Shown: positions 1-64,000 of the stretch, one piece after another
How positions within the stretch are numbered: position 1 is the stretch's first letter
How the letters are laid out: every line of letters begins with the position of its first letter
From: a bacterium
GTDB taxonomy: Bacteria; Cyanobacteriota; Vampirovibrionia; Vampirovibrionales; Vampirovibrionaceae
Length of the DNA: 64,000 nt
Reading direction: 5' to 3'
Assembly: GCA_030429585.1 (NCBI GenBank)
Contig: JAUIEU010000001.1
Location: 615,994 to 679,993 of the forward strand
Made by a program: the position numbers and the translations under genes
Notes under the pieces: model-generated
Database searches by the model: none
What the model saw: the letters and a program-made list of their open reading frames with translations, nothing else
Told to the model about the DNA's origin: nothing

Positions 1-152
1 AAGGCACGATTGAACTTAGTGGCGGTACCGACTTTTTTGAAGCAAAAATGGCAAAAGAAATATTTAATGAGCCATTTGCTCAAAAGGTTACGCTTGTAGA
101 TAACGATATGGCAGATGCGGTAAATCCGATATTAGGTACCACCAACGCTTAA
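1..152 (+). CDS. Unrecognised protein, C-terminal fragment
   Basis: The reading frame enters from the left edge (first full codon at 3) and stops at 150-152, 31 bases before sufC, so it is probably in the same operon. Only 49 residues are visible. They contain a Gly-Gly turn (LSGGTDFF) and end in [13 protein letters not shown]. Position would suggest SufB, but the SufB C-terminus I know (a helix ending in a Leu-Glu-Gly/His-x-Val-Gly type tail) is not there. The GG turn followed by an Ala-Asp-Ala-x-x-x-x-x-Gly segment is loosely like the end of ParM/MreB-type actins, but that is only a resemblance. Function not assigned. Confidence 0.6.
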
Positions 153-183
153 TAAATCCACCACAATAGGAACTATATTTATA

Positions 184-978
184 ATGATTAAGATTACAAA
201 CCTCCACGCGACGGTAAATGACACCCCAATTTTAAAGGGGCTAAATTTAACCATTAACCCAGGCGAAATCCATGCCATTATGGGCCCTAATGGCAGCGGC
301 AAAAGCACCCTAAGCAAAGTGGTTGCTGGCCACCCCGCCTACGAGGTTACCGAAGGTACCGTAGAATTCCAAGGTCAAAATATTCTAGATATGGAACCTG
401 ACGAACGCGCTCGCCTGGGTATGTTTATGGCGTTTCAATACCCGGTGGAATTGCCCGGCGTTAATAACAAAGGCTTTTTGCACATGGCCATTAACGCCAA
501 GCGCAAAGCCCAAGGGCAAGATGAAATGCCTATGGAAGCATTCGATGCTTTTTTAACGGAAAAATTAGCCTTTGTAGACATGGACGCAGAATATATGGTG
601 CGTTCTGTAAATGAAGGCTTTAGTGGTGGCGAAAAAAAACGGAACGAAATTTTGCAAATGGCCGTGCTAGACCCCACCTTTGCCATGCTAGATGAAACCG
701 ACAGCGGCTTGGATATTGATGCCTTGCGCATTGTGGCCGATGGTGTGAATAAAATTATGGCCCCGGATAAAGCCATGCTGGTGATTACCCACTACCAACG
801 CTTGCTGGATTACATTAAGCCGGATGTGGTGCATGTGCTGGCCGATGGCCGCATTATTAAAACCGGCGATAAATCCTTAGCCCTAAAATTGGAAAAAGAA
901 GGGTATGACTGGGTACTAGACGAGGCTGGCATCACAACGGATGCCACAGATGATGCTAAAACTTTGGCAACGGTATAA
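184..978 (+). CDS. sufC: SufC, Fe-S cluster assembly ATPase
   Basis: SufC is the ABC-type ATPase of the cytosolic SufBCD scaffold that builds Fe-S clusters. The 264-residue protein has Walker A GPNGSGKS (34-41), the Suf-specific signature [10 protein letters not shown] (146-155), Walker B FAMLDE (166-171) running into [10 protein letters not shown], and the switch histidine in ITHYQ (about 203). The SGGEKKR and [12 protein letters not shown] combination separates SufC from transport ATPases. Length is normal for the family (about 250). It begins 31 bases after the preceding gene and sits 12 bases before sufD, so it is in an operon. No sufB is visible in the window, which is odd because sufB normally comes just before sufC. 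Confidence 0.96.
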
Positions 979-990
979 AGGGTTGCATGA

Positions 991-2433
991 ATGGAGACTA
1001 CGATTATGTCGCCAAAAGCGGCCCAACTAGAAAAAGCCCCGGTGCTGACCGTTTTAGAAGAATCTGTATTGCGGAGCAAACGGCTGCCCTTGCAGGCGGA
1101 TGCCCCTGAAACCAGCGCCGACACCCAAGCCGTTATGCAAAAGCTGCAAGCCACCGCTATAGAGCGCCTGCAAACCATTGGCATGCCTACAAAAAAGCAA
1201 GAAGCCTGGAAGTACTGCCCCGTCCATACCTTGCTAAGCCAATCCATGGTGCTGCCAGAAAAACCTGGCCAGCTGGATGCTGCGCTTCTTAAAGAGGCAG
1301 GCCACTTAGAGCCCTTGGGCCAAACACGCCTGGCTTTTATTGATGGGTATTATTCCCCGCGTAATAGCGCTTTGCCAGAGCAAGAGGGTATTATTGCCCT
1401 TGATACCCGGCAAGCCTATGCCCAATACAGCGATTCGTTATTGCCGGTATGGCAGCAGCAAGCCAACGCTACCACGGATGCTTTCCATGCCATGAATGTG
1501 GCGACCCACACCAATGGGGCCTATGTGTATGTAGACCCAGACGAAGACAAATCCGCAGAAGCTATCCATATTGCGTGTTTTAGTGGCCACCAAACCGAGC
1601 AAACGGCCACGTTCCAGCAGCACCATATTGATATGGGTGGGCGTAGTAAGGCGACGATTATTTTTCAGTGCTTGGGGCTGCCTTTGGATGAAGGCCTGCA
1701 CCGTTTGATGCACCAAGTACTCTACATTGATGTGGCAGAAGGGGCGGAACTGGACTTAATCCTCCTCCACGATGATGCCATCCCCAATGGCTGGCAGATG
1801 ATGTGTATCCAAGGCAATGTGGCGGCGGATGCCGTATTAAACCTAACCACAGTTTCCTTAGGGTTAGGCACGGCCAGAGACCACTTGCGCCTTAACATTA
1901 ATGGCGAGGGCGGCATGGTTCGTCATCATGGGTTAACCATTCACCAACAACAAGGCCAAAGTTACCTCCATTGCCAAATTAACCACTTGGTACCCAATAG
2001 CCAAAGTCATCAGCTTGTTAAAAGTATTTTAGATGACGCGAGTAAAAATGACTTTGACGCCACCATTGTGGTGGCTAAAGATGCCCAAAAGACGGATGCC
2101 ACACAGCTTAATAAAAACTTGCTGCTTAGCGATAAAGCCCGTGCCTGGACGCGCCCCCAGTTAAAAATTGATGCTGATGATGTTAAATGTGCCCATGGCG
2201 CAACCGTTGGCCAACTTAACCCAGAAGAAATGTTTTACCTGGCCAGCCGTGGCATGCCATTAGAAACGGCTCGTTGCTTATTAACCTACGGCTTTGCAGA
2301 AGATGCGCTGTCGTTGGTGACCCATGCCCGTTTGCACAAGTACCTTAGTACCCAAATTGTGGCGGCTCTGGGTCAAACGGATTCTCCAATTGCATGCGCC
2401 ATGGAATGCGGCACGTGCAAAGCCCCTGTATAA
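991..2433 (+). CDS. sufD: SufD, Fe-S scaffold subunit
   Basis: SufD pairs with SufB and SufC in the Fe-S scaffold complex. The 480-residue product has the family's C-terminal block with KCAHGATVG, NPEEMFYLASRG and a following helical segment (about 390-440), typical of the SufB/SufD beta-helix family. Length is slightly above the usual 430-450. The gene is between sufC and sufS with short gaps (12 and 31 bases). Unusual: the last 12 residues contain C469-x3-C473-x2-C476, a compact cysteine cluster that I do not know from ordinary SufD proteins. It could bind metal or a cluster, but that is inference. The start at 991 is the first ATG in frame after sufC. Confidence 0.93.
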   Translation: METTIMSPKAAQLEKAPVLTVLEESVLRSKRLPLQADAPETSADTQAVMQKLQATAIERLQTIGMPTKKQEAWKYCPVHTLLSQSMVLPEKPGQLDAALLKEAGHLEPLGQTRLAFIDGYYSPRNSALPEQEGIIALDTRQAYAQYSDSLLPVWQQQANATTDAFHAMNVATHTNGAYVYVDPDEDKSAEAIHIACFSGHQTEQTATFQQHHIDMGGRSKATIIFQCLGLPLDEGLHRLMHQVLYIDVAEGAELDLILLHDDAIPNGWQMMCIQGNVAADAVLNLTTVSLGLGTARDHLRLNINGEGGMVRHHGLTIHQQQGQSYLHCQINHLVPNSQSHQLVKSILDDASKNDFDATIVVAKDAQKTDATQLNKNLLLSDKARAWTRPQLKIDADDVKCAHGATVGQLNPEEMFYLASRGMPLETARCLLTYGFAEDALSLVTHARLHKYLSTQIVAALGQTDSPIACAMECGTCKAPV

Positions 2434-2464
2434 CGTGCACTAATAAACGACACCCACTACCCTC

Positions 2465-3733
2465 ATGACTGCTGTAATGAACCAACTTACCGAACCCGAA
2501 GGCAGCCCAACCACGGCCTACCCGATTGAGGCCATTCGTGCTGAGTTCCCTATTTTGGCAACACAGGTATACGGCAAGCCGTTAGTGTATTTAGATAACG
2601 GTGCCACTACCCATAAGCCCCAATGTGTTATTGATTGTATTAGCCAGTTTTATAGCAAGGAATATGGCACTGTACGTCGGGGTGTTTATGCCCTTAGCGA
2701 AGGGGCCACTGAGGCTTTCCAGAACACTCGCGAAGCAGTCGCTACCTTTTTAAATGCCCCCAGTAGCGATGAGATTATTTTTACCCGCGGCAGCACAGAG
2801 GCCATTAATTTGGTGGCCCATAGTTTTGGCCACACCTATTTAAACCCGGGTGATGAAATACTGATTTCTGCCATGGAACACCACGCCAATATTGTGCCGT
2901 GGCAGCAAATAGCCAAGCTTAAGGGTGCCACCATCAAGGTTATCCCTATGGATAGCAACGGTGTGTTAGATATGTCGGCTTATGCTAGCTTGCTAAGCCC
3001 TAAAACCAAATTAGTGGCGGTTAACCATGTTTCTAATGCCCTGGGTACCATTAACCCTGTCGCGGAGATGATTAAACAGGCCCATGCGGTGGGTGCTGCC
3101 GTGTTGGTGGATGGCGCCCAAAGTACTCCCCATATAACCGTGGATGTGCAGGCCTTAGATGCTGATTTTTACTGCTTTAGTGGCCATAAAGTATATGCCC
3201 CTACAGGTGTTGGCGTTTTATTCGGCAAGCGAACATTGTTAGAGGCAATGGTGCCTTACCAAACCGGCGGCGATATGATTGACCAGGTGAGCTTTGACGG
3301 CACCACCTTTACTGATATCCCACATAAGTTTGAAGCCGGTACCCCAGCCATTGCCCAAGTGGTTGGCCTTGGAGAAGCCCTGCGGTATTTAACCCGGATT
3401 GGGTTGCCTGCTATTGCGCAACACGAAGCAGATTTACTGGCGTATGCTACCGAGCGTATGCAGACGATTGATGGGCTCCGCATTATTGGAACAGCCCCAC
3501 ACAAAGCCAGTTTGATTAGTTTTGTGGTGGATGGCGCTCATCCCTTAGATATCGGCACCCTACTAGACCACGAGGGCGTGGCAATTCGTACCGGGCACCA
3601 CTGCGCCCAGCCTGTTATGCGACACTTTGATGTTAGTGCTACTGCTCGCGTTAGTTTTGGTATGTATAACACCCGGTCAGAAATTGATGCCTTTGTGCAA
3701 GCCTTACAAAAGGTGCTAACCTTATTGCGTTAG
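2465..3733 (+). CDS. sufS: SufS, group II cysteine desulfurase
   Basis: This PLP enzyme takes sulfur from L-cysteine as an enzyme persulfide and supplies it to the SufBCD scaffold through SufE. In the 422-residue product the PLP lysine is K242 in FSGHKVYAPTG. The sulfur-accepting cysteine is C380 in RTGHHCAQP, which is the group II (SufS) arrangement with a short loop rather than the IscS one. The N-terminal YLDNGATTHKP block (42-52) is also typical. Operon position between sufD and sufE agrees. Nothing looks damaged. Confidence 0.97.
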   Translation: MTAVMNQLTEPEGSPTTAYPIEAIRAEFPILATQVYGKPLVYLDNGATTHKPQCVIDCISQFYSKEYGTVRRGVYALSEGATEAFQNTREAVATFLNAPSSDEIIFTRGSTEAINLVAHSFGHTYLNPGDEILISAMEHHANIVPWQQIAKLKGATIKVIPMDSNGVLDMSAYASLLSPKTKLVAVNHVSNALGTINPVAEMIKQAHAVGAAVLVDGAQSTPHITVDVQALDADFYCFSGHKVYAPTGVGVLFGKRTLLEAMVPYQTGGDMIDQVSFDGTTFTDIPHKFEAGTPAIAQVVGLGEALRYLTRIGLPAIAQHEADLLAYATERMQTIDGLRIIGTAPHKASLISFVVDGAHPLDIGTLLDHEGVAIRTGHHCAQPVMRHFDVSATARVSFGMYNTRSEIDAFVQALQKVLTLLR

Positions 3734-3759
3734 TTTTCGTCAGTAAGCCTTTTGTTATT

Positions 3760-4194
3760 ATGCCAACTATTCCCGACCAACAAGCCGCTATTGTTACCCA
3801 GTTTAACGCCTTACCCGACTGGGATGCCCGCTATAAATATATTATCGATTTAGGCAAGCAGTTACCAAGCTTACCCGACGCCGATAAAAATGACGACAAC
3901 ATTGTGCGCGGGTGCCAATCCCAAGTGTGGATGGTGGCCAGCGAAGACGGCGGAAAGGTTTACTTTAAGGCAGATAGCGACGCTTTAATTGTGCGGGGTT
4001 TAGTAGCCCTTATTTTACAAGTCTATTCTGGCCAACCTCCAGAAGCTATTTTGGCCAATCCGCCCGAGTTTATTAACCAAATTGATATGGGCAAGCATCT
4101 TTCCATGCAGCGCAGCAATGGCTTAGCCGCTATGGTAAAGCAAATTCAAATGTATGCCCTTGGCTACAAGGTAAAACTGGCCCAACAGCCGTAG
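3760..4194 (+). CDS. sufE: SufE, sulfur acceptor protein
   Basis: SufE accepts persulfide sulfur from SufS and stimulates it. The 144-residue protein has the conserved block around the acceptor cysteine, C52 in IVRGCQSQVW, and the downstream family segment with ADSDALIVRGLVALI. Length is normal (about 140). It is the last gene of the suf operon, 26 bases after sufS. The next genes run on the opposite strand, so the operon probably ends here, although I could not point to a strong terminator in the 18-base gap. Confidence 0.95.
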   Translation: MPTIPDQQAAIVTQFNALPDWDARYKYIIDLGKQLPSLPDADKNDDNIVRGCQSQVWMVASEDGGKVYFKADSDALIVRGLVALILQVYSGQPPEAILANPPEFINQIDMGKHLSMQRSNGLAAMVKQIQMYALGYKVKLAQQP

Positions 4195-4212
4195 CTCGTG
4201 TGGCAATTGTGG

Positions 4213-4476
4213 TTAGCGCACCGTATTAAAATGCTGCCCTAGCCCGGTATCTTGGTCAATATCCATCATGGATTCAATGCGCTCGTTGCGTTGTTTCATG
4301 GTGGCTACTTGGACTTTAGCGGCCACCAGGTTTTCTTTTAGGCGAAAGAACAACGTAAGATGCGCCACCATATCATCTAGCAGGCGATTAAATAGTTTGC
4401 CAGGGTGTAGGGCCTCGCTGACCAAGGTAGCTTGGAGGAGTTGATCCTGCGTGATGCTGGTATGATTGGCAGACAT
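4213..4476 (-). CDS. Small helical protein of unknown function
   Basis: This 87-residue product is predicted from its sequence to be mainly alpha-helical, with heptad-like hydrophobic spacing and no signal peptide or membrane segment. I do not recognise a family. It is the last gene of a three-gene leftward operon (5911 to 4213) with a Gly/Ala/Pro-rich protein and another small coiled-coil protein. The short downstream gap to sufE (18 bases) holds no obvious terminator. A chaperone-like role for the larger partner is conceivable from size and context, but that is speculation. Confidence 0.6.
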   Translation of the reverse strand: MSANHTSITQDQLLQATLVSEALHPGKLFNRLLDDMVAHLTLFFRLKENLVAAKVQVATMKQRNERIESMMDIDQDTGLGQHFNTVR

Positions 4477-4529
4477 AGTAACCCTTACTGGTGCAATAAA
4501 CGACGATTAGGCGGCAAACGCTGAATAGA

Positions 4530-5438
4530 TTAGAGTTGATCCAAGGCTTTTTTCTGGCCGTCGATGTCTTCTTTGAGGAGCTTTTTAACAATATCTTGTT
4601 GGGCGTCGAGCTGTTTAATGGTCGTTTCTAAGTTTTTAACCCGGTTGGTTAAAATGGTATCGGCGTTGGCCAATACCCGCTGAGACACATTTTGAAAGGA
4701 CGACAACACAGCACCACTCGCCCCGTTTAATAACGAGCCCGCTGCGGCGGCAGCTAAACCGAAGGGGCCAAAAAATGGGCCTAAGGTGGTGAGTAATCCA
4801 CCAACGCCACTAACAATCCCTGCGGCGGGCAGCACCCAATTTCGTCCGTAGCCACTGGTTGCGGTACTGGTACCTACAATGGCGCCACCGGCGCTAGCAA
4901 GGGTGCCCAAGGGGGCTGCCCCACCGGCAAAGGTACCACCAATGCTGGTAGGTACGGGGGTAGGGTTTACCTGCGTTAAAATATTATTCCAATCCACGGC
5001 GCCAAGTTCAGCGCCATCGCCACCAATAGGGGCTGCGCCGCCTGCAATAATACCAGGGATGTTGGCCGCACTACCCAAAATAGGGGTGCTAGATGCCGTT
5101 GGGAACCCAGGCGTGCTGGCAAATGGAGACAAGCCAAAGCTGGCCTGGCCACCAGGTAAAATACCTGTACCACCAGAAACAGGGCCGTAATAACTGGTGC
5201 CCGGCACATTAATAGCGGCACTGCCTAAGGTGGGGCTAAAAGCGGTAGAACCAAACATGCGAGCAATATTGGTTAAAAATGAGAAAAACTTACCATTACC
5301 ACTGCCCCCCAGGGCCGGGCCACTGGCGGTTAAATCGCGAATGCGGTCATAGGTTTCAAACAAGTCAGCCTTAGCCATGCCACTGGATTTAGAATACCGA
5401 TCCAGGATGACAATATAACTGTCGTTCTTATAACTCAT
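4530..5438 (-). CDS. Gly/Ala/Pro-rich protein with hydrophobic segment and C-terminal coiled coil
   Basis: The 302-residue product has a short charged N-terminus (1-40), then a long low-complexity stretch rich in Gly, Ala, Pro, Ser and Thr (about 45-205) with no charge clusters. A strongly hydrophobic segment containing LLTTLGPFFGPFGLAAAAAG follows (about 215-240). A C-terminal coiled coil (about 250-302) contains NRVKNLETTIKQLDAQQDI. This architecture, hydrophobic hairpin plus coiled coil with small helical partners encoded on both sides, recalls secreted translocators or surface assembly proteins, but no known family is evident. There is no classical signal peptide. The lack of stop codons, good codon use and operon position make it a real gene. 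Confidence 0.6.
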   Translation of the reverse strand: MSYKNDSYIVILDRYSKSSGMAKADLFETYDRIRDLTASGPALGGSGNGKFFSFLTNIARMFGSTAFSPTLGSAAINVPGTSYYGPVSGGTGILPGGQASFGLSPFASTPGFPTASSTPILGSAANIPGIIAGGAAPIGGDGAELGAVDWNNILTQVNPTPVPTSIGGTFAGGAAPLGTLASAGGAIVGTSTATSGYGRNWVLPAAGIVSGVGGLLTTLGPFFGPFGLAAAAAGSLLNGASGAVLSSFQNVSQRVLANADTILTNRVKNLETTIKQLDAQQDIVKKLLKEDIDGQKKALDQL

Positions 5439-5581
5439 ACCGTACCTAACATTATTTAAGTGGGCCGTATGGCAAGAGTAATGGTTGCAACCTGTTTGGC
5501 AACCTCACACTCCAGACAATAATGGCGTATCACTAGTATCGGCATAATTAAGCCAGGCTTGAATGGGATGATGATTAAACC

Positions 5582-5911
5582 TTAGGCAAAGGTTTTAAAG
5601 GTCAGGTCAATATTTTTATCAATAATTTTTCTAACGGATTCAATTTCTGTAGAGACGGCACTTTGTTGAGTATCCACTCGACGAAGCTGAAGCTCTAAAC
5701 TTTGATCCAACGATTGGATGCTATTGATACGCAACTGTAATTTAACGGCATCGTCAGAATCAGGGTCTAACGTGGTGGCGGTATTAAATAAATCATTGGT
5801 TAAATTAGCCAGTTGTAACCTGGCTTGGTTAATTTGTTGGCCTGTGTATTCTAAATCCGTTTTACGGGCAATTAAGGATAACAGGCGCGATTGACTGGCG
5901 GCCAATCCCAT
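5582..5911 (-). CDS. Small coiled-coil protein, MGLAASQ N-terminus
   Basis: The 109-residue protein opens with MGLAASQSRLLSLIARKTDLEYTG and is then almost wholly helical, with long runs of Gln, Leu and Arg in heptads. Proteins beginning MGLAASQ(A/S)R(L/F)L in this style are, to my recollection, common in Melainabacteria genomes, where they are unannotated. That is memory, not a search result. It is the first gene of the leftward operon 5911-4213. Its role may be structural, together with the 302-residue partner; function unknown. Confidence 0.6.
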   Translation of the reverse strand: MGLAASQSRLLSLIARKTDLEYTGQQINQARLQLANLTNDLFNTATTLDPDSDDAVKLQLRINSIQSLDQSLELQLRRVDTQQSAVSTEIESVRKIIDKNIDLTFKTFA

Positions 5912-6225
5912 ATTCGTTCACGCTAACTCTCTTAACAGTGATGCTGTAATGCAGGCGGGTATACCGGTAAAACAAGCTGTAGGTACCACATGCCACACTA
6001 TGGAGTATAACCGCGGTGCCACCTGCAACAACTCCCTTATCTAGAGGGGTATACATTTATAGTACATATCTCATCTAATTAGTTGATAAAGATTAGGATC
6101 ACTTACGCAAATAAATTGTCATCAGGTATGGTTAAAAAAATAAAACACGTTTACAATAACGGTGTAGTGTATTTTTATTTAATGCACACCCAAAGTTTTA
6201 TTCCCGCTTATAGAGGAGCACCCCA
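5912..6225. promoter_or_regulatory. Divergent intergenic region
   Basis: This 314-base gene-free stretch lies between the leftward operon starting at 5911 and the rightward phasin/histone-like gene at 6226. The right half (from about 6050) is AT-rich and should hold the promoter for 6226. A clear ribosome site (AGAGGAG, about 6213-6219) precedes its ATG. I saw no tRNA or long repeat here. Promoter boxes cannot be fixed by eye. Confidence 0.4.
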
Positions 6226-6921
6226 ATGCCAGTTAAGAAAAAACCCGCTGCTAAGAAACCCGCAGCCAAAAAAGCGACTACTAAAAAAGTAGCCACCAAA
6301 AAACCTGCGGCTAAAAAAACCAGCACTAAAAAAGCTGTTACTAAAAAGCCTGTAGCTAAAAAGAAAACCGCTACCAAAGCTAAAAGCAAAGCTACTGCTA
6401 ATGCTAACCAACTTACCCCAGATGCGGCTGCCAAATTGGTAAAGCGTGGTCTTCTTATTGGTTTAGGCGCTGCTGTTGAAAGCGGCGGTAAACTAACCAC
6501 CTTTGTGAACAAGCAAGTTAAACAATTGGTGGATAAAGATAAATTCCCAAAAGCCAAAGCTGAAAAGTTTGGTAAAGATATTACCAAGCTCGTTCAAAAA
6601 GAAAAGAAAATGATTGAAGCCAAAATCCAAGATACGGTTGATGGCCAAATGAAAAAAGTGGTTAAAAGCCTAAAGCTAGTTACCAAAGATGATCTCACTA
6701 AGCTAAAAGCAGATTTAAAAGGTACTAAAAAAACCACAGCCAAAAAACCAGCCGCTAAAAAGCCTGCTGCAAAAAAAGCGGCCCCTAAAAAACGCGCTAC
6801 GGCTAAAAAGGCCCCCGCTAAAAAAACCACGGCTAAAAAAACAGCCGTAAAAAAAGTAGCGGCTCGTACCAAGCCCGCTGCTAAAAAATCTGTGGCTAAA
6901 AAAAGTACCGCTAAAAAATAG
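6226..6921 (+). CDS. Phasin-like protein with histone H1-like tails
   Basis: The 231-residue protein has three parts. Residues 1-60 are Lys/Ala/Pro-rich with repeated KKPAAKK and TKK units. Residues about 62-165 form a helical core (RGLLIGLGAAVESGGKL..., then a VTKDDLTKLKADL segment) that fits the poly(hydroxyalkanoate) granule-associated PhaI/PhaF phasin pattern. Residues 166-231 are a second Lys/Ala/Pro tail. PhaF-type proteins bind polyester granules and DNA through an AAKP tail; here tails are at both ends. Likely role: nucleoid binding and/or granule attachment (inference). The start is supported by GAGGAG 7 bases upstream and the gene ends at a strong terminator. No PHA synthase is visible nearby. 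Confidence 0.8.
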   Translation: MPVKKKPAAKKPAAKKATTKKVATKKPAAKKTSTKKAVTKKPVAKKKTATKAKSKATANANQLTPDAAAKLVKRGLLIGLGAAVESGGKLTTFVNKQVKQLVDKDKFPKAKAEKFGKDITKLVQKEKKMIEAKIQDTVDGQMKKVVKSLKLVTKDDLTKLKADLKGTKKTTAKKPAAKKPAAKKAAPKKRATAKKAPAKKTTAKKTAVKKVAARTKPAAKKSVAKKSTAKK

Positions 6922-6944
6922 GTTTAGCAATTAGCCTAAATTTA

Positions 6945-6980
6945 AAGCCCGGTAGTAAACACTGCCGGGCTTATTTTTTT
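6945..6980 (+). terminator. Rho-independent terminator after phasin/histone-like gene
   Basis: AAGCCCGG (6945-6952) pairs with CCGGGCTT (6965-6972) and is followed by a run of seven T at 6974-6980. It lies 23 bases after the stop codon at 6921, in a good position to end that transcript. Confidence 0.9.
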
Positions 6981-7035
6981 ACAAGGTATGGAGAATAACG
7001 AAAAGAGGGGTAGAGGTAAGAGGTAAAGGGGTTAC

Positions 7036-8067
7036 TTATTCAGCGTCAACCAATTCATAGGCGCCAATGTGGCGATACTTTTGGTAACGCTGTTCTACCA
7101 ATTCTTCGCCAGAAGCAGATGCCAAGTCACTTAAGCCTTCTTTTAACGCAATCTGTAACCGGTTTGCCAGCACCTTGGGTTGGTGGTGGGCACCGCCAAA
7201 GGGCTCGGTAATTTTACCATCGGCAATGCCAAAGGCCATTAAGTCATCGGCGGTAATTTTCAAAGCGTCTGCGGCACGGGCGGCATGCTCGGCACTGCGC
7301 CATAAAATACTGGCACAGCCTTCTGGCGAAATAACCGTGTACAATGCGTGTTCTAACATATAAATTTTATTAGCCACCCCAATACCCAGGGCACCACCAC
7401 TACTGGCCTCACCCAACACTACCGAAATAACCGGCACCTTTAGGCGGGCCATCTCTCGGATGTTAAACGCAATAGCCTGGCCGATGCCTTTTTCTTCGCC
7501 ATCCATCCCAGGGTAAGCTCCAGGGGTATCAATCATAGTGATAATAGGCATGTTGAATTTTTCGGCATGTTGGAATAGGCGAAGGGCCTTGCGGTAGCCT
7601 TCTGGGTTGGCCATGCCAAAGTTATGATGAAGGTTTTCCTTCATTCCACGGCCTTTTTGCGTGCCTACCAGCATCACAGGGCGGCCATCAATTTCGCCAA
7701 TACCACCAATAATAGCGCGGTCATCGCTACCGCCACGGTCGCCGTGCAATTCAATCCAGGTATTAGGCGAAATAGCTCGAACCAGCTCTAAAAAATTAGG
7801 TCGTTGCGGGTGACGAGCAATTTGCAGCCGGTTGGCAGGGGTGATATCGCTGTAAAGCTTTTCTTTTACGTCGGCAGCTTGCTTACGCAGCCGCGTTAGT
7901 TCAGCATTCATATCTACCGATAAATCATCACCAGCAGAGGCAAGTTCATCAATCTTATCTTGCAAATTAACCAAGGGTTGTTCAAAAGGTAATGGCGTTA
8001 CCTCCTGAGAGGCCTCCACAGGCTCCGTGATGTCTGATTTACTTGGTGGGGTGGATAGGGTCACCAT
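7036..8067 (-). CDS. accA: Acetyl-CoA carboxylase carboxyltransferase, alpha subunit
   Basis: AccA is one half of the carboxyltransferase that makes malonyl-CoA for fatty acid synthesis in the cytosol. The 343-residue protein has the crotonase-fold blocks of the family, including ELHGDRGGSDD, TPGAYPGMDGEEKGIG and GEASSGGALGIGVANKI. An N-terminal extension of about 30 residues precedes the usual start of homology at LVNLQDKIDEL. It follows accD on the same strand with a 69-base gap, so the two subunits are probably co-transcribed, which is common. Confidence 0.96.
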   Translation of the reverse strand: MVTLSTPPSKSDITEPVEASQEVTPLPFEQPLVNLQDKIDELASAGDDLSVDMNAELTRLRKQAADVKEKLYSDITPANRLQIARHPQRPNFLELVRAISPNTWIELHGDRGGSDDRAIIGGIGEIDGRPVMLVGTQKGRGMKENLHHNFGMANPEGYRKALRLFQHAEKFNMPIITMIDTPGAYPGMDGEEKGIGQAIAFNIREMARLKVPVISVVLGEASSGGALGIGVANKIYMLEHALYTVISPEGCASILWRSAEHAARAADALKITADDLMAFGIADGKITEPFGGAHHQPKVLANRLQIALKEGLSDLASASGEELVEQRYQKYRHIGAYELVDAE

Positions 8068-8136
8068 AATGACGTGTACCTTTGTTTAGAATGCGGTGTT
8101 AAAGGTTCGGGGATAAGGGGAATAACAAGCTAGGGG

Positions 8137-9171
8137 TTAAACAGGCACCGGCTCAGCGTCCGGCGTTAGCAAAAAAGGGGAGGGGTTTACCTCAAAATCC
8201 AATAGTTGCCCTTGAGAAACAGCTTTAGGGGTTTTACCACTACTTATCCGGTGGAGACGAATCAGTTCCAATAACTCGTGGCGAAGGTTGTGGCGGTGTA
8301 CCACTCGGTCTACCTGGCCATATTTCATTAGGTAGCCAGCCGTTTGGAAGTCATTTGGCAGTTTTTGACGAATGGTTTGTTCAATAACCCGGCGTCCAGC
8401 AAAGCCAATACGGGCGCCTTTTTCCGCCAAAATCACATCGCCTAAGGTACCAAAGCTGGCGGTCACGCCACCAAAGGTAGGTTCTGTTAGTACGGAAATA
8501 TACAGCAGGCCTGCATCGTGTAAACGGGCCAACACCGTGCCGGTTTTTACCATCTGCATTAAGGAGAGGGTGCCTTCCTGCATGCGGGCTCCGCCTGATG
8601 AGGAAAAGATAACAAGCGGCAAATCATACTTTAGGGCACATTCGGCCAAGCAGGTTAGCTTTTCGCCAACCACGCTACCCATGCTGCCGCCCAGATAATC
8701 AAAATCCATAATGCCTAAGGCAAAGCTTTCCGCCTCGTCGATAGTGGGGGGGGTGTCTGCCGCATCATCGTTAGGTTCTTGCATCCGGTGTAGCTTGGCA
8801 ATACCGGTTACCACGGCTTCGTTCAAGTCACTTTTGCTACGGGCCCCTACCTGCCGTTTACGGTAGGGCTGGGTATCGGTAAAGGTTAAGGGGTCGGCTG
8901 GGCCAAGGTTGGCATTTAGCTCAATAAAGGTATCGTCTTCTTGGCAAAACAGCTGTTGTATTCTGTCGCTCGCCCCAATACGAAAGTGGTATTCACACTC
9001 CATGCATACTTGCTGGTTGTGTTCCATGGCCTTGCGAGGCAAAGTGGCGTTACAGCTATAACATTGCACCCAAATAGAGCACAATTCGTCATCGGTTAAT
9101 TTACGGTTTACGCCATCGGCATTTAGGCGGGCTTTTTGCTTTTTTTTGGCAAACCAGTCACGTAAGGACAT
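8137..9171 (-). CDS. accD: Acetyl-CoA carboxylase carboxyltransferase, beta subunit
   Basis: AccD is the zinc-ribbon half of the carboxyltransferase. The four zinc cysteines are C37, C40, C56 and C59 (CYSC...CMEC). The crotonase-fold part carries SSGGARMQEGTLSLMQM and EPTFGGVTASFG. An insert of about 25 residues, rich in acidic residues and proline (about 128-150, around NDDAADTPP), lengthens the protein to 344 residues, against about 300 in E. coli. It lies between the LptD-like gene and accA on the same strand. Confidence 0.96.
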   Translation of the reverse strand: MSLRDWFAKKKQKARLNADGVNRKLTDDELCSIWVQCYSCNATLPRKAMEHNQQVCMECEYHFRIGASDRIQQLFCQEDDTFIELNANLGPADPLTFTDTQPYRKRQVGARSKSDLNEAVVTGIAKLHRMQEPNDDAADTPPTIDEAESFALGIMDFDYLGGSMGSVVGEKLTCLAECALKYDLPLVIFSSSGGARMQEGTLSLMQMVKTGTVLARLHDAGLLYISVLTEPTFGGVTASFGTLGDVILAEKGARIGFAGRRVIEQTIRQKLPNDFQTAGYLMKYGQVDRVVHRHNLRHELLELIRLHRISSGKTPKAVSQGQLLDFEVNPSPFLLTPDAEPVPV

Positions 9172-9257
9172 GGGGTGAGTGTCTCCAGTCGGGCTATAAC
9201 AGGGCGAGGGTGGGAGTCGCAGCCATTGCGTACCACCGTTGTTTCCTTAAACGTTCC

Positions 9258-11363
9258 TCAATTGGCTTTGTTGCCATTCATCATGCCAACATCCTTAACA
9301 TTACCAAAGGCATCCGTAGCCACACCGGTTGGGCTAACAGCAGGGGTTAAAGGCGGCGGGCCATCGTAATCCACGGCATCCTGAATGTTCATTTCATCGT
9401 AATACAAGGTTTTACGCTTTTTACCAGGCATAAAGTTAATGCCAAAAAAGCTGCGCTGACGCACAACATCGTAGGCCAGGTTAAATTTCACATCTTCTGG
9501 GCCAAATAGTACAAAAATTTGGTTGCCCAGCAGCATGTCATTGCGGGCATTATCTTTGTTTACGGAAATTTGGGTGCGCATTCCCATCGTCAAAAACTTG
9601 TTAATGTACACCTGGTTTGTGGTTTGCACACTGTTGCGGCCCGCAAAGTAAGTGTCAAACACAAAGGGGCTATCGCCATTAGTAGCGGCATAATAGTACT
9701 GGTTAATAGAGCTAAAGCGGTTAAATAGGCGCAACCGAACCTGAGGCCCACCCCGTACCACGCTATAAAAATCGCCCGTACTATAGGCCGATAAACCGGC
9801 TTGTGCCCGAACGGCCACTTTTAGGTTGTTTTTTCTATCGCCAATATCCAGCAAGGGCCGAGAGCTAAGCTGGAATTGTGCTTGGGCCCGCCCAGCGGTA
9901 ACGGGTTTTTTGCTGGGGCGTTCAACAAAAAAGTCGGCGTTGTTTGTGGGGAAGAATTCATCATGCATCGCACCGGCAGAAAAGAAGCTCCGCAAAGCAA
10001 AGCCGCCTTTGCGCGCCAACATGCGGGTATCTGTTAGTTGGCCGCCATAGCGTGGGCGCTCCCAGCCAAACATACCGTGGTCGTAATCTTCGTTAGCAGA
10101 TAGAATTAAGCGAGTTTTGCCATCGCCAATTTTGCGATTAACTAAAATAGTAGGGGTACCCACCAAAAAGTTATAGCCCGCACTGGCATTGGTTTTGTGG
10201 GACATGTAGTGCACCATAGCACCCCCACCAAAGCCACTTACGGATTCAAGGTCTTGTCCGCTACGAGAACGACGCCGCCCGGCACCCATACTAATGTAGG
10301 GCGAAAAGCGAACAAAGCCGTCACCGGCTCTAAAATCCAGGCCAGGGCCGGCATAAAAGCCACCGTGGTCTGGGTCTATCCCAATATCTGGGCCTAGGTA
10401 TTCAATGTCTTCGCTTAAGCCATCTTGGGCAAAATCCATTTGGGGCATCCGGGCAATGGTCATGCCGCCAAATTTTAAGGATGGCCACTTAACATTAATA
10501 TCATCCCAATCGCCGTGGCGTACCACATCCACTTCTTTGGCATGCCAGCGTAGCTTTCTATCTAAGTAGCTAGGGTTTTCTGCTGGGGCGTCCCAGCGCA
10601 TATCCAGCTCATCCAGCACTTTGGCATTGCCGTAGGTGTTAGGGTTATTGGCATTAACCGCCTGGGCGCTTTTGGTATTGGCGGTCGGGTCCGTGGCCTC
10701 ATCGGCAGTACCGCTATTACGATTGGTAATAAAGGGGTCGGATGTGGCCAGTTTAGAGAGATCGTCTGGGATTAAGTCAGAGAAATCATCTTGCTTAAGG
10801 GCTGCCTGGGTTTGGCCCGGGATAACCAGTTTACCATCTACTAATTTAGTAAATTTACCGTCCTTAAAGCCTTCGCGGGCCTTAATGCGTACTTGGTCTA
10901 GCACGGTAATGGGGTCGTTAATCAGGGCACTGTTACGGGTAAGGTCAATTTTAGCGTAGGTACCATATACTTTTTCTGGCCCATCACTAATCACCACATT
11001 CCCTTCCGCCACAACAAGCTCGCGTACCGGGTCGTAGCTAATCTTATCCGCTAGCAACTCGGTGTTTTGCTCGCTTACCACCACCTTAACATCGCCACTG
11101 GCGGTATATAAACCGGTTTTATCGTCGTAATCCAGCTCATTGCTTACAATATCCACCACCACCGCTTTGGCCTGTACAGGGGCTTGCACGGATGCATCCG
11201 GCTCTAAGGTGGGGGTGCCTTGTGTTGCTGGCGCCATGGTTTCTACCGGCAAGGAAAGCTGCGCGGCAGCCGTACTGGTAAGCGCCACTGCCATGCTACC
11301 GGCAAGTAGCGAAGCAAACAGTACGGGCGAGAGAGAAAAGCGAGAAAAGGCCATATAAAGCAA
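9258..11363 (-). CDS. LptD/OstA-like LPS assembly outer-membrane protein
   Basis: The 701-residue protein begins with a signal peptide (to about residue 35, ending STAAAQ). An OstA/LptA-type beta-jellyroll segment follows (about 68-165) with LDYDDKTGLYTASGDVKV and VAEGNVVISDG. The long remainder is rich in alternating polar/aromatic strands, as in the LptD barrel. LptD inserts LPS in the outer membrane, so this supports a diderm cell. Unusual: the protein does not end in an aromatic residue but has a soluble-looking tail of about 40 residues after the last strand, ending NGNKAN. The start could be at 11363 or, three codons later, 11354; neither has a clear ribosome site. Not obviously broken. 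Confidence 0.8.
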   Translation of the reverse strand: MLYMAFSRFSLSPVLFASLLAGSMAVALTSTAAAQLSLPVETMAPATQGTPTLEPDASVQAPVQAKAVVVDIVSNELDYDDKTGLYTASGDVKVVVSEQNTELLADKISYDPVRELVVAEGNVVISDGPEKVYGTYAKIDLTRNSALINDPITVLDQVRIKAREGFKDGKFTKLVDGKLVIPGQTQAALKQDDFSDLIPDDLSKLATSDPFITNRNSGTADEATDPTANTKSAQAVNANNPNTYGNAKVLDELDMRWDAPAENPSYLDRKLRWHAKEVDVVRHGDWDDINVKWPSLKFGGMTIARMPQMDFAQDGLSEDIEYLGPDIGIDPDHGGFYAGPGLDFRAGDGFVRFSPYISMGAGRRRSRSGQDLESVSGFGGGAMVHYMSHKTNASAGYNFLVGTPTILVNRKIGDGKTRLILSANEDYDHGMFGWERPRYGGQLTDTRMLARKGGFALRSFFSAGAMHDEFFPTNNADFFVERPSKKPVTAGRAQAQFQLSSRPLLDIGDRKNNLKVAVRAQAGLSAYSTGDFYSVVRGGPQVRLRLFNRFSSINQYYYAATNGDSPFVFDTYFAGRNSVQTTNQVYINKFLTMGMRTQISVNKDNARNDMLLGNQIFVLFGPEDVKFNLAYDVVRQRSFFGINFMPGKKRKTLYYDEMNIQDAVDYDGPPPLTPAVSPTGVATDAFGNVKDVGMMNGNKAN

Positions 11364-11496
11364 GCACCAATGATTGTTTAAAATTAAGAGAAGAGAGATA
11401 CGATAGGGGCTGACCCCTTACTATACCAAGGCTGTAAAAGAATGAAAACCGGCATCAAAGGTTCCTTGCCTGGCTGGCCCTAGTAGCCATACCTTA

Positions 11497-12435
11497 TTAG
11501 GCAGGTTGAGGGGCAGAAGGTGCTGGCACTGCCGGTTTAATATGGGCGTTTGGTACGGGTAAGGTAATGCCCAAGCGCTTATGGCGGGGTTCAACCACAT
11601 CCCATACTAGGCCAACGCGTTGTAACAACCATATGGCCACGTAGGTGCTGTCAAATTCAAACCAACGGTGCCAAAAAATGGGGGTTAAAGGGTCGCCATG
11701 GTGGTTATTGTGCCACCCTTCGCCAAAGCTAAATAAAGCAATTAGGGGGAAGTTGGTGCTGTCTTCTTCTGTGGCGTGGTTGCGGTAGCCCACTAAATGG
11801 GTTGCAGAGTTAATTAACCACGTGGTGTGCCATACCCATACGGTACGGATAACACCGGCCCAAAAGAAGAAGCTCCACCCCATGGTTAGCCCACCCATGG
11901 CATAACCAATGGCAAATAACACAGCGTACTGGCCCAGCCCAATCAAGGCATTGTTACGCTCTAACCACATAATGCCAGGGTCGGCGGCAAGGTCTGCTGT
12001 AATTTTTTCGCGGGCGCCTTCTTCCGCCAGTACGGGGTGGTTGTAGAATAACCAGCCCATATGGGCCCACATAAAGCCATCCCGTGGGGAGTGGGGGTCA
12101 AAGCGCTTATCCGACTGCTTGTGGTGGTATCGGTGGGTGGATGTCCAGAAAATAGGGCCACCTTCCAGGTTAAGGCAGGCAATGGCCGTGGTTAGGTAGG
12201 TCATCCATTGTGTGGTTTTAAAGCCACTGTGGGTTAGCAAGCGGTGGTAGCAAAAGGAAATGCCCATACTGCCGGTGATGTAGCCCACAATAATGCCCGT
12301 TAGCACCGCTGGCCAACTAAAGGTAACGCTGGCTGTGGCCAACCCAACACCAGCCAACACATGGATGGTAATAATGGTAAAGGTAACCACCCAGTCGATT
12401 TGGTCAGGAGTGGCATAATCGGGTTTTTTAAACAT
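11497..12435 (-). CDS. Acyl-lipid/acyl-CoA fatty acid desaturase
   Basis: This membrane di-iron enzyme introduces a cis double bond in fatty acyl chains. All three histidine boxes are present: HRLLTH, HRYHH and HNNHH, in the order and spacing of the Delta9 DesC/stearoyl desaturase family, with several hydrophobic segments between them. I place the start at 12435 (MFKKPDYATPD): GGAGA lies about 9 bases upstream, and the 24 extra residues of the longer frame look non-coding. That gives 312 residues, close to family size. A C-terminal Ala/Pro-rich tail follows. Neighbours are envelope genes. Confidence 0.92.
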   Translation of the reverse strand: MFKKPDYATPDQIDWVVTFTIITIHVLAGVGLATASVTFSWPAVLTGIIVGYITGSMGISFCYHRLLTHSGFKTTQWMTYLTTAIACLNLEGGPIFWTSTHRYHHKQSDKRFDPHSPRDGFMWAHMGWLFYNHPVLAEEGAREKITADLAADPGIMWLERNNALIGLGQYAVLFAIGYAMGGLTMGWSFFFWAGVIRTVWVWHTTWLINSATHLVGYRNHATEEDSTNFPLIALFSFGEGWHNNHHGDPLTPIFWHRWFEFDSTYVAIWLLQRVGLVWDVVEPRHKRLGITLPVPNAHIKPAVPAPSAPQPA

Positions 12436-12565
12436 GGAAGACAGTCTCCGGCAGAAAAGCTGTTGCCAGCCAAGGATAATTCGCCACCCATCTTGGCATA
12501 TACCCACCCAAAAGGCGAGTAATTATGAACCGCGGATTTAGGCTGTCTTAATGCAGAGTTAAGGC

Positions 12566-13018
12566 CTAATAATGCAGGCCAAAAGCCACATAAACACCTA
12601 AGGCGGCGCCAACCACTACTTCTACCGGGGTATGGCCCAGCAATTCCCGCAACCGCTCGGGGATATCCTGCTTGTGGTGAGTATAAAAATCTTGAGATAT
12701 TTTGTTGAGAATGCCGGCCATTTTACCGGCCGCGCGGCGCACGCCAGCGGCGTCATACATCACAATAACCGCCAAGCCTAGGGCAATGGCAAAGCTGGTG
12801 GTGGTAAAGCCATCCACAAGCCCCACACTGGTGGCTAAGGAAGAAACGCTGGCGCTATGGCTGCTAGGCATGCCCCCGGTATGGAAAAATATTTTAAAAT
12901 TAAGCTCGTGGTGCACCATAAAGTGCCACAAAATTTTAAGCGCTTGCGCCAGTATGGTGGCGGCAGTCACTACCGTAATCACTTCTAGGCCAGTATTGGC
13001 CACATCTGGGCTTAGCAT
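12566..13018 (-). CDS. Divergent PAP2 family membrane protein
   Basis: The 150-residue membrane protein carries the GGMPSSHSASVSSLATSVGL block and the DAAGVRRAAGKMA block that define the divergent PAP2 (acid phosphatase/haloperoxidase-related, DUF212) family, widespread in cyanobacteria and plastids. Substrate unknown; a lipid phosphate is plausible. It has about four hydrophobic segments. It follows the prenyl synthase gene on the same strand with a 53-base gap, so a link with polyprenyl diphosphate metabolism is possible but not shown. Confidence 0.9.
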   Translation of the reverse strand: MLSPDVANTGLEVITVVTAATILAQALKILWHFMVHHELNFKIFFHTGGMPSSHSASVSSLATSVGLVDGFTTTSFAIALGLAVIVMYDAAGVRRAAGKMAGILNKISQDFYTHHKQDIPERLRELLGHTPVEVVVGAALGVYVAFGLHY

Positions 13019-13071
13019 TGCCAGTTAATTATCCGTAAAATTAAACGACTATTGGCGCTACGCTACCACGG

Positions 13072-14082
13072 TTAGGCCCGTCGTGCGAGCATAAAATTAC
13101 ACAGCCATTCCAAATGCTGGGCAATAAGGCCCCTGCGGGCCGGAACAAATGGAAGTGCCGCCAGCTGCTGTAAAAAGCCTTGCTGGGCCAATTCGGCATG
13201 GGCGCGTGCCACGGGCACGGTGCAGTACTTTAAAATGCTATTTTTATCCTGCCCGGCATCCTTACCGGCGGATTTGCCGAGTTCTGCCGCCGTGGCTGTC
13301 GTATCCAGTAAATCATCGGCAATTTGAAAAACCGTCCCCAGTTGGTGGCCCATGGCCCGTAACTGGGTGATTACTTCCATCGGTTGATGGGCAGCGATAC
13401 CCCCCATCGCCATGGCTGCCCCAAACAGGGCACCGGTTTTATGGGTATGGATCGTCATGACCTCATCCAAGGTAATACGCCGCCCAGCCAAGGATAAATC
13501 CAGCCACTGGCCGCGTATCAATTGGCAAAGCCCAGCTGCTTGGGCCAGCTCCGCCACTAATTGGGGGTGGTTAGGGCAATGGTTGGCCAATAAGGCGTAC
13601 GCTTCGGCCTGTAGGGCATCGCCTACTAATATACCCATGGCTTCGCCATACTGGTAATGCACCGTCGGCTGCCCACGGCGCAGGGTGTCATTATCCATGG
13701 CGGGCAAATCATCATGCACCAGGCTGTAGGTATGCAGCATTTCTATGGCCATGGCGGCACTTAGCACGTGTTGTGGGCTATCAGGGGCGCCTTCAGTGGA
13801 TTCATCTACCCGCTGGGTAAACCCTGCCGCCACTAGGCACACCAGCAAGGGCCGGATACGTTTACCGCCCCCTAATAAGGCATGGGCCATGGCCTCCCCT
13901 AGCCGTTGGTTGGCCATGTGGGTAGAAGAGCCGACAGGCGTGGCAGCAAGCTCCGTGGTCCATTGCTGGGCCTGCTGGGCAAGGGCAGCCTCTATCTGAG
14001 TAAGCCAGGGGGCAAAGCGTTGTGGAAAAGACGCCTGTAAAGGAGCCTTAGACGGCGAAGATTGTGGCGTGGTACTTACCAT
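13072..14082 (-). CDS. ispA: Polyprenyl diphosphate synthase (FPP/GGPP type)
   Basis: This trans-prenyltransferase condenses isopentenyl diphosphate with allylic diphosphates. The 336-residue protein has GGGKRIRP (71-78), the first Asp-rich motif DDLPAMDND (124-132), and the second DDLLD (256-260). The two-residue Pro-Ala insert in the first motif is the bacterial type II form of FPP and GGPP synthases, and Tyr119 five residues upstream of it favours a short product. The product chain length cannot be fixed from sequence by eye, so the symbol is tentative. The start overlaps the end of rsgA by 7 bases, so translation is probably coupled. Confidence 0.9.
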   Translation of the reverse strand: MVSTTPQSSPSKAPLQASFPQRFAPWLTQIEAALAQQAQQWTTELAATPVGSSTHMANQRLGEAMAHALLGGGKRIRPLLVCLVAAGFTQRVDESTEGAPDSPQHVLSAAMAIEMLHTYSLVHDDLPAMDNDTLRRGQPTVHYQYGEAMGILVGDALQAEAYALLANHCPNHPQLVAELAQAAGLCQLIRGQWLDLSLAGRRITLDEVMTIHTHKTGALFGAAMAMGGIAAHQPMEVITQLRAMGHQLGTVFQIADDLLDTTATAAELGKSAGKDAGQDKNSILKYCTVPVARAHAELAQQGFLQQLAALPFVPARRGLIAQHLEWLCNFMLARRA

Positions 14083-15239
14083 TCACCATCCTCCTCATCC
14101 ATAGCCTCTACCGGTTGATTACGGTGCTGACTCATGGCTTGGCGCTGCTGGCGGCGCGATTGCCCCCGCAAGTTTTCGTTCAGGCGTACCCGTGCAGCTT
14201 GTTTGCCGCCCTGCTTATCTACTTTTTTCTGGCCGTACTCGCTTTTATCGCTTATATCTGCGCGGGTGCGGTTGCCTTCTACGGCTTCTTCCATAAAGCG
14301 TTGGTAATGGGCTAGCCGCTCTGGGGCAATGTTGCCAAGCTGGGCCGCAGCCTGAACAGCGCAGTTTTCTTCCGTTACATGGGTGCAATTGTTAAACCCA
14401 CATTGGGCCCGGTAAGTAGCAAACTCCGTAAAGGCCTGCTCTACAGCCTCTGGTAGGGCCTCATCAAAGGTGGCACGGCTAAAGCCGGGGGTATCCGCCA
14501 CAATAATGCCCGGGGCCACGGTTAGCAAGGCCACATGCCGGGTGGTGTGCTGCCCGCGCTCTAATTTATGAGAAACGGCGCCTTCTTCCAAGGCGAGTTG
14601 TGGGTTTAGCCGATTAAGCAAGGAGGATTTACCGGCCCCACTAAGGCCTGCCAACACGCTAACCTGCCCGTGGCAGGCTGCCGCAATGGGGGCATAGGTT
14701 TCTGCTTTATCAAAAAGAGGCGAAAAAACGGGGTAGCCCAGTTTATCCGCATACAGGTGAGTGAGTTCCTTGAGCAGGGCATCGTTGGGCTGTAAATCCT
14801 GCTTGGTAAACCCAATAGAAACATGCAACCTAGCAATGGCCGCATGGATAAGGTAGCGATTGAGTTGCTCGCTATCAAACTCTGGCTGGGTAAGGGCGCA
14901 TACCACCAGTACATGAGTGCTATTAGCCATTTTAGGCCGGGTTAGCTGGCTGTGGCGAGGCCACACCCCCACAATACGCGCTGTTTGATTGGTGGTATCC
15001 ATATCATCCAACCACACCACATCGCCCACTAATACCGTAATACCGGCCTTTTTAAGGGTAGCTTTTATACTGCAATGGTAAGGTGCCTCGCCATGGGTCA
15101 CGCAGACATCGTAGCGATTGGTGTGTTGGGCCAATACCCACCCTGCCATACAGTGGGCCTCGGGGGGTGAGGATTCCTCTAGCGTCTCCTGTAGACGCTT
15201 TGGTAAACCTAGTGGGGCTAAGGCGGAATGAGTGGTCAT
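14076..15239 (-). CDS. rsgA: Ribosome biogenesis GTPase RsgA
   Basis: RsgA is a circularly permuted GTPase that acts in late maturation of the 30S subunit. The motifs come in the permuted order: TKQD (G4), then GLSGAGKSSLLN (G1), then DTPGF (G3). The C-terminal zinc site is CGFNNCTHVTEENC. I place the start at 15239: its ATG overlaps the mqnA stop as TGATG, and the protein from there (387 residues, MTTHSALAP...) begins just before the OB-fold. The open frame runs further upstream inside mqnA, but that part has no family similarity. A basic C-terminal tail of about 60 residues is extra. Confidence 0.94.
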   Translation of the reverse strand: MTTHSALAPLGLPKRLQETLEESSPPEAHCMAGWVLAQHTNRYDVCVTHGEAPYHCSIKATLKKAGITVLVGDVVWLDDMDTTNQTARIVGVWPRHSQLTRPKMANSTHVLVVCALTQPEFDSEQLNRYLIHAAIARLHVSIGFTKQDLQPNDALLKELTHLYADKLGYPVFSPLFDKAETYAPIAAACHGQVSVLAGLSGAGKSSLLNRLNPQLALEEGAVSHKLERGQHTTRHVALLTVAPGIIVADTPGFSRATFDEALPEAVEQAFTEFATYRAQCGFNNCTHVTEENCAVQAAAQLGNIAPERLAHYQRFMEEAVEGNRTRADISDKSEYGQKKVDKQGGKQAARVRLNENLRGQSRRQQRQAMSQHRNQPVEAMDEEDGEW

Positions 15240-16174
15240 CACAGTGCAGGTACCCTGGCTGGTTGATGTTGGCTGAGGTAGGTACCGTTCATGGCTTGGC
15301 TTAAGCGTTGTAACCCAGCACGATGGGCTTGGGTTAGGCCAAAATCCAAGGATTGCTGCCAATAATTGAGTAATTGGGTATCCGTAAAGCAAAGGGGCGC
15401 ATGTTGGTGGGCTTGCCACACGGCATGTTGGCGGGTATGGGCCGACCCCTGAAAGCGCTGATAAGCCTGCAATAGGGCCTGCTGAACGTGTTGAGCCACC
15501 TGTTGTTGTTCTAGGGGCAGGGTATTGGGGATAATCCATACCGCAAACACGAGGGGGGTTTCGGTGGCTGCCACCCATTCGGTGGCCATATCTCGTAAGG
15601 TGTAGGGTTGCAGCCCTTGGGGCAGCTGTTGGGCTTCTGCCTGTCGGCACAGGGCCAGGGCCCTATCTCCAATAACCAGGCCACCGGCATGCTGTGGGAT
15701 AGCTTTAATAATTTTATCTGCCGGGATGGTGACAAAACGGGGGGCAGGGTCTACACCATACTGGCGATGGAGTAAGTAGCGCAGCACCGCCACAGATGTG
15801 GCGCTATCATCAGGAATAGCAATGGTGGTAGGCGATGGGGCAGATACTGACCTTGTGTTTTCAACATAAAGGACGCTTTCTACCCCACCAAACGAGCTAA
15901 CCGATACCTTCGGCAGCACCGTAAACGCGTCGGCATTGGCCAAGTAAAAGGCACTAGATACGGGCGATGCATCCAGGCGGCCTTCTGCCATCCAACGGTT
16001 AAGGGTGGCCGGTGGCGCCGTGTACAAATCCACGGTAGGGGGCAGTTTTAACCCGGCATGGTACAGGGGCAGGGTATTAATAAAACTAATGGCCCCTAGC
16101 CTAAAACGCCCGTTAGCCTTTACGGGCGGCGTGGCAGACACGCTAGGCAAAGGTGTGGGCCTCGTGGTAACCAC
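15239..16174 (-). CDS. mqnA: Chorismate dehydratase MqnA
   Basis: MqnA makes 3-enolpyruvyl-benzoate from chorismate, the first step of the futalosine route to menaquinone. The 311-residue protein has the family opening RLGAISFINTLPLYH, the substrate-pocket SPVSSAFYL, and GDRALAL in the second half. The mqnE gene is immediately upstream and overlaps it by 32 bases, which fits the pathway. Residues 1-25 are a poorly conserved leader; a later start is possible but no better ATG is evident. The stop is shared with the rsgA start. Confidence 0.92.
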   Translation of the reverse strand: MVTTRPTPLPSVSATPPVKANGRFRLGAISFINTLPLYHAGLKLPPTVDLYTAPPATLNRWMAEGRLDASPVSSAFYLANADAFTVLPKVSVSSFGGVESVLYVENTRSVSAPSPTTIAIPDDSATSVAVLRYLLHRQYGVDPAPRFVTIPADKIIKAIPQHAGGLVIGDRALALCRQAEAQQLPQGLQPYTLRDMATEWVAATETPLVFAVWIIPNTLPLEQQQVAQHVQQALLQAYQRFQGSAHTRQHAVWQAHQHAPLCFTDTQLLNYWQQSLDFGLTQAHRAGLQRLSQAMNGTYLSQHQPARVPAL

Positions 16175-17351
16175 GGGTATCAGCGGGGGGCTCGTAGCGG
16201 GCTTTTACCCCGTACAGGCTGTCGCGCTCAATAGGGATGCGGCCGGCCTTCCAAATCAGGTTAAGCAGTTGGTCTTTGGTTAGGTGCTCGCTAGAAGCGG
16301 TACCGGCAGAGTGAGCAATTTTTTCTTGCACCACAGTGCCGTCCAAGTCATCCACGCCAAAGTTTAGGCCCACTTGGCTAATTTTTTCGCCAATATGCAC
16401 CCAAAAGGCTTTAATATGGGGGAAGTTATCCAGCACTAAGCGGCTAACGGCAAAGTTTTTTAGGTTTTCCACACCGGTGAGTGCGTTACTGGGGTCAATG
16501 CGGTTGCCTTCGTAGTAGCAATTTAGGGGGATAAAGGTCATAAAGCCGCCGCTTTTATCCTGCTGCTCTCGCAGGCGAATCATATGGTCCACGCGCTCTT
16601 CGTTGGTTTCACCTAAACCAGCCAACATAGTAGCCGTGCTGCTTAAGCCCATATCATGGGCTAAACCATGGATTCGCAACCATTCTTCACCAGGGATTTT
16701 ATCCACGCACACCAGCTCGCGCATCCGCTCGCTAAATACTTCGGCACCACCGCCGGGTAACGAGCGCAGGCCCACGTCTTTCAGGGTTTTTAGCACCACT
16801 TCTGGTGGTACGCCGTCTAATTCGGCCATGTAGGCAATTTCTACCGCCGTCATGCCCTTAATATGCACATGGGGGAATTCGCGTGTCAGGGCCTTAAATA
16901 GGTCCTCGTAGTAGGCTAAATCCTGCTCTTTATACAGGCCACTCACAATGTGGAACTCACTCAGGGTATCTTTGCCGGGGTAATTACCCACCATATTAAT
17001 CACGTCATCCACGCTCATAACATACGCTTTGGGCGATTTTGGGCCTTTTTTAAAGGAGCAAAAGGTGCAATTAGCTTCGCAAATGTTGGTGGGGTTAATG
17101 TGGTAGTTGTGCACCCAGTACACGTCATTGCGACGGTCGACTGGTGTGGCCAAACGGCGGGCCGTATCCGCCAAAATACCAATCCCTAGCAAATCGTTGC
17201 TATTGTAAATAAATTCGGCCTCTTCACGCTCTATGCGTTGGCGGGCAATCACTTTGTCATACATACTGCGCAAAGGGTTACTGGCATGGGCCATGTAATC
17301 ATGGTGCAGCTCGTTGATAACATCAGGAGAATGAGGAGGTAAAGTAGGCAT
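16143..17351 (-). CDS. mqnE: Aminofutalosine synthase MqnE (radical SAM)
   Basis: MqnE is a radical SAM enzyme that joins 3-enolpyruvyl-benzoate to adenosine, the second futalosine-pathway step. The 4Fe-4S cysteines are C91, C95 and C98 (CEANCTFC). Family blocks include HIKGMTAVEI, SLPGGGAEVFSERM and TATMLAGLGETNEERVDHM. Among the related enzymes MqnE, MqnC and CofG/H, the LPGGGAE block with ERVDHMIRLREQQDKSGGF fits MqnE best. It is first in the mqnE-mqnA-rsgA-prenyl synthase operon. The other menaquinone genes (mqnB, mqnC, mqnD) are not in the window. Confidence 0.9.
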   Translation of the reverse strand: MPTLPPHSPDVINELHHDYMAHASNPLRSMYDKVIARQRIEREEAEFIYNSNDLLGIGILADTARRLATPVDRRNDVYWVHNYHINPTNICEANCTFCSFKKGPKSPKAYVMSVDDVINMVGNYPGKDTLSEFHIVSGLYKEQDLAYYEDLFKALTREFPHVHIKGMTAVEIAYMAELDGVPPEVVLKTLKDVGLRSLPGGGAEVFSERMRELVCVDKIPGEEWLRIHGLAHDMGLSSTATMLAGLGETNEERVDHMIRLREQQDKSGGFMTFIPLNCYYEGNRIDPSNALTGVENLKNFAVSRLVLDNFPHIKAFWVHIGEKISQVGLNFGVDDLDGTVVQEKIAHSAGTASSEHLTKDQLLNLIWKAGRIPIERDSLYGVKARYEPPADTRGYHEAHTFA

Positions 17352-17433
17352 AGTAGGCGATACAGTTAGGTTAAGGGCAAGCGCCCCAGAATAACAGCCA
17401 TTCGGCAGGCACTATTGTAGTGAAAACAGAGAC

Positions 17434-17470
17434 AGCCTGCCAATCACACGAGGGTGATATGAAACAGGCT
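17434..17470. terminator. Hairpin between RNase E/G gene and mqnE
   Basis: AGCCTG (17434-17439) pairs with CAGGCT (17465-17470), with a smaller ATCAC/GGTGAT pairing inside. It lies 32 bases after the RNase E/G stop on the minus strand. There is no good T-run on either side, so termination would be weak or factor-assisted; it could instead be an RNA processing site. Confidence 0.35.
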
Positions 17471-17501
17471 ACCTGTAAGATTAGGTTGAGCGACGTGCCC
17501 T

Positions 17502-19805
17502 TTAGCTACGAGAGCCACCTCCGCTACCGCCACCACTAGGGCGTCCACGGCGACGTCGTGAGGATGGACGACGACGAGAGCGGTTGTTATTGCGGCTATC
17601 GCCATCTGCATCATTGCCGCCATCGTCGGAGGTGTTACCTTCTGGCCCCTCTTTTTGGCCTGGGTCTACATAACGGGCAGCTTGGCGCTGGTGGGGTGCA
17701 CGGACAGGCCCGTCATCTACCATGTTTGCTTCATCTGGGGTGAATTTAACCACGCCCACATCGCCCGCAGGTTGCTGGGGGGCTTTGCTACCCAGTGGGC
17801 TACCACCGGCATAAGGGCGGCGGGGGGCACTATCACTTGCGGTGGGTTGAGGCACCGGCTGTGCGGGCTCTTCTTCCACCACAGGTGGGGTGCGTTTGAA
17901 GAAAGACGATAGGAAGCCAGGCATTTTACCGCCCCGCTCTTCGCCACGACGGGTGTGGGTCTTGGCAGGGTCTACAAACACAGGCGCTTTACCTTCCACC
18001 GGCTGAGGCGCCGCGGCAGGCGCTTGTGGTGGGCCTTGAGGTTGTTGGCCACCATAATCATGCTGACCATCATTTCGGCCGTGTTGGCGTTGCTGTTGTT
18101 CTGCCTGGGCTTGGCCTTCTGGCGAAGGGTCATCTAGCAATTGGCTAATATCCAATCCACCGGCCTGCACACTCGCCACTAAGGACATAAAGTCGTTAGC
18201 CGTGGTGCTCATGCGAGATAAGGTGCGGTTATAGCGGTCTGGCGTAAAGGCAATTTTTAGGGTTTTAGCAAAAGGGCGGCCCAAATTAGCGGCCATATCC
18301 GCATCGAAGTGGGGCTCGATGGTTTTAAGGTCTAGGCGAGGCCGTTTATTGGTAAACAGTGGGCCTGGCGTATCGGCACCGCTAACGGTCGCCGGTTTTT
18401 CAGCGCCATTATCCCCAGCTTGGATGCTACGGATATCCCGCACCTTCTTCTGGGTATGCTCTAAAGACATGGACGGGGTCACTTTAGGCTTAAGGCTTTG
18501 GGATTTATACCCACGGCCCCGTTGCTGCACTTTAAAAGGCACATTACCCTTGCTACGGCCAAACAGTTTGCTTTCGGCTTCTGCATTGGCAGGCGACCAG
18601 TGGAATTGCTCAATGGCGTGGCCTTTACCACTACACATGGGGCATTCCTTGCTAAAAATTTCGCTTAACGCTTGGCCCTGGCGGTGGCGAGTCATTTCTA
18701 CTAGGCCTAAATCCGTTAGCTGGCCCATTTGGGGCTTGGATTTATCCGGGGCCAACTCTTTATCAAAGGCTTCCAAAATGGAGAGTTGGTCAGCCCGCGA
18801 TTCCATATCGATGAAATCCACCACAATCATGCCGCCAATGTTGCGCAGGCGCAGTTGGCGAGCAATCTCTTTGCAGGCCTCTAAATTGGTTAAACGAATG
18901 GTTTCCGCCTGAGAATCAAGACGGGTGAACTTACCACTGTTTACATCCACCACGGTTAACGCTTCTGTTGGTTGGATGTAGAGGTAGCCCCCACTGGGTA
19001 GCGGCACCTTGGTTTGAAGGGCCAGTTTAATTTCGCGCTCGACGCCTTGGGCCACCATAATGGATTGCTTGGTATCGTGGAGGGTGACCTTAATGTTGTT
19101 ATCCATATTCCACGTTTGCAGCAGTTGCTGGGCACGTTGCTGGCCAAAGGCGGTATCTACGGCAATTTCGTCTACTTCATCGTTCACCACTTCTCGGATA
19201 ACGCGGTAGAGTAAATCCTGGTCTCGGTACAGTAGGCAATGCTTTGCGGCGGCATCAGCGGCATTAACAATGCTCTGCCAACGCTCCATCAAAATTTCAA
19301 AATCTTCTTGCAAGTCTTGCTCGCGTTGGCCGTTGGCTTCCGTACGGATAATAACGCCCACACCATGGGGTTTTACCATGCTTACAATGGATTTTAAGCG
19401 AGAGCGCTCGTTTTGTTGCTCAATTTTACGGCTAATGCTAATCCCGCGGCTATCCGGCATAAATACCAAAAAGCGGCCTGGCATACTAATGTTGGTGGTT
19501 ACCCGTGGGCCTTTGTGGCCGGTGGGCTCTTTTATCACCTGTACAATCATCTTTTGGCCTGGCTTAATCCGTTTTTGAAGGTCGCCACGGCCTTTTACAT
19601 CGCTACTATGTAAAAAAGCCATTTTACTGCCGCCAATATTAACGAAAGCGGCATCGATGCTAGGCAAAATGTTTTCTACCGTACCTAGGTACACATCCCC
19701 AAGTAAGGTATCGCCCCGGTTAATAATAAATTCTACAGCGCGGTCATTATCAAATAACGTTGCAATATTGTCCCGTTCGGAGACAACAACTTTTTGTTTA
19801 CCCAT
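17502..19805 (-). CDS. rne: Ribonuclease E/G family endoribonuclease
   Basis: RNase E/G cleaves single-stranded RNA in mRNA decay and rRNA maturation. The 767-residue protein has the S1 domain in its first 110 residues (GDVYLGTVENILPSIDAAFVNIG at about 36-58). The DNase I-like catalytic blocks are VVDVNSGKF (285-293) and VVDFIDME (328-335), and the zinc-link is CPMC (388-391) before GKGH. After about residue 430 it becomes low-complexity, with Gln/Pro-rich and finally Arg/Gly-rich parts (RSRRRPSSRRRRGRPSGGG), as in cyanobacterial RNase E. The start has AGGAACC upstream. The neighbouring TIGR03960 gene is a usual partner. Confidence 0.95.
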   Translation of the reverse strand: MGKQKVVVSERDNIATLFDNDRAVEFIINRGDTLLGDVYLGTVENILPSIDAAFVNIGGSKMAFLHSSDVKGRGDLQKRIKPGQKMIVQVIKEPTGHKGPRVTTNISMPGRFLVFMPDSRGISISRKIEQQNERSRLKSIVSMVKPHGVGVIIRTEANGQREQDLQEDFEILMERWQSIVNAADAAAKHCLLYRDQDLLYRVIREVVNDEVDEIAVDTAFGQQRAQQLLQTWNMDNNIKVTLHDTKQSIMVAQGVEREIKLALQTKVPLPSGGYLYIQPTEALTVVDVNSGKFTRLDSQAETIRLTNLEACKEIARQLRLRNIGGMIVVDFIDMESRADQLSILEAFDKELAPDKSKPQMGQLTDLGLVEMTRHRQGQALSEIFSKECPMCSGKGHAIEQFHWSPANAEAESKLFGRSKGNVPFKVQQRGRGYKSQSLKPKVTPSMSLEHTQKKVRDIRSIQAGDNGAEKPATVSGADTPGPLFTNKRPRLDLKTIEPHFDADMAANLGRPFAKTLKIAFTPDRYNRTLSRMSTTANDFMSLVASVQAGGLDISQLLDDPSPEGQAQAEQQQRQHGRNDGQHDYGGQQPQGPPQAPAAAPQPVEGKAPVFVDPAKTHTRRGEERGGKMPGFLSSFFKRTPPVVEEEPAQPVPQPTASDSAPRRPYAGGSPLGSKAPQQPAGDVGVVKFTPDEANMVDDGPVRAPHQRQAARYVDPGQKEGPEGNTSDDGGNDADGDSRNNNRSRRRPSSRRRRGRPSGGGSGGGSRS

Positions 19806-19829
19806 GGTTCACAGGTTCCTATATATAAA

Positions 19830-19856
19830 ATGGTTGGAAACAGCTCGGCCAACCAT
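19830..19856. promoter_or_regulatory. 8-bp inverted repeat upstream of RNase E/G gene
   Basis: ATGGTTGG (19830-19837) and CCAACCAT (19849-19856) are perfect arms separated by 11 bases, about 25 bases before the start codon of the minus-strand RNase E/G gene. A TATATA box-like sequence lies between the repeat and the start. If transcripts begin upstream, this is a 5'-UTR hairpin; if they begin at the TATATA, it is an operator over the -35 region. E. coli rne is autoregulated through its 5' UTR, so the first reading is attractive but unproven. Confidence 0.45.
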
Positions 19857-19977
19857 GCAGAACGAGGGGAGATGGGGTCTAAACTAGGTAGACGGCAGTA
19901 AGTGCGAGGATCTGGGTAAAGACCACGACACCGATACCGGGTTTATGTGCTTAGCTACCCACTGCGCTTAGCCATTG

Positions 19978-22698
19978 TTAGGTAACAATGGTAGCCATGC
20001 GGGCAATGTGCCAATTATTAGAAACAGGGTCAGCGTTCGCCTCTAATGCTGCCAACGCCCTGGTGGCCTTAATGCTGTACACATCCACAGGCGTGGTGCC
20101 GGGGGGCTGTGCAGGCAAGCTGGCTGGGCGGGATAACATAAAGCGGAGTCGCTCCGGGCCCGTTGTGGGCGTTTCCAACGATAAAGCAGATAAATAAGGA
20201 ATCAGGTCAAAATCTTTAGATGAATCTTCGTCACTCATGCGAACCATCAGGGGGGCAGGCATCGTTTCTTCGGCCTTGCCAGTTAATACGTCGTTCAGTG
20301 CACGAATGCGAGCAATAAGACTTGTTGGCATCTTACCCTGCAAACGGCCCTCTTGGCAAGCACCCGATGGTGTAGATCCACTATCGGAACCTTCTTTCCA
20401 GGTGGCCCGGTACTCTATGCCCACAATGGATTTAGAGAGTTTTTTATCGCTCATAGGGCGGTACTCTTCATCCACAATATGGCACTGTGGGGGCAAGTAC
20501 TGGTTTAGCTTGGCCATCACATCGGTGGTGGCTTCAGATAAATCCAGCTCCACCATTTCGCCATAGCTTTCCATAAACAGGGGTAGGGCAGGGGTTACGC
20601 TTATCTTAGGCTTAGGATGGAAGCCCTGGCTGTACGATACGGGAATCCCCGATCGTTTAATGGCCCGCTGTAACAGGCGCATCCAATCCAAGTGAGAGAT
20701 AAAGCGGAGATCCCCGGTTTTGGTGGCGGTTAGGCGCACTCGGCCTACAGGTGGGGGCTTTTGGTCTCGGCCAATTTCAAAAGGCACGGGCACTTTGGCT
20801 TCTTTGGTGATTTTTAGGCGCTTTGCTTTTTCGTCTCCATCAACCGTGGGGGCTGTTTCAATAAAAGTAGGCCAGGTGCTATAGGTGGCACACACACCAC
20901 AGGTACTGCAGGTTTCAAAGCACGGGGTAGTGCTGGCCGCTTCGGTGGCGCGCTTGTATTCTTCCTGCATCCAGCTTTTGGTAAGCCCCATTTCAATCAC
21001 GTCCCACGGCAAGGCATCATCCAAGCTCACCAAACGCTCGCGAGTGTAGGTTTCTTCGTTGTAGCCCAGCTCGTGCAGCGCTTCAAACCACTTATCAAAG
21101 GCACTTAGGTCATCCCAAGCATCTAAATAAGCGCCTTTTTTGTAGGCCGCTTCCACCACATCGGCCAACTCGGGCCCAGCTTTGGAGATTACGGCTTCTA
21201 GCTTGCTAATTTCTGGGTCGGTGTAATTGACCTTAATGCCACGGAAAGGGCGGAATTTTTCTTTAAGATAGTCAATTTTTTCCGTCAGCATGGGCATACT
21301 ATCTTGCGGAAACCACTGAAAGGGCGTGTGGGGCTTGGGCACAAAATTACTAATGGTCACATTTACTTCTAAATTATGCTTTTTAGAAACAGCCGCATCC
21401 CGCTTAATGGCCCGGCAGGCTTGCTGCATACGCGCCACAATACTAACAATGCCGTCCAAATCGTCATTGGTTTCAGTCGGCAGGCCAATCATAAAGTAGA
21501 GTTTCACCTTGTTCCAGCCGCTGGTGTAGGCCTTAGTAACGGCGCTTAAAATCTCTTCATCGCTCAGGTTTTTGTTAATCACATCTCGCATGCGGGGGGT
21601 GCCGGCTTCTGGCGCAAAGGTTAGGGTGCTTTTGCGCACGCTGCTTACCGCATCGGCTACTTCTACACTAAATCTATCGGCTCGCTGGCTACTAAGCGAC
21701 AAACTGGCGCCCGTTTCTTTCAGGGTATCGGTCACATTCATTACCAGTGGTTTAAAGTGGCTATAATCGGCAATAGAAAGGCTGAGCAAGCTACATTCTT
21801 CGTAGCCGGTTTTATCCAGTTCTTCCAACAGCTTTTTATTGATGTTTTCTACACTTTGTTCTCGGGTGGGTAGGTTAATAAACCCGGGCTGGCAAAACCG
21901 ACACATGCGGTCGCAGCCACGGCGGGCTTCTACCACCACACGGTCGTGGATGGCAGCAACCGTAGGCACCAGTGGGGCAATATCCACGTTGGTTTTAGCA
22001 ATATCCACAATTCGCTTGTAGGCTTTGGTGGTGCGGCCTGGCACATACGTGCCCTCTATGGCGACAAAGGCTTCCATTACTTGGTCTTTTGTCCAACCCT
22101 CTTTGCGGGCTTCCGCCATCACATCCAGTAATTCGATTAAAATCTCTTCCCCGTCGCCAATAATAAAGGCATCGAAAAACGGCGCCACACTCATGGGGTT
22201 GCCGCTACCGGGCCCGCCCGCAATGAGGATTGGCCAATCCATGCTATCTCTATCTTTGGCACGGAAGGGGATTTGGGCCGCCTCTAACGCGCCTAAAATC
22301 GTGGTGTAGTTCAGTTCGTATTGCAGCGAAAACGCCAGCAAGTCGAAATCTTTAATAGGCACGCGGCTTTCCACCCCAAATAGGGGCATGTTGTGCTTGG
22401 CCAGTTCCTTTTGCATATCTGGCGCGGCGGCATACACACGGTCGCACAGGTAATCGGGGTGCTGGTTCACAATGCTATACAGCAATTTAATGCCGTAATT
22501 GGAAATGCCAATTTCGTAGAGATCCGGAAAGGCAAAAGCCAGTGTGGCTTTAGCGTGATGAAAGGGCTTGCGGTAGGTACCACTTTCTAACCCCATGTAG
22601 CGGCCTGGCTTAAACACGGTGGGCAAAATATCATTTTCTAACACGCGGCTATTAACCGGGGCACCTTTTCGGGCAGAGGGCGATAGTGTGGCAACCAT
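19978..22698 (-). CDS. TIGR03960-family radical SAM protein with DUF2344 domain
   Basis: The 906-residue protein joins a B12-binding-like N-terminal domain (about 50-200), a radical SAM domain with C262, C266 and C269 (CDRMCRFC), and a C-terminal DUF2344/TIGR03936 domain (about 680-800, with SHLDWMRLLQRA and YSQGFHPKPK). A cysteine-rich segment (CFETCSTCGVCATY, about 600) links them. The family is found next to RNase E/G or ribosomal L21/L27 genes in many bacteria and is thought to act on rRNA, tRNA or a ribosomal component; its reaction is, to my knowledge, not firmly established. It lies upstream of the RNase E/G gene on the same strand. Confidence 0.9.
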   Translation of the reverse strand: MVATLSPSARKGAPVNSRVLENDILPTVFKPGRYMGLESGTYRKPFHHAKATLAFAFPDLYEIGISNYGIKLLYSIVNQHPDYLCDRVYAAAPDMQKELAKHNMPLFGVESRVPIKDFDLLAFSLQYELNYTTILGALEAAQIPFRAKDRDSMDWPILIAGGPGSGNPMSVAPFFDAFIIGDGEEILIELLDVMAEARKEGWTKDQVMEAFVAIEGTYVPGRTTKAYKRIVDIAKTNVDIAPLVPTVAAIHDRVVVEARRGCDRMCRFCQPGFINLPTREQSVENINKKLLEELDKTGYEECSLLSLSIADYSHFKPLVMNVTDTLKETGASLSLSSQRADRFSVEVADAVSSVRKSTLTFAPEAGTPRMRDVINKNLSDEEILSAVTKAYTSGWNKVKLYFMIGLPTETNDDLDGIVSIVARMQQACRAIKRDAAVSKKHNLEVNVTISNFVPKPHTPFQWFPQDSMPMLTEKIDYLKEKFRPFRGIKVNYTDPEISKLEAVISKAGPELADVVEAAYKKGAYLDAWDDLSAFDKWFEALHELGYNEETYTRERLVSLDDALPWDVIEMGLTKSWMQEEYKRATEAASTTPCFETCSTCGVCATYSTWPTFIETAPTVDGDEKAKRLKITKEAKVPVPFEIGRDQKPPPVGRVRLTATKTGDLRFISHLDWMRLLQRAIKRSGIPVSYSQGFHPKPKISVTPALPLFMESYGEMVELDLSEATTDVMAKLNQYLPPQCHIVDEEYRPMSDKKLSKSIVGIEYRATWKEGSDSGSTPSGACQEGRLQGKMPTSLIARIRALNDVLTGKAEETMPAPLMVRMSDEDSSKDFDLIPYLSALSLETPTTGPERLRFMLSRPASLPAQPPGTTPVDVYSIKATRALAALEANADPVSNNWHIARMATIVT

Positions 22699-23149
22699 GG
22701 AAGAAAGCTTTCGTAAGTAAGTTAAACAGAAGGGCTGTACCCTGTTGTGGCTATCCTAGCCCTAACATGCTCCTCTCTCAATCCAAAAAACGGAAATTCT
22801 TTCACTGAAAGCCCCAAGGCTGTTACAATCCGCCTAAGCCTTGCCACCTCTTATTTTTAGCGCCCTCTACACCATATGGTGTAGATTGTAAACATTGCAA
22901 GCTCCCTGCCCACAAGGAAAATCCGGCTATACAAATTAAACAATAGCCGCCACCAAGGGCGGATAAACCTTACGAGGACTCGGCTAAAGCATTGTAACAA
23001 AGCGCCGAAGGCAGACGTGTGGACTTGTTGACACGATGTATTTTCGTTAAACTATCCGCTACCTGTTCTGCCTGCCAACAAGTTGGCTTTGCAATCTGTT
23101 CTAGGCTAGCAGGGCCCTGTTTTTTGCATTGATTAGGAAAGGGGAAACG
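22699..23149. promoter_or_regulatory. Long structured intergenic region
   Basis: This is 451 bases without a gene, between two divergent genes. It holds a perfect 18-bp palindrome at 22867-22884. Two mutually exclusive hairpins follow: CGGCTAT/ATAGCCG at 22924-22949 and CCGCC/GGCGG at 22947-22962, which share CCG. A TTGACA box lies at 23028-23033 with only a weak -10 downstream, and a GCCAAC-AA-GTTGGC inverted repeat is at 23074-23087. It may encode a small RNA or a long regulated leader for 23150. It does not match the RNase P, tmRNA or common riboswitch cores I know. Confidence 0.4.
22867..22884. promoter_or_regulatory. 18-bp perfect palindrome, candidate operator
   Basis: CTACACCATATGGTGTAG is a perfect palindrome 168 bases upstream of the minus-strand radical SAM gene and 265 bases upstream of the plus-strand secreted-protein gene. 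A near copy (16 of 18 bases) is at 30058-30075 upstream of the AMIN-domain gene, which suggests a binding site shared by a dimeric regulator. Confidence 0.45.
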
Positions 23150-23680
23150 ATGTTTTCCAAACTACTAAGCACCCTGGTTGTTGTTAGTGTTTTAAGTGCT
23201 GGCGTGGCTAACGCTGCTAGCTTAACCTCTCAGTATGAAAATGCTGAAGGTGAAACCCTGGCTGAATTCCAAAACCATAACTTCACCTACATCGACCGTC
23301 TAGAAATCCGCGCCAGCCAAGGCAACGGTTCCTTAGATTTAACCGATGAGTCGCCTCTACAGCAGCACGAGCGTTTGGCTGTTCACTTTGTGAACGATAC
23401 CGACAAAAACGTGCAAGTAACGCTACCTAAGTTTGACAGCACCTTTATGGTACCTGCCAACACTGACCGCGTTTACGAGTTCGAAAAGTCTGAAATTGGC
23501 ACCCAAAACAACGTTGATTACACCGTTACCACCCTGTATGGCCCTGAAGCTCGCTACATGGCTCAAAACAGCGAACTAATGCGCATCATCAACGAAAAAG
23601 TGGTTATCCCAACCTTCCCAGAAGAAACCCAAACCGCTTATACCCCAGCTAGCAACGCCCCTGTGCGCGGCTTCTGGTAA
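23150..23680 (+). CDS. Secreted/periplasmic protein of unknown function
   Basis: The 176-residue protein starts at 23150, where AGGAAAGGGG lies just upstream; the longer frame from 23129 has no ribosome site. A signal peptide (MFSKLLSTLVVVSVLSAGVANA, cleavage before ASL) is clear. The mature part of about 154 residues is acidic and polar, probably beta-rich (AVHFVNDTDKNVQVTLPKF), with one Cys-free domain and a flexible Thr/Pro tail. I do not recognise the family. Codon use is restricted (mostly favoured codons), hinting at high expression. It has a long leader region and its own terminator, so it is probably monocistronic and regulated. Confidence 0.8.
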   Translation: MFSKLLSTLVVVSVLSAGVANAASLTSQYENAEGETLAEFQNHNFTYIDRLEIRASQGNGSLDLTDESPLQQHERLAVHFVNDTDKNVQVTLPKFDSTFMVPANTDRVYEFEKSEIGTQNNVDYTVTTLYGPEARYMAQNSELMRIINEKVVIPTFPEETQTAYTPASNAPVRGFW

Positions 23681-23728
23681 ACTGCCAACCGTATTCTAAG
23701 TTTGGCCTAGCCTCACTTAAATAACATT

Positions 23729-23756
23729 GAACCCTCGTTTTTTACGGGGGTTTTTT
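23729..23756 (+). terminator. Rho-independent terminator
   Basis: AACCCTCGT pairs (with G-U) to ACGGGGGTT across a T-rich loop, followed by a run of T at 23751-23756. It lies about 50 bases after the stop of the secreted-protein gene. Confidence 0.85.
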
Positions 23757-23904
23757 GTTGGCCTAGGCGTGGTATTTAGCATATAAACAACATGCAAAGC
23801 CCGTCCCTGCCGTGCAAAGATGCTGTTCAGACCCCTTTTCTCCCTGGTGGGTTTCACTTATCGTGTAGCCGTACACCCCCGTTTTATAGGATATTTCTGC
23901 CACT

Positions 23905-25098
23905 ATGATTCCCATCCTCGATCTGTCTCGCCAATACAAAAACTTAGAAGCGGACTTTACCAAAGCGCTTATCGATGCAGCGGCATCCACCAAGTACATT
24001 TTGGGGCCCAATGTTAAAGCCTTTGAAGCAGAAGTGGCTGAGTTTTTAGGTGTAAAACACGCCATTGGCTGCGCCAGCGGCACCGATGCCCTGTTATTGG
24101 CCATGTTTGCCTTAAATATTGGGCGAAACGCCGATGGCACCCAGGATGAAGTGATTACAACCCCCTTTACCTACATTGCCACTAGCGAAAGTGTGGTACA
24201 AGCCGGTGCCAAGCCCGTGTTTGTGGATGTATGCCCCACCACCTTTAACATGGATATTACCCAGTTAGAGGCCGCCCTAACCCCTCGTACTAAAGCTATT
24301 TTGCCGGTGCATTTGTACGGGCAACCGGCTAATATGCCAGAAATAATGGCCTTTGCCCAAAAGCATAATTTAAAAGTAATAGAAGATTGTGCCCAGGCCA
24401 TTGGCAGCGCCATTGACATGGATGGCCACATGACCAAGGTTGGTGGCATTGGCGATATTGGCTGCTTTAGCTTTTTCCCTAGCAAAAACCTAGGCGCCAT
24501 GGGCGATGGCGGCTTGGTGACCACCAATGATGATGAGCTTGCTGCCCGCCTGCGCATGCTACGCGTGCACGGCAGCCGCATTAAGTATGACCATGAAGAA
24601 GCGGGCCTAAACAGCCGCCTAGACGAACTACAAGCCGCTGTGCTACGGGTGAAATTACCCCACCTAGATACCTTTAACGGTAACCGTGGCGCAATTGCCC
24701 AACGCTATAGCGAAAAACTAGCCCCATTGGCAGATAAGATTACGCCACCTGCCATTATGGAAGGCCGCAGCCATGTCTTCCACCAGTACACCCTACGGCT
24801 GCATACCACCGACCCAGACGTGCGCAATGCCATCCAAACAGCGATGAGCCAGGCGGGTGTTATGTGCATGATTTATTACCCCATTCCTTTGTATGCCCAA
24901 AAAACCCACCTAAAACTAGGCTACAGCCCTGGCAGCTTCCCTGCCTGCGAAACGCTGCGCCACCAGGTGTTGTCATTACCTATGTTCCCAGAACTGACAG
25001 AAGCCGAGCAAGACACCGTAATTGCCGCCTTAACGGATGTGATTAACGCCCAGCCAGAAAGCGTGTGGGTAAAAACCGCCGAACCGGCCTTGGCTTAG
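23905..25098 (+). CDS. DegT/DnrJ/EryC1 family PLP sugar aminotransferase
   Basis: The 397-residue fold-type I PLP enzyme transfers an amino group to a keto-sugar nucleotide. Seen: [12 protein letters not shown] (56-67), [21 protein letters not shown], and the PLP lysine in [14 protein letters not shown]. The SFFPSKNLG(A/C) form is found in UDP-3-keto sugar aminotransferases such as WlbE/FdtB-like enzymes. It stands apart from the main polysaccharide island at 39-53 kb, so its sugar product is unclear. No sugar dehydrogenase or epimerase is adjacent. Confidence 0.9.
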
Positions 25099-25128
25099 GT
25101 TTTAGCTATATCGTGCCCATTTAATGGA

Positions 25129-25359
25129 TTAGTAGGCGCCAGGGTTTTCGTCTTTGTAGCCGTACGGGCAATGACGGCAGGCACTGCGGCAGCAATACCC
25201 GCGCTCTATATGGCGTAGTTCGGTGCTTACTAATAGCGGTTCACCGGCGTCCGTTGTTCTAAATGGGTCCACATATTTTGGTTGCCCCTGGGCCACGGCT
25301 TCCGCATGGAGTTGGCTTACCAGCGCGCGTTGCTCATCGGTCATCTGTGATAATTTCAT
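25129..25359 (-). CDS. DUF5522-like cysteine-motif protein
   Basis: The 76-residue protein ends with the motif ERGYCCRSACRHCPYGYKDE, a Cys-Cys-x3-Cys-x2-Cys arrangement with CRHCPYG, which is characteristic of the DUF5522 family. Metal or Fe-S binding is likely from the cysteines but not shown. It is probably co-transcribed with the downstream-facing neighbour at 25388 (28-base gap). It converges with the aminotransferase gene, ending 30 bases from it. Confidence 0.75.
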   Translation of the reverse strand: MKLSQMTDEQRALVSQLHAEAVAQGQPKYVDPFRTTDAGEPLLVSTELRHIERGYCCRSACRHCPYGYKDENPGAY

Positions 25360-25387
25360 AAAAAAGTCAGCTTCAATAAACGTGGAT

Positions 25388-25813
25388 TTATGTGCTCATT
25401 TTCTCGTCTTGCTTTAATTGAGTATACCACTCTGTAAGTTGCTTACCAGTGGGTTTTTTGTTGTGTTCTGTGTAATAGGCTTTGGCTTTCTCTAGCATTA
25501 GTGTATAGCGACCTGCAATTTTACTAAGGCTACCGTTTAATGCGTCTTTAGCAGAAATACCTAAACATTCGGAAAACATCATGGTCATTAACAGCAAATC
25601 GCCTATTTCCATCGTTAAGGCTTGTTTATTGGCGTCCGCAGCGTCCGGTTCTTTGACATATTTATCGTACGCGGCGCCAACTTCATCCAGTTCATCATGG
25701 ATGTATTGTAAACGCCTGGGTTTTTCGTTATGGCAGGCACCATACCACTTAGCAATATCCCCCTCACTGGCAGTACGATAAAATTGATTCACTTGTAAAA
25801 ACGGATCACTCAT
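25388..25813 (-). CDS. MazG-like all-alpha NTP pyrophosphatase
   Basis: The 141-residue protein shows the ELDEVGAAYDKY helix and MEIGDLLLMTMMF helix, matching the ExxE...ExxD metal-binding pattern of all-alpha NTP pyrophosphohydrolases (MazG/dUTPase-like). Such enzymes hydrolyse (d)NTPs to monophosphates, often as housecleaning. Substrate cannot be told from sequence. The C-terminal 35 residues are Lys-rich. It is upstream of the DUF5522-like gene on the same strand. Confidence 0.75.
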   Translation of the reverse strand: MSDPFLQVNQFYRTASEGDIAKWYGACHNEKPRRLQYIHDELDEVGAAYDKYVKEPDAADANKQALTMEIGDLLLMTMMFSECLGISAKDALNGSLSKIAGRYTLMLEKAKAYYTEHNKKPTGKQLTEWYTQLKQDEKMST

Positions 25814-25907
25814 TTATAAATAATTGGCCTAGATATTATTAATAATTCTAGCTAAATAAAAAAGGCACACAATTAAAATTGCTAAAATGCAGGTGGCCAA
25901 AGATTAA

Positions 25908-26017
25908 ACAACCCGCCCGGACAGTTTGAATGCTGCTCCGTTCCCGGCCTGACATGGTTCCACCACCGAGCGCCCGTTTAAGCGCCTTGGCATTACCCGC
26001 TTGCGCGGCACCTGCAC
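25908..26017 (-). ncRNA. ffs: Signal recognition particle RNA (4.5S type)
   Basis: On the minus strand, GTCAGG-CCG-GGAA-CGG-AGCAGC (25953 down to 25932) is the domain IV apex of SRP RNA: a GGAA tetraloop on a CCG/CGG stem, the 5' UCAGG side and the AGCAG side of the Ffh-binding internal loop. Flanking GGTGG and GCGGG/CCCGC-type pairings extend the stem. A TATAGT box at 26023-26028 suggests a transcript start near 26016. The ends are approximate: 5' from that box, 3' from where pairing with CCGGGCGGGTT ends. It lies just downstream of gpmI. Confidence 0.85.
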
Positions 26018-26063
26018 GGCATACTATACCACACAGGCAAGGCTTACTTACAGCAGCTAACAG

Positions 26064-27620
26064 CTATTGGGTAGGCGCAAGCTGTTTTAACAGGGGTTTA
26101 TCCATAGCGTTTGGTATGGGCAGCCCTAGCAAAGTAAGCATGGTGGGGGCCACGTGGCTTAAGCCGGCTTCCATGCCAGGGTCGTCAGCCAATTCAATAG
26201 GTTCATTACTAATGGCGATAAAGGGCACCAGATGAGTGGTGTGAGCTGTGTGCGGGCCGCCATCGCTATCTGTCATTTGCTCAATGTTGCCATGGTCTGC
26301 AGTCAGCAACACCGTGCCGCCTTTGGCCAATACTGCTTCTGTCACCTGGCGAATACTCTCATCCACCACGCGCACCGCATCTTCTGCAGCGGCCAGTATA
26401 CCCGTATGGCCCACCATATCTGGGTTGGCAAAGTTCACCACAAACACATCGTATTTATCCGCATCCACGGCGTTTACCACGGTTTCGGTCACCTTAGGCA
26501 GACTCATTTCAGGTTGCTTATCGTAGGTGGCTACTTGTGGCGAGGGTATTAAGCGGCGGAATTCCCCCTCGTAAGGTTGCTCACGCCCGCCATTAAAAAA
26601 GTACGTCACATGGGCGTATTTTTCGGTTTCCGCACAGCGGAACTGCTTAAGCCCAGCCTGGGCAATAAGTTCTGGGAAGATTTCGTCTGGGTAATCCTTA
26701 GGAAAGGCCACCGGCAGCTCAAAGTTTTCATCATAGGTGGCCATAATAGCCATGTGTAGGTTGGGCAAGGTTTTCTCTCGCTCCCAGCCTTTAAAAATAT
26801 CGCCATAGGTTAAGGCCATGGTCAGTTGGCGGGCCCGGTCTGGGCGAAAGTTAGCAAAAATAACCGCGTCATTATCCTGTATCCCCTGGTAGGATAAATC
26901 CGTGACGGATGGGGGTACAAACTCATCGGTAATATCTTGCTCGTAATACCCGGCCAGGGCCTTGGTGCTAAGGAAGTGCCGAGTGCCGTTACCCAGCACT
27001 AAATTATCATACGCTTTTTGGGTACGTTCCCAACGCTTATCCCTATCCATGGCAAAGTAACGGCCACTAATGGTTTGGATTTGGGGGTAATCTAGGTCTA
27101 ATAGCTTTTCTTCAATCAAAAACAGGCTGTCTTCTCCACTTTTCGGGGGCACATCTCGGCCATCTAAAAAGGCATGCACGTTTAGTTTTTCCACACCGTG
27201 GGCTTTGGCTAAATCAATCAAGGCTAACAGGTGCTGCTCATGGCTGTGGACGCCACCAGGGCTAACCAACCCCATTAGGTGTAGCGTGGTGTTGTTGGCT
27301 TTGGCGTGGTTAATGGCCCCTAAAAACGCTTCGTTATGTGCAAAGCTGCCATCCTGTATGGCGTTATCAATTCGGGAGAGGCTTTGATAAAGCACTCGGC
27401 CTGCGCCCAAGGTTAGATGGCCTACCTCGCTGTTGCCCATTTGGCCGGGAGGCAGGCCGACATTAGGGCCACTGGCGTTAATAGGCAGCCATGGGTATTG
27501 GGCAAGCAAACTGGCATAATAGGGCGCCTTGTTGCGGATAGGGTTATCGGTGCAGTCGTCGCAAAGGCCCCAACCATCTAATATGAGCAACATTAACGGG
27601 GTTCGATTGGCCATATCCAC
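26064..27620 (-). CDS. gpmI: 2,3-bisphosphoglycerate-independent phosphoglycerate mutase
   Basis: GpmI interconverts 3- and 2-phosphoglycerate in glycolysis, using two Mn ions. The 518-residue protein has the metal block MLLILDGWG, the phosphoserine nucleophile in MGNSEVGHL (about S64), FLDGRDVPP, and the C-terminal metal block LLTADHGNIE. Length is normal. The start may be the GTG at 27620, which has AAGGA six bases upstream, or the ATG two codons later at 27614. It stands alone, with the SRP RNA gene following. Confidence 0.96.
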   Translation of the reverse strand: MDMANRTPLMLLILDGWGLCDDCTDNPIRNKAPYYASLLAQYPWLPINASGPNVGLPPGQMGNSEVGHLTLGAGRVLYQSLSRIDNAIQDGSFAHNEAFLGAINHAKANNTTLHLMGLVSPGGVHSHEQHLLALIDLAKAHGVEKLNVHAFLDGRDVPPKSGEDSLFLIEEKLLDLDYPQIQTISGRYFAMDRDKRWERTQKAYDNLVLGNGTRHFLSTKALAGYYEQDITDEFVPPSVTDLSYQGIQDNDAVIFANFRPDRARQLTMALTYGDIFKGWEREKTLPNLHMAIMATYDENFELPVAFPKDYPDEIFPELIAQAGLKQFRCAETEKYAHVTYFFNGGREQPYEGEFRRLIPSPQVATYDKQPEMSLPKVTETVVNAVDADKYDVFVVNFANPDMVGHTGILAAAEDAVRVVDESIRQVTEAVLAKGGTVLLTADHGNIEQMTDSDGGPHTAHTTHLVPFIAISNEPIELADDPGMEAGLSHVAPTMLTLLGLPIPNAMDKPLLKQLAPTQ

Positions 27621-27797
27621 AAGGATTCCTTTAAAAGTGAGATAAAAATACCCTGACTACGCTACCAGAAACTAAGGCTGCGTGGAAAGAGATATAAGGG
27701 TGACTAGCATGTTTTTTTGGTTAGTGGTGTTAATCCATTGAGTTCAAAGGATTCTGTGTATTCCCTACCCCTTTGCCAACCTGGTAATACTTACCCT

Positions 27798-28475
27798 ATG
27801 ACCATTGCCCCTGTAACCGCTAAAGCCGCCACCTATTTTGGTAAACAGGCCAAACCGGCTAGCGCTATTGCCCAACCCTTAGCCCAGCAAGCCAGCGACA
27901 CTTTTACTAAAGCCTCACCTCATCAGCCTATCGAAACTCTAGGGCCGCTTGATATCCATACACGGCCTGATAGTTTGTTGGCGAAACGTTTGCGAAACGA
28001 TTTAAAAACTGAACCAGTGGTGTTTATCAGAAAATTTTCGCCCATTGTGCACCAACTGGATGAAGTGGGAAGTTTTCATTGGTATGAGTTTGGTAGAAAG
28101 TTGATTCGCAAGATATTTAAAACAGACCCTGATTTTGTTAAAAATCATGATCTTATTGTAGTTGTAAACCGAAAATCCACATTTGAACCAGATAGAAATG
28201 AGCTTAAAACTCTTGTGCTGAAAATCCAAGAGCTGCGCAGTAAGAAAAAACCAATCACAAAAAAATCTTTTAATGAATTATCATTGGAGTCACTGGAAGG
28301 TGTGGTTGATGATGCCACTATGGCCCACCTCACCAAAGGGGATTTTTATTATGCCCTTATCTCCATGCCCAAGGGCACCTTTAGCAATGAGGCCGCTGCC
28401 AGCCAGGCGCTGGGTACCAACGGCAAACTACCAGGCGGTAGTATTGGCAGTGGCTTATCCATTAGCGATAACTAG
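27798..28475 (+). CDS. Protein of unknown function with AT-rich centre
   Basis: From the ATG at 27798 the product is 225 residues; an upstream TTG at 27717 in the same frame is possible but has no ribosome site. Residues 1-55 are Ala/Pro/Gln-rich, 60-175 look globular and basic (FHWYEFGRKLIRKIF, VVVNRKSTFEPDRNELKTLV), and the end is Gly/Ser-rich. The DNA for the central part (about 28040-28290) is clearly richer in A+T than both ends and the surrounding genes, which may mean an inserted or transferred domain. No family recognised. It converges on the AMIN-domain gene. Confidence 0.55.
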   Translation: MTIAPVTAKAATYFGKQAKPASAIAQPLAQQASDTFTKASPHQPIETLGPLDIHTRPDSLLAKRLRNDLKTEPVVFIRKFSPIVHQLDEVGSFHWYEFGRKLIRKIFKTDPDFVKNHDLIVVVNRKSTFEPDRNELKTLVLKIQELRSKKKPITKKSFNELSLESLEGVVDDATMAHLTKGDFYYALISMPKGTFSNEAAASQALGTNGKLPGGSIGSGLSISDN

Positions 28476-28507
28476 CTCTTTTGTACGCCGATAGCGATCA
28501 GATCTTA

Positions 28508-29899
28508 CTAGTCATAGTTGCGTAGGCTTTTGCTTACCGCACGGGCCCGATGCTTATCGCCATCTTGCTCCATGTAGGCCGCCACATCTCGTAAAAAGTT
28601 TAATACATTAGGGTTGGCAGGCAAGGGCTCGCCAGCTTTGGGCTGTGGCAAAGCCGCGTGGGCTTTAGGCTTGGGTGGAGGGTTGCTGGCCCGGTGGGTT
28701 GCCTCGTTACGGCTCAACCGTTCAAAGTTCATGGGCTGGATAGGGTCGGCCACGGGGGGTAAGGGTTGCCGCTTAGGTTTTGCCACTGGGGGTGCCTGTT
28801 GGGTTTGGTATTGCTGCATGGCTTGTTTAAGTTGGTTTTGCTTTAAGGCCTGCTTATCCACGGTTTGTGGCGCATGGTTTACGGGTTGGTGCAAGCGGGT
28901 TTTAGGCCGCTGAGCATAGGCATTTGCCTTGCGGGGGTGTTGGCGCGGATTAAAGTGATGATCCGCTCCTTCACGCTTGGCACGGCGTTGCTCTGCCAAT
29001 TCCTTAAAGGAGCGCTTGTTTAGCGGGGCTTGTTGGGCAGGCATGCTTGGCAAATGCTCGCTTAAGGTATGGGCCATTGTGCCAGATAACGAGGCCAGCT
29101 TGCGTCGGGCAAACCAAACCAGGCCACCTAACATCACCAAAATAACCGCACCACTGGCAATAGCACCTAGGGGCAGGCCATTAACCATAGCCAATAGCTC
29201 GCCTAAGGCCAAGTTGCTAGAAGAAACGGCAGGTAGCGTGTTGTTGGTATTAGCAAGCAAATCGGTAGTATCAGGGGCAGATTCCCAGGCAGCGGCCGCA
29301 ACTGGGGCGGCTGGGGCAGGCTGGGTTGGTTCTGCTACTGAAACAGGTGTAGACGCAGCGGGTACCACTAGGGCACGGGGCGGTGCTTCCGCCACTGTTG
29401 TTTGGGCAGCCTTAGCTGCTATTGTTGGCATGGGGGCTGGCTTAGCCACTGGTGTAACTTGCTTAGGGGCGGCTTCGGCGATGGGGGCTGGTGGTTGGCT
29501 ATAGGCCATGGGTTGGGGGTATACCACCTGAACCAAGGGCTTGCCTAAACGCTCCCCACGAATGGTCATTTTTAGATTATTGCCACCGTTGGGTTGAAAA
29601 ATCACATGACGAACATCATCGGCCTTGGAAAAATCGGTGCGAACGGTGCGCGGCGTGGATACATCCTTCAGCTCTAACACCAACACACTATCGGTGGCTT
29701 GTAGCACCCGGTGCTGGATAGGTTGCTCGGCGTGGAGCTTAAGCTCGGTGCCATAACGGCTGGTTTCCACCGTTACTTGCTGTAACAGTGTGGCTTGGGC
29801 CCATGCGGTGTGGGTCAGCACCACGGCGGCTAGCAAGCCTAGTAGGGCGGCCCCAGCGGGCTTTGTAATACCATGCCATATACGGGTTAAACGTTTCAT
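28508..29899 (-). CDS. AMIN-domain membrane protein with cytoplasmic Gln/Pro-rich tail
   Basis: The 463-residue protein has a signal peptide (to about 34, ending AWAQA), an AMIN domain (about 36-125, with LLQQVTVETSRYGTELKLHAE and VLVLELKDV), an Ala/Pro/Val linker (about 130-215), one membrane span (about 240-262, AIASGAVILVMLGGLVWF), then a basic, Gln- and Pro-rich tail. AMIN domains anchor periplasmic proteins to the cell wall or to the type IV pilus machinery (PilQ, AmiC). A span after the AMIN region and a long tail recall FimV-like envelope organisers. Role: probable cell-envelope organiser (inference). The near-palindrome at 30058-30075 is upstream. Confidence 0.7.
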   Translation of the reverse strand: MKRLTRIWHGITKPAGAALLGLLAAVVLTHTAWAQATLLQQVTVETSRYGTELKLHAEQPIQHRVLQATDSVLVLELKDVSTPRTVRTDFSKADDVRHVIFQPNGGNNLKMTIRGERLGKPLVQVVYPQPMAYSQPPAPIAEAAPKQVTPVAKPAPMPTIAAKAAQTTVAEAPPRALVVPAASTPVSVAEPTQPAPAAPVAAAAWESAPDTTDLLANTNNTLPAVSSSNLALGELLAMVNGLPLGAIASGAVILVMLGGLVWFARRKLASLSGTMAHTLSEHLPSMPAQQAPLNKRSFKELAEQRRAKREGADHHFNPRQHPRKANAYAQRPKTRLHQPVNHAPQTVDKQALKQNQLKQAMQQYQTQQAPPVAKPKRQPLPPVADPIQPMNFERLSRNEATHRASNPPPKPKAHAALPQPKAGEPLPANPNVLNFLRDVAAYMEQDGDKHRARAVSKSLRNYD

Positions 29900-30057
29900 G
29901 CGCTAACATCCCACCTCGGAAAAATTATGTTTAGGGTCTCTCTAATAACCGGAAGTTAAACCGAACCACTATCAGTCGTATTCCGTGTGCTACTATCAGC
30001 TTACCTGTCGCTCAAGGGGCCTTCATCCATTAAACAGGGGAGCTAGCCCGCCAGGCG

Positions 30058-30075
30058 GTACACCATATAGTGTAG
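30058..30075. promoter_or_regulatory. Near-copy of the 18-bp palindrome
   Basis: GTACACCATATAGTGTAG matches the palindrome at 22867-22884 in 16 of 18 bases and remains nearly symmetric. It lies between the stop of the 30082-30549 gene and the start of the AMIN-domain gene, 158 bases upstream of the latter. Confidence 0.4.
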
Positions 30076-30081
30076 GTCGCG

Positions 30082-30549
30082 TTATTCCGGCTGCTGGGGC
30101 GGTTGTTCCACCCATGTCCACTGGTTGCCCCCATGGGTGGGCTGTATGTATCGGTTATCAAAATACTCGTAGCGGCGGCGGTTTTTACCCTGCCACTGGT
30201 AAATTTTAAAGCGCTGATAATCATCATAGCTGGCAAAGGCGCGGCAATGGCTACGGGCATATTTACGACAGGTCAGTATGGCGCCTGTATCCGGGTCACG
30301 CTCCATTATTTTCCATTGGCCCCACTTACTAATACCTGGGCGTTGCGCCTCCATTAATAAGCGTTGCTCCGCAGGGGTCATGTTTAACACGCGGGTTTCA
30401 TCCACCGGGTCATTCACGTCAAACACGCGGTCACGCCCAGCATCGTGGAAGGCCCAACCTTGGCCACTAACCAGTAATAATGCCACGTATACCAGGCAGG
30501 CACATGCCCACTTAAGCCACTCTTTTGCAAACCAGTGCTGAGTCATCAC
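30082..30549 (-). CDS. Small exported protein of unknown function
   Basis: The 155-residue product has an N-terminal basic stretch and a hydrophobic segment (about 14-33, ACACLVYVALLLVSGQGWAF), an apparent signal peptide. The mature part is rich in Arg, Tyr, Trp and Gln with two cysteines (CRKYARSHCRAF) that could form a disulfide. No family recognised. It lies upstream of the AMIN-domain gene on the same strand, with a 182-base gap containing the near-palindrome, so they are probably separate transcripts. Confidence 0.6.
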   Translation of the reverse strand: MMTQHWFAKEWLKWACACLVYVALLLVSGQGWAFHDAGRDRVFDVNDPVDETRVLNMTPAEQRLLMEAQRPGISKWGQWKIMERDPDTGAILTCRKYARSHCRAFASYDDYQRFKIYQWQGKNRRRYEYFDNRYIQPTHGGNQWTWVEQPPQQPE

Positions 30550-30669
30550 TCTATTCCTTTGCCTTACAAGCTCTCACTATTGTGCCAACCGGTGCCCTTT
30601 TTCGCGAGGGTCAGATAAGGGACATCCCCCTTGTTACACCTACGCCATCTGGGGGGATTCAGCATGGCC

Positions 30670-30699
30670 ACGCTAGAGTTGTTTCGTTCGCCGTATAAT
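30670..30699 (+). promoter_or_regulatory. Probable promoter for the 30737 gene
   Basis: A consensus TATAAT lies at 30694-30699, 38 bases before the ATG at 30737, on the plus strand. No convincing -35 box stands 16-18 bases upstream. AAAGGGGA follows the -10 and would lie near the transcript start. Confidence 0.45.
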
Positions 30700-30736
30700 A
30701 AAGGGGACAGATGCGCCACACCCTTGGTAATACACC

Positions 30737-31690
30737 ATGATAGACCCCATTAACCCTATCCACGCCGCCACAGAGGTGGATAGCTTATGGACCCCAGCGG
30801 CCGCCACCAGCCCCAATGCTACTAAGCCTGCCGATATCCCTGACCCTAAAACCGTGTCTACCGATACATTAAGCGATAGCCAGGCGGCATTTAAACAGCA
30901 TCTTGCCGAATATTTTCGCCTAGGGTACCTCTGGTTTACTATGGGCAATTTTGAAAAAGCCCATTACTATTTGCATTGGTATTTTGTGCATTTGTCTCGG
31001 GCGGGGCAACGCTATAACGATTTTGGCACCCAGGCTTATGGCATAAAGCGCTACGGGGGGCTATTATTTTACAGCATTATTAAAGAGGAACTAGACGGCC
31101 TGAAGGCCAGCGATGCCTTTTTACACAAGCAATTTAGGCAAGAGTTAATGGGCTCGTTAAACGAAGTACCGGAAAACCACCGGCCCCGCATTCATGCCTT
31201 TATCCACCACTTGGAAGAAACCGGCGAGTTGCCTACCCAAGCCGCCATACAACGGCCCATTACCGATAAAACTATTAGCAAAATCACCAAGCTATACCGC
31301 TCACTCCACCTAAACAACTGGGCCCAGCGCTTTAGTTTTTACAGCTTGGTACAACATTGGCGCGCCATTTACCGCTTGCAACAACAAGTCAGCCGCTACC
31401 AGCCCAACCATCAGCCCTTTACCTTTGAGCGAACCGGCCTGCCTGCCATTCCCTTCCAACCCGCTATCGATAAATCGCCACAAAGCCACAAAATACCCCA
31501 TGTAACACCGTATTACTACACCCACAATGTGCACCGGGTAGAACCCATCGATAAAGACCCAGACCAAGAGAAAAAACGCCGAGAACGGGAAGAAAGAGCC
31601 AAAAAGCAGACCGGCCACCCGCATCAGACAACAGGGTCATCCTACGGGCAGCCGAATACTGCAGAGCATCACATCGATTCTTTTGGTTAG
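30737..31690 (+). CDS. Helical protein of unknown function
   Basis: The 317-residue product has a Pro/Ala/Thr-rich first 45 residues, then a helical core (about 50-235) rich in Tyr, His and Leu (YFRLGYLWFTMGNFEKAHYYL), which at that point resembles a TPR hairpin. The tail (about 270-317) is Lys/Arg/Glu-rich and then His/Gly/Gln-rich. No signal peptide. I cannot name a family. Its end overlaps by 4 bases the stop of the convergent gene at 31687, so both ends are tightly packed. Confidence 0.6.
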   Translation: MIDPINPIHAATEVDSLWTPAAATSPNATKPADIPDPKTVSTDTLSDSQAAFKQHLAEYFRLGYLWFTMGNFEKAHYYLHWYFVHLSRAGQRYNDFGTQAYGIKRYGGLLFYSIIKEELDGLKASDAFLHKQFRQELMGSLNEVPENHRPRIHAFIHHLEETGELPTQAAIQRPITDKTISKITKLYRSLHLNNWAQRFSFYSLVQHWRAIYRLQQQVSRYQPNHQPFTFERTGLPAIPFQPAIDKSPQSHKIPHVTPYYYTHNVHRVEPIDKDPDQEKKRREREERAKKQTGHPHQTTGSSYGQPNTAEHHIDSFG

Positions 31691-32004
31691 ATACGACCAT
31701 CCCAATAGCCGCCGTTACGGTCTACCAGGGCATCATAACCACTCCAAAAACGATATGGAGGAATTAGACCCAGTACTGCATGGGTACCAACCTTACGGCC
31801 ACGGTTATCATTAACCGCCTGGCCAATGCCTGGCCAAATCAGAAAGGACAATAAGCCACCCACAACAGAGCGACCCGAAATACCTTCATGGTGTGGTGGA
31901 TAATCATTTACACCATCGCCAGCAAAGGCTTGGCCTGTTAAGCCAGTAAAAGTAACCATACCTGCCAATACGGTGGCAGCTACAACAGATTTAAACAGTT
32001 TCAT
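31687..32004 (-). CDS. Small exported protein with C-terminal YDALVDRNGGYW motif
   Basis: I place the start at 32004 (MKLFKSVVAATV) because AAGGAA lies 8 bases upstream; the frame is open for six more codons. A signal peptide ends at about residue 28 (GQAFA). The 77-residue mature part has a hydrophobic stretch VVGGLLSFLIWPGIGQAVN that may sit in the membrane, then GRKVGTHAVLGLIPPYRFWSGYD. Unrecognised family. Confidence 0.6.
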   Translation of the reverse strand: MKLFKSVVAATVLAGMVTFTGLTGQAFAGDGVNDYPPHHEGISGRSVVGGLLSFLIWPGIGQAVNDNRGRKVGTHAVLGLIPPYRFWSGYDALVDRNGGYWDGRI

Positions 32005-32141
32005 AAAGTGTTCCTTCATCAAACAATACCCTAATACACGACATGGTTATTCGCTGTGCCTAGTGTACGGCGCCGTTGGCAACTGGGCTATAGGCTAGGT
32101 GGTTAATATACAAACACTGCAAAAACAGGTTTGCTGTAACC

Positions 32142-32498
32142 CTACTGCCACGCCTGCTTGCGTTTACCAGAGCCCAGTAAGATTGCCGTGGTAAGGCTAA
32201 GCAATACAGAACCCAACAAGGCATCCCACACGCTGGCCACGCTAAAGCCGGTAATAAAATAGGCGCCCAAGCCAAACAGGGCCGCGTTAATTACTAACGA
32301 AAAGAGCCCCAGCGTTAAAAAGTTAAGCGGCAGGGTAAAAAAGGTAATAATGGGGCGAATGGTGGCATTCATTACCCCAAACAGGGCAATAACCCACAAG
32401 GCAGTGGTAAAGTTAGCCACGGTAATGCCGTGCAATATTTCTGCCATGCCCCACAATATGGCGGCGGATACTAACCAGGCAAATAGCATGTTCATCAT
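32142..32498 (-). CDS. Phage-holin-IV-like (YvlD-type) membrane protein
   Basis: The 118-residue protein has four hydrophobic segments and the family block FGVMNATIRPIITFFTLPLNFLTLG with NAALFGLGAYF. It belongs to the phage holin superfamily IV/YvlD group, which despite the name is mostly chromosomal. Function is unknown; a role in the membrane or stress response is suggested in other bacteria. There is no phage context here. It ends in a short basic tail. Confidence 0.8.
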   Translation of the reverse strand: MMNMLFAWLVSAAILWGMAEILHGITVANFTTALWVIALFGVMNATIRPIITFFTLPLNFLTLGLFSLVINAALFGLGAYFITGFSVASVWDALLGSVLLSLTTAILLGSGKRKQAWQ

Positions 32499-32561
32499 CA
32501 GGGTCGTCTCCGATTGTTAGGGTTAGGCTTAAGGCAGAATCGCGGGGTCGTAGTAAGGAGG

Positions 32562-33158
32562 TTAATCCAGGTAGAAGGTGGTTACCATTTTGTGGTTTTC
32601 TTCCGCGTACTCAATACTCTGCTTTAGGGTATTGCTATCGTGGAAAAGAATAATCACCAATTGCTGGCAGGCATCAATTACTTCTCGGTTGCACAGGCGG
32701 CTGGCGTCCGCTAGGGTCATTTTTTCCCACTCAGGGTGCTCAATAATGTTGGGGATGCCGATCAGCTCGTCTTGTACTTCCGCCGGTTGGCGGCCAATGG
32801 TTTGGGGCAGTACCACCTTAATTTTTTCTGGGTTGGCGCGCTTGGCCCCCCGAATGGCTGCTGCGTTGGTGCCATGGGCACCCCCACTGGTAATCACCGT
32901 GTTGCCTTCTTTGACGAGGGTGTAGGCCAGGCCTTCTAGTAGGTTTTGGTGGGGCAAGGGGATATTACGGCTACCAATAATGGCCACATCCCGCATAGGG
33001 TCTCGAAAAGCGCTAAATTCTGCCGCTAAGCTATCTTCTGGGTCGGGCTCATCCGCATTAGGGGCCGCTGTGCCGGTGGGTACTTGAATAGAGGCTGGAT
33101 CGCCAGAGAGCATGGTGGTGGCAATGGTTAAGCGTTCATCGGGCGTGGAAATCAGCAT
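32562..33158 (-). CDS. SLOG/DprA-like Rossmann protein, cyanobacterial type
   Basis: From the ATG at 33158 the protein is 198 residues; the longer frame begins at a TTG with no support. It contains AIIGSRNIPLPHQNLLEGLAY, VITSGGAHGTNAAAIRGA, KVVLPQTIGRQP and SRLCNREVIDACQQLVIILFHDS. This matches my memory of the cyanobacterial protein often labelled DNA recombination-mediator protein A, a single SLOG (DprA-like) domain without the DprA extra domains. SLOG domains bind nucleotides; whether this one acts on DNA is not known. It is one of the best taxonomic hints in the window. Confidence 0.85.
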   Translation of the reverse strand: MLISTPDERLTIATTMLSGDPASIQVPTGTAAPNADEPDPEDSLAAEFSAFRDPMRDVAIIGSRNIPLPHQNLLEGLAYTLVKEGNTVITSGGAHGTNAAAIRGAKRANPEKIKVVLPQTIGRQPAEVQDELIGIPNIIEHPEWEKMTLADASRLCNREVIDACQQLVIILFHDSNTLKQSIEYAEENHKMVTTFYLD

Positions 33159-33427
33159 GTGGTGGATTACTTTCCTAAAATTAAATACAGGGTTTGCAGG
33201 TATATTAAATAACGGCAAGGTGGACGCCAAATTGCGGGTTGGCCGTTATGCCAGGCACAAGCCCTACAGCTGTAACCGTATCAATGCGTAACGGCTCGTG
33301 GGGCCAGGCAACAAAGCGTGGGCAATATTATAGTACAATGACGCCAGTCTGTGCCAAGTATTGGTTTAATCCGCGCCCTGGGCGATAAGGCACAGCCACA
33401 TTATTTTTACATAGGGAACGAGCAACC

Positions 33428-35821
33428 ATGGTGGCCTGCGATACGGAACGCCCCACACAACTGGGCAAAGAACAATTGTTAGAGGGCATGAACAGCGAGC
33501 AGCAACAGGCCGTTAGCCACCCCAATGGGCCATTATTGGTATTGGCCGGGGCAGGTAGTGGTAAAACCAGGGTACTGACCCGCAAAATTGCCTACAAATT
33601 GGCCCAAGGGGTAGAGCCAGGCCGCATCCTCTCCGTTACCTTTACCAACAAAGCCGCCAAAGAGATGAAAGCCCGCATCCAGCAGTTGGTGGGCGAAACC
33701 CTTACCAAAGATCTATGGATGGGCACCTTCCACAGCATTTGTGGCCGTATTCTCCGCCGAGACATTCAACATTACGAAACCAACAGTGGCCGCCGTTGGA
33801 GCCAAAATTTTGTTATCTACGATGAAAGCGATAGCGTTGCCGCCGTTAAAAGCGCTATTAAAGAGCTGGATTTTGACCCCAAGCTGTATGTGCCAAAGAC
33901 CATCCGCTACATGATTAGCGATATTAAGGGCCGCCTAAAAGATGCCTACGAGTACGCCAGCAGCGCTAAGGATTTTAGAACCGAGCGCATTGCCCAAATT
34001 TACGATGCCTACGAAGCCATCTTATCGCGCAATAATGCCTTGGATTTTGATGACCTAATGGTGCTCGCCGTTAAACTACTCCAACAAAAGCCAGAGGTGC
34101 TGGATAAATACCACGGCCTATTTCATCACATTTTGGTGGATGAATTCCAAGATACTAACGAAGCCCAATACGAGTTAATTCGCTTGCTTACCGAAGGCCT
34201 GCCCGTTAGCCAACGCGCTGTGGATAGCCACCCCGAATTATTTGAAAACCGTAGCCTAACCGTGGTGGGTGATGTGGACCAATCCATCTATAGCTGGCGT
34301 GGGGCAAACTTCCGCATTTGCCTTAACTTCCAAAAGCAATTCCCCACCACCACGTTGGTAAAGCTACAAAAAAACTATCGCTCCACACGCAATATTTTAG
34401 AAGTGGCCAACAAAATTATCGAACTTAACCAAGATAGGTTGCCGAAAGAATTGCACGCCGTACAAGGCGAAGGCGACCCCATTTTTGTGTACGAAGCGAA
34501 AGACGAAGTAGACGAAGCCTACTTTGTGATTAACCAAATTAAAAAACTAACCGATGAAAACCCGGATATCAAACCTGGCGATTGCGCCCTGTTGTACCGC
34601 ACCAACGTGCAAAGCCGCGCCTTGGAAGATGTGCTCATCAGTAAGGGCATCCCTTACATGATGATTGGCGGATTGAAGTTTTATGAGCGCCGCGAAATTA
34701 AAGACGTGTTGGCCTACATGACGGTACTGTTTAATGATGCCGATGGCTACAGCCTAAAGCGGATTTTAAACGTGCCCAAGCGCGGCTTGGGTAAAACCAC
34801 CATTGAACGGTTAGAACAATTTGCCGGCGAAAACAATTGGACCCTATACACCGCCGTGCAACATGCCGATATGGTGCCGGAACTCAAACCCCGTGCCATA
34901 AAAACTCTGCAACAGTTTGCCGCCCTTATAGAATTGCTCAAGGCCCAAAGCCAAACCCTAGCCTTGGATGAACTACTACTGGCCATCCTAGAGCAAAGTG
35001 GTTACTACGAATTTTTAAAGCAAGAAGACCCGGATGACAGCGACGGACGAGTGGCCAACGTGGAAGAATTGGTAAACGTTATCCGCGAATATATGGCCGC
35101 CAACCCAGAAGAAGAAGGATTAGCCGGCTTTTTAACCCAAATGGCCTTGCTTAGCGATATTGATACCGCCGAGCCTGTGGAAAACAAAGTGGTGCTAATG
35201 ACATTACACGCTGCCAAAGGCCTGGAGTACCCCGCTGTCTTTTTAGTCGGCATGGAAGAAGGCTTATTCCCCCATAGCCGCAGCCTGAATGATAAGGACG
35301 GCATGGAAGAAGAGCGTCGCCTAATGTATGTAGGCGTGACGCGCGCGGAAAAACGCCTGTTTATGAGTTTTGCCCGACGCCGTATGGTGTTTGGCGAAAC
35401 CCGCTACAACACCCCTAGCCGATTTTTAAAAGAAGCCCCTGCCAATTTGCTAACCGGCTTTTACAGCCTGGATGCCGAACCTGCCGATGACGATGGCGGC
35501 AAGCTGGATATGCGAGGATTCCCCCTGCGGGATAAGCAACAGCGCCAGCAATACCAAGGTAAGGAGTATCAGCGTAATACCCATACGGATAGCACAGAGG
35601 TTAATCGCCTGCGCACCCCTGCGGCAAGTAAAAAGCCAAAAGCCAAAACCACGCTAGAATTTAACGAAAACGACCGTGTGAAACACGACCGCTTTGGCAA
35701 CGGCACCGTAGAACAAGTGATTGCCAGTGGTAACAAGCGCCTGTACAACATTCAGTTTGATACCATTAACGGCAAAAAACTACTAGACCCCCGCTACGTG
35801 CTACTGCAACCTGTGGATTAA
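33428..35821 (+). CDS. pcrA: UvrD/PcrA-type ATP-dependent DNA helicase
   Basis: The 797-residue superfamily 1A helicase unwinds DNA 3' to 5' in repair and replication. Motifs: Walker A AGAGSGKT (40-47), TFTNKAAKEM, DEFQDTNEAQY, GDVDQSIYSWRGA, the motif V block TLHAAKGLEYPAVFL, and VGVTRAEKRL. The C-terminus has the Tudor-like segment HDRFGNGTVEQVI that binds RNA polymerase in PcrA, favouring PcrA over Rep. A start at the internal ATG 33488 (MNSEQQQAV) is conceivable, but the upstream residues fit the family's leader LLEGMN. Confidence 0.96.
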   Translation: MVACDTERPTQLGKEQLLEGMNSEQQQAVSHPNGPLLVLAGAGSGKTRVLTRKIAYKLAQGVEPGRILSVTFTNKAAKEMKARIQQLVGETLTKDLWMGTFHSICGRILRRDIQHYETNSGRRWSQNFVIYDESDSVAAVKSAIKELDFDPKLYVPKTIRYMISDIKGRLKDAYEYASSAKDFRTERIAQIYDAYEAILSRNNALDFDDLMVLAVKLLQQKPEVLDKYHGLFHHILVDEFQDTNEAQYELIRLLTEGLPVSQRAVDSHPELFENRSLTVVGDVDQSIYSWRGANFRICLNFQKQFPTTTLVKLQKNYRSTRNILEVANKIIELNQDRLPKELHAVQGEGDPIFVYEAKDEVDEAYFVINQIKKLTDENPDIKPGDCALLYRTNVQSRALEDVLISKGIPYMMIGGLKFYERREIKDVLAYMTVLFNDADGYSLKRILNVPKRGLGKTTIERLEQFAGENNWTLYTAVQHADMVPELKPRAIKTLQQFAALIELLKAQSQTLALDELLLAILEQSGYYEFLKQEDPDDSDGRVANVEELVNVIREYMAANPEEEGLAGFLTQMALLSDIDTAEPVENKVVLMTLHAAKGLEYPAVFLVGMEEGLFPHSRSLNDKDGMEEERRLMYVGVTRAEKRLFMSFARRRMVFGETRYNTPSRFLKEAPANLLTGFYSLDAEPADDDGGKLDMRGFPLRDKQQRQQYQGKEYQRNTHTDSTEVNRLRTPAASKKPKAKTTLEFNENDRVKHDRFGNGTVEQVIASGNKRLYNIQFDTINGKKLLDPRYVLLQPVD

Positions 35822-35840
35822 TTTCCGCCTTTAACCCCAT

Positions 35841-35875
35841 AAAAAAAAAGCCTCCAACTATTAGAGTTAGAGGCT
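35841..35875 (-). terminator. Rho-independent terminator for the QYGN-repeat gene
   Basis: Stem AGCCTC-C-AACT (35849-35859) pairs with AGTT-A-GAGGCT (35865-35875). On the minus strand it is followed by eight T (35848-35841), so it ends leftward transcripts from 36655. On the plus strand it lies 28 bases after the helicase gene but has no T-run there. Confidence 0.85.
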
Positions 35876-35998
35876 ATCATTGCATCACAGAGAGAGAAAA
35901 ACTAAATTGCTACAAATACTTAGTCTATACTGTCGATTGCTATCTAGGTAGCGCAGCGGTACCTCTAGGGTGAGTCAAAGGCCCGCTGCTGGTGCTAT

Positions 35999-36655
35999 CT
36001 AGTAGAATAATATGCTGCTGTCAAAGGTGTAGGTACCGGCTGTGGCATTATAGGTGCCTAGGGCAGCCAGGTCGTCTAACTTTATGCGAACAGTGGTATC
36101 GGTAAAGTCGTTGGTAAAGGTTACCACGCCGCCGCTACCGGTCGTGTTGGCATCTACATCGTAGTCCCAATCACCAGGGTCGCCTTCTAAGCGGAGCTGA
36201 TCCATGTCTTCAAAGTCGTATATTCTAATTTCTGTATCTTCAACACTGCTATCGATATCTAGAATATCAGCACCATCATCGGTTTTGACTTTGACTTTAC
36301 TGTCTTCCAAATCACGGAATTTCATATAGTCGTTGCCATCGGTGCCCTTCCACTCAAAGGTGCGGTCTTCACCGGATAAGGTGCCGTCGCCTTCGGCAGT
36401 GTTATTTTGGCTACCTGGGTCTGGGTAGTGGCCGCCAGTGCCGCTGGTTCCGCCGTTGCGGCGTTCAAGTAGCAGCTCAATTAAACTGAATAAGCTGGAA
36501 TATTGCCCACCATAACCGCCTTGGGGCTGGCCGGTGTGCTGGTTGCCATACTGGCTTTGGTTACCATATTGGTTTTGGTTGCCATATTGGCTTTGGTTAC
36601 CGCCATATACATTTTGCAATAACGAATTGATGTAGCTGTTGTAAATTTGAGACAT
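35999..36655 (-). CDS. QYGN-repeat protein with acidic, RTX-like C-terminal region
   Basis: The start is at 36655: AGGAG lies 8 bases upstream, whereas the GTG three codons earlier overlaps that site. The 218-residue protein has an N-terminal hydrophobic helix, then tandem QYGNQ/NQSQYGN repeats (about 20-45). After a Gly/Ser/Asp-rich linker comes an acidic beta-rich domain with GTDGNDYMKFRDLEDSKVKVKT and GADILDID, like the strand-turn pattern of Ca-binding RTX/parallel-beta proteins. The end FDSSILFY is hydrophobic like a type I secretion signal. There is no Sec signal. Secretion and calcium binding are inferences. Confidence 0.65.
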   Translation of the reverse strand: MSQIYNSYINSLLQNVYGGNQSQYGNQNQYGNQSQYGNQHTGQPQGGYGGQYSSLFSLIELLLERRNGGTSGTGGHYPDPGSQNNTAEGDGTLSGEDRTFEWKGTDGNDYMKFRDLEDSKVKVKTDDGADILDIDSSVEDTEIRIYDFEDMDQLRLEGDPGDWDYDVDANTTGSGGVVTFTNDFTDTTVRIKLDDLAALGTYNATAGTYTFDSSILFY

Positions 36656-36926
36656 GACAGTCACTCCTCTTGTGGGTCATCCCGGTGCGCAATCACATCA
36701 CTCACTCAATTTGCGCTTTAAAGGCTCTTGTCAGTACCTTTAGTTCGGGGTGTTTATTTAATGAACATTTCTTCAATAATAAAAACATTATTAAGGCAAC
36801 GATTGCCTCATCCCGTTACACCCCGAAACACATCATATGCAAGGGATATCGCCCTTTATCCCCAGGCGATACAGTGGATATGTTTTACCCAAAATTGGCC
36901 ATGGTTAGCCTACTTGTAATGGCGGC

Positions 36927-37946
36927 CTAACCTTGCAAGCCCATTAAAAAGTTGTGGGCCACGTGCCCTAATTCGTCAGGATTGTACCCGCCTTCTTGCA
37001 CCACAAGCACGGGTACATTAAGGGTGGCCAATGCTTCGCCCATGGCCTTATAATCGGGCAAGGCAATTTGGAAGTCGCCTACAGGGTCGGTCTCTAGGGT
37101 GTCGCCACCAAAGGCCACCACCAAGGCATTTAGGTTGGCTTCTTGTAAGCGTGGGATGGCGCGTTGGCTTAACGCGTCCAGGTATTCGGGGCCCTTTACC
37201 TCTGGTTTCAGGGCGATGTTCAGGTTATGGCCAACTCCGCGGCCACGGCCTTGTTCATCTTCAAAGCCGGTATAGTAAGGGAAGCGTTCCGTAGGGTCGG
37301 CATGGATAGACACGGTTAAGACGCTAGGGTCACTATAAAAAATAGATTGGGTGCCATCGCCATGGTGGTAGTCTAAATCTAAAATAGCCACGTTGCCATG
37401 GGAGCGAAGGGTATGGGCTGCAATAGCGCTGTTGTTAAAGTAACAGTAACCGCCGTACACGGTTTTAGTGGCATGGTGGCCTGGGGGGCGACATAAGGCA
37501 TACACCACCTTATGGTTACCTTGTGCTAACAGTTCCGCACCAGAGGCGGCACTGGCGGCACTCCAACACACGGCCTGGTAGGTATCTTTGCACAGCCAGG
37601 TGCTGGTATCGGCACAATAGTAGCCGGCGTCTTCTAAGCGGTTAGGGTAAGGGGGCGTCGTGCCATGGGCCTTGGGGAAACTCGTCGGGAACGACCATTC
37701 GTCAGGCGATAAGTCTTCCGCCAGCTTGTAGATGGTATGTAAGGCATCATCGTGGATGGCATGCAACGCATCCCATGGAATATCCGTAGGGCAGTGGAAG
37801 CTATAGCTATCAACATGGCTTTCCAGCACTTGCCGTATGGCTTCTATCCGCCGAAAGGTTTCTGGGTGGGGGCGAAAGCCACGCTTATCCCACTCATGCT
37901 GGGGATTGGATAGCCACTGGGACGGGTGTACTAACACCGGAATCAT
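36927..37946 (-). CDS. Histone deacetylase/acetylpolyamine amidohydrolase family protein
   Basis: The 339-residue zinc hydrolase removes acetyl groups from amines. Family blocks: RPPGHHATKTVYGGYCYFNNSA, the zinc/catalytic ILDLDYHHGDGTQSIFY, SIHADP, and FGGDTLETDPVGDF near the end. This layout fits class II-like bacterial HDACs and acetylpolyamine amidohydrolases rather than AcuC. Physiological substrate unknown; a GNAT acetyltransferase fused to MarR is encoded just upstream on the same strand (61 bases apart), so the pair may act on the same small molecule or protein, but that is inference. Confidence 0.88.
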   Translation of the reverse strand: MIPVLVHPSQWLSNPQHEWDKRGFRPHPETFRRIEAIRQVLESHVDSYSFHCPTDIPWDALHAIHDDALHTIYKLAEDLSPDEWSFPTSFPKAHGTTPPYPNRLEDAGYYCADTSTWLCKDTYQAVCWSAASAASGAELLAQGNHKVVYALCRPPGHHATKTVYGGYCYFNNSAIAAHTLRSHGNVAILDLDYHHGDGTQSIFYSDPSVLTVSIHADPTERFPYYTGFEDEQGRGRGVGHNLNIALKPEVKGPEYLDALSQRAIPRLQEANLNALVVAFGGDTLETDPVGDFQIALPDYKAMGEALATLNVPVLVVQEGGYNPDELGHVAHNFLMGLQG

Positions 37947-38007
37947 GGGCGATGACCATTACTTCTACAAAAAACACTAACTCTGATGGTATCACGCCAT
38001 TATGTCA

Positions 38008-39111
38008 CTAATCGCGTTTGGCAAAATCATACAGGAACAGCATAAAAAAGTCTTCATAGTAGGGCTTAAGGGCGCCATCGTTCCAAGCCAAAATATCGGC
38101 TTTATCCCGGTACACCAAGTCAAACCCATACTTTTGATAAGCCTTAATAGCCCAAGTGGCCTTAGGGTGGGCAATCAGCACCATGCCTTTTGCCCCACGG
38201 GTTTTGCATTCCGCTTTGGCAAAATCCATCAGCTGTTTGCCGTAGGCTTTACCCACGTGGCTGGTATCCACATAAATATAGCCTAGGTAGGCATAGTCGC
38301 CAAAAAACTGCAGCGAAATGGTGCCAACAGGTGTGTTGTTCTCGTCATAACCAATGTAAAATTCGCGACGCTTAAAGTTGATATCCGCCCACTCCATATC
38401 CACTTCATGCTCGGCCAGGTCATCTTCCGTCACCAAATTGCGATACCACTCGGTAGAAGAATTAATAAACTGCATCAATAGCGGCTTGTCTTCTTCTCGT
38501 GCGGGGCGAATATCCAAGGTATTGCCTGGTGCAACGCCAGCGGCAGAAACAGGGACGCTTTGCCAAAAGGCCTGCTTTACTTCTGGGGCCATGGTTAAAG
38601 GGCCAGTTTCTAGCATGGGGGCGGCATCCACATTACGGGCATCCAGTAAATCCACCACACGCTCTAGGGATTGCACAATGGTTTCCTGTTCGCCTTCTGG
38701 CAGTTTGGCAAAGCCATTGGCCAACACATCCTGGATAGGGATAGGGGCATCTTTTAGCAATTGGTGCCCCTTGTTTGTCATGGTTAGCCGAACCACCTGC
38801 CCGTTTTCTTCTACTGCTTCTAGCAAGCCTTTATCGCGCAATCGGCCCACAATATCTTTAACGGTGGTAGGGCTTAAGTGGACTCGGCGCGCCAATTCGG
38901 CGGTGGCCACATCGTCATCAGCGGCCAACTCTTTTAGGCACACCAGCTGGGGGCCAGAAATATTATGTTGCTGCACCAGCACCGTACTATGCATATCAAT
39001 AGCCCGAATACTTTGCCGTAAGGATTGCAGCATACGGAATAAATAAAAGGAGTAGGCGTCATCCTCTGGGGCTTTTTTAGCAAGGTGGGTTGGGGCTGCG
39101 GGGGCAGACAT
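38008..39111 (-). CDS. MarR-family regulator fused to GNAT acetyltransferase
   Basis: The start is at 39111, with GGAGAG upstream, giving 367 residues. Residues about 15-160 form a MarR winged helix (helix pair LARRVHLSPTTVKDIVGRLRDKGLLE with the wing NGQVVRLTMT). After a Pro-rich linker, residues about 200-367 form a GNAT domain, with the acetyl-CoA loop in VDTSHVGKAYGKQLMDFAK. Such fusions occur in several phyla, including regulators of ectoine genes. The acetyl-transfer substrate is unknown. It is adjacent to the deacetylase-like gene on the same strand. Confidence 0.88.
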   Translation of the reverse strand: MSAPAAPTHLAKKAPEDDAYSFYLFRMLQSLRQSIRAIDMHSTVLVQQHNISGPQLVCLKELAADDDVATAELARRVHLSPTTVKDIVGRLRDKGLLEAVEENGQVVRLTMTNKGHQLLKDAPIPIQDVLANGFAKLPEGEQETIVQSLERVVDLLDARNVDAAPMLETGPLTMAPEVKQAFWQSVPVSAAGVAPGNTLDIRPAREEDKPLLMQFINSSTEWYRNLVTEDDLAEHEVDMEWADINFKRREFYIGYDENNTPVGTISLQFFGDYAYLGYIYVDTSHVGKAYGKQLMDFAKAECKTRGAKGMVLIAHPKATWAIKAYQKYGFDLVYRDKADILAWNDGALKPYYEDFFMLFLYDFAKRD

Positions 39112-39326
39112 AGTGTCTCTCCAGGTTGGGGCCAATTCGTTAATTAAACAACCAGTGTAACATTACCAATAGGTAAAGGCGAACGTCGCCACGCATGCAT
39201 GCACAGGCTCTAATACTAGCTACAAGGGCACTACAGATATTTAATTGCCTTTTTAGCCCCAGTGTAACGCCATGCAGCACCCCCGCATAGCGAACCTTAT
39301 TTATGATTGAGCCTTAGCTCGTTGCC

Positions 39327-40613
39327 CTAAACCTGCAAGGTGGGTTGGGGGACCCATGTAATATAGCGGGTGGTGGCTGGCAACACCGTGCGCAACTCCG
39401 CCATAATTTCTGCCGTTAAATTCCAAGGGAAAATCACCACCCCGTCGGGGGGAGTCGTCACCAGGGTATCTAAATGGGTGACGGGTATACGCACACCGGG
39501 TAAAAAATGCTGCTGCTTGGCTGGGTTTTTATCCACCGTGTAGGGTATCCAATCTGCCCCCACCCCGCAATAGTTTAGCAAGGTGGCGCATTTAGCAGGG
39601 GCGCCATACCCGGCCAATGTATTGCCCTGGGCATGCCAATCCAGCAAAAACTGCCATACCGCCCGCTTGGTATGGGCCACTTGCTGGCCAAACTGTTGGT
39701 AAGTGGCTAAATCCGTAATGCCCAGCTGGGCTTCTTCTGCCAGTAATTGAGTAACGGCAGCACTAACAGGGTTACCTGCTGCCAAATGCTGCACGTGCAA
39801 CCGAAGGGACCCCCCATGGGTGGGTAGGCGCTCTACATCCACCACCTGCAAGCCATGGCGTTTAAACAAGGTACACGCAGTGGTTAAACTAAAGTAGGAG
39901 TAATGCTCATGGTAAATCGTATCAAATTGATGATTAGCCACCAAGCTACACCAATGAGGAAACTCCACCGTGAGTGTGCCCTGATGATGTAGACAAGCGG
40001 CAATGCCGCCCACAAAATCATTCACATCCGGCACATGGGCCAACACATTATTGGCAATCATCAACTGGGGGCGAACCCCTTCTTCCGCCAATTGCTGACC
40101 TACAGCGGTACCAAAAAAGCACACCCGCGTAGGGATGCCCTTGGCTTCTGCGGCACGGGCCACATTAGCGGCAGGTTCTATCCCCAATACAGGTACCTGG
40201 TGCTTGGCAAAATACTGCAACAAATACCCATCATTACTGGCCAGCTCCACCACTTTAGAGTGCGGTCCTAACTGGTAGCGCTGCACCATGGCCTCTACAT
40301 ACGCTTCCGCATGGTGTAACCAACTGCTAGAAAAAGAACTAAAGTACGGGTAATTGCGATCGAACAACGTGGCGGCGCTAACCACATTGGGCAGCTGTAC
40401 TAAAAAACAATCGTGGCATACCCGCACGTGGAGGGGGTACAAGGTTTCTGGCGCATGGAGATTAGCCACCAGGTGATTAGCCAAAGGGGATAACCCTAAA
40501 TCCACCACGGTAGCCAGCGACTGCCCACCACAAAGGCGGCACGATAACGCAGCCGAAGACAGGGTACTGGCGCGCTGGGCAGCGGCGGCAGGCGTTGGGG
40601 TATTAATCGCCAC
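39327..40613 (-). CDS. Sugar C-methyltransferase (NovU/TylCIII family)
   Basis: The 428-residue protein has the N-terminal zinc-binding part (CRLCGG...CHDCFLVQLP), a class I SAM methyltransferase domain (VVELASNDGYLLQYF, the SAM-binding glycine region), and the C-terminal domain with GYGAPAKCATLLNYCG. This three-part layout is that of dTDP- or CDP-sugar C-methyltransferases for branched deoxysugars such as yersiniose and mycarose. It overlaps the RfbF gene upstream by 11 bases, which fits a CDP-hexose branched-sugar route. The 3,6-dideoxy enzymes expected next are not in the window. Confidence 0.87.
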   Translation of the reverse strand: MAINTPTPAAAAQRASTLSSAALSCRLCGGQSLATVVDLGLSPLANHLVANLHAPETLYPLHVRVCHDCFLVQLPNVVSAATLFDRNYPYFSSFSSSWLHHAEAYVEAMVQRYQLGPHSKVVELASNDGYLLQYFAKHQVPVLGIEPAANVARAAEAKGIPTRVCFFGTAVGQQLAEEGVRPQLMIANNVLAHVPDVNDFVGGIAACLHHQGTLTVEFPHWCSLVANHQFDTIYHEHYSYFSLTTACTLFKRHGLQVVDVERLPTHGGSLRLHVQHLAAGNPVSAAVTQLLAEEAQLGITDLATYQQFGQQVAHTKRAVWQFLLDWHAQGNTLAGYGAPAKCATLLNYCGVGADWIPYTVDKNPAKQQHFLPGVRIPVTHLDTLVTTPPDGVVIFPWNLTAEIMAELRTVLPATTRYITWVPQPTLQV

Positions 40614-41550
40614 GGGTCACTAGCCCCTTCATCAAGTTTCGATTCATGCCAGGGGGTAATACAAGTGGGGGGTCATCTTCTAAGGGCGACAGTGGATGCA
40701 CCACAGGGGCGGCAGCCTTATTTTCAGACAATACCGCCATACCATTGCTAATCGGGGCTTGCCGCTGGAAAGGAGGTTTATCCTGCCATAGTTTCCACGG
40801 GGCGGTGCCGCTGGCCCACAGTTCTTCCAGGCGATGTCTATCTCGCAGGGTATCCATAGGTTGCCAAAAACCGTTGTGCTTGTAGGCGGCCAGTTCGTTT
40901 GCCTGGGTTAAGGCTTGCAGGGGGCCGGTTTCCCAAGCTGGGTTGGGCTCCGTAATGTAGTTAAACACGCTGGGGTTACACACAAAAAAGCCGCCGTTAA
41001 TCCATTGCCCATCGCCTAATGGTTTTTCCGTAAAGCCCGTCACATCATTGTTATTCATTTCTAAGGTACCAAAACGGCCCAGGGGGCGAACCGCCGTTAC
41101 CGTGGCCGTTTTACCATGTTGTTGGTGGAAGGCAAGTAATGTATCAATCGGTACATCGCTTACGCCATCGCCATAGGTTAAGCAAAAGGGCTGGTTTTCC
41201 ACATAAGGGGCAATGTGGCGAATCCGTGCGCCGGTTAAGGCCTGCTCGCCGGTATCAATCACGGTTACCTTCCACGGCTCGCTATAACTATGGTGGTAAG
41301 TCATCGAGTTTTCGGCAAAATCAAAGGTCACATCCGAGGTGTGGATGGCATAGTTGGCAAAGTACTCTTTAATCATATAGCCCTTGTAGCCCACACAAAT
41401 CACAAAATCCGTCAGGCCGTAGTGGCTGTACTGCTTCATAATATGCCACAGTATGGGGCGCCCCCCAATTTCTACCATTGGCTTGGGGCGCAAGTGGGTT
41501 TCTTCGCTTAAGCGCGTACCCAGGCCACCGGCTAGAATCACCACTTTCAT
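40603..41550 (-). CDS. rfbF: Glucose-1-phosphate cytidylyltransferase
   Basis: RfbF makes CDP-glucose from CTP and glucose-1-phosphate, the entry to CDP-linked dideoxysugars. The 315-residue protein has ILAGGLGTRLSEET (nucleotide loop), RPKPMVEIGGRPILWHIM, and the family-typical TYGDGVSDVPI and EKPLGDGQWINGGFFV. The C-terminal 55 residues (Pro-rich) extend beyond the usual 257. It is first in a two-gene operon with the C-methyltransferase. No rfbG (CDP-glucose dehydratase) is visible nearby, so the sugar produced is uncertain. Confidence 0.92.
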   Translation of the reverse strand: MKVVILAGGLGTRLSEETHLRPKPMVEIGGRPILWHIMKQYSHYGLTDFVICVGYKGYMIKEYFANYAIHTSDVTFDFAENSMTYHHSYSEPWKVTVIDTGEQALTGARIRHIAPYVENQPFCLTYGDGVSDVPIDTLLAFHQQHGKTATVTAVRPLGRFGTLEMNNNDVTGFTEKPLGDGQWINGGFFVCNPSVFNYITEPNPAWETGPLQALTQANELAAYKHNGFWQPMDTLRDRHRLEELWASGTAPWKLWQDKPPFQRQAPISNGMAVLSENKAAAPVVHPLSPLEDDPPLVLPPGMNRNLMKGLVTRGD

Positions 41551-41790
41551 TGCACATATCCCCTAATTTGCCATTGTGTATAGCCTAATTGTACCAGCCA
41601 ATCCGCTTTCTCGCATCCACCCGCCTCATCAGACGATATGACCCATCTTTATTGCCAAGGTGATTAACCCTTGGCGAATTGGGTAGAGGGTAGCGTGATG
41701 GGGCAAAGGATAGTCGGTAATTTGTAGGAGTAAACCCCTGCACCCAACAATGCTACACTACTAAGCATGCCCCAACCCAACAAGGACGCC

Positions 41791-43161
41791 ATGGGTTTAA
41801 ACAGCACGGATTTTATCACTCGGTTTAGCGCCACGGGTATCCAAGTGGTGGTGCTAGGCACGGCCGTACGCAGCGGCAGCTTTTTACTCCACAGTTTTGT
41901 GGATAATCACCCCAACGTGCTACACGTGCCCAAGCAACACTTTTACCCCTTTGATTGGGCAGACCGCTTGCAACACAGCCCAGCAGAACAGTTGTTAGAC
42001 AATTACTGGCACCACAGTTACCACCTAAAAGGGCGCATTCCACGCTTAGGGGCTACGCAAACCCACACTACCGATTTACATTTCCCTGCCATTCGCCAAC
42101 GAATGAAGGCCATTGCTAACACCCTTAGCGAGTCCCTAACACGCAAAACACTGCTGCTACTATTTTATGCCGCCTATGCAGACGTCCATGGTATTGATCT
42201 CGCCAACATCAACGTACTGTTTATCCACAGCCATTTTTTACCCACCCTGTACGGGCACCACAGCTACCGCTTTTTACGCGACCACTACCTTACCCCATCC
42301 CATCTTCGCCCCTTATGCAATACCCACCGCCTGCTAAGCGGCGATGGCAAGGACCCCGTGCTGGACAGGCTGCTGAGTGATTTCCCTAACGCTAAACTGA
42401 TCAACACCATTCGTCACCCCATGGCGGGGGTCTATTCCTACTTGGCGGATTGGCAACGGCAAACCCATTGGGAGGTAGTCCACCAGCAGGATTTGTCTAG
42501 CTGTTTTGCCCGTAGCTGGTTTAGCCTACTGGGCATGGCCAGTAGCATCGGCCTGCATCACCGCCTAGGCAACCACATCCTTAACGTTAAATTTGACGAT
42601 ATTCATCAGCAGTTGGAGGCCACCATGGCCGAGGTAGCTAATTTTATGGGCCTGCGCTGGCACCCAACGCTGCTAGAGTCTACCTTTGCCGGGCACCCTT
42701 GGGTGGCTAAAATAGGCGATGCCTTTCATCAAGGGGTCAACCCAACGCGACTGGCTAACGAAACCCGCTGGCAAACCGAATGGGACGACGCCACCATACA
42801 CGCCTTATTGCCTATTGCCGACCCCCTTGGCCAAGCCTTAGGGTATCCCCCTGTAGGATACTCTTCTCAACAGCCCGTCACTGCTTCTACACTATTACCG
42901 ATGGAAGCCGCCGCTTACCATCATCAGCCAAGCTACCTGACCGCAGAAACAGCCTATATGATAACGCGAAACCATGTTCCCACCGATGCGATTGGAATTC
43001 CGCCCAATCAACCGTTGCAAGAGTGGGGCGATTATTTAGCCACCCTCCCCAAGAGATATCAATTTTGGCAACAGTACCCACAACTACAACAACGCACCGT
43101 GCAAGCACTACACGCTGTAGCTACACAATATAACCCTTCTCCCATGGAGGCGATGGTATAA
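41791..43161 (+). CDS. Sulfotransferase-family protein
   Basis: Sulfotransferases move sulfate from PAPS to hydroxyl groups. The N-terminal GTAVRSGSFLLHSFVDNHPNV fits the 5'-phosphosulfate loop (R-S-G-S/T-x-L-L), and LINTIRHPMAGVYSY fits the 3'-phosphate motif with its RHP/RDP core. A further domain of about 130 residues follows. I prefer the start at 41791, with AAGGA four bases upstream; the frame is also open from an ATG at 41767. It begins a rightward run of five genes ending in an APS kinase, which could help supply PAPS. The acceptor glycan is unknown. Confidence 0.75.
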   Translation: MGLNSTDFITRFSATGIQVVVLGTAVRSGSFLLHSFVDNHPNVLHVPKQHFYPFDWADRLQHSPAEQLLDNYWHHSYHLKGRIPRLGATQTHTTDLHFPAIRQRMKAIANTLSESLTRKTLLLLFYAAYADVHGIDLANINVLFIHSHFLPTLYGHHSYRFLRDHYLTPSHLRPLCNTHRLLSGDGKDPVLDRLLSDFPNAKLINTIRHPMAGVYSYLADWQRQTHWEVVHQQDLSSCFARSWFSLLGMASSIGLHHRLGNHILNVKFDDIHQQLEATMAEVANFMGLRWHPTLLESTFAGHPWVAKIGDAFHQGVNPTRLANETRWQTEWDDATIHALLPIADPLGQALGYPPVGYSSQQPVTASTLLPMEAAAYHHQPSYLTAETAYMITRNHVPTDAIGIPPNQPLQEWGDYLATLPKRYQFWQQYPQLQQRTVQALHAVATQYNPSPMEAMV

Positions 43162-43164
43162 CCC

Positions 43165-43830
43165 ATGACATTACCCACCACCGAAGCCATAGTTTTTTGG
43201 GGCGCTACCGGCCAGGCTAAAGTATTGGCAGAATGCTTGCCCAGCCACATAACCTTGGCCGCCGTATTTGAGAACAACCCAGCAGTGACCTCGCCCTTTG
43301 CCAACGTGCCTATTTATTATGGCGACACAGGCTTTGCCGAATGGCAAAACACACAACCTTACCATCAACCCACCTACTGTGCTGTGGCTATTGGCAGTAA
43401 TACAAACGGTGTTCGGGTAAGCAGGCTCCACTGGCTACAACAACAGGGCTTGCATCCCCTCACCCTCATTCATCCCACCGCCTATGTTAGCGCTTCTGCC
43501 GCCCTTGGGCCGGGCTGCCAAGTGTTGCCCAAGGCGGTTATCCATAGCCATGCCACCCTGGGCACCGGTTGTATTGTTAATACCAACGCCACGGTAGAGC
43601 ACGACTGCACCCTGGGGCATGGTGTTCATATCGCCCCTGGCGCCACATTAACCGGCGAAATAACACTCGGCGACAACACCTTTATTGGCGCCAATGCCAC
43701 CGTATTACCCCGGCTAACAGTTGGTGCCAACGCCATTGTTGGGGCCGGTGCTGTGGTTACTAAACATGTGCCCAGTGGCGTTACCGTCGTGGGTAACCCG
43801 GCGGCACCTTTACCGGTAACAACGCCATGA
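43165..43830 (+). CDS. NeuD/PglD-like sugar O/N-acetyltransferase
   Basis: The 221-residue protein has a short Rossmann-like N-terminal part (VFWGATGQAKVLAECL) and a C-terminal left-handed beta-helix of hexapeptide repeats (GTGCIVNTNATVEHDCTLGHGVHIAPGATLTG), ending GVTVVGNPAAPL. It fits the NeuD/PglD/PerB acetyltransferase family, which acetylates sialic acids or amino sugars with acetyl-CoA. A perosamine-synthase-like gene (50540) is in the island, so PerB-type N-acetylation is a possibility. It lies between the sulfotransferase and MBL genes; the 3' end overlaps the next start by 4 bases. Confidence 0.88.
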   Translation: MTLPTTEAIVFWGATGQAKVLAECLPSHITLAAVFENNPAVTSPFANVPIYYGDTGFAEWQNTQPYHQPTYCAVAIGSNTNGVRVSRLHWLQQQGLHPLTLIHPTAYVSASAALGPGCQVLPKAVIHSHATLGTGCIVNTNATVEHDCTLGHGVHIAPGATLTGEITLGDNTFIGANATVLPRLTVGANAIVGAGAVVTKHVPSGVTVVGNPAAPLPVTTP

Positions 43831-45188
43831 AGCTAACCTTTATTGATAACGCCTGTAGCCTACTGGAACATGACGGATTCCGCCTGCTAACCGACCCATG
43901 GTTAAGCGAGGGTGCCTTTGAAGGCAGCTGGTTCCATTACCCAGCCATGACCACAACTGCCGAAACCTTGCCGCCATTAAATGCTATTTGGGTAAGCCAC
44001 CTTCACCCGGATCACTATGACGTTGCGAGTCTTCGCCAAATTGTGGCGCGCAACCCAAACGCCACCCTGATGATTATGGATGATGGAAAAAACTATCTCC
44101 ACCAAATAATGACCCGTGACGGCTTTAGCAATATTCTCACCATCCACCCAAACACACCTGCAGAACTTGGTCCCTTTAGGCTAACCGTGTACCCCCCCTT
44201 TGCGTCAGATGTGTTCCATGATGCGGCACTGGGCAACCACTACGATAGCGCCCTAGTCATCGACACACTGGACGGCGCATACTCGTTTTTCCACGGCAAC
44301 GATAACAACCCCACACCAGATGCTGCCAAAAAACTACGGCAAACCCACGGCAAATTTACCGTGGCCCAATTAAAATACAACGCCGCCAGCCCATACCCAG
44401 CTTGCTTTATGCACCTGTCGGAGAGCGAACGCTTGGCAGAAGCCAATCGTATTATGGAGCGGAACTTGGACCATCTTTGCAAAATTACCGAGATTCTTCA
44501 GCCCCAATGGGTAATGCCTGCGGCGGGATCTTTTTTGCTGGGGGGGAAACACCACACCAAAAACACCACCCTTGGTACCTGTAGCCGAGATACGGCTGTA
44601 GAACGCTTAACCCACACCTTACCCCAGCAAGCCACCCTGGCCATGAACGAAGGCCAAACCTTGGCGGTGGCCACTGGCGAACTGCTCCCGGCCACCTATA
44701 CCCCTGTACCGTGGCACCAACGCCTTAACTACGCCAGCCAAAACCTTGCCCAAAAACCTTACCCGTATGAACAGAATGACACCCAAGAAGCGCTAGCGTT
44801 TATCCAAGCTAACCTGCCCCAATGCCGACAAAATTTGTGGCGATACCAACAACGGTTTAGCCTAACACCCGCCATTAATGTGTACCTACACACCGGCAAT
44901 ATTGGGGTTCATATCCCTATGGATAGCAACCAAATTTCGCCCCATACCGCCAACGACGCCATGGCCGAACCCTACCTGCAATGCCAACTAGACCCACGCC
45001 TGCTGGCCCGAATTATGCAGCGCCAAGCCCATTGGAACAATGCGGAAATTGGTTGCCACATCCACTTTTGGCGCGCCCCCGATGTATACCACCCCGACCT
45101 CCACGTGTTACTTTCTTTTTTGCACTTACCCGCAAAGGAGCTTGCCGCACGTAAGCCCACCCCGCAAACAATTGCCGCCTCATGTTAA
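43827..45188 (+). CDS. CMAH/UlaG-like metallo-beta-lactamase-fold hydrolase or oxygenase
   Basis: The 453-residue protein has the MBL metal motif HLHPDHYD (about residues 57-64) and an N-terminal FIDNACSLLEHDGFRLLTDPWL strand-turn-strand. The C-terminal half has no known domain that I recognise. The HxHPDHYD form and the opening resemble the MBL part of CMP-N-acetylneuraminate hydroxylase-like proteins and UlaG relatives; no Rieske domain is present. Enzyme activity on a nucleotide sugar or glycan is inferred from the neighbours. Overlap of 4 bases with the preceding gene suggests coupled translation. Confidence 0.75.
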   Translation: MKLTFIDNACSLLEHDGFRLLTDPWLSEGAFEGSWFHYPAMTTTAETLPPLNAIWVSHLHPDHYDVASLRQIVARNPNATLMIMDDGKNYLHQIMTRDGFSNILTIHPNTPAELGPFRLTVYPPFASDVFHDAALGNHYDSALVIDTLDGAYSFFHGNDNNPTPDAAKKLRQTHGKFTVAQLKYNAASPYPACFMHLSESERLAEANRIMERNLDHLCKITEILQPQWVMPAAGSFLLGGKHHTKNTTLGTCSRDTAVERLTHTLPQQATLAMNEGQTLAVATGELLPATYTPVPWHQRLNYASQNLAQKPYPYEQNDTQEALAFIQANLPQCRQNLWRYQQRFSLTPAINVYLHTGNIGVHIPMDSNQISPHTANDAMAEPYLQCQLDPRLLARIMQRQAHWNNAEIGCHIHFWRAPDVYHPDLHVLLSFLHLPAKELAARKPTPQTIAASC

Positions 45189-45200
45189 GGTAACCCTATT

Positions 45201-45974
45201 ATGGAAACCCCCTCTCCCATCCAACAATTTAAAAACGAAGTGGCTACCAATATCGACAACCTGGCCGCCGATACCGACTTTCAGCAGCTTTCTCAGCAAT
45301 GGTTTAGCGAATCCGTCAAACGGCGTTACAGCTACAACTTCAGTTGGATGGGCCGCCCTATTATTCAGCACCCGCAAGATGTGATGGCCCTGCAAGAACT
45401 ACTGTGGCAGGTACAGCCCGATGTGGTGATTGAAACCGGCATTGCCCACGGCGGTTCGCTGATTTTTCTCGCCAGTATGATGGCACTTATTCATAACAAC
45501 ACGCCGCCCATTAAACGCGTGGTGGGGATTGATATTGAGCTTCGTGCCCACAACCGCACGGAAATTGAAGCCCACCCTATGATGGATCGCATCACCTTGA
45601 TTGAAGGGTCCTCCACGGATGAAGCGGTTGTTCAGCAGGTGTATGATGCCGCCAAACCCTTTAAGAAACCCCTCGTTATTTTAGATAGTAATCACAGCCA
45701 CAACCATGTACTGGCAGAGCTAAACGCCTACCACCCACTGGTACACGCAGGGAGCTACCTAGTGGTATTTGATACCGTGGTAGAAGACTTACCCGATGGG
45801 CTAATTACCGACCGGCCATGGCACAAAGGCAACAATGCCAAAACCGCGGTGTGGGAATTTTTGAAATCCAACCCGCGCTTTGAGAGGGATAAGGCCATAG
45901 ATGCCAAGTTGCAATTAACCGCCGCCCCCGAGGGCTGGCTAAAGTGTGTTGCCAATACGGATGGCACCTTATGA
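45201..45974 (+). CDS. CmcI-like (cephalosporin hydroxylase family) protein
   Basis: The 257-residue protein has the SAM-type Rossmann motif VVIETGIAHGGSLIFLAS and the metal-binding ILDSNHSHNHVLAEL characteristic of the CmcI/rhamnosyl O-methyltransferase family. Despite the name, relatives in polysaccharide islands are probably O-methyltransferases for sugars or glycans. The family fold and the gene's place between a CMAH-like gene and an APS kinase gene support a glycan-modifying role (inference). The end overlaps the next start by 4 bases. Confidence 0.85.
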   Translation: METPSPIQQFKNEVATNIDNLAADTDFQQLSQQWFSESVKRRYSYNFSWMGRPIIQHPQDVMALQELLWQVQPDVVIETGIAHGGSLIFLASMMALIHNNTPPIKRVVGIDIELRAHNRTEIEAHPMMDRITLIEGSSTDEAVVQQVYDAAKPFKKPLVILDSNHSHNHVLAELNAYHPLVHAGSYLVVFDTVVEDLPDGLITDRPWHKGNNAKTAVWEFLKSNPRFERDKAIDAKLQLTAAPEGWLKCVANTDGTL

Positions 45975-46483
45975 TTATTTGGATTACCGGATTGAGTGGC
46001 GCAGGTAAAACCACCTTGGCCAAGGCTGTTGTGGAACAACTGCACGACACAAAAGTACCGTGTGTACTGCTGGATGGCGATGCATTCCGTGCTGCTGTGG
46101 GCGATGCAACCACGGGTTACGATAAAGAGAGCCGATTGCAGAATGCTCAGCGGCTGGCCCGCTTTGCTAAGTTGTTAGAATCTCAGCAGCTGACGGTGGT
46201 GGTGGCCACTATCTCGTTATTTCATGCTATCCACACCTGGAACCGGCAGCACTTTAACCAATATGTAGAAGTATTATTAGAAGCCGACTTAAGCACCCTA
46301 AAAACCCAAGACCCTAAAGGGCTGTATGCCAACAACCAGCAACTTGCCGGGCTGGATATCCCTGTCGAATTCCCCACAGCACCCCATCTCACCATCCAGC
46401 GAGAAACAACTACACCAAAAGAGATAGCGACTACCATTGTTGCTTATGTAGAAAATTTAGCGCACCAGCAACGAGTTTCATAA
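45971..46483 (+). CDS. cysC: APS kinase (adenylylsulfate kinase) family protein
   Basis: APS kinase phosphorylates adenylylsulfate to PAPS, the sulfate donor. From the ATG at 45971, overlapping the preceding stop as ATGA, the product is 170 residues. It has the P-loop GLSGAGKTT (5-13), LLDGDAFR, GYDKESRLQNAQRLARFAKLL and a KGLY block in the second half, as in CysC; the DGDxFR pair is the APS-binding site. Length is a little short against about 200. It may make PAPS for the sulfotransferase in the same operon. No ATP sulfurylase is in the window. Confidence 0.87.
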   Translation: MIIWITGLSGAGKTTLAKAVVEQLHDTKVPCVLLDGDAFRAAVGDATTGYDKESRLQNAQRLARFAKLLESQQLTVVVATISLFHAIHTWNRQHFNQYVEVLLEADLSTLKTQDPKGLYANNQQLAGLDIPVEFPTAPHLTIQRETTTPKEIATTIVAYVENLAHQQRVS

Positions 46484-47259
46484 GTCGCTGGAATAATCTC
46501 TAGGTTGGCGGTTTTTTCTTTAACATAATCCATAAAGACCTCAAATTTTTCTGGCCCTGCCTGCACTTGGATATCATTTACTGAACGCCAAACCCCTTCA
46601 TACTGCTTGGGGGTAAAGGGTTGTACATGACGCCCTTCCACATACACTACATCACTAACACCTTCTCTCCCCCAAAGGCGGTTGGTTAGGGTGCTGGTAA
46701 ACGCCGCACGGCCCGATGATTTCCGTTGGATGTTAGGACACAATTCGTATAGGCGATTTTCGATATCCACCAGCAATGGATTAACCGCAATCAACCGTGG
46801 ATTCCACAAGGCAACAAACCAACCGCCTGGTTTAGCAATGCGTTTAAATTCGGCCATGCCTTTATCAAAATCAACCCAATGAAACGACGATGCCATGCTC
46901 ACCACATCCACACTATGGGGTGCCAAACCGGTGGCTTCTCCTGTGCCAGCTTGCCATGCAATAGGTAACCCGTTGTTTTGTGCTTCGCCATAATGGCGCA
47001 TGGCATTGCTAGGCTCTACAGCAATAAGGGATTGAACCCCTGATTTAGCCACCATTCGTGTCCATAGGCCTGTACCCGCACCCACATCGGCCCAGTTAAG
47101 GTTACCAGCAGGCTTACCCATTAGGCCCAGTATGGCCTGCAATACGGAAGGCGCATACCCGGGCCGGTATTTGGCATAGTTTTCCGCTAATTGGTCAAAT
47201 TGCCCAAAATCTAAATTAGTTGGCATTGTTGATGTTATTAAGCCAGACAGTTGTGACAT
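46444..47259 (-). CDS. Class I SAM-dependent methyltransferase
   Basis: The 271-residue protein starts at 47259, where GAGGAA is 5 bases upstream. It has ADVGAGTGLWTRMVAKSG (SAM-binding), VEPSNAM, and the FHWVDFDKGMAEFKRIAKPGG block of the Methyltransf_11/UbiE-like type. Substrate unknown. Its 3' end overlaps the convergent APS kinase gene by 40 bases, so both C-termini are encoded on opposite strands of the same DNA. It begins a leftward-only stretch with the GT2 gene at 47319 upstream. Confidence 0.85.
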   Translation of the reverse strand: MSQLSGLITSTMPTNLDFGQFDQLAENYAKYRPGYAPSVLQAILGLMGKPAGNLNWADVGAGTGLWTRMVAKSGVQSLIAVEPSNAMRHYGEAQNNGLPIAWQAGTGEATGLAPHSVDVVSMASSFHWVDFDKGMAEFKRIAKPGGWFVALWNPRLIAVNPLLVDIENRLYELCPNIQRKSSGRAAFTSTLTNRLWGREGVSDVVYVEGRHVQPFTPKQYEGVWRSVNDIQVQAGPEKFEVFMDYVKEKTANLEIIPATYETRCWCAKFST

Positions 47260-47318
47260 CGTATTCCTCACAGGTTATAATAATGGTGTTATGCATTCAT
47301 ATACTCAGCCTACCGTAT

Positions 47319-48539
47319 TTATGCATTAGCACCAACAGGCTTGGCGTGAGGCTCTTGATTCGACAGTATTTCCATTAACACTTGTGTCGATGCTTCTGCC
47401 GCCTCAGCAACATCGCTCACACCACACTCAGTATAAGCATTAAAACACAGTTTATTACGGGTTAAGTGGGCGTTACCACTTGGGCGAGGGAAACTGGCCC
47501 GTATCGCAGAGAAATTTGGTAGCAATTGGGTTTCTACCCATTCAGTCAATTCCTTGTTTTTCCAGAAAGGTAAGGCTTGACGCACTTTCTCAACATAGTT
47601 GGTTGTATGAGCCTCATCCTGAATAATCGGCGTGGTTAAAGCCCAGGTAAACCAGGCTTTGGCATTAACAGTGTATGAGCAATCATCTTCGACAAAAAAG
47701 TTATCTCTAAAATATTCAAAGCTCTCTGCCACAGCAGTAGTTAAGCAATGCACATCAGGCACCTTCGGGTGGGGTATCATTCCGTCATCGGCATTTTCTG
47801 TACAATGATTGCCAATTAAATCTTTATTAGGGGTGTGGAGCACATGGGCGGCCCCATTGCTGTTACCACTAATGCCAGAAACGCTACACGGTAGCCCCTT
47901 ATACAAATACTCGCCCACTAGGTGGGCAATGGCATAGCCGGTGTATACATCCGGGCTTCGGCTATCAAACACGCGGCCAGTCCGTTCTTTTAAATCCGCA
48001 ACAACACTTTTATGGATAGCCCGATGATACAACATGGGCATCAGGCAGTAGCTTACCTTATGGTCGATAACTTGCTGAATGAGATCATGACCGTCCACCC
48101 AAATATCTTCCGTGCTAACAGGAATCGTCATGCTGTTTTTAGCTTGAGGGTTTGGCATACTGGGCCAATTATAAAAAATATGCTCCCAGGCAATAACGGT
48201 AGGGTGATTATACTGCTGGGCAGTAGCAGCCAGTTCTTCTAAGGCATAGGGGGTTAGCCCGTCATCATCGCCAATCACAATAATATAATCGCCGGTGGCA
48301 TGGCTAACACCAAATTCAAAATTATGACTCATGGCCAACACGTGGTCTGTTTTGTAATAGTGGTAGCGTGGGTCATTAATGGCGGCCACTAATCCACGAG
48401 CCTCATCCGTATCGCTATTGTCTGATACGATAACCTCGAAGTGTTCATAGGCCTGCATTTGGCAGGTTTCTAAACATTTAGCCAGCGTTTCCGCACGGTT
48501 GCGGGTGGGGATAACAATACTAAATGTAGGCTGGCTCAT
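47319..48539 (-). CDS. Family 2 glycosyltransferase
   Basis: The 406-residue protein starts with the GT-A fold: FSIVIPTRNRAETLAKCLET, EVIVSDNSDTD, and the DxD-like IIVIGDDDGL (about 90-100), which holds the nucleotide-sugar metal. It transfers a sugar from an activated donor to a growing glycan on the cytosolic face. The C-terminal 190 residues have no recognisable domain. It is one of two GT2 genes in the island, both leftward. Acceptor and donor unknown. Confidence 0.87.
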   Translation of the reverse strand: MSQPTFSIVIPTRNRAETLAKCLETCQMQAYEHFEVIVSDNSDTDEARGLVAAINDPRYHYYKTDHVLAMSHNFEFGVSHATGDYIIVIGDDDGLTPYALEELAATAQQYNHPTVIAWEHIFYNWPSMPNPQAKNSMTIPVSTEDIWVDGHDLIQQVIDHKVSYCLMPMLYHRAIHKSVVADLKERTGRVFDSRSPDVYTGYAIAHLVGEYLYKGLPCSVSGISGNSNGAAHVLHTPNKDLIGNHCTENADDGMIPHPKVPDVHCLTTAVAESFEYFRDNFFVEDDCSYTVNAKAWFTWALTTPIIQDEAHTTNYVEKVRQALPFWKNKELTEWVETQLLPNFSAIRASFPRPSGNAHLTRNKLCFNAYTECGVSDVAEAAEASTQVLMEILSNQEPHAKPVGANA

Positions 48540-48618
48540 TGGTAAATCTCTCTTTTTTATTGGTATACAGTTTGTTGCTTAAGCTACTATACGGCAGGGC
48601 TTTCTCTCGGCACGTCGG

Positions 48619-49446
48619 CTATTGGGTTGGTTTTTGGCCTTTTAAGCCAAAGCGTTGCCAAACAAGCAAGCCTTTATTCACCATCGATAGACCAACAAGC
48701 AACGGTGTTGTGCTCCAGTGGCGATTTGGGTCGTTTTTAAACAAGGTTAGGCACTTTTCGTATTGGCGCAGGGCTTCTGGTACACGGCCTAAGCGAAACA
48801 ATACATTGCCATAGAAACATTGGGCCACCGCATCATCCGTATAATAGTGGGCGATAGCGTGCCCGGTATCCAGCAGTTTTTCAACACAATTACCCACAAT
48901 ACTGGTTTGCAACGAATCAAACGCTGCCCGGCGGGTTTCTTCCGCCTTCCAGGTGTTGGCTAATTGGGCCAACTGAATCGTTAATAAATCGTCTTTGCTG
49001 TGGCCTAACTTTAGACGGGTATTTAGCAAACCTTTGTAGGCCAATGCGGTGTCTGGCTCTAGGTCAATCACCGTTTGAAAACAGGATTCTGCCGCGGTGT
49101 ACAGCCCGGAGGCATACGCCATAGAGCCCAGCTCTAAATAAGCGGTTATGTTGGTGTCATCCTCTTGGATAACATGCTGATAGATGGCCGCCGCCTCTTT
49201 AGGGGTGTGCAAGGCCTTATAGGCCGCAGCCAGCGTAAAGTAAATAGGCGCATGGTCTTTTACAGAAAGCATCGGCTTAATGGTGTTGCCGTAGTGCACC
49301 ACCTCATCAAATCGTTGTTCCGCCAAGGCTGTATCCATGCGGGCCGCCACAGACGCCACGAGTGGGTTGGCCGCTGGTGTGGTGGCGTGGGGTTTGGCAA
49401 GGGGGTCTTCCGTCACCAAAGTGGGGGTTGTTAGTGGGGGGTGCAT
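48619..49446 (-). CDS. Tetratricopeptide repeat protein
   Basis: The 275-residue protein has helical repeats with the TPR spacing: FTLAAAYKALHTPKEAAAIYQ (about 69-89), AYLELGSMAYASGLYTAAESCFQ (about 101-123), and a CFYGNVLFRLGRVPEALRQYEKCL block (about 215-238). TPRs mediate protein contacts. It sits between the two glycosyltransferase genes, so a scaffold role in polysaccharide assembly is plausible; nothing shows a partner. No signal peptide is evident. Confidence 0.8.
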   Translation of the reverse strand: MHPPLTTPTLVTEDPLAKPHATTPAANPLVASVAARMDTALAEQRFDEVVHYGNTIKPMLSVKDHAPIYFTLAAAYKALHTPKEAAAIYQHVIQEDDTNITAYLELGSMAYASGLYTAAESCFQTVIDLEPDTALAYKGLLNTRLKLGHSKDDLLTIQLAQLANTWKAEETRRAAFDSLQTSIVGNCVEKLLDTGHAIAHYYTDDAVAQCFYGNVLFRLGRVPEALRQYEKCLTLFKNDPNRHWSTTPLLVGLSMVNKGLLVWQRFGLKGQKPTQ

Positions 49447-49487
49447 TCAGTTAGTTGCCTTAATCCATCTGTGTGGACGTCAGTGGG

Positions 49488-50438
49488 TTACACATAAAAC
49501 AATTGCATCACACGCAATTGGTTAAACAGGTTAATGCCTTGCAGCAGTAGCCTTACCGGCCACTGCCACCAATGGGGGTAGGCCTTATTGCAAATAGTCG
49601 TCATGGCATGGGTGTAGCCCCACACATCATCAATTCGCTTGGAAGGATGATTGGGCAAAATAGCGTTGACCCAGCCATATACCGTATCGGAAAGCTTATA
49701 GGGTTTTTCTATATGGGCCTGGGTTAAGGTGGAGTCTAGATAACGCCCCCAGGTTATATTATTAATAAATTTGCCACCGTACTGGCTCAAGGTTTCGGCA
49801 ATAACCACATGGTCGCTACCAATATCCATGGTCACATCGTATTGGTGGGTCTGGGTAAGGGCTTCTTTTTTAAAAATGCTGTAATAAAAATTGGCCTTGG
49901 CATACGCCCAATGGTCTAACGTTAAAAAGCGGCACAGGGTAACCCATTTAGGGCCAGCAAAAACATTCGTCGGCATGGGGCGCATGGGCACGGGGGAATT
50001 ATCTGGATTATGGAAGCGCCAATTGCTAGAAACAAACCCATAATCACCAGAACAATGACCTGCCATGATGGTAGACACATGATGAGGCTCAAATTCATGA
50101 TCATCAGACGTCCACATAAAAAAGTCGGCGGTGGAGGCTTCTAACACATAAAAGAAGTTTTGAGTGGCCCCAATATTATTCGCCTGCCGAACATACCGAA
50201 CTCGGGCATCTGTATCCGCATAGTGCTTACAAATAGCCGCCACCTTAGGGTCCGGCGACGCATTATCCGATACAATAATCTCTAAATTCGGGTAGGTTTG
50301 CTTCACCAAACTAGCCAGGCACCGTTCTAATGCATCCGGCCGGTTATAGGTTGGCAGCCCAATGCTAACCCACGGTAAGGATTCCTCCGTACCACAGCCA
50401 GGATAACGCCTGCCTGCATCCATAAGGGCGTCGCCCAT
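49488..50438 (-). CDS. Family 2 glycosyltransferase
   Basis: The 316-residue GT-A glycosyltransferase has VSIGLPTYNRPDALERCLASLVKQ, EIIVSDNASPDP, and FMWTSDDHEFEP, where the DD pair acts as the metal/nucleotide motif. It probably elongates the surface glycan on the cytosolic side. A hydrophobic C-terminal segment (WPVRLLLQGINLFNQLRVMQLF) may be membrane-peripheral. It is transcribed leftward upstream of the TPR gene with a 41-base gap. Confidence 0.87.
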   Translation of the reverse strand: MGDALMDAGRRYPGCGTEESLPWVSIGLPTYNRPDALERCLASLVKQTYPNLEIIVSDNASPDPKVAAICKHYADTDARVRYVRQANNIGATQNFFYVLEASTADFFMWTSDDHEFEPHHVSTIMAGHCSGDYGFVSSNWRFHNPDNSPVPMRPMPTNVFAGPKWVTLCRFLTLDHWAYAKANFYYSIFKKEALTQTHQYDVTMDIGSDHVVIAETLSQYGGKFINNITWGRYLDSTLTQAHIEKPYKLSDTVYGWVNAILPNHPSKRIDDVWGYTHAMTTICNKAYPHWWQWPVRLLLQGINLFNQLRVMQLFYV

Positions 50439-50539
50439 AGTTCACCTCGTGCAATAAGCTCTCTATAGTACCCAGCATAGGGGGCCTACGGGTCTGTAAC
50501 ATCCACCAAGCCAACGAGTTACCTATGGGGAAAACCACG

Positions 50540-51745
50540 TTATTTTAGCAACAAGCCCGCCAGCGCTTCGGAAGCATCGATTATCTGCTTATCCTCTAAA
50601 CAGAGGGCACTGGGTAGGTTAATGCCGTAGGGCGAAAGGTGGTATGCCGTTGTATTCCTGGCCTTGGCCTGTTGCATCTGGGTGGCATACCCCGAAAAAG
50701 CAGGTAGTTGGCTTAACGGGTAAAACACAGGCCGCACATCGATATTACGATCTCGTAGGGTCTCCATTAATGGAATTTTTTCCCACCCCAAGGCGGCATC
50801 CAGAAAAACCGTACTCATCCAATGGCTATGGCACACCTTGTCGCCTTCATTGCTCCAGGTTAATCCTTCTACATGGCCCAAGTGTTGCTGGTACAGGTTA
50901 AACAGTGCCCGCTTACGGCTAACGAGTGAGGGCAAACGCTGCAACTGAGCCAGCCCTAAGGCCGCCTGAATATTACTAAGCTTGTATTTAAAGCCCACAT
51001 CGTTTTGCCAAAACAGCCGCGGTTCACCAGGGATTCGGCCATGGTCTCGCAGTATCACACAACGGTTGTACAGGTCTTCATCATCCAGCACCAGCATGCC
51101 GCCCTCGCCAGTGGTTAGGGTTTTAGCCCCGTGGAAACTAAACACTGCCGCCTGGCCGTAAGCCCCGGCCGGTTTATCGTTGTACATTGCCCCAATAGAT
51201 TGGGCCGCATCTTCAATCAGCACAATACCGTGCTTATCTGCCACCGCTTGCAGCTGGTGATAATTGGGCATATTGCCATACAAATCCACCACAATGGCGG
51301 CTTTGGTATTAGGGGTAATGCAGGCCTCTAACGTATCCGCGCTTAGGCACCAATCAACCGAATCCACATCCGAAAAAACAGGTGTGGCACCCACATAAGT
51401 AATGGGGCTGGCCGTCGCTATCCAGGTAAGTTCCGGTACAATCACCTCGTCGCCTTTGCCAATGCCCAGGCCCGCCAGCAATAAGTGCAATGCCGCCGTG
51501 CAACTGGGGGTACTTAAGGCAAAGCGACGTTGGGTATGTTGGGCGAAGGCCTCTTCAAAGGCCACAATATGGCTTGTGGCGTTACCGTACCAACCGCTGG
51601 TTACGGCATCCGTCACGGCAGCCACTTCGGCTTCGGTTATCCACGGGCCGGCCACCGCCACGCGGTTACTGCCCGCCAACGAAGGGGTCTCGGCATACAA
51701 TTCAGGTAAAAAGGTGTCAAGTGGCATGGGTTGGATTCCCGTCAA
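50540..51745 (-). CDS. Perosamine-synthase-like DegT aminotransferase
   Basis: The 401-residue PLP enzyme aminates a 4-keto nucleotide sugar. The PLP lysine is in FSFHGAKTLTTGEGGML, the form seen in GDP-perosamine synthase (Per/RfbE). Other blocks are STPSCTAALHLLL, VIVPELTWIATASPI and IEDAAQSIGA. I keep the TTG start at 51745 because AAGGAG lies six bases upstream, while the ATG at 51727 has no such site. It is divergent from the epimerase gene with only 47-62 bases between. The matching GDP-mannose dehydratase (gmd) is not in the window. Confidence 0.85.
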   Translation of the reverse strand: MTGIQPMPLDTFLPELYAETPSLAGSNRVAVAGPWITEAEVAAVTDAVTSGWYGNATSHIVAFEEAFAQHTQRRFALSTPSCTAALHLLLAGLGIGKGDEVIVPELTWIATASPITYVGATPVFSDVDSVDWCLSADTLEACITPNTKAAIVVDLYGNMPNYHQLQAVADKHGIVLIEDAAQSIGAMYNDKPAGAYGQAAVFSFHGAKTLTTGEGGMLVLDDEDLYNRCVILRDHGRIPGEPRLFWQNDVGFKYKLSNIQAALGLAQLQRLPSLVSRKRALFNLYQQHLGHVEGLTWSNEGDKVCHSHWMSTVFLDAALGWEKIPLMETLRDRNIDVRPVFYPLSQLPAFSGYATQMQQAKARNTTAYHLSPYGINLPSALCLEDKQIIDASEALAGLLLK

Positions 51746-51757
51746 TCAGTTCTCCTT

Positions 51758-51763
51758 TATAAT
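51758..51763 (+). promoter_or_regulatory. -10 box in the divergent aminotransferase/epimerase promoter
   Basis: A perfect TATAAT sits in the 47-62 bases between the two start codons. On the minus strand the same bases (ATTATA, next to AAAGGAG) lie just upstream of the aminotransferase ribosome site, so the two promoters probably overlap and compete. Confidence 0.5.
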
Positions 51764-51807
51764 AGCGGAAGTGACGCGATTAAAATAATGGAATGGGGCT
51801 TAACCAC

Positions 51808-52866
51808 ATGCATATTTTAGTAACGGGCCACCAAGGCTACATTGGTGCCGTACTGGCGCCCACCCTGGTGCAAACAGGCTACACCGTTACCGGCTTGGAT
51901 ACCGGCTTGTACACCGATGACGCCTTTGTTCCGCTTAGCCCTTTTGCCCCACAACACACCCTAACCAAAGATACCCGCCACGTGACGCCAGACGACCTTG
52001 CTGGCATTGATGCCATTGTACACTTGGCGGAACTAAGCAACGACCCCCTAAGCGAACTGAACCCCGCCCTAACAGAAGCCGTCAACGTGTCGGGCACCAC
52101 CCACTTGGCCACCATAGCCAAAGCAGCCGGTATACCCCATTTTATATATGCCAGCAGTTGCAGTGTGTACGGCAAGGCCGAAGGCGAATTAAACGAAACC
52201 TCTCCTACCCAACCGCTAACCACCTATGCCCACTGTAAAGTAGCTGCAGAAAACCACTTGCTAGGCATGACCGATGAAACTTTTCATCCCATACTGTTGC
52301 GCAACGCCACCGTGTTTGGCCTATCGCCCCGTATGCGCTTTGATGTGGTGGTAAACAACCTAACCGGGCTGGCCTACACCAGCAATACCATTGCCATGAA
52401 CAGTGACGGTAGCCCGTGGCGGCCGTTAATCCATGTACAAGATTTATCCAATGCGGTGCTGGCTTGCGTGCAACAAATCGAATCCGGTACCAGCCAGCCA
52501 CTCCACGGCCAAATCATTAACTTGGGCAACCCACGCCTAACCGTGCAAATTAAAACCATTGCCACCACCATTGGCGAGTTGTACCCCCAAGCCAACATTA
52601 CCTTTGGCCCACCCAGCGGCGATAACCGCAGCTACCAGGTAAGTTTTGCTAAATTACAACGCTTATTGCCAGAGTACACCCCCCAGTGGGATTTACGCCG
52701 CGGCATTACCCAACTACTTGGTGCCTACCAGCAGATTAACTTAACGGAAGCGCGGTTTACCGGCAGGCCGTTTACCCGCCTAAAACAACTACAACACCTG
52801 ATAGAAACCCAGCAGGTGGATAGCCACAGCCTATTTTGGACGACAAAAAGCGCCGCTGTTGTTTAG
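51808..52866 (+). CDS. NAD-dependent sugar epimerase/dehydratase
   Basis: The SDR-extended enzyme, 352 residues from the ATG at 51808 (MHILVTGHQGYIG; an in-frame ATG at 51793 adds five residues), has the dinucleotide motif GHQGYIG, DAIVHLAEL, and the catalytic S(S)-C-S-V-Y...Y-A-H-C-K set (ASSCSVYG then YAHCK). It acts on a nucleotide sugar. The YAHCK rather than YxxxK context fits the family of LPS/O-antigen NAD-dependent epimerases. It is divergent from the perosamine-synthase-like gene and may feed it. Confidence 0.87.
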   Translation: MHILVTGHQGYIGAVLAPTLVQTGYTVTGLDTGLYTDDAFVPLSPFAPQHTLTKDTRHVTPDDLAGIDAIVHLAELSNDPLSELNPALTEAVNVSGTTHLATIAKAAGIPHFIYASSCSVYGKAEGELNETSPTQPLTTYAHCKVAAENHLLGMTDETFHPILLRNATVFGLSPRMRFDVVVNNLTGLAYTSNTIAMNSDGSPWRPLIHVQDLSNAVLACVQQIESGTSQPLHGQIINLGNPRLTVQIKTIATTIGELYPQANITFGPPSGDNRSYQVSFAKLQRLLPEYTPQWDLRRGITQLLGAYQQINLTEARFTGRPFTRLKQLQHLIETQQVDSHSLFWTTKSAAVV

Positions 52867-53166
52867 TTAAACAGAAATCACTTCTTTAACAGCCGGGATG
52901 TGTTGTTTGAGTTGTTCTTCGATACCCATTTTTAGGGTAATGGTGCTGCTGGGGCAAGTACCGCACGCGCCCACCAAGTGAAGCTTTACAATGCCGTCAT
53001 CGGTTACATCCACCAGTTCCACATCGCCACCATCAGCTTGTAGGTAGGGGCGCAGGGTATCCAATACTTCTTGCACTTTCACCAAATCAATGGCGGTTGG
53101 GCTGGGGGCGTCAGCAGTATCGGCTGGTACTGTATCAACATCTGGGGTTTGGATGGCATCCGTCAT
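52867..53166 (-). CDS. nfu: NifU C-terminal domain Fe-S scaffold (Nfu type)
   Basis: The 99-residue protein is a single Nfu domain: [38 protein letters not shown] with the CxxC that carries a bridging 4Fe-4S cluster. It transfers clusters to target proteins. The first 28 residues are an acidic, Thr/Asp-rich leader. It converges on the epimerase gene, abutting its stop with no gap, and lies next to the SufA-type gene on the same strand. Confidence 0.94.
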
Positions 53167-53324
53167 AAGAAAAAATCCTTGCTGGTAATAAAATCGTTAT
53201 CTGAACTATAGGTGGGAGGGCGCCGCAGTTTTAAGGCAAATCGGCATGGACTGAGGGAGTGTATGAACAATACATGACCGAAGGAATCCCGATTTAACGC
53301 AAAAAATGCCAGTCATCGCGCCTA

Positions 53325-53684
53325 TTATACGCCAAAACTGGTGCCACAGCCGCAGGTACTGGTGGCATTTGGGTTGGTAAATTTAAACCCGCCATCCACC
53401 AGGGCATTGCTAAAATCCAAGTGGATGCCCTTTAAATACGGCACCACCATGGGGTGGATGTAAATATCAATGCCATCCATGGTTTGCACAATATCGCTGC
53501 CATTGGGTTCGGCTTCTGGCTGCATATCGTACTGCAAGCCAGCGCAACCACCGCCATTAACCCCTAAGCGAATACCGCCCATGTCGGGCTGTTCCGCCAA
53601 TATGCCCTTCATCTTTTCCATGGCCGTGTCAGAAAGGGTCACAATATCAGGCTGGGTAGTGGGCTGAGGTAAGGGGGCAGTCAT
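53325..53684 (-). CDS. sufA: HesB/IscA/SufA-type A-type Fe-S carrier
   Basis: A-type carriers pass Fe-S clusters from the scaffold to apo-proteins. The conserved cysteines are present: one in NGGGCAGLQYD and two in CGCGTSFGV near the C-terminus. From the ATG at 53684 the protein is 119 residues; the frame starting at a TTG three codons earlier is less likely. Together with the Nfu gene it may be a second Fe-S locus apart from the suf operon at 184-4194. Naming as sufA rather than erpA or iscA is tentative. Confidence 0.92.
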   Translation of the reverse strand: MTAPLPQPTTQPDIVTLSDTAMEKMKGILAEQPDMGGIRLGVNGGGCAGLQYDMQPEAEPNGSDIVQTMDGIDIYIHPMVVPYLKGIHLDFSNALVDGGFKFTNPNATSTCGCGTSFGV

Positions 53685-53861
53685 AACATCCAAGCGTCAT
53701 TCAATACTAAAATAGGAGGCGTATAATGCTAGTTTAGCCGATTAGGCCACCACTTTCAATGCTGGTAGTACAGGGTTTTTCGCCGCCAACCTGGGTCGTT
53801 TCTGGTATACTGTAGGCTGTTTCATCGTGTTATCTCGTGTTGGTTAGGAATTTTACTCCCT

Positions 53862-54401
53862 ATGTCGCTGCCTCGTTTCCCTTTTAACACCGCTATTAGC
53901 GCCGGTTTACTGGCTGTATTTGCCACCGGTATTACAGTGGGCGCCCTGCCCTTGCTGGCCCAATCCGAAGACCCTGCCCCCAGCGACAAAGCCCCTATCA
54001 CCACCACGGTGCAAGTGGCCTCACCCTCCGGCACGGCCCAGATGGTATCGCCACTGGATTTGGTAAAAAGCCCAGAAGACTACCTAAAAGCCAACGTGGT
54101 GTTTGACGGCACCTTTACCAGCTTTAGCAACCTGGGGCTGGATTACCCCAAAGCCGAGCGCGATGGCAACGACTACATCACCGTCCTCATTCGTCGGCCA
54201 GATGTAGCCCACCACACCATCCCCCTGGCGGAACTAAAGTTATTTCTCTCGCGCAAGGATAGCGACAGCATCCAAGATTTAGAATCCGGCGATGACGTGC
54301 GCATTGAAGGCACCGTGTTTAGCGCCGCTTTAGGCGACCCTTGGGTGGATATTACCGCCATTAAAATCACCCAAAAAGCCAAGTTAGAAGGTAAATCCTA
54401 G
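53862..54401 (+). CDS. Exported protein with OB-fold-like domain, unknown function
   Basis: The 179-residue protein has an N-terminal signal/anchor (SAGLLAVFATGITVGALPLLAQS, about 12-34), a Ser/Pro/Thr linker, and a C-terminal domain (about 60-175) beginning SPLDLVKSPEDYLKANVVFDGTFTSF and containing DDVRIEGTVFSAALGDPWVDI, a pattern like nucleic-acid-binding or BOF OB folds. No name can be given. It lies 52 bases upstream of kdsD on the same strand, so it may share that transcript. Confidence 0.65.
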   Translation: MSLPRFPFNTAISAGLLAVFATGITVGALPLLAQSEDPAPSDKAPITTTVQVASPSGTAQMVSPLDLVKSPEDYLKANVVFDGTFTSFSNLGLDYPKAERDGNDYITVLIRRPDVAHHTIPLAELKLFLSRKDSDSIQDLESGDDVRIEGTVFSAALGDPWVDITAIKITQKAKLEGKS

Positions 54402-54452
54402 GCTGGGTTGGGTTTCATTTAATTACGCCAACACCATTGGATACCACCCCTT

Positions 54453-55454
54453 ATGACCACCTCTGCCCCCTTACAAGCAACCCCCACCGCCGCCAACGCC
54501 ATCGAGCGGGTTAAGTATGTGGTGGATGTGGAAATTGCCGGGCTCCACGCCCTACAACGCCAGCTAACGGATGATGTGGATATTGCCCTAAACGCCATGC
54601 AGGCCTGCACCGGCCGAGTAGTGATTACCGGCATGGGCAAAAGCGGGTTGATTGGTAAAAAAATAGCAGCCACCTTATCTAGTACCGGCACCCCGGCCAT
54701 CTTTTTACACCCGGCAGAAGGCAGCCACGGCGATTTAGGCACCCTAACCAAAAACGATGTGGTGATTGCCATTAGCAACAGCGGCGAAACCCCGGAAATA
54801 TTGGCCGTATTGCCTCTCATTAAACGGTTTAAGCTGCCCCTCATTGCCATGACGGGTAAACCAGAATCCACCCTGGGCAAGCAAGCCAGCGCCGTACTAA
54901 ATGTGGCCGTCCCCCAAGAGGCCTGCTCGTTAGGGTTGGCCCCCACTGCCAGTACCACCGCCACCCTGGCCATGGGCGATGCCTTAGCCGTGGTACTGCT
55001 AGAGCGCAACGGCTTTACCAGCGAAGATTTTGCCTTGTTTCACCCGGCGGGTAGCCTGGGCAAGCGCCTGCTATTGCGGGTAGATAACGTGATGCACACC
55101 GGCGAGGCCATCCCCACCGTTACCCCCCACACCTCGTTTATTGATGTGCTGAGCGAGATGAACGCCAAAACCCTAGGCCTAACCTTGGTGGTGGATTATG
55201 ACAACACCCTAACCGGTATTGTAACGGATGGGGATATCCGACGGGCCTTATCTCAACAACCGGATACCACGGAACTACAAGTGGCCCACATTATGGGCGG
55301 CGCACCCAAAACCATTACCGCCAATGCCTTGGCCGTGGAAGCGCTAACTTTAATGGAAAGCCACAAAATTAGTGCTCTGGCCGTCGTCAACGACGCTAAC
55401 CAGCCTGTTGGGGTGCTCCACATTCATGATTTAATTCGGGAAGGTATTGCCTAG
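54453..55454 (+). CDS. kdsD: Arabinose-5-phosphate isomerase
   Basis: KdsD converts ribulose-5-phosphate to arabinose-5-phosphate, the first step of KDO synthesis for LPS. The 333-residue protein has a SIS domain (VVITGMGKSGLIGKKIAATL, HPAEGSHGDLGTL, ISNSGETPEI, about 45-180), including the active-site histidine set HPAEGSHGD, and two CBS domains (about 205-330, ending ISALAVVNDANQPVGVLHIHDLIRE). It is directly upstream of kdsC. A KpsF/GutQ assignment within the same family is equally possible by sequence. Confidence 0.95.
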   Translation: MTTSAPLQATPTAANAIERVKYVVDVEIAGLHALQRQLTDDVDIALNAMQACTGRVVITGMGKSGLIGKKIAATLSSTGTPAIFLHPAEGSHGDLGTLTKNDVVIAISNSGETPEILAVLPLIKRFKLPLIAMTGKPESTLGKQASAVLNVAVPQEACSLGLAPTASTTATLAMGDALAVVLLERNGFTSEDFALFHPAGSLGKRLLLRVDNVMHTGEAIPTVTPHTSFIDVLSEMNAKTLGLTLVVDYDNTLTGIVTDGDIRRALSQQPDTTELQVAHIMGGAPKTITANALAVEALTLMESHKISALAVVNDANQPVGVLHIHDLIREGIA

Positions 55455-55458
55455 CCCT

Positions 55459-56004
55459 ATGGCAACACCCAACCCGCTAAACAACACCGAGTTAAACGAA
55501 CGCCTTCGCCATATTACCCTGCTGGTAATGGATGTGGACGGAGTGCTGACTGATGGCCGCATTACCTATACGGATACCGACAAAGAGCTGAAAAGCTTTA
55601 ACGTGAAAGATGGCCAAGGCATTAGCTACTGGAACCAGCAACCCAACCGCCACAGCGCCATTATTACCGCCCGCCACAGCAGCATTGTGGCCCGCCGCGG
55701 CACAGAGCTAGGCATTGGCCACGTGTACCTGGGCGAAAAACAAAAGCTAGCCCGCCTGGGTAATTTACTGGTAGACCTTGGCTTGGATTGGCCTCAGGTG
55801 GCCTACATGGGCGATGATTGGCCCGATATAGGCTGCCTGCAAAAAGTAGGGGCTTGTGGTGGTTTAGCCACCTGCCCAGCCGATGCGGTGCCAGAAGTGG
55901 CCCACGTGGCCCACTGGCAAAGCACCCGTAACGGCGGCCAGGGCGCCGTCAGAGAACTTATCCAACACCTACTCACTGCCCAAGGCTTACTACCTACATT
56001 TTAG
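55459..56004 (+). CDS. kdsC: KDO 8-phosphate phosphatase (HAD IIIA)
   Basis: KdsC dephosphorylates KDO-8-P, the third KDO step. The HAD nucleophile is D25 and its partner D27 (LLVMDVDGVLTDG), followed by ELKSFNVKDGQGISYW, TARHSSIVARRGTELG and YMGDDWPDI. The start at 55459 is the ATG four bases after the kdsD stop; the longer frame uses a TTG inside kdsD. The product is 181 residues, typical for this tetrameric family. KdsA and KdsB are not in the window. Confidence 0.95.
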   Translation: MATPNPLNNTELNERLRHITLLVMDVDGVLTDGRITYTDTDKELKSFNVKDGQGISYWNQQPNRHSAIITARHSSIVARRGTELGIGHVYLGEKQKLARLGNLLVDLGLDWPQVAYMGDDWPDIGCLQKVGACGGLATCPADAVPEVAHVAHWQSTRNGGQGAVRELIQHLLTAQGLLPTF

Positions 56005-56005
56005 G

Positions 56006-57820
56006 CTAATTGGCCCCGCCATATTGGGCCAGGGCCATGGCAGAATTGATAATGGCCACGTGGGTATACCCTTGCGGAAAGTTGCCTGTTAGCTCGCCGG
56101 TTTTTAAATCAATATCCTCGCTAAACAAGCCCACGTGGTTGCCATACTGCAACACGTTATGGAACATCTCACGCGCCTCGCTCACGTCGCCTGCCATTAA
56201 CAAAGCATCTATCATCCAAAAGGTACAAATGGTAAAGGCATTTTCTGGCGCCCCAAAATCATCTATATTGGTGTACCGAAACAACAAGCCGTTTTTTAGC
56301 AGCTTCTCTTTCGTCTTCTCAATGGTAGCCAACATCCGTGGGTCTCGTGGATGGATAAACCCTACCCGTGGCATCAATAAGGTGCTGGCATCCAAGTGGG
56401 GGCTGCCGTAAGCCTGGGTAAAGGCGCCCACCCCGGGGTTCCAGGCCTTGTCTAGTATCTCTTGCTGTAACGCTATTGCCGCCTGGTGCCAGGTTTCGTG
56501 GTCGTCCTTTCGGCCCCGTTTAAAGGCAATTTTAGCCCCTCTATCCAACGCCACCCAACACATTAGCTTGCTAAAGGTATAGTGGTCGAGTAAGTCCCGA
56601 AACTCCCAAATCCCATTATCCGTTAGGGGGGCATACCGTTGGGCCAAGTGCACCAACTGCTGTACCCAGTGGTAAAAGTTAGGGGTTTCTGCCAAGTTGT
56701 CTTCCACAAAGCGTTCGTCAAAAAACACCGGAAATAACGACAACATCAATTCGCCATACACATCATGCTGATGATGGTCGGTGGCATCGTTACCAATACG
56801 CACCGGTTGGCCACCCAAATACCCTTGCCAGTGGGGCAAAAAGGTTTCGCTAGGCACCGGGTCGCCATCAATTGTGTACAGGGGGCGAACCTTATCAATG
56901 GTGGTATCATCCCGCATTAGGCAGCACAAATACCGCAAGTAATGCTCCGTTTCTTCAAAGTGAGAAATCTGCAACAGCGCCTCAATGACGAAAAAGCTAT
57001 CTCGTAGCCAGCAAAACCGGTAATCCCAGGTACGACAACCCCCCGCAATTTCTGGCAAGCTGGTGGTGGGTGCGGCAATAACGGCGCCTGTCGGCTGGTA
57101 AATCAGCATTTTTAAGGTCAACGCAGAACGAATAATCTCGCTTTGGTACTCATCCGGCAAATAACAGTGGCGCACCCACCGGCGCCAGTAACTTGTTGTG
57201 CGGCGCAAGGCTTGTTGGGCAGCAAGCAACACATTCTCCCCCGCCAAGGGCTGCCCATGAGACACCACAAAAGCCACTGGCCCATCCAGGGCAATGGGTA
57301 TCGGCGCATCCCACTCGTCAATCGCCTCGGAGCATTGCAAAAACAGCGCGTCATTACCATTGGTGGCCTGGCATACCCCAGGCTCCACGGTCGTCATCGT
57401 CGTCGTGCCCTTGGCATAGTGGAGTTGGGGAGCCAGGATAACCGTAATATTCGGCGGGCCCGTTAAAGGTTCAATTAGACGAAAAAACTGGGGGGGCGTG
57501 TGGTAATCTTCATCCCCTTCTAAACTCCACCGCGGGAAAAAATCCAACACCCGCACAGAAGCCCCGTCCACGGCAAGCTCTGTCTCTAATATAGCAGTGT
57601 TTTTTAGGTAACGCTGGGTGGTGTTTACCGCGGTTACCTCACCGCTAGCCTGCCCCTTAGGCGGGTGTAAGGTAATCGAAAATTCACCACCAGTCTTGGC
57701 GTCCATCAAACTGGCAAACACGCTTGGGCTATCAAACTGGGGCAGGCAGCACCAAGCAACACTGGCTGTTTTACTCACCAATGCGGCACTTTGCCCGTTA
57801 CCAATTAACCCAAAATCCAT
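56006..57820 (-). CDS. GH15 glucoamylase/trehalase family glycoside hydrolase
   Basis: This GH15 (alpha/alpha)6-barrel enzyme releases glucose from starch-like glucans or trehalose. The start at 57820 (MDFGLIGNGQSAALV) has GGGG just upstream; 21 residues of the longer frame begin at TTG and look non-coding. The 604-residue product has AWCCLPQFDSPSVF near the start, CRTWDYRFCWLRDSF (the substrate-binding region), and a catalytic-base region around GIWEFRD. The end is GNFPQGYTHVAIINSAM. It converges on kdsC, its stop one base from that gene's stop. Confidence 0.9.
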   Translation of the reverse strand: MDFGLIGNGQSAALVSKTASVAWCCLPQFDSPSVFASLMDAKTGGEFSITLHPPKGQASGEVTAVNTTQRYLKNTAILETELAVDGASVRVLDFFPRWSLEGDEDYHTPPQFFRLIEPLTGPPNITVILAPQLHYAKGTTTMTTVEPGVCQATNGNDALFLQCSEAIDEWDAPIPIALDGPVAFVVSHGQPLAGENVLLAAQQALRRTTSYWRRWVRHCYLPDEYQSEIIRSALTLKMLIYQPTGAVIAAPTTSLPEIAGGCRTWDYRFCWLRDSFFVIEALLQISHFEETEHYLRYLCCLMRDDTTIDKVRPLYTIDGDPVPSETFLPHWQGYLGGQPVRIGNDATDHHQHDVYGELMLSLFPVFFDERFVEDNLAETPNFYHWVQQLVHLAQRYAPLTDNGIWEFRDLLDHYTFSKLMCWVALDRGAKIAFKRGRKDDHETWHQAAIALQQEILDKAWNPGVGAFTQAYGSPHLDASTLLMPRVGFIHPRDPRMLATIEKTKEKLLKNGLLFRYTNIDDFGAPENAFTICTFWMIDALLMAGDVSEAREMFHNVLQYGNHVGLFSEDIDLKTGELTGNFPQGYTHVAIINSAMALAQYGGAN

Positions 57821-57962
57821 GGTGGCCCCGTCTGCTCTAACGTTACCCACCCAAAGGATACGATGATTAGTAGGGTTTGGCAACGCGGCGCCAGTAAGTT
57901 GCTATGATTGCCACACCCACCCCTCATTAGGTATCCTAGTTTTGTAACACAGCACCTTTCTC

Positions 57963-58005
57963 AAGCACTTTACATGGAATCGTCACAATATAAAGCACTT
58001 AACAT
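57963..58005 (+). repeat. Direct repeat upstream of rpe
   Basis: AAGCACTTTACAT (57963-57975) and AAGCACTTAACAT (57993-58005) match in 12 of 13 bases and are spaced exactly 30 bases, three DNA turns, so a regulator could bind the same face twice. The second copy abuts the rpe start codon. Confidence 0.5.
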
Positions 58006-58662
58006 ATGTCCCCGTCCACTTCACCTTTAATTGCCCCCTCGTTATTAGCCGCCGATTTTGCCAATCTTCAGGCAGAAATAGAATCGGTAGAAGCCGCTGG
58101 GGCCAACTGGTTACACCTGGATGTGATGGACGGCCACTATGTACCCAACCTAACCTTTGGGCCACCTGTAATTAAAAAACTGCGCCGATGCACCGCCCTA
58201 CCTTTTGACGTGCACTTGATGATTACCAACGCCGAACAAACCTTAGGCCACTACATTGATGCCGGCGCTAATATTGTTACCGTGCATGCGGAAGCGTGCA
58301 CCCATTTGCACCGAACCGTGAGCAAAATCCGCCGCATTGGAGCAAAAGCCGGAGTAAGCTTAAACCCCCACACGCCGGTTAGCGTGTTAGAAAATGTGCT
58401 GGATGAGATTGATCTTATCTTAATTATGTCGGTGAATCCTGGCTTTGGTGGCCAATCATTTATTCCACAAGCGCTAGACAAAATATGTGAAGCGCACAAG
58501 CTTATTGGCAAGCGCAATATTTTAATTGAAGTAGATGGCGGCATTAATAAAGCCACCGCCCCACAAGTAATTACCGCCGGTGCCAATGTATTGGTAGCAG
58601 GCAGCGCCATTTTTGGCCAAAACGACTATAATAGTGCTATTAAAGAGTTAAACGCTTTCTAA
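58006..58662 (+). CDS. rpe: Ribulose-phosphate 3-epimerase
   Basis: Rpe interconverts ribulose-5-phosphate and xylulose-5-phosphate in the pentose phosphate cycle. The 218-residue TIM-barrel protein has [26 protein letters not shown] (metal and substrate residues), [14 protein letters not shown], and EVDGGIN near the end. The full family length is present. It stands alone or with the downstream secreted-protein gene (23-base gap). Ribulose-5-phosphate is also the substrate for KdsD upstream. Confidence 0.97.
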
Positions 58663-58685
58663 AAGGTACTATCAAGGAGTGCGTC

Positions 58686-59183
58686 ATGCGAGTGTTAAGT
58701 GTTCTAGCAACCACTATCTTACTGACAGGCATTGCTGTTGCTCAAGATATGTCACCCAATACCTTTGATATAAATGGGAAAATTTACGATTGGATAGATG
58801 AAGAAACCTATTGCGAGCGCCACGCCCAAGATATTGTGTGTGGAGGAAGCGAAAAAGCCAAACAACCCAACTTGTACCTGCCCCCAGTAGGTGGATTAAT
58901 GACCTACAGTGACTACGAAACCGCCATTTTAAAGGGTGAGTTGGCGCCTTATGATAAAGACTGGATAATGCCTGGCGGATTATATGAGTACTGCCTAACC
59001 CATTCCAGCGAAATTGTTTGCGGAGGCACCGACCAAGCAAAGAATCCAAACCACCCCATTAAAAACTGCGATGCAGAGCAAACGGTTGGCTTATTAGAGC
59101 AGATGATTAGCGATGGCGATATGCTGCCCTTAAATAAAATGGAAGTGAAATACCAAAAAGGATATGGGAAATGCAATTGCTAA
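58686..59183 (+). CDS. Secreted two-repeat cysteine protein (YC-DIVCGG family)
   Basis: The 165-residue product has a signal peptide to about residue 19 (ending AVAQ). The mature part carries two copies of a repeat, Y-C-x6-(D/E)-I-V-C-G-G (YCERHAQDIVCGG and YCLTHSSEIVCGG), each followed by (E/D)-x-A-K-x-P-N, and it ends with CNC. The cysteines suggest disulfides. AAGGAG is 9 bases upstream of the ATG, 23 bases after rpe, so it may be co-transcribed with it. A shorter paralogue with one repeat is at 60903. I recognise no published family. Confidence 0.7.
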   Translation: MRVLSVLATTILLTGIAVAQDMSPNTFDINGKIYDWIDEETYCERHAQDIVCGGSEKAKQPNLYLPPVGGLMTYSDYETAILKGELAPYDKDWIMPGGLYEYCLTHSSEIVCGGTDQAKNPNHPIKNCDAEQTVGLLEQMISDGDMLPLNKMEVKYQKGYGKCNC

Positions 59184-59389
59184 ATGGTTCAATATTTAAT
59201 GCCAATTAATCTTGCAATAGCAATGAGGCAAACACATTACACAACTACTGATAATGGTTATCATGATCAAAATTTAGTATATAAATATAACTTAATACAT
59301 ATTTCGTTACTAAATTTATTGTAAATCTGAAAATATATTCGATTTAGCTAGCCTTTTAACCAAGTTCCTCAAATTGAGGAGCTTTTTCC
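59184..59389. promoter_or_regulatory. AT-rich control region of the phage-like element
   Basis: These 206 bases hold three symmetric elements. TGATAA-TGG-TTATCA is at 59249-59263. AAATTTAGTA (59270-59279) and TACTAAATTT (59308-59317) are 10-bp arms with a 28-base AT-rich spacer. TCCTCAAATTGAGGA (59366-59380) is a palindrome overlapping the ribosome site of the 59390 gene. Together they look like a promoter/operator region for the rightward module. Confidence 0.5.
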
Positions 59390-59929
59390 ATGTCCACTAA
59401 GAGATTAGGGGCTGCATTAGCGCGGGCAAATGCGCTAGCAGGCCAAAACCCAACCCCCTCGCGTCATGACCATGACCATGAACAAGAAAAAACCATTAAG
59501 GTTGATAAAACCCCTAAAATCCACCGTATTCCACTGAATAACTCTAATCCGTCTAAACAAGATCAAGATCATGAGAACGCCCATGAGCGAAATTCGCTGG
59601 CAGGGGTGGATGCCCAGGGCAGGCCCATCACCAAAGGGCGCACCAGCCTTGCGAGAATCGTCAACAGTGACCCAACCTTCCTTATGGCACAGGATGATAT
59701 GGGTATTCGCGCAGACGGCCTTGTGTACCATTGCAAGCGGCTTGGGGTGGATAGGGTCCGCAAAATTATTTTGCATTTCTCCACCTGGAATAAGGCCTAC
59801 TTTACCAATATGGCCGGGTACATTATGGGGGTGATGAAAAATGCCGCCCCCGGCAGCACAGACCCCATTGGCACACGCCGCACAGCTGACTACCAACGGT
59901 GGCTAGCTGAAAACGGCCACACGAAATAG
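59390..59929 (+). CDS. Phage-like protein of unknown function
   Basis: The 179-residue product opens the rightward module. Residues 1-70 are polar and His/Asp/Gln-rich (HDHDHEQ, QDQDHENAHE) and probably disordered. Residues about 80-179 look globular, with a helical GVDRVRKIILHFSTWNKAYFTNMAGYIMG part and a final YQRWLAENG. Similarity to a replication or packaging protein cannot be claimed from sequence alone. Its ribosome site, GAGGAG, is inside a palindrome (59366-59380), so it may be translationally or transcriptionally repressed. Confidence 0.55.
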   Translation: MSTKRLGAALARANALAGQNPTPSRHDHDHEQEKTIKVDKTPKIHRIPLNNSNPSKQDQDHENAHERNSLAGVDAQGRPITKGRTSLARIVNSDPTFLMAQDDMGIRADGLVYHCKRLGVDRVRKIILHFSTWNKAYFTNMAGYIMGVMKNAAPGSTDPIGTRRTADYQRWLAENGHTK

Positions 59930-59938
59930 GGGGACGTT

Positions 59939-60175
59939 ATGACACGTATTACACCGCGCCTGGTTAGCTCTATCCATGAGTTTTACGGCCTAGCCCCCTT
60001 GCCATCCATCCCACACCGTGACCGAACTGGGAGGTGGCTAACACTGCCCGAGAAAATGGCCATTGCCAACGCCAGGCTAAGTGGCTGGCACGTGACCGAT
60101 GTCGCCAATCACTTTGGAATATCAGAATCCCACGTATACGCCCTCGCTAGAAGGAACTGCCCACAATGTCGATGA
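59939..60175 (+). CDS. Small helix-turn-helix protein
   Basis: The 78-residue protein has a predicted HTH in its second half: AIANARLSGWHVTDVANHFGISESHVYALARR, where VTDVANHFGISESHVYAL is a classical helix-turn-recognition helix. It ends with CPQC. It is likely a small regulator, or a DNA-targeting subunit, of the phage-like element. It begins 10 bases after the preceding stop, and its end overlaps the next small gene by 10 bases. Confidence 0.65.
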   Translation: MTRITPRLVSSIHEFYGLAPLPSIPHRDRTGRWLTLPEKMAIANARLSGWHVTDVANHFGISESHVYALARRNCPQCR

Positions 60176-60339
60176 AGAAAACCCTTACAAAACGGCTTGA
60201 ATCACTCTATAAACGCTGGAAACTACGCAAAAATCGTATTACCCAGGCGGAAAAAGAAATGATTGAACTAGAAAGCCTAATGGAACCAATGAAACAACAT
60301 CTAAATGCCATTGAAGCGCTGGAAAAGGAGGCTAAATAA
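60166..60339 (+). CDS. 57-residue helical protein (short gene)
   Basis: The ATG at 60166 lies inside the end of the HTH gene in another frame, and the stop TAA overlaps the next ATG as TAATG (60337-60341). The basic, then acidic, all-helical product (MSMKKTLTKRLESLYKRW..., ending EALEKEAK) looks like a coiled coil. Evidence is the good overlap pattern on both sides and phage-like spacing; it is below usual length cut-offs and could be missed. GAAGGAAC lies about 10-15 bases upstream. Confidence 0.6.
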   Translation: MSMKKTLTKRLESLYKRWKLRKNRITQAEKEMIELESLMEPMKQHLNAIEALEKEAK

Positions 60340-60629
60340 TGCAAACAACTAGTTACGAAAAAAAGCCTATACCAAAGGTTTTTACCGCATGTGTGGCTAC
60401 GGATGATTTTAGGATTGCTAGCACCCCAGTAGGAAAAAAGCTGCTACCGCAGGCCTTAGAACTTACGGAAGCCATAGCAGAGTTAAAAGGCTGGAAGGTT
60501 GTTGTGTGGGAATTTTCACACATTGATAAAGTTGTGGTAATGCCTACAGAGCCACCCGACGTGCTTTCCCGAATTAAGGAATGGTTACAAGCCTACAAGC
60601 CACAATACAGCGTACAGGAGGGCAACTAA
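60339..60629 (+). CDS. Unknown small phage-like protein
   Basis: The 96-residue product has a compact alpha/beta look: TPVGKKLLPQALELTEAIAELKGWKVVVWEF and VVVMPTEPPDVLSRIKEWLQAY. No signal peptide or membrane span. Start and stop both lie in TAATG overlaps with the neighbouring genes, which points to translational coupling. AAGGAGG upstream of the ATG (about 60325-60331) is a strong ribosome site. Function not recognised. Confidence 0.6.
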   Translation: MQTTSYEKKPIPKVFTACVATDDFRIASTPVGKKLLPQALELTEAIAELKGWKVVVWEFSHIDKVVVMPTEPPDVLSRIKEWLQAYKPQYSVQEGN

Positions 60630-60811
60630 TGGAGCCTATTTTTACCTTTAACGAGGTGGTTTTTAGTACCACCGCATTAATATTCGGTATGGCGTTTGGC
60701 GGTTTTTTAAATGAAGAAATTCACAAAGAAACCCGCTCTCGCCTTTACTGGATGTACCACCACACTAAAAAAGCTAGTCAATTGTTAGAACGGTTAGACC
60801 TTTCCCAGTAA
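60629..60811 (+). CDS. 60-residue single-span membrane protein
   Basis: I take the ATG at 60629 (overlapping the preceding stop as TAATG, with CAGGAGGG upstream) over the longer frame beginning at 60581. The product has a hydrophobic segment near the N-terminus (VVFSTTALIFGMAFGGFL) and a basic, helical tail ending ERLDLSQ. It may be an inner-membrane phage protein or holin-like; nothing else can be said. It is the last gene of the rightward module, before a strong terminator. Confidence 0.6.
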   Translation: MEPIFTFNEVVFSTTALIFGMAFGGFLNEEIHKETRSRLYWMYHHTKKASQLLERLDLSQ

Positions 60812-60835
60812 CAACAATGCAACTTTTGTTACAAT

Positions 60836-60861
60836 AGGGGGAACTTTTCCCCCTTTTTTTT
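60836..60861 (+). terminator. Rho-independent terminator of the rightward phage-like module
   Basis: GGGGGA (60837-60842) pairs with TCCCCC (60848-60853), followed by eight T (60854-60861). A second symmetric element, GTAACAA...TTGTTAC, lies just before it (about 60807-60832). Confidence 0.9.
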
Positions 60862-60902
60862 GTCCTTTTTTTTGTCGTAAATCAACTTTTCGGAGTGCCG
60901 CA

Positions 60903-61226
60903 ATGCGTTTCTTTTCTATTTTAATTGCACTTTTACTTGCCGCAAACGTCGCTTTTGCTGAACAATACCCACCCTTAACCGAGCAAACCTGGGGGGAGGA
61001 TGCTCCACCAGAAACTATAGACTTGTCAGATTATTGCGGTCGGCGTCCTAACGATATTATTTGCGGTGGAAGCGTTCACACTACATTGCCAAGCCTAAAA
61101 CTAAATAAATGTGGTTATGTTTACACGCTTAAAGAGTATGAAAAACTTGTTTCAGAGGAAGGCTGGCCACACTTTAAAAAAGAAATAGAGAACTACGATC
61201 AGTCAGTAGAGTTCTGTGGTTGTTAG
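60903..61226 (+). CDS. Secreted one-repeat cysteine protein (YC-DIICGG family)
   Basis: The 107-residue protein has a signal peptide (to about 19, ending NVAFA), then one YC-x6-DIICGG repeat (YCGRRPNDIICGG), a following KCGYVYTLKEYEKL helix, and ends with CGC. It is a paralogue of the protein at 58686, which has two repeats and ends in CNC. CGGAG is about 8 bases upstream of the start. It stands between the two convergent phage-like modules, like a cargo (moron) gene. Function unknown. Confidence 0.65.
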   Translation: MRFFSILIALLLAANVAFAEQYPPLTEQTWGEDAPPETIDLSDYCGRRPNDIICGGSVHTTLPSLKLNKCGYVYTLKEYEKLVSEEGWPHFKKEIENYDQSVEFCGC

Positions 61227-61228
61227 GC

Positions 61229-61256
61229 AAAAAAATACCCGCCACATGGGCGGGTA
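61229..61256 (-). terminator. Terminator of the leftward phage-like operon
   Basis: TACCCGCC (61236-61243) pairs with GGCGGGTA (61249-61256). On the minus strand it is followed by seven T (61235-61229). It lies about 70 bases after the stop of the 61324 gene and may also serve the plus-strand gene ending at 61226. Confidence 0.85.
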
Positions 61257-61323
61257 GTCCTAAAAAATTTGTCGTATTCTTTTTGGAGTGATGCCCACAT
61301 TATACCACATGCGGGTGTTGTGG

Positions 61324-61509
61324 TTATTTCTTTTTAGGCTCCGCATTGCCAAAATTCAATGCCAGATAATTCATAAAATCTCGCAATGCTTGTAATACGG
61401 CATTGTCCACTTTGTTAGGGGTGGCCATTGCAATCATGCTGGCGGTGGCAATAAGGCTACTAATTACCTTCCACCACATGCTGTTAATAAACAATTCCAG
61501 GGCTTCCAT
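61324..61509 (-). CDS. Small membrane protein (phage-like operon)
   Basis: The 61-residue protein has one hydrophobic segment (WWKVISSLIATASMIAMA) and a basic end (EPKKK). GAGAGGAA is upstream of the ATG. It is the last gene of the leftward operon, behind two other small membrane proteins, as is common for holins, spanins or internal-membrane proteins of phages. The family cannot be named. Confidence 0.6.
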   Translation of the reverse strand: MEALELFINSMWWKVISSLIATASMIAMATPNKVDNAVLQALRDFMNYLALNFGNAEPKKK

Positions 61510-61524
61510 AGGGTTCCTCTCTCT

Positions 61525-61710
61525 CTATCGGTTATGGGGCATACACTGCCGTTCCACGGCAATGGTTACGGCTTCAGCCAATCGTGTGGTATTCCAAGTG
61601 TTCACCGCCATTGGCACCACATACACCAGCACTAAAGCCAATAAAAAAAAAGTTTGTAAGCTAGGGCGGTCTAATATCCTTACCACCACATCAGCCCATG
61701 TGCTTGCCAT
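61525..61710 (-). CDS. Small single-span membrane protein (phage-like operon)
   Basis: The 61-residue product has a hydrophobic segment (TFFLLALVLVYVVPMAV, about 20-36) with short charged ends. It starts two bases after the stop of the upstream gene at 61713, and the next gene begins 15 bases after its own stop. Holin-like size, but assignment not possible. Confidence 0.6.
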   Translation of the reverse strand: MASTWADVVVRILDRPSLQTFFLLALVLVYVVPMAVNTWNTTRLAEAVTIAVERQCMPHNR

Positions 61711-61712
61711 GG

Positions 61713-61925
61713 TTATAACCTCCTAAACAGGCTATAACCCAGGTAAGAAACACCAATAATGGCCACCCATCCAAGGGTAGTGTTTAGGGTGTCTAGTGGG
61801 CCCCGGCTATGGGGGCTGGCAGGGTCAGCCGTAATGCCAAACCGTTCAACCGCATCATCCGCTTGGGTAGCAACCCACACACCGGCACCGCCAACCGCAG
61901 CCGCCGCAATTAAAGGGAATACCAT
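61713..61925 (-). CDS. Small two-span membrane protein (phage-like operon)
   Basis: The start at 61925 overlaps the stop of the peptidase gene as TAATG; an ATG three codons earlier is less likely. The 70-residue product has a first hydrophobic segment (VFPLIAAAAVGGAGVWVATQ) and a second near the end (LGWVAIIGVSYLGYSLF), with a soluble loop between. It is a candidate holin or virion-membrane protein next to a peptidase. Confidence 0.6.
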   Translation of the reverse strand: MVFPLIAAAAVGGAGVWVATQADDAVERFGITADPASPHSRGPLDTLNTTLGWVAIIGVSYLGYSLFRRL

Positions 61926-62662
61926 TAGTACCACGCTCCTGTATTTCTGTTATATTTCCAGCGGTTTTTATCTTTTAAATCCATGTGGAATTTACCGCTG
62001 TACTTACCACCAGGACCATCAGCAATACCGTATGCACCAGGGAAACCAAGTCTTAAGGCTGTATCTAAAATCGCTTTGTTTTGGTAATAAGTACCTGCGA
62101 AATCAATGGCAGAGCCTTCTTCGTGACGCTTAGAGGCATTAATTTCATTATTAGTTACCCTGTCACGTAACCAAGAGTAAACGCTCAATGGTTTTCCCAT
62201 CGCTTCTCGTATTTTATCCAACCATTGAGCCATTTTTTCCGCTTTATAATACGCGCTTTTTGGCACTAATTTAAAACGGTTTTTAGCTCTCATCGTATCG
62301 GAAGAGAAAACCTCTCCCCAAGTGAAATAACGGCTAATTTTTTGGCCAAATATTTCATTATGTCGCCCTGCATGAACCATACTATAAGCATCTTCTGGAT
62401 GAAGTTTATTTATTGCAGGTTGGTCTTTCACAATGCGGCCCTCTACGTTGGCTTCAAAATGTACTGGTGGTGCGGTAACGCTTTGCACGGTGGTTCCATT
62501 GGGCAACCGAATAGGTGGCCGTGGTATTACCGTTGTTATGGTTTGGCCAGGCACGGGGGCCTGGCCGCTTTGGTATTCTTTATTAGCTTTGTAAATGCCG
62601 TAGCCAGCCACGGCAGCCGCACCCATCACTATTACCGATTCTACAAAAACTTTGCCGCTCAT
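61925..62662 (-). CDS. Membrane-anchored M15-family peptidase (endolysin-like)
   Basis: The 245-residue protein has an N-terminal membrane span (about 7-22, VESVIVMGAAAVAGYG), a Pro/Gly linker, and a C-terminal M15_3-type D-Ala-D-Ala peptidase domain (about 105-245). Zinc ligands visible are H180 and D187 (KRHEEGSAIDF) and H226 (GKFHMD); SWLR at 163-166 is also typical. It would cut peptide cross-links in peptidoglycan. The anchor makes it either a virion-entry enzyme or a signal-arrest-like lysis enzyme. Its start overlaps the end of 62659 as ATGA. Confidence 0.85.
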   Translation of the reverse strand: MSGKVFVESVIVMGAAAVAGYGIYKANKEYQSGQAPVPGQTITTVIPRPPIRLPNGTTVQSVTAPPVHFEANVEGRIVKDQPAINKLHPEDAYSMVHAGRHNEIFGQKISRYFTWGEVFSSDTMRAKNRFKLVPKSAYYKAEKMAQWLDKIREAMGKPLSVYSWLRDRVTNNEINASKRHEEGSAIDFAGTYYQNKAILDTALRLGFPGAYGIADGPGGKYSGKFHMDLKDKNRWKYNRNTGAWY

Positions 62663-62979
62663 ACGTTACCCCCTGGCACCGGCGCGGGGCCGTTGTCGTA
62701 ATCCCAATAAGTAATGCCCGTTTTAAAAATAGTGCCGCTTTCGCCAATGGTGCCGTCATCCTGCCAATACCCGCCATAGTACGGGCTATCCCAAGGCACC
62801 GGAATAAAGCCCGTACCCGCAGCATTGGCAAAACCCAAACCATTGCCACCCTGGCGGTTGCTCTCTCTCGCTTTACCCTTACCGTAGGCACTGGCAGCCA
62901 TAAACCACACCAACCCGCCTACGGCAAGGATGGCAAGTGCGGCTGCCTGGCCTTTGGTAAATTTAGGCTTTTTGGCCAT
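62659..62979 (-). CDS. Single-span membrane protein with Gly/Tyr/Asp-rich tail (phage-like operon)
   Basis: The 106-residue protein begins with a basic stretch (MAKKPKFTKGQ), then one membrane span (AAALAILAVGGLVWFMAASAY, about 12-32). A polar, Gly/Trp/Tyr/Asp-rich tail follows, with SPYYGGYWQDDGTIG and a Pro-Gly end. Its topology (short basic inside, long outside) is similar to minor membrane proteins of internal-membrane phages, but no homologue is identified. Starts 17 bases inside the end of the upstream gene. Confidence 0.6.
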   Translation of the reverse strand: MAKKPKFTKGQAAALAILAVGGLVWFMAASAYGKGKARESNRQGGNGLGFANAAGTGFIPVPWDSPYYGGYWQDDGTIGESGTIFKTGITYWDYDNGPAPVPGGNV

Positions 62980-63274
62980 GCATCACTCCATTAAATAATG
63001 CTTGTACTCTGGCTAATACAGCGGTTTCTGCCTCACCAATAGGTTTAATTTCTGTATTGATATACTGTAAAAAGGCCTCATAATCTTTCTGCTCTGCCAA
63101 CATTAAGGCAGCACTAATATCTTTGGCCAAGCGAAGTTTACTCATCATTGGCAGGCCGTTAATGAGCTTCCGAGCTTCTTCTAACACCGGTTTAAAATTA
63201 GGTGGTGGTGGCTCACTAGGGGGTAGGTAGGTCATGCCTTCCTCTACCAGCTTGCCGTTGCGTTGAATCATCAT
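62963..63274 (-). CDS. Unknown protein of the phage-like operon
   Basis: The 103-residue, helical protein has a Pro-rich segment (YLPPSEPPPPNFKP) and then helices with LEEARKLINGLPMMSKLRLAKDISAALML. No membrane segment. Start and end overlap the neighbouring genes by a few bases, which suggests coupled translation in the late operon. Function unknown. Confidence 0.6.
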   Translation of the reverse strand: MMIQRNGKLVEEGMTYLPPSEPPPPNFKPVLEEARKLINGLPMMSKLRLAKDISAALMLAEQKDYEAFLQYINTEIKPIGEAETAVLARVQALFNGVMHGQKA

Positions 63275-63813
63275 GCGGGGATCTCTCCATAAATCTTAAT
63301 TAGGCCACCATCAAAGTTGCCTGCACTGGGGTAAAGTTGGATACCGTTATGGGCTGCTGCCGTGGTGTGGAACCCTGCCGCCTGGATATTGGCATAACGA
63401 TTGGTGGTAGCGTAGGCACCACCCATCACATGGGCACGGGTCTGCTGAGCGGCGTCCCCTGGCTCCATTAACTCAATCAGAATATCTGCCAGCTCATTGG
63501 CGGCATTACCAATACCAATACCGCTTAACGTAATTACCGTTGCCGCATCGTTATTGGTGTAACCACCACTATTTTCTGTCCACCACTTGTAGTTAGTAGC
63601 TAACCAGCTGGTTCCACCGTCATCTGTTAAACGCAAGTATGGCGTGGCACCATCACTTGTGGTGGTCAGGCCAGTAATATCAATCAGGTATTTTTTAAAA
63701 GCTGTCCAGTCCACCGCGTTGGTAATTTCTACCGCCGCCACACTGGTGGTAATTTCCTCCGTGTGCAACAGCTTCCGGATGCTTCCGGACGGCCCGCTAA
63801 TGCCATTAAACAT
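63271..63813 (-). CDS. Spike/capsid-decoration-like protein
   Basis: The 180-residue protein is beta-rich and Thr/Gly/Asn-rich, with TTTSDGATPYLRLTDDGGTSW, AATVITLSGIGIGNAANELAD, and IQLYPSAGNFDGGLIKIYGEIPA. The TDDGGTSW and GGLIKIYG elements are reminiscent of phage receptor-binding or spike domains. No signal peptide; it is in a structural operon. The start overlaps the stop of the upstream gene by one base (TAATG). The fold can only be suggested, not shown, by eye. Confidence 0.6.
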   Translation of the reverse strand: MFNGISGPSGSIRKLLHTEEITTSVAAVEITNAVDWTAFKKYLIDITGLTTTSDGATPYLRLTDDGGTSWLATNYKWWTENSGGYTNNDAATVITLSGIGIGNAANELADILIELMEPGDAAQQTRAHVMGGAYATTNRYANIQAAGFHTTAAAHNGIQLYPSAGNFDGGLIKIYGEIPA

Positions 63814-64000
63814 TATGCAATTACCTCCAGCACCGTCACGTCCACATCCGTAGCGTTGCCACGCCGCCCGTACAGGGCCGCACCACTCGCAAGGGTAATA
63901 GACTGACCCGCAGTAATCTTCATGCCCCTGGGGGCCGCATCGTTGCCCACGTTGGCATCACCTACCCACACGTTTTCCGTGGTGTGTTGATTCTGAATCA
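63813..64000 (-). CDS. Structural-like protein, C-terminal fragment
   Basis: The frame enters from the right edge; 61 residues are visible before the stop at 63813. They are beta-rich with NVWVGDANVGN, GMKITAGQSITLASGAALYG and a final VDVTVLEV, like small phage virion proteins with a repeated beta-sandwich (the pattern of a value with a baseline and a unit vector). The 5' part lies beyond the window. It probably belongs to the same late operon as the spike-like gene. Confidence 0.6.
   Translation of the reverse strand, partial: IQNQHTTENVWVGDANVGNDAAPRGMKITAGQSITLASGAALYGRRGNATDVDVTVLEVIA

What the first reader, a model, noticed from the sequence alone, without database searches (positions are those of the whole stretch)
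61324..64000. Possible tailless, membrane-containing temperate phage rather than a tailed phage
Eight consecutive leftward genes give at least four small membrane proteins, a membrane-anchored M15 peptidase and beta-rich spike-like proteins, with coupled starts (TAATG, ATGA). Internal-membrane phages of the double-jelly-roll group carry such sets; an anchored peptidase fits virion entry. No tail gene is seen. If true, it would be an unusual phage for a cyanobacterium-related host. An ordinary tailed phage, with holins and endolysin after the spike, is the main alternative.
Basis: partly seen in the sequence, partly recalled or inferred. Interest (0 to 1): 0.62.

Follow-up and report, generated by a model that had tools for sequence, protein, structure and literature searches.

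The report
Tailless membrane-phage provirus in Vampirovibrionales
The genes at the end of the window are the left half of a small, apparently intact tailless virus of the PM2 type (a protein shell predicted to enclose a membrane). It sits dormant at the single chromosome-resolution site (dif) of a non-photosynthetic relative of cyanobacteria, a host group for which I found no earlier report of such viruses.

Summary
The chromosome continues past 64000, and the same leftward operon runs on to window-equivalent 69339. There it encodes a PM2-type double-jelly-roll capsid protein (Pfam P2_N 3.9e-17, P2_C 3.6e-11; AlphaFold2 pLDDT 82, best PDB match PM2 P2, E 2.4e-19), a 170-aa HerA/FtsK-like packaging ATPase, a penton-base homologue and small membrane proteins, in Vinavirales order. 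No portal, tape measure or tail gene was found; the one "terminase" hit is a mislabelled packaging-ATPase family. The element is 10.33 kb, bounded by two dif-type 28-mers, encodes no tyrosine integrase and lies near the GC-skew switch. The dif core occurs once in each of ten host-family genomes, with or without the provirus. Related proviruses occupy dif in other Vampirovibrionaceae, including Vampirovibrio chlorellavorus. Their structural genes are under purifying selection and, between two of the species, much less diverged than host genes. This is a new, probably family-level, lineage of a known kind in a new host phylum. Virion production and a virion role for the peptidase are inferred, not shown.

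The parts
59244..59271 (+). attL: dif-type 28-mer ACTACTGATAA TGGTTA TCATGATCAAA (XerC arm, centre, phage-type XerD arm). Its partner attR lies beyond the window at window-equivalent 69575-69602 (L002 13569-13596)
   Evidence: 19-bp exact direct repeat with attR; only two such sites in the genome at up to 3 mismatches, none for the reversed control; same pair geometry in relatives
59390..59929 (+). early gene, 179 aa, candidate replication initiator
   Evidence: PHROG replication initiation protein at E 0.07 only; orthologue in G004 at the same place, 37% identity, 5e-34. Function inferred
59939..60175 (+). 78-aa helix-turn-helix protein, candidate lysis/lysogeny regulator (Jorvik Gp1-like position)
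   Evidence: HTH_28 8e-5, just under cut-off; hhalign to Jorvik Gp1, probability 37
60166..60811 (+). three small early ORFs (57, 96, 76 aa), function unknown
   Evidence: no family matches
60903..61226 (+). 107-aa secreted Cys-containing protein, possible cargo gene
   Evidence: N-terminal hydrophobic segment; only homologue in ten family genomes is the gene just outside attL
61324..61509 (-). 61-aa small protein, last gene of the late operon, holin candidate
   Evidence: homologues in the same place in all four other proviruses; borderline hydropathy
61525..61710 (-). 61-aa membrane protein
   Evidence: hydropathy 2.32; homologue in G004
61713..61934 (-). 73-aa membrane protein
   Evidence: hydropathy 2.19; homologue in G004
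61925..62662 (-). membrane-anchored M15 peptidase, 245 aa, at the place of PM2 P5 / Jorvik Slt
   Evidence: PF08291 over cut-off; phrog_894 3e-14; hydrophobic N-terminus; homologues in G004, G005, G009
62659..62979 (-). 106-aa membrane protein
   Evidence: hydropathy 2.06; positional counterpart in G004
62963..63274 (-). 103-aa soluble protein, unknown
   Evidence: positional counterpart in G004
63271..63813 (-). 180-aa protein, candidate receptor-binding (spike tip)
   Evidence: phrog_14820 1e-4, unknown function; gene at this place is the fastest-diverging late gene in relatives, 50-59% aa identity against 97-99% for the penton base. Function inferred
63813..64000 (-). penton base (spike base), 202 aa; cut by the window end, continues to window-equivalent 64421 (L002 7807-8415). 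The late operon goes on to window-equivalent 69339; the parts beyond the window are listed in the full report
   Evidence: profile hit to solved penton base GP14 (9t9r/9t9v) 2.5e-4; hhalign to autolykivirus ORF17 probability 97 and NO16 ORF14 probability 93

Best explanation
The region is the left half of a 10.33-kb provirus of a tailless, double-jelly-roll, PM2/autolykivirus-like bacterial virus (order Vinavirales) in a Vampirovibrionaceae chromosome. Shown by sequence and predicted structure: a PM2-type capsid protein, a packaging ATPase, a penton base and the Vinavirales late-gene order; dif-type attL and attR at the chromosomal dif; no tyrosine-type integrase of its own; orthologous proviruses in four relatives, with dif-type sites at both ends in three and at the one end that is on the contig in the fourth. 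Inferred: the circular genome enters dif by the host XerC/XerD recombinases and replicates from the rightward early operon (59390-61226) after induction. The leftward late operon then makes a shell enclosing a membrane vesicle, which the ATPase fills with DNA. The variable protein at 63271-63813, on the penton base, recognises the host. The anchored M15 peptidase cuts peptidoglycan at entry or lysis, and the small membrane proteins at the end of the operon act as holin or lysis factors.
For: Capsid: Pfam P2_N and P2_C over cut-off, profile match over both domains to a solved DJR capsid, AF2 pLDDT 82 with PM2 P2 as best PDB match, then PBCV-1, iridovirus, STIV and PRD1 capsids. ATPase. Penton base. 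Late-gene order as in PM2, Jorvik and 1.249.A. att pair and dif; dif core once in each of ten family genomes including five without the provirus; provirus near the GC-skew switch. No tyrosine recombinase between the sites. Dif in provirus-free relatives lies between the homologues of the sequences that flank the V. chlorellavorus-group proviruses. Capsid dN/dS 0.01-0.03, and G005-G006 structural dS 0.13-0.38 against 1.2-3.0 for host neighbours.
Against: No virion, induction or excision data. Several small proteins are assigned by position and hydropathy only. The replication protein has no significant family match. P3, P8 and P7 counterparts found no profile support. G006-G009 capsid dS (0.44) is close to that of a neighbouring host gene (0.54), so recent transfer is not shown for that pair. 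Serine integrases were not searched for specifically.
Confidence: 0.92

Rival explanations
1. An ordinary tailed (Caudoviricetes) prophage whose spike, holins and endolysin happen to lie at the window end.
For: M15 endolysin-like gene and small membrane proteins next to a spike-like gene; PHROG label 'terminase large subunit' on the ATPase and a weak 'tail protein' hit on the 296-aa protein.
Against: The whole 10.3-kb element between dif sites has no portal, HK97-fold capsid, tape measure or tail genes. The ATPase is 170 aa and aligns with the autolykivirus packaging ATPase. The capsid is a P2 double jelly roll.
Confidence: 0.01
2. A decayed Vinavirales remnant, no longer able to make particles, kept by chance or for a host function.
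For: No evidence of induction; chromosomal copy in a single assembly; replication module unrecognised.
Against: All late and early ORFs are open, both att sites are kept, and gene order is conserved with four other proviruses. Relatives' structural genes mostly show dN/dS of 0.01-0.1 (computed for the G005-G006-G009 group, not for this copy).
Confidence: 0.05
3. A capsid-bearing element that is no longer a virus (a gene-transfer or killing particle domesticated at dif).
For: Fixed position at dif; presence in 5 of 10 family genomes; secreted accessory genes near the early end.
Against: Own early operon with a putative replication gene, dif-type ends, patchy presence within one genus, lower divergence than host genes in two of three pairs, and a fast-evolving receptor-binding position all fit a transmissible virus.
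Confidence: 0.02

Closest known systems
Autolykiviridae (Vibrio phages 1.249.A, 1.008.O, 1.080.O, 1.020.O; autolykivirus-like D526)
   Same: Closest in packaging ATPase (37-45% identity), the protein upstream of the ATPase (probability 100, 2.6e-27) and penton base; same late-gene order with acetyltransferase
   Different: Autolykiviruses have a linear genome record with a type-B DNA polymerase, most with an annotated terminal protein; here no polymerase was found, the ends are dif-type, and the element is a provirus. The MCPs form separate clades
Asemoviridae (Vibrio phage NO16)
   Same: Temperate, dif-like sites suggesting XerCD integration (PMC9966536); MCP and penton base detectable by sequence in solved structure 9t9v, whose chain length and residues fit NO16
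   Different: MCP about 23% identical; a large gene (1902 bp) in the early region of NO16; different host phylum (Vibrio)
Mestraviridae (Rhodobacter phage Jorvik, Marinomonas phage YY)
   Same: Circular genome, no integrase, dif-like att, small HTH gene plus small replication gene, M15 peptidase present (PMC10589892)
   Different: In Jorvik the M15 gene is in the packaging operon and a transglycosylase follows the spike; here the M15 enzyme itself follows the spike genes. MCP and ATPase in different clades
Corticoviridae (PM2)
   Same: P2 capsid fold, P9 ATPase, late-gene order
   Different: PM2 carries a large replication protein P12 (1905-bp gene) and a P5 lysin (PMC9502842); MCP about 17% identical

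Membership tests
[quoted passage not shown]
Vinavirales (PM2-like tailless viruses) | FtsK/HerA-type packaging ATPase upstream of the capsid gene | tested here: met
Vinavirales (PM2-like tailless viruses) | P1-like spike/penton-domain protein downstream of capsid and membrane-protein genes | tested here: met
   Penton-base homologue, (E 2.5e-4; order as in the references)
Vinavirales (PM2-like tailless viruses) | Gp-h homologue upstream of the ATPase | tested here: met
   296-aa protein to 1.249.A ORF07 probability 100; direct to PM2 Gp-h only probability 30
Vinavirales (PM2-like tailless viruses) | P3, P7, P8 and P10 membrane proteins and GNAT between ATPase and spike | tested here: inconclusive
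   Right places and mostly hydrophobic; profile support for GNAT (82) and partly P10 (60), none for P3, P7 and P8
Vinavirales (PM2-like tailless viruses) | Cell-wall hydrolase after the spike | tested here: met
   M15 peptidase; a different enzyme class from P5 or SleB
Vinavirales (PM2-like tailless viruses) | Icosahedral virion with internal membrane | not testable with these tools
   Inferred from gene content
Autolykiviridae | Type-B DNA polymerase and terminal protein | tested here: not met
   No such gene among the ORFs between the att sites; largest ORFs are 296 and 288 aa
Autolykiviridae | MCP within the family clade | tested here: not met
   Vampirovibrionaceae MCPs form their own clade, 100/100; small reference set
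Tailed phages (Caudoviricetes) | TerL, portal, HK97 capsid, tail genes | tested here: not met
Elements integrated by host Xer recombinases (IMEX-type) | Integration at dif, no own tyrosine integrase, dif-type sites at both ends | tested here: met
   the recombination itself was not tested

The most novel reading that the evidence does not exclude
A distinct virus family, limited so far to Vampirovibrionaceae, with its own entry/lysis enzyme (a membrane-anchored M15 peptidase carried in the virion), a separate fast-changing receptor-binding protein on a conserved penton base, and variable secreted cargo proteins that alter the predatory host. It would be the first Vinavirales family from the cyanobacterial phylum, active and moving between host species.
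Probability: 0.3. Interest if true: 0.68.

Novelty: new member of a known kind. Interest (0 to 1): 0.52.

Why it matters
The papers read here place known Vinavirales in Proteobacteria and, tentatively, Verrucomicrobia (PMC9502842, PMC10589892). This adds the cyanobacterial phylum, through a lineage that includes Vampirovibrio chlorellavorus, a predator of Chlorella. It gives named genomes in which a tailless, membrane-type virus can be sought by induction. It also adds a Vinavirales lineage that sits in the host's own chromosomal dif site. Automated pipelines would miss it: its ATPase is labelled "terminase" in PHROGs and most of its genes match nothing.

Tried and rejected
Tailed-phage reading: rejected on capsid, ATPase and absence of tail genes. 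'Terminase' PHROG hit: traced to a packaging ATPase of phage D526. Searches of IMG/VR with the window's MCP, the family MCP alignment and G004's MCP found nothing; with the ATPase alignment only the known phage 1.249.A. Plasmid search: nothing. First AF2 model from five near relatives was poor (pLDDT 54); adding five distant MCPs raised it to 82. ATPase hits in six more class genomes lie in 578-594 aa open frames, so I take them as cellular HerA-type helicases, not proviruses. Weak P2_N hit in G044 (0.0093, three stops) left aside. dnaA was not a guide to the origin: it lies 0.35 Mb from the provirus, but sampled GC skew puts origin and terminus near 1.7 and 0.6-0.69 Mb. Replication gene: no significant match in Pfam, PHROGs, NCBIfam or phages. 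RNA families in the element: none. Defence-system models on early genes: none.
Full report
WHAT WAS CHECKED. The window is G000:C1:615994-679993 of a 2.21-Mb single-contig genome, so the DNA beyond 64000 could be read. In locus L002, position + 56006 gives the window-equivalent coordinate. All eight leftward ORFs described are present with the couplings described. The operon continues to window-equivalent 69339.

PARTS BEYOND THE WINDOW (window-equivalent coordinates, all - strand unless stated). 64427-64768 P10-like membrane protein, 113 aa. 64765-65190 GNAT-like acetyltransferase, 141 aa. 65166-65495, 65505-66053 and 66055-66390: proteins of 109, 182 and 111 aa at the places of P8, P4 and P3. 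66402-67268 major capsid protein P2, 288 aa. 67298-67438 and 67441-67533: tiny hydrophobic proteins of 46 and 30 aa at the place of P7. 67643-68155 packaging ATPase P9, 170 aa. 68155-68436, 93 aa, unknown. 68449-69339, 296 aa, homologue of autolykivirus ORF07 (Gp-h position). 69575-69602 (+) attR. Sources. The flanking host genes are ribulose-phosphate 3-epimerase on the left, followed by a Cys-containing secreted protein, and an ABC-transporter ATPase on the right.

CAPSID. The 288-aa product matches Pfam P2_N (3.9e-17) and P2_C (3.6e-11), both over their cut-offs. With its four relatives as a profile it matches a solved double-jelly-roll capsid at 2.1e-15 over nearly the whole chain. An AlphaFold2 model on ten sequences has mean pLDDT 82. 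Its best PDB match is the PM2 capsid protein P2 (E 2.4e-19, TM 0.62-0.65), followed by PBCV-1, iridovirus, STIV and PRD1 capsids. Even the poor first model had PM2 P2 on top.

PACKAGING, PENTON AND THE REST. The 170-aa ATPase is 45% identical to the packaging ATPase of Vibrio phage 1.249.A, and its profile finds HerA structures. The PHROG name 'terminase large subunit' fits such ATPases: the D526 homologue carries that label. The gene cut by the window end is a penton-base homologue (E 2.5e-4). The protein upstream of the ATPase matches autolykivirus ORF07 (2.6e-27), and a GNAT-like protein lies between capsid and penton, as in other Vinavirales (PMC9502842). After the penton base come a variable protein, a soluble and a membrane protein, the anchored M15 peptidase and three small proteins. 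The order is that of PM2, Jorvik and 1.249.A, but the wall enzyme at the P5 position is an M15 peptidase.

ENDS AND INTEGRATION. A 19-bp exact direct repeat bounds the element and extends to 28-bp dif geometry: attL at 59244, attR at 69575, 10,331 bp apart. Searching the genome with up to three mismatches finds only these two sites. The core GATAATNNNNATTATGTTC occurs exactly once, without mismatch, in each of ten genomes of the family, including five without the provirus. Sampled GC skew is positive from about 1.76 Mb through 0.57 Mb and negative from 0.69 to 1.67 Mb, so the provirus at 0.675-0.686 Mb lies near the terminus. Relatives G005 and G006 show the same pair of sites around 10.1-10.2 kb. 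G004 has attR and a left site recognisable by XerC arm and centre only, about 11.3 kb away. In G009 only attR is on the contig. In four of the five provirus-free genomes dif lies inside one intact ORF of 327-375 aa, whose two halves flank the provirus in the V. chlorellavorus group; this shows the empty site. None of the eight tyrosine-recombinase matches of the genome lies in the element. Integration by host XerC/XerD, proposed for NO16 and for Jorvik (PMC9966536, PMC10589892), is the simplest reading, but was not tested.

HOST AND SPREAD. The name of the window's own genome was not seen; it is placed by kinship to these. The MCP is found in 5 of 10 family genomes and 5 of 382 of the class, all in that family. 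P2_N finds only this genome over cut-off among 386 sampled from the phylum. Distant MCPs could be missed by these searches.

EVOLUTION. MCPs of the five proviruses form one clade (100/100) apart from Autolykiviridae, PM2/NO16 and Jorvik/YY (small reference set, long branches). Between G005 and G006, conserved structural genes have dS 0.13-0.38 and dN/dS 0.01-0.09, while neighbouring host genes have dS 1.2-3.0. The simplest reading is that the virus moved between these species after they split. For G006-G009 the two rates are similar, so no such claim is made there. The gene after the penton base is far more diverged (50-59% aa identity) than penton base and capsid (97-99%), which is why I take it as the receptor-binding protein. 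The early module differs between lineages: this genome and G004 share a 179/184-aa protein, the V. chlorellavorus group does not. Exchange of replication genes is usual in Vinavirales (PMC9502842).

HOW IT MOST LIKELY WORKS. Shown: gene content, capsid fold by prediction, dif-type ends, and homologous proviruses in relatives. Inferred: XerCD-mediated entry into and exit from dif, replication from the rightward operon, assembly of a shell around a membrane vesicle, ATP-driven DNA packaging, host recognition by the variable protein on the penton base, and peptidoglycan cutting by the anchored M15 enzyme at entry or lysis.

NOVELTY. Papers read here name proteobacterial and probably verrucomicrobial hosts only (PMC9502842, PMC10589892). 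Text searches for Vampirovibrio or cyanobacterial hosts of such viruses found no report, but the library holds open-licence papers only. I file it as a new, probably family-level, member of a known order.

Noticed in passing
window 58686-59183 and 60903-61226: Two related secreted Cys-containing proteins, one just outside attL and one inside the provirus, with no other homologue in ten family genomes. The outer one may be left from an earlier dif insertion or be the source of the viral gene.
   Followed up: partly
L011 16983-17291, L012 17452-17727, L013 7323-7577: Related proviruses carry a secreted protein with nearly constant signal peptide and strongly different mature part (42-56% overall identity), beside almost identical structural genes.
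   Followed up: partly
L064 4916-5935, L065 7606-8733, L067 4501-5520, L068 5297-6280: In four provirus-free relatives the chromosomal dif site lies inside an intact coding frame of 327-375 aa (looks MnmC/MnmD-like to me; no Pfam match for the fragment tested); the provirus splits it in V. chlorellavorus.
   Followed up: partly
window 59244 and L011 8646: The provirus lies in opposite orientation relative to dif in this genome and in the V. chlorellavorus group, so attP orientation differs between close relatives.
   Followed up: no
L035 (G044:C1:504-716): Weak P2_N-like stretch with three stops in another family of the class (E 0.0093, below cut-off), possibly a decayed capsid gene or chance.
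   Followed up: no
PHROG phrog_2666 (match to L002 11637-12149): Family named 'terminase large subunit' catches packaging ATPases of tailless phages, a trap for automatic annotation.
   Followed up: yes
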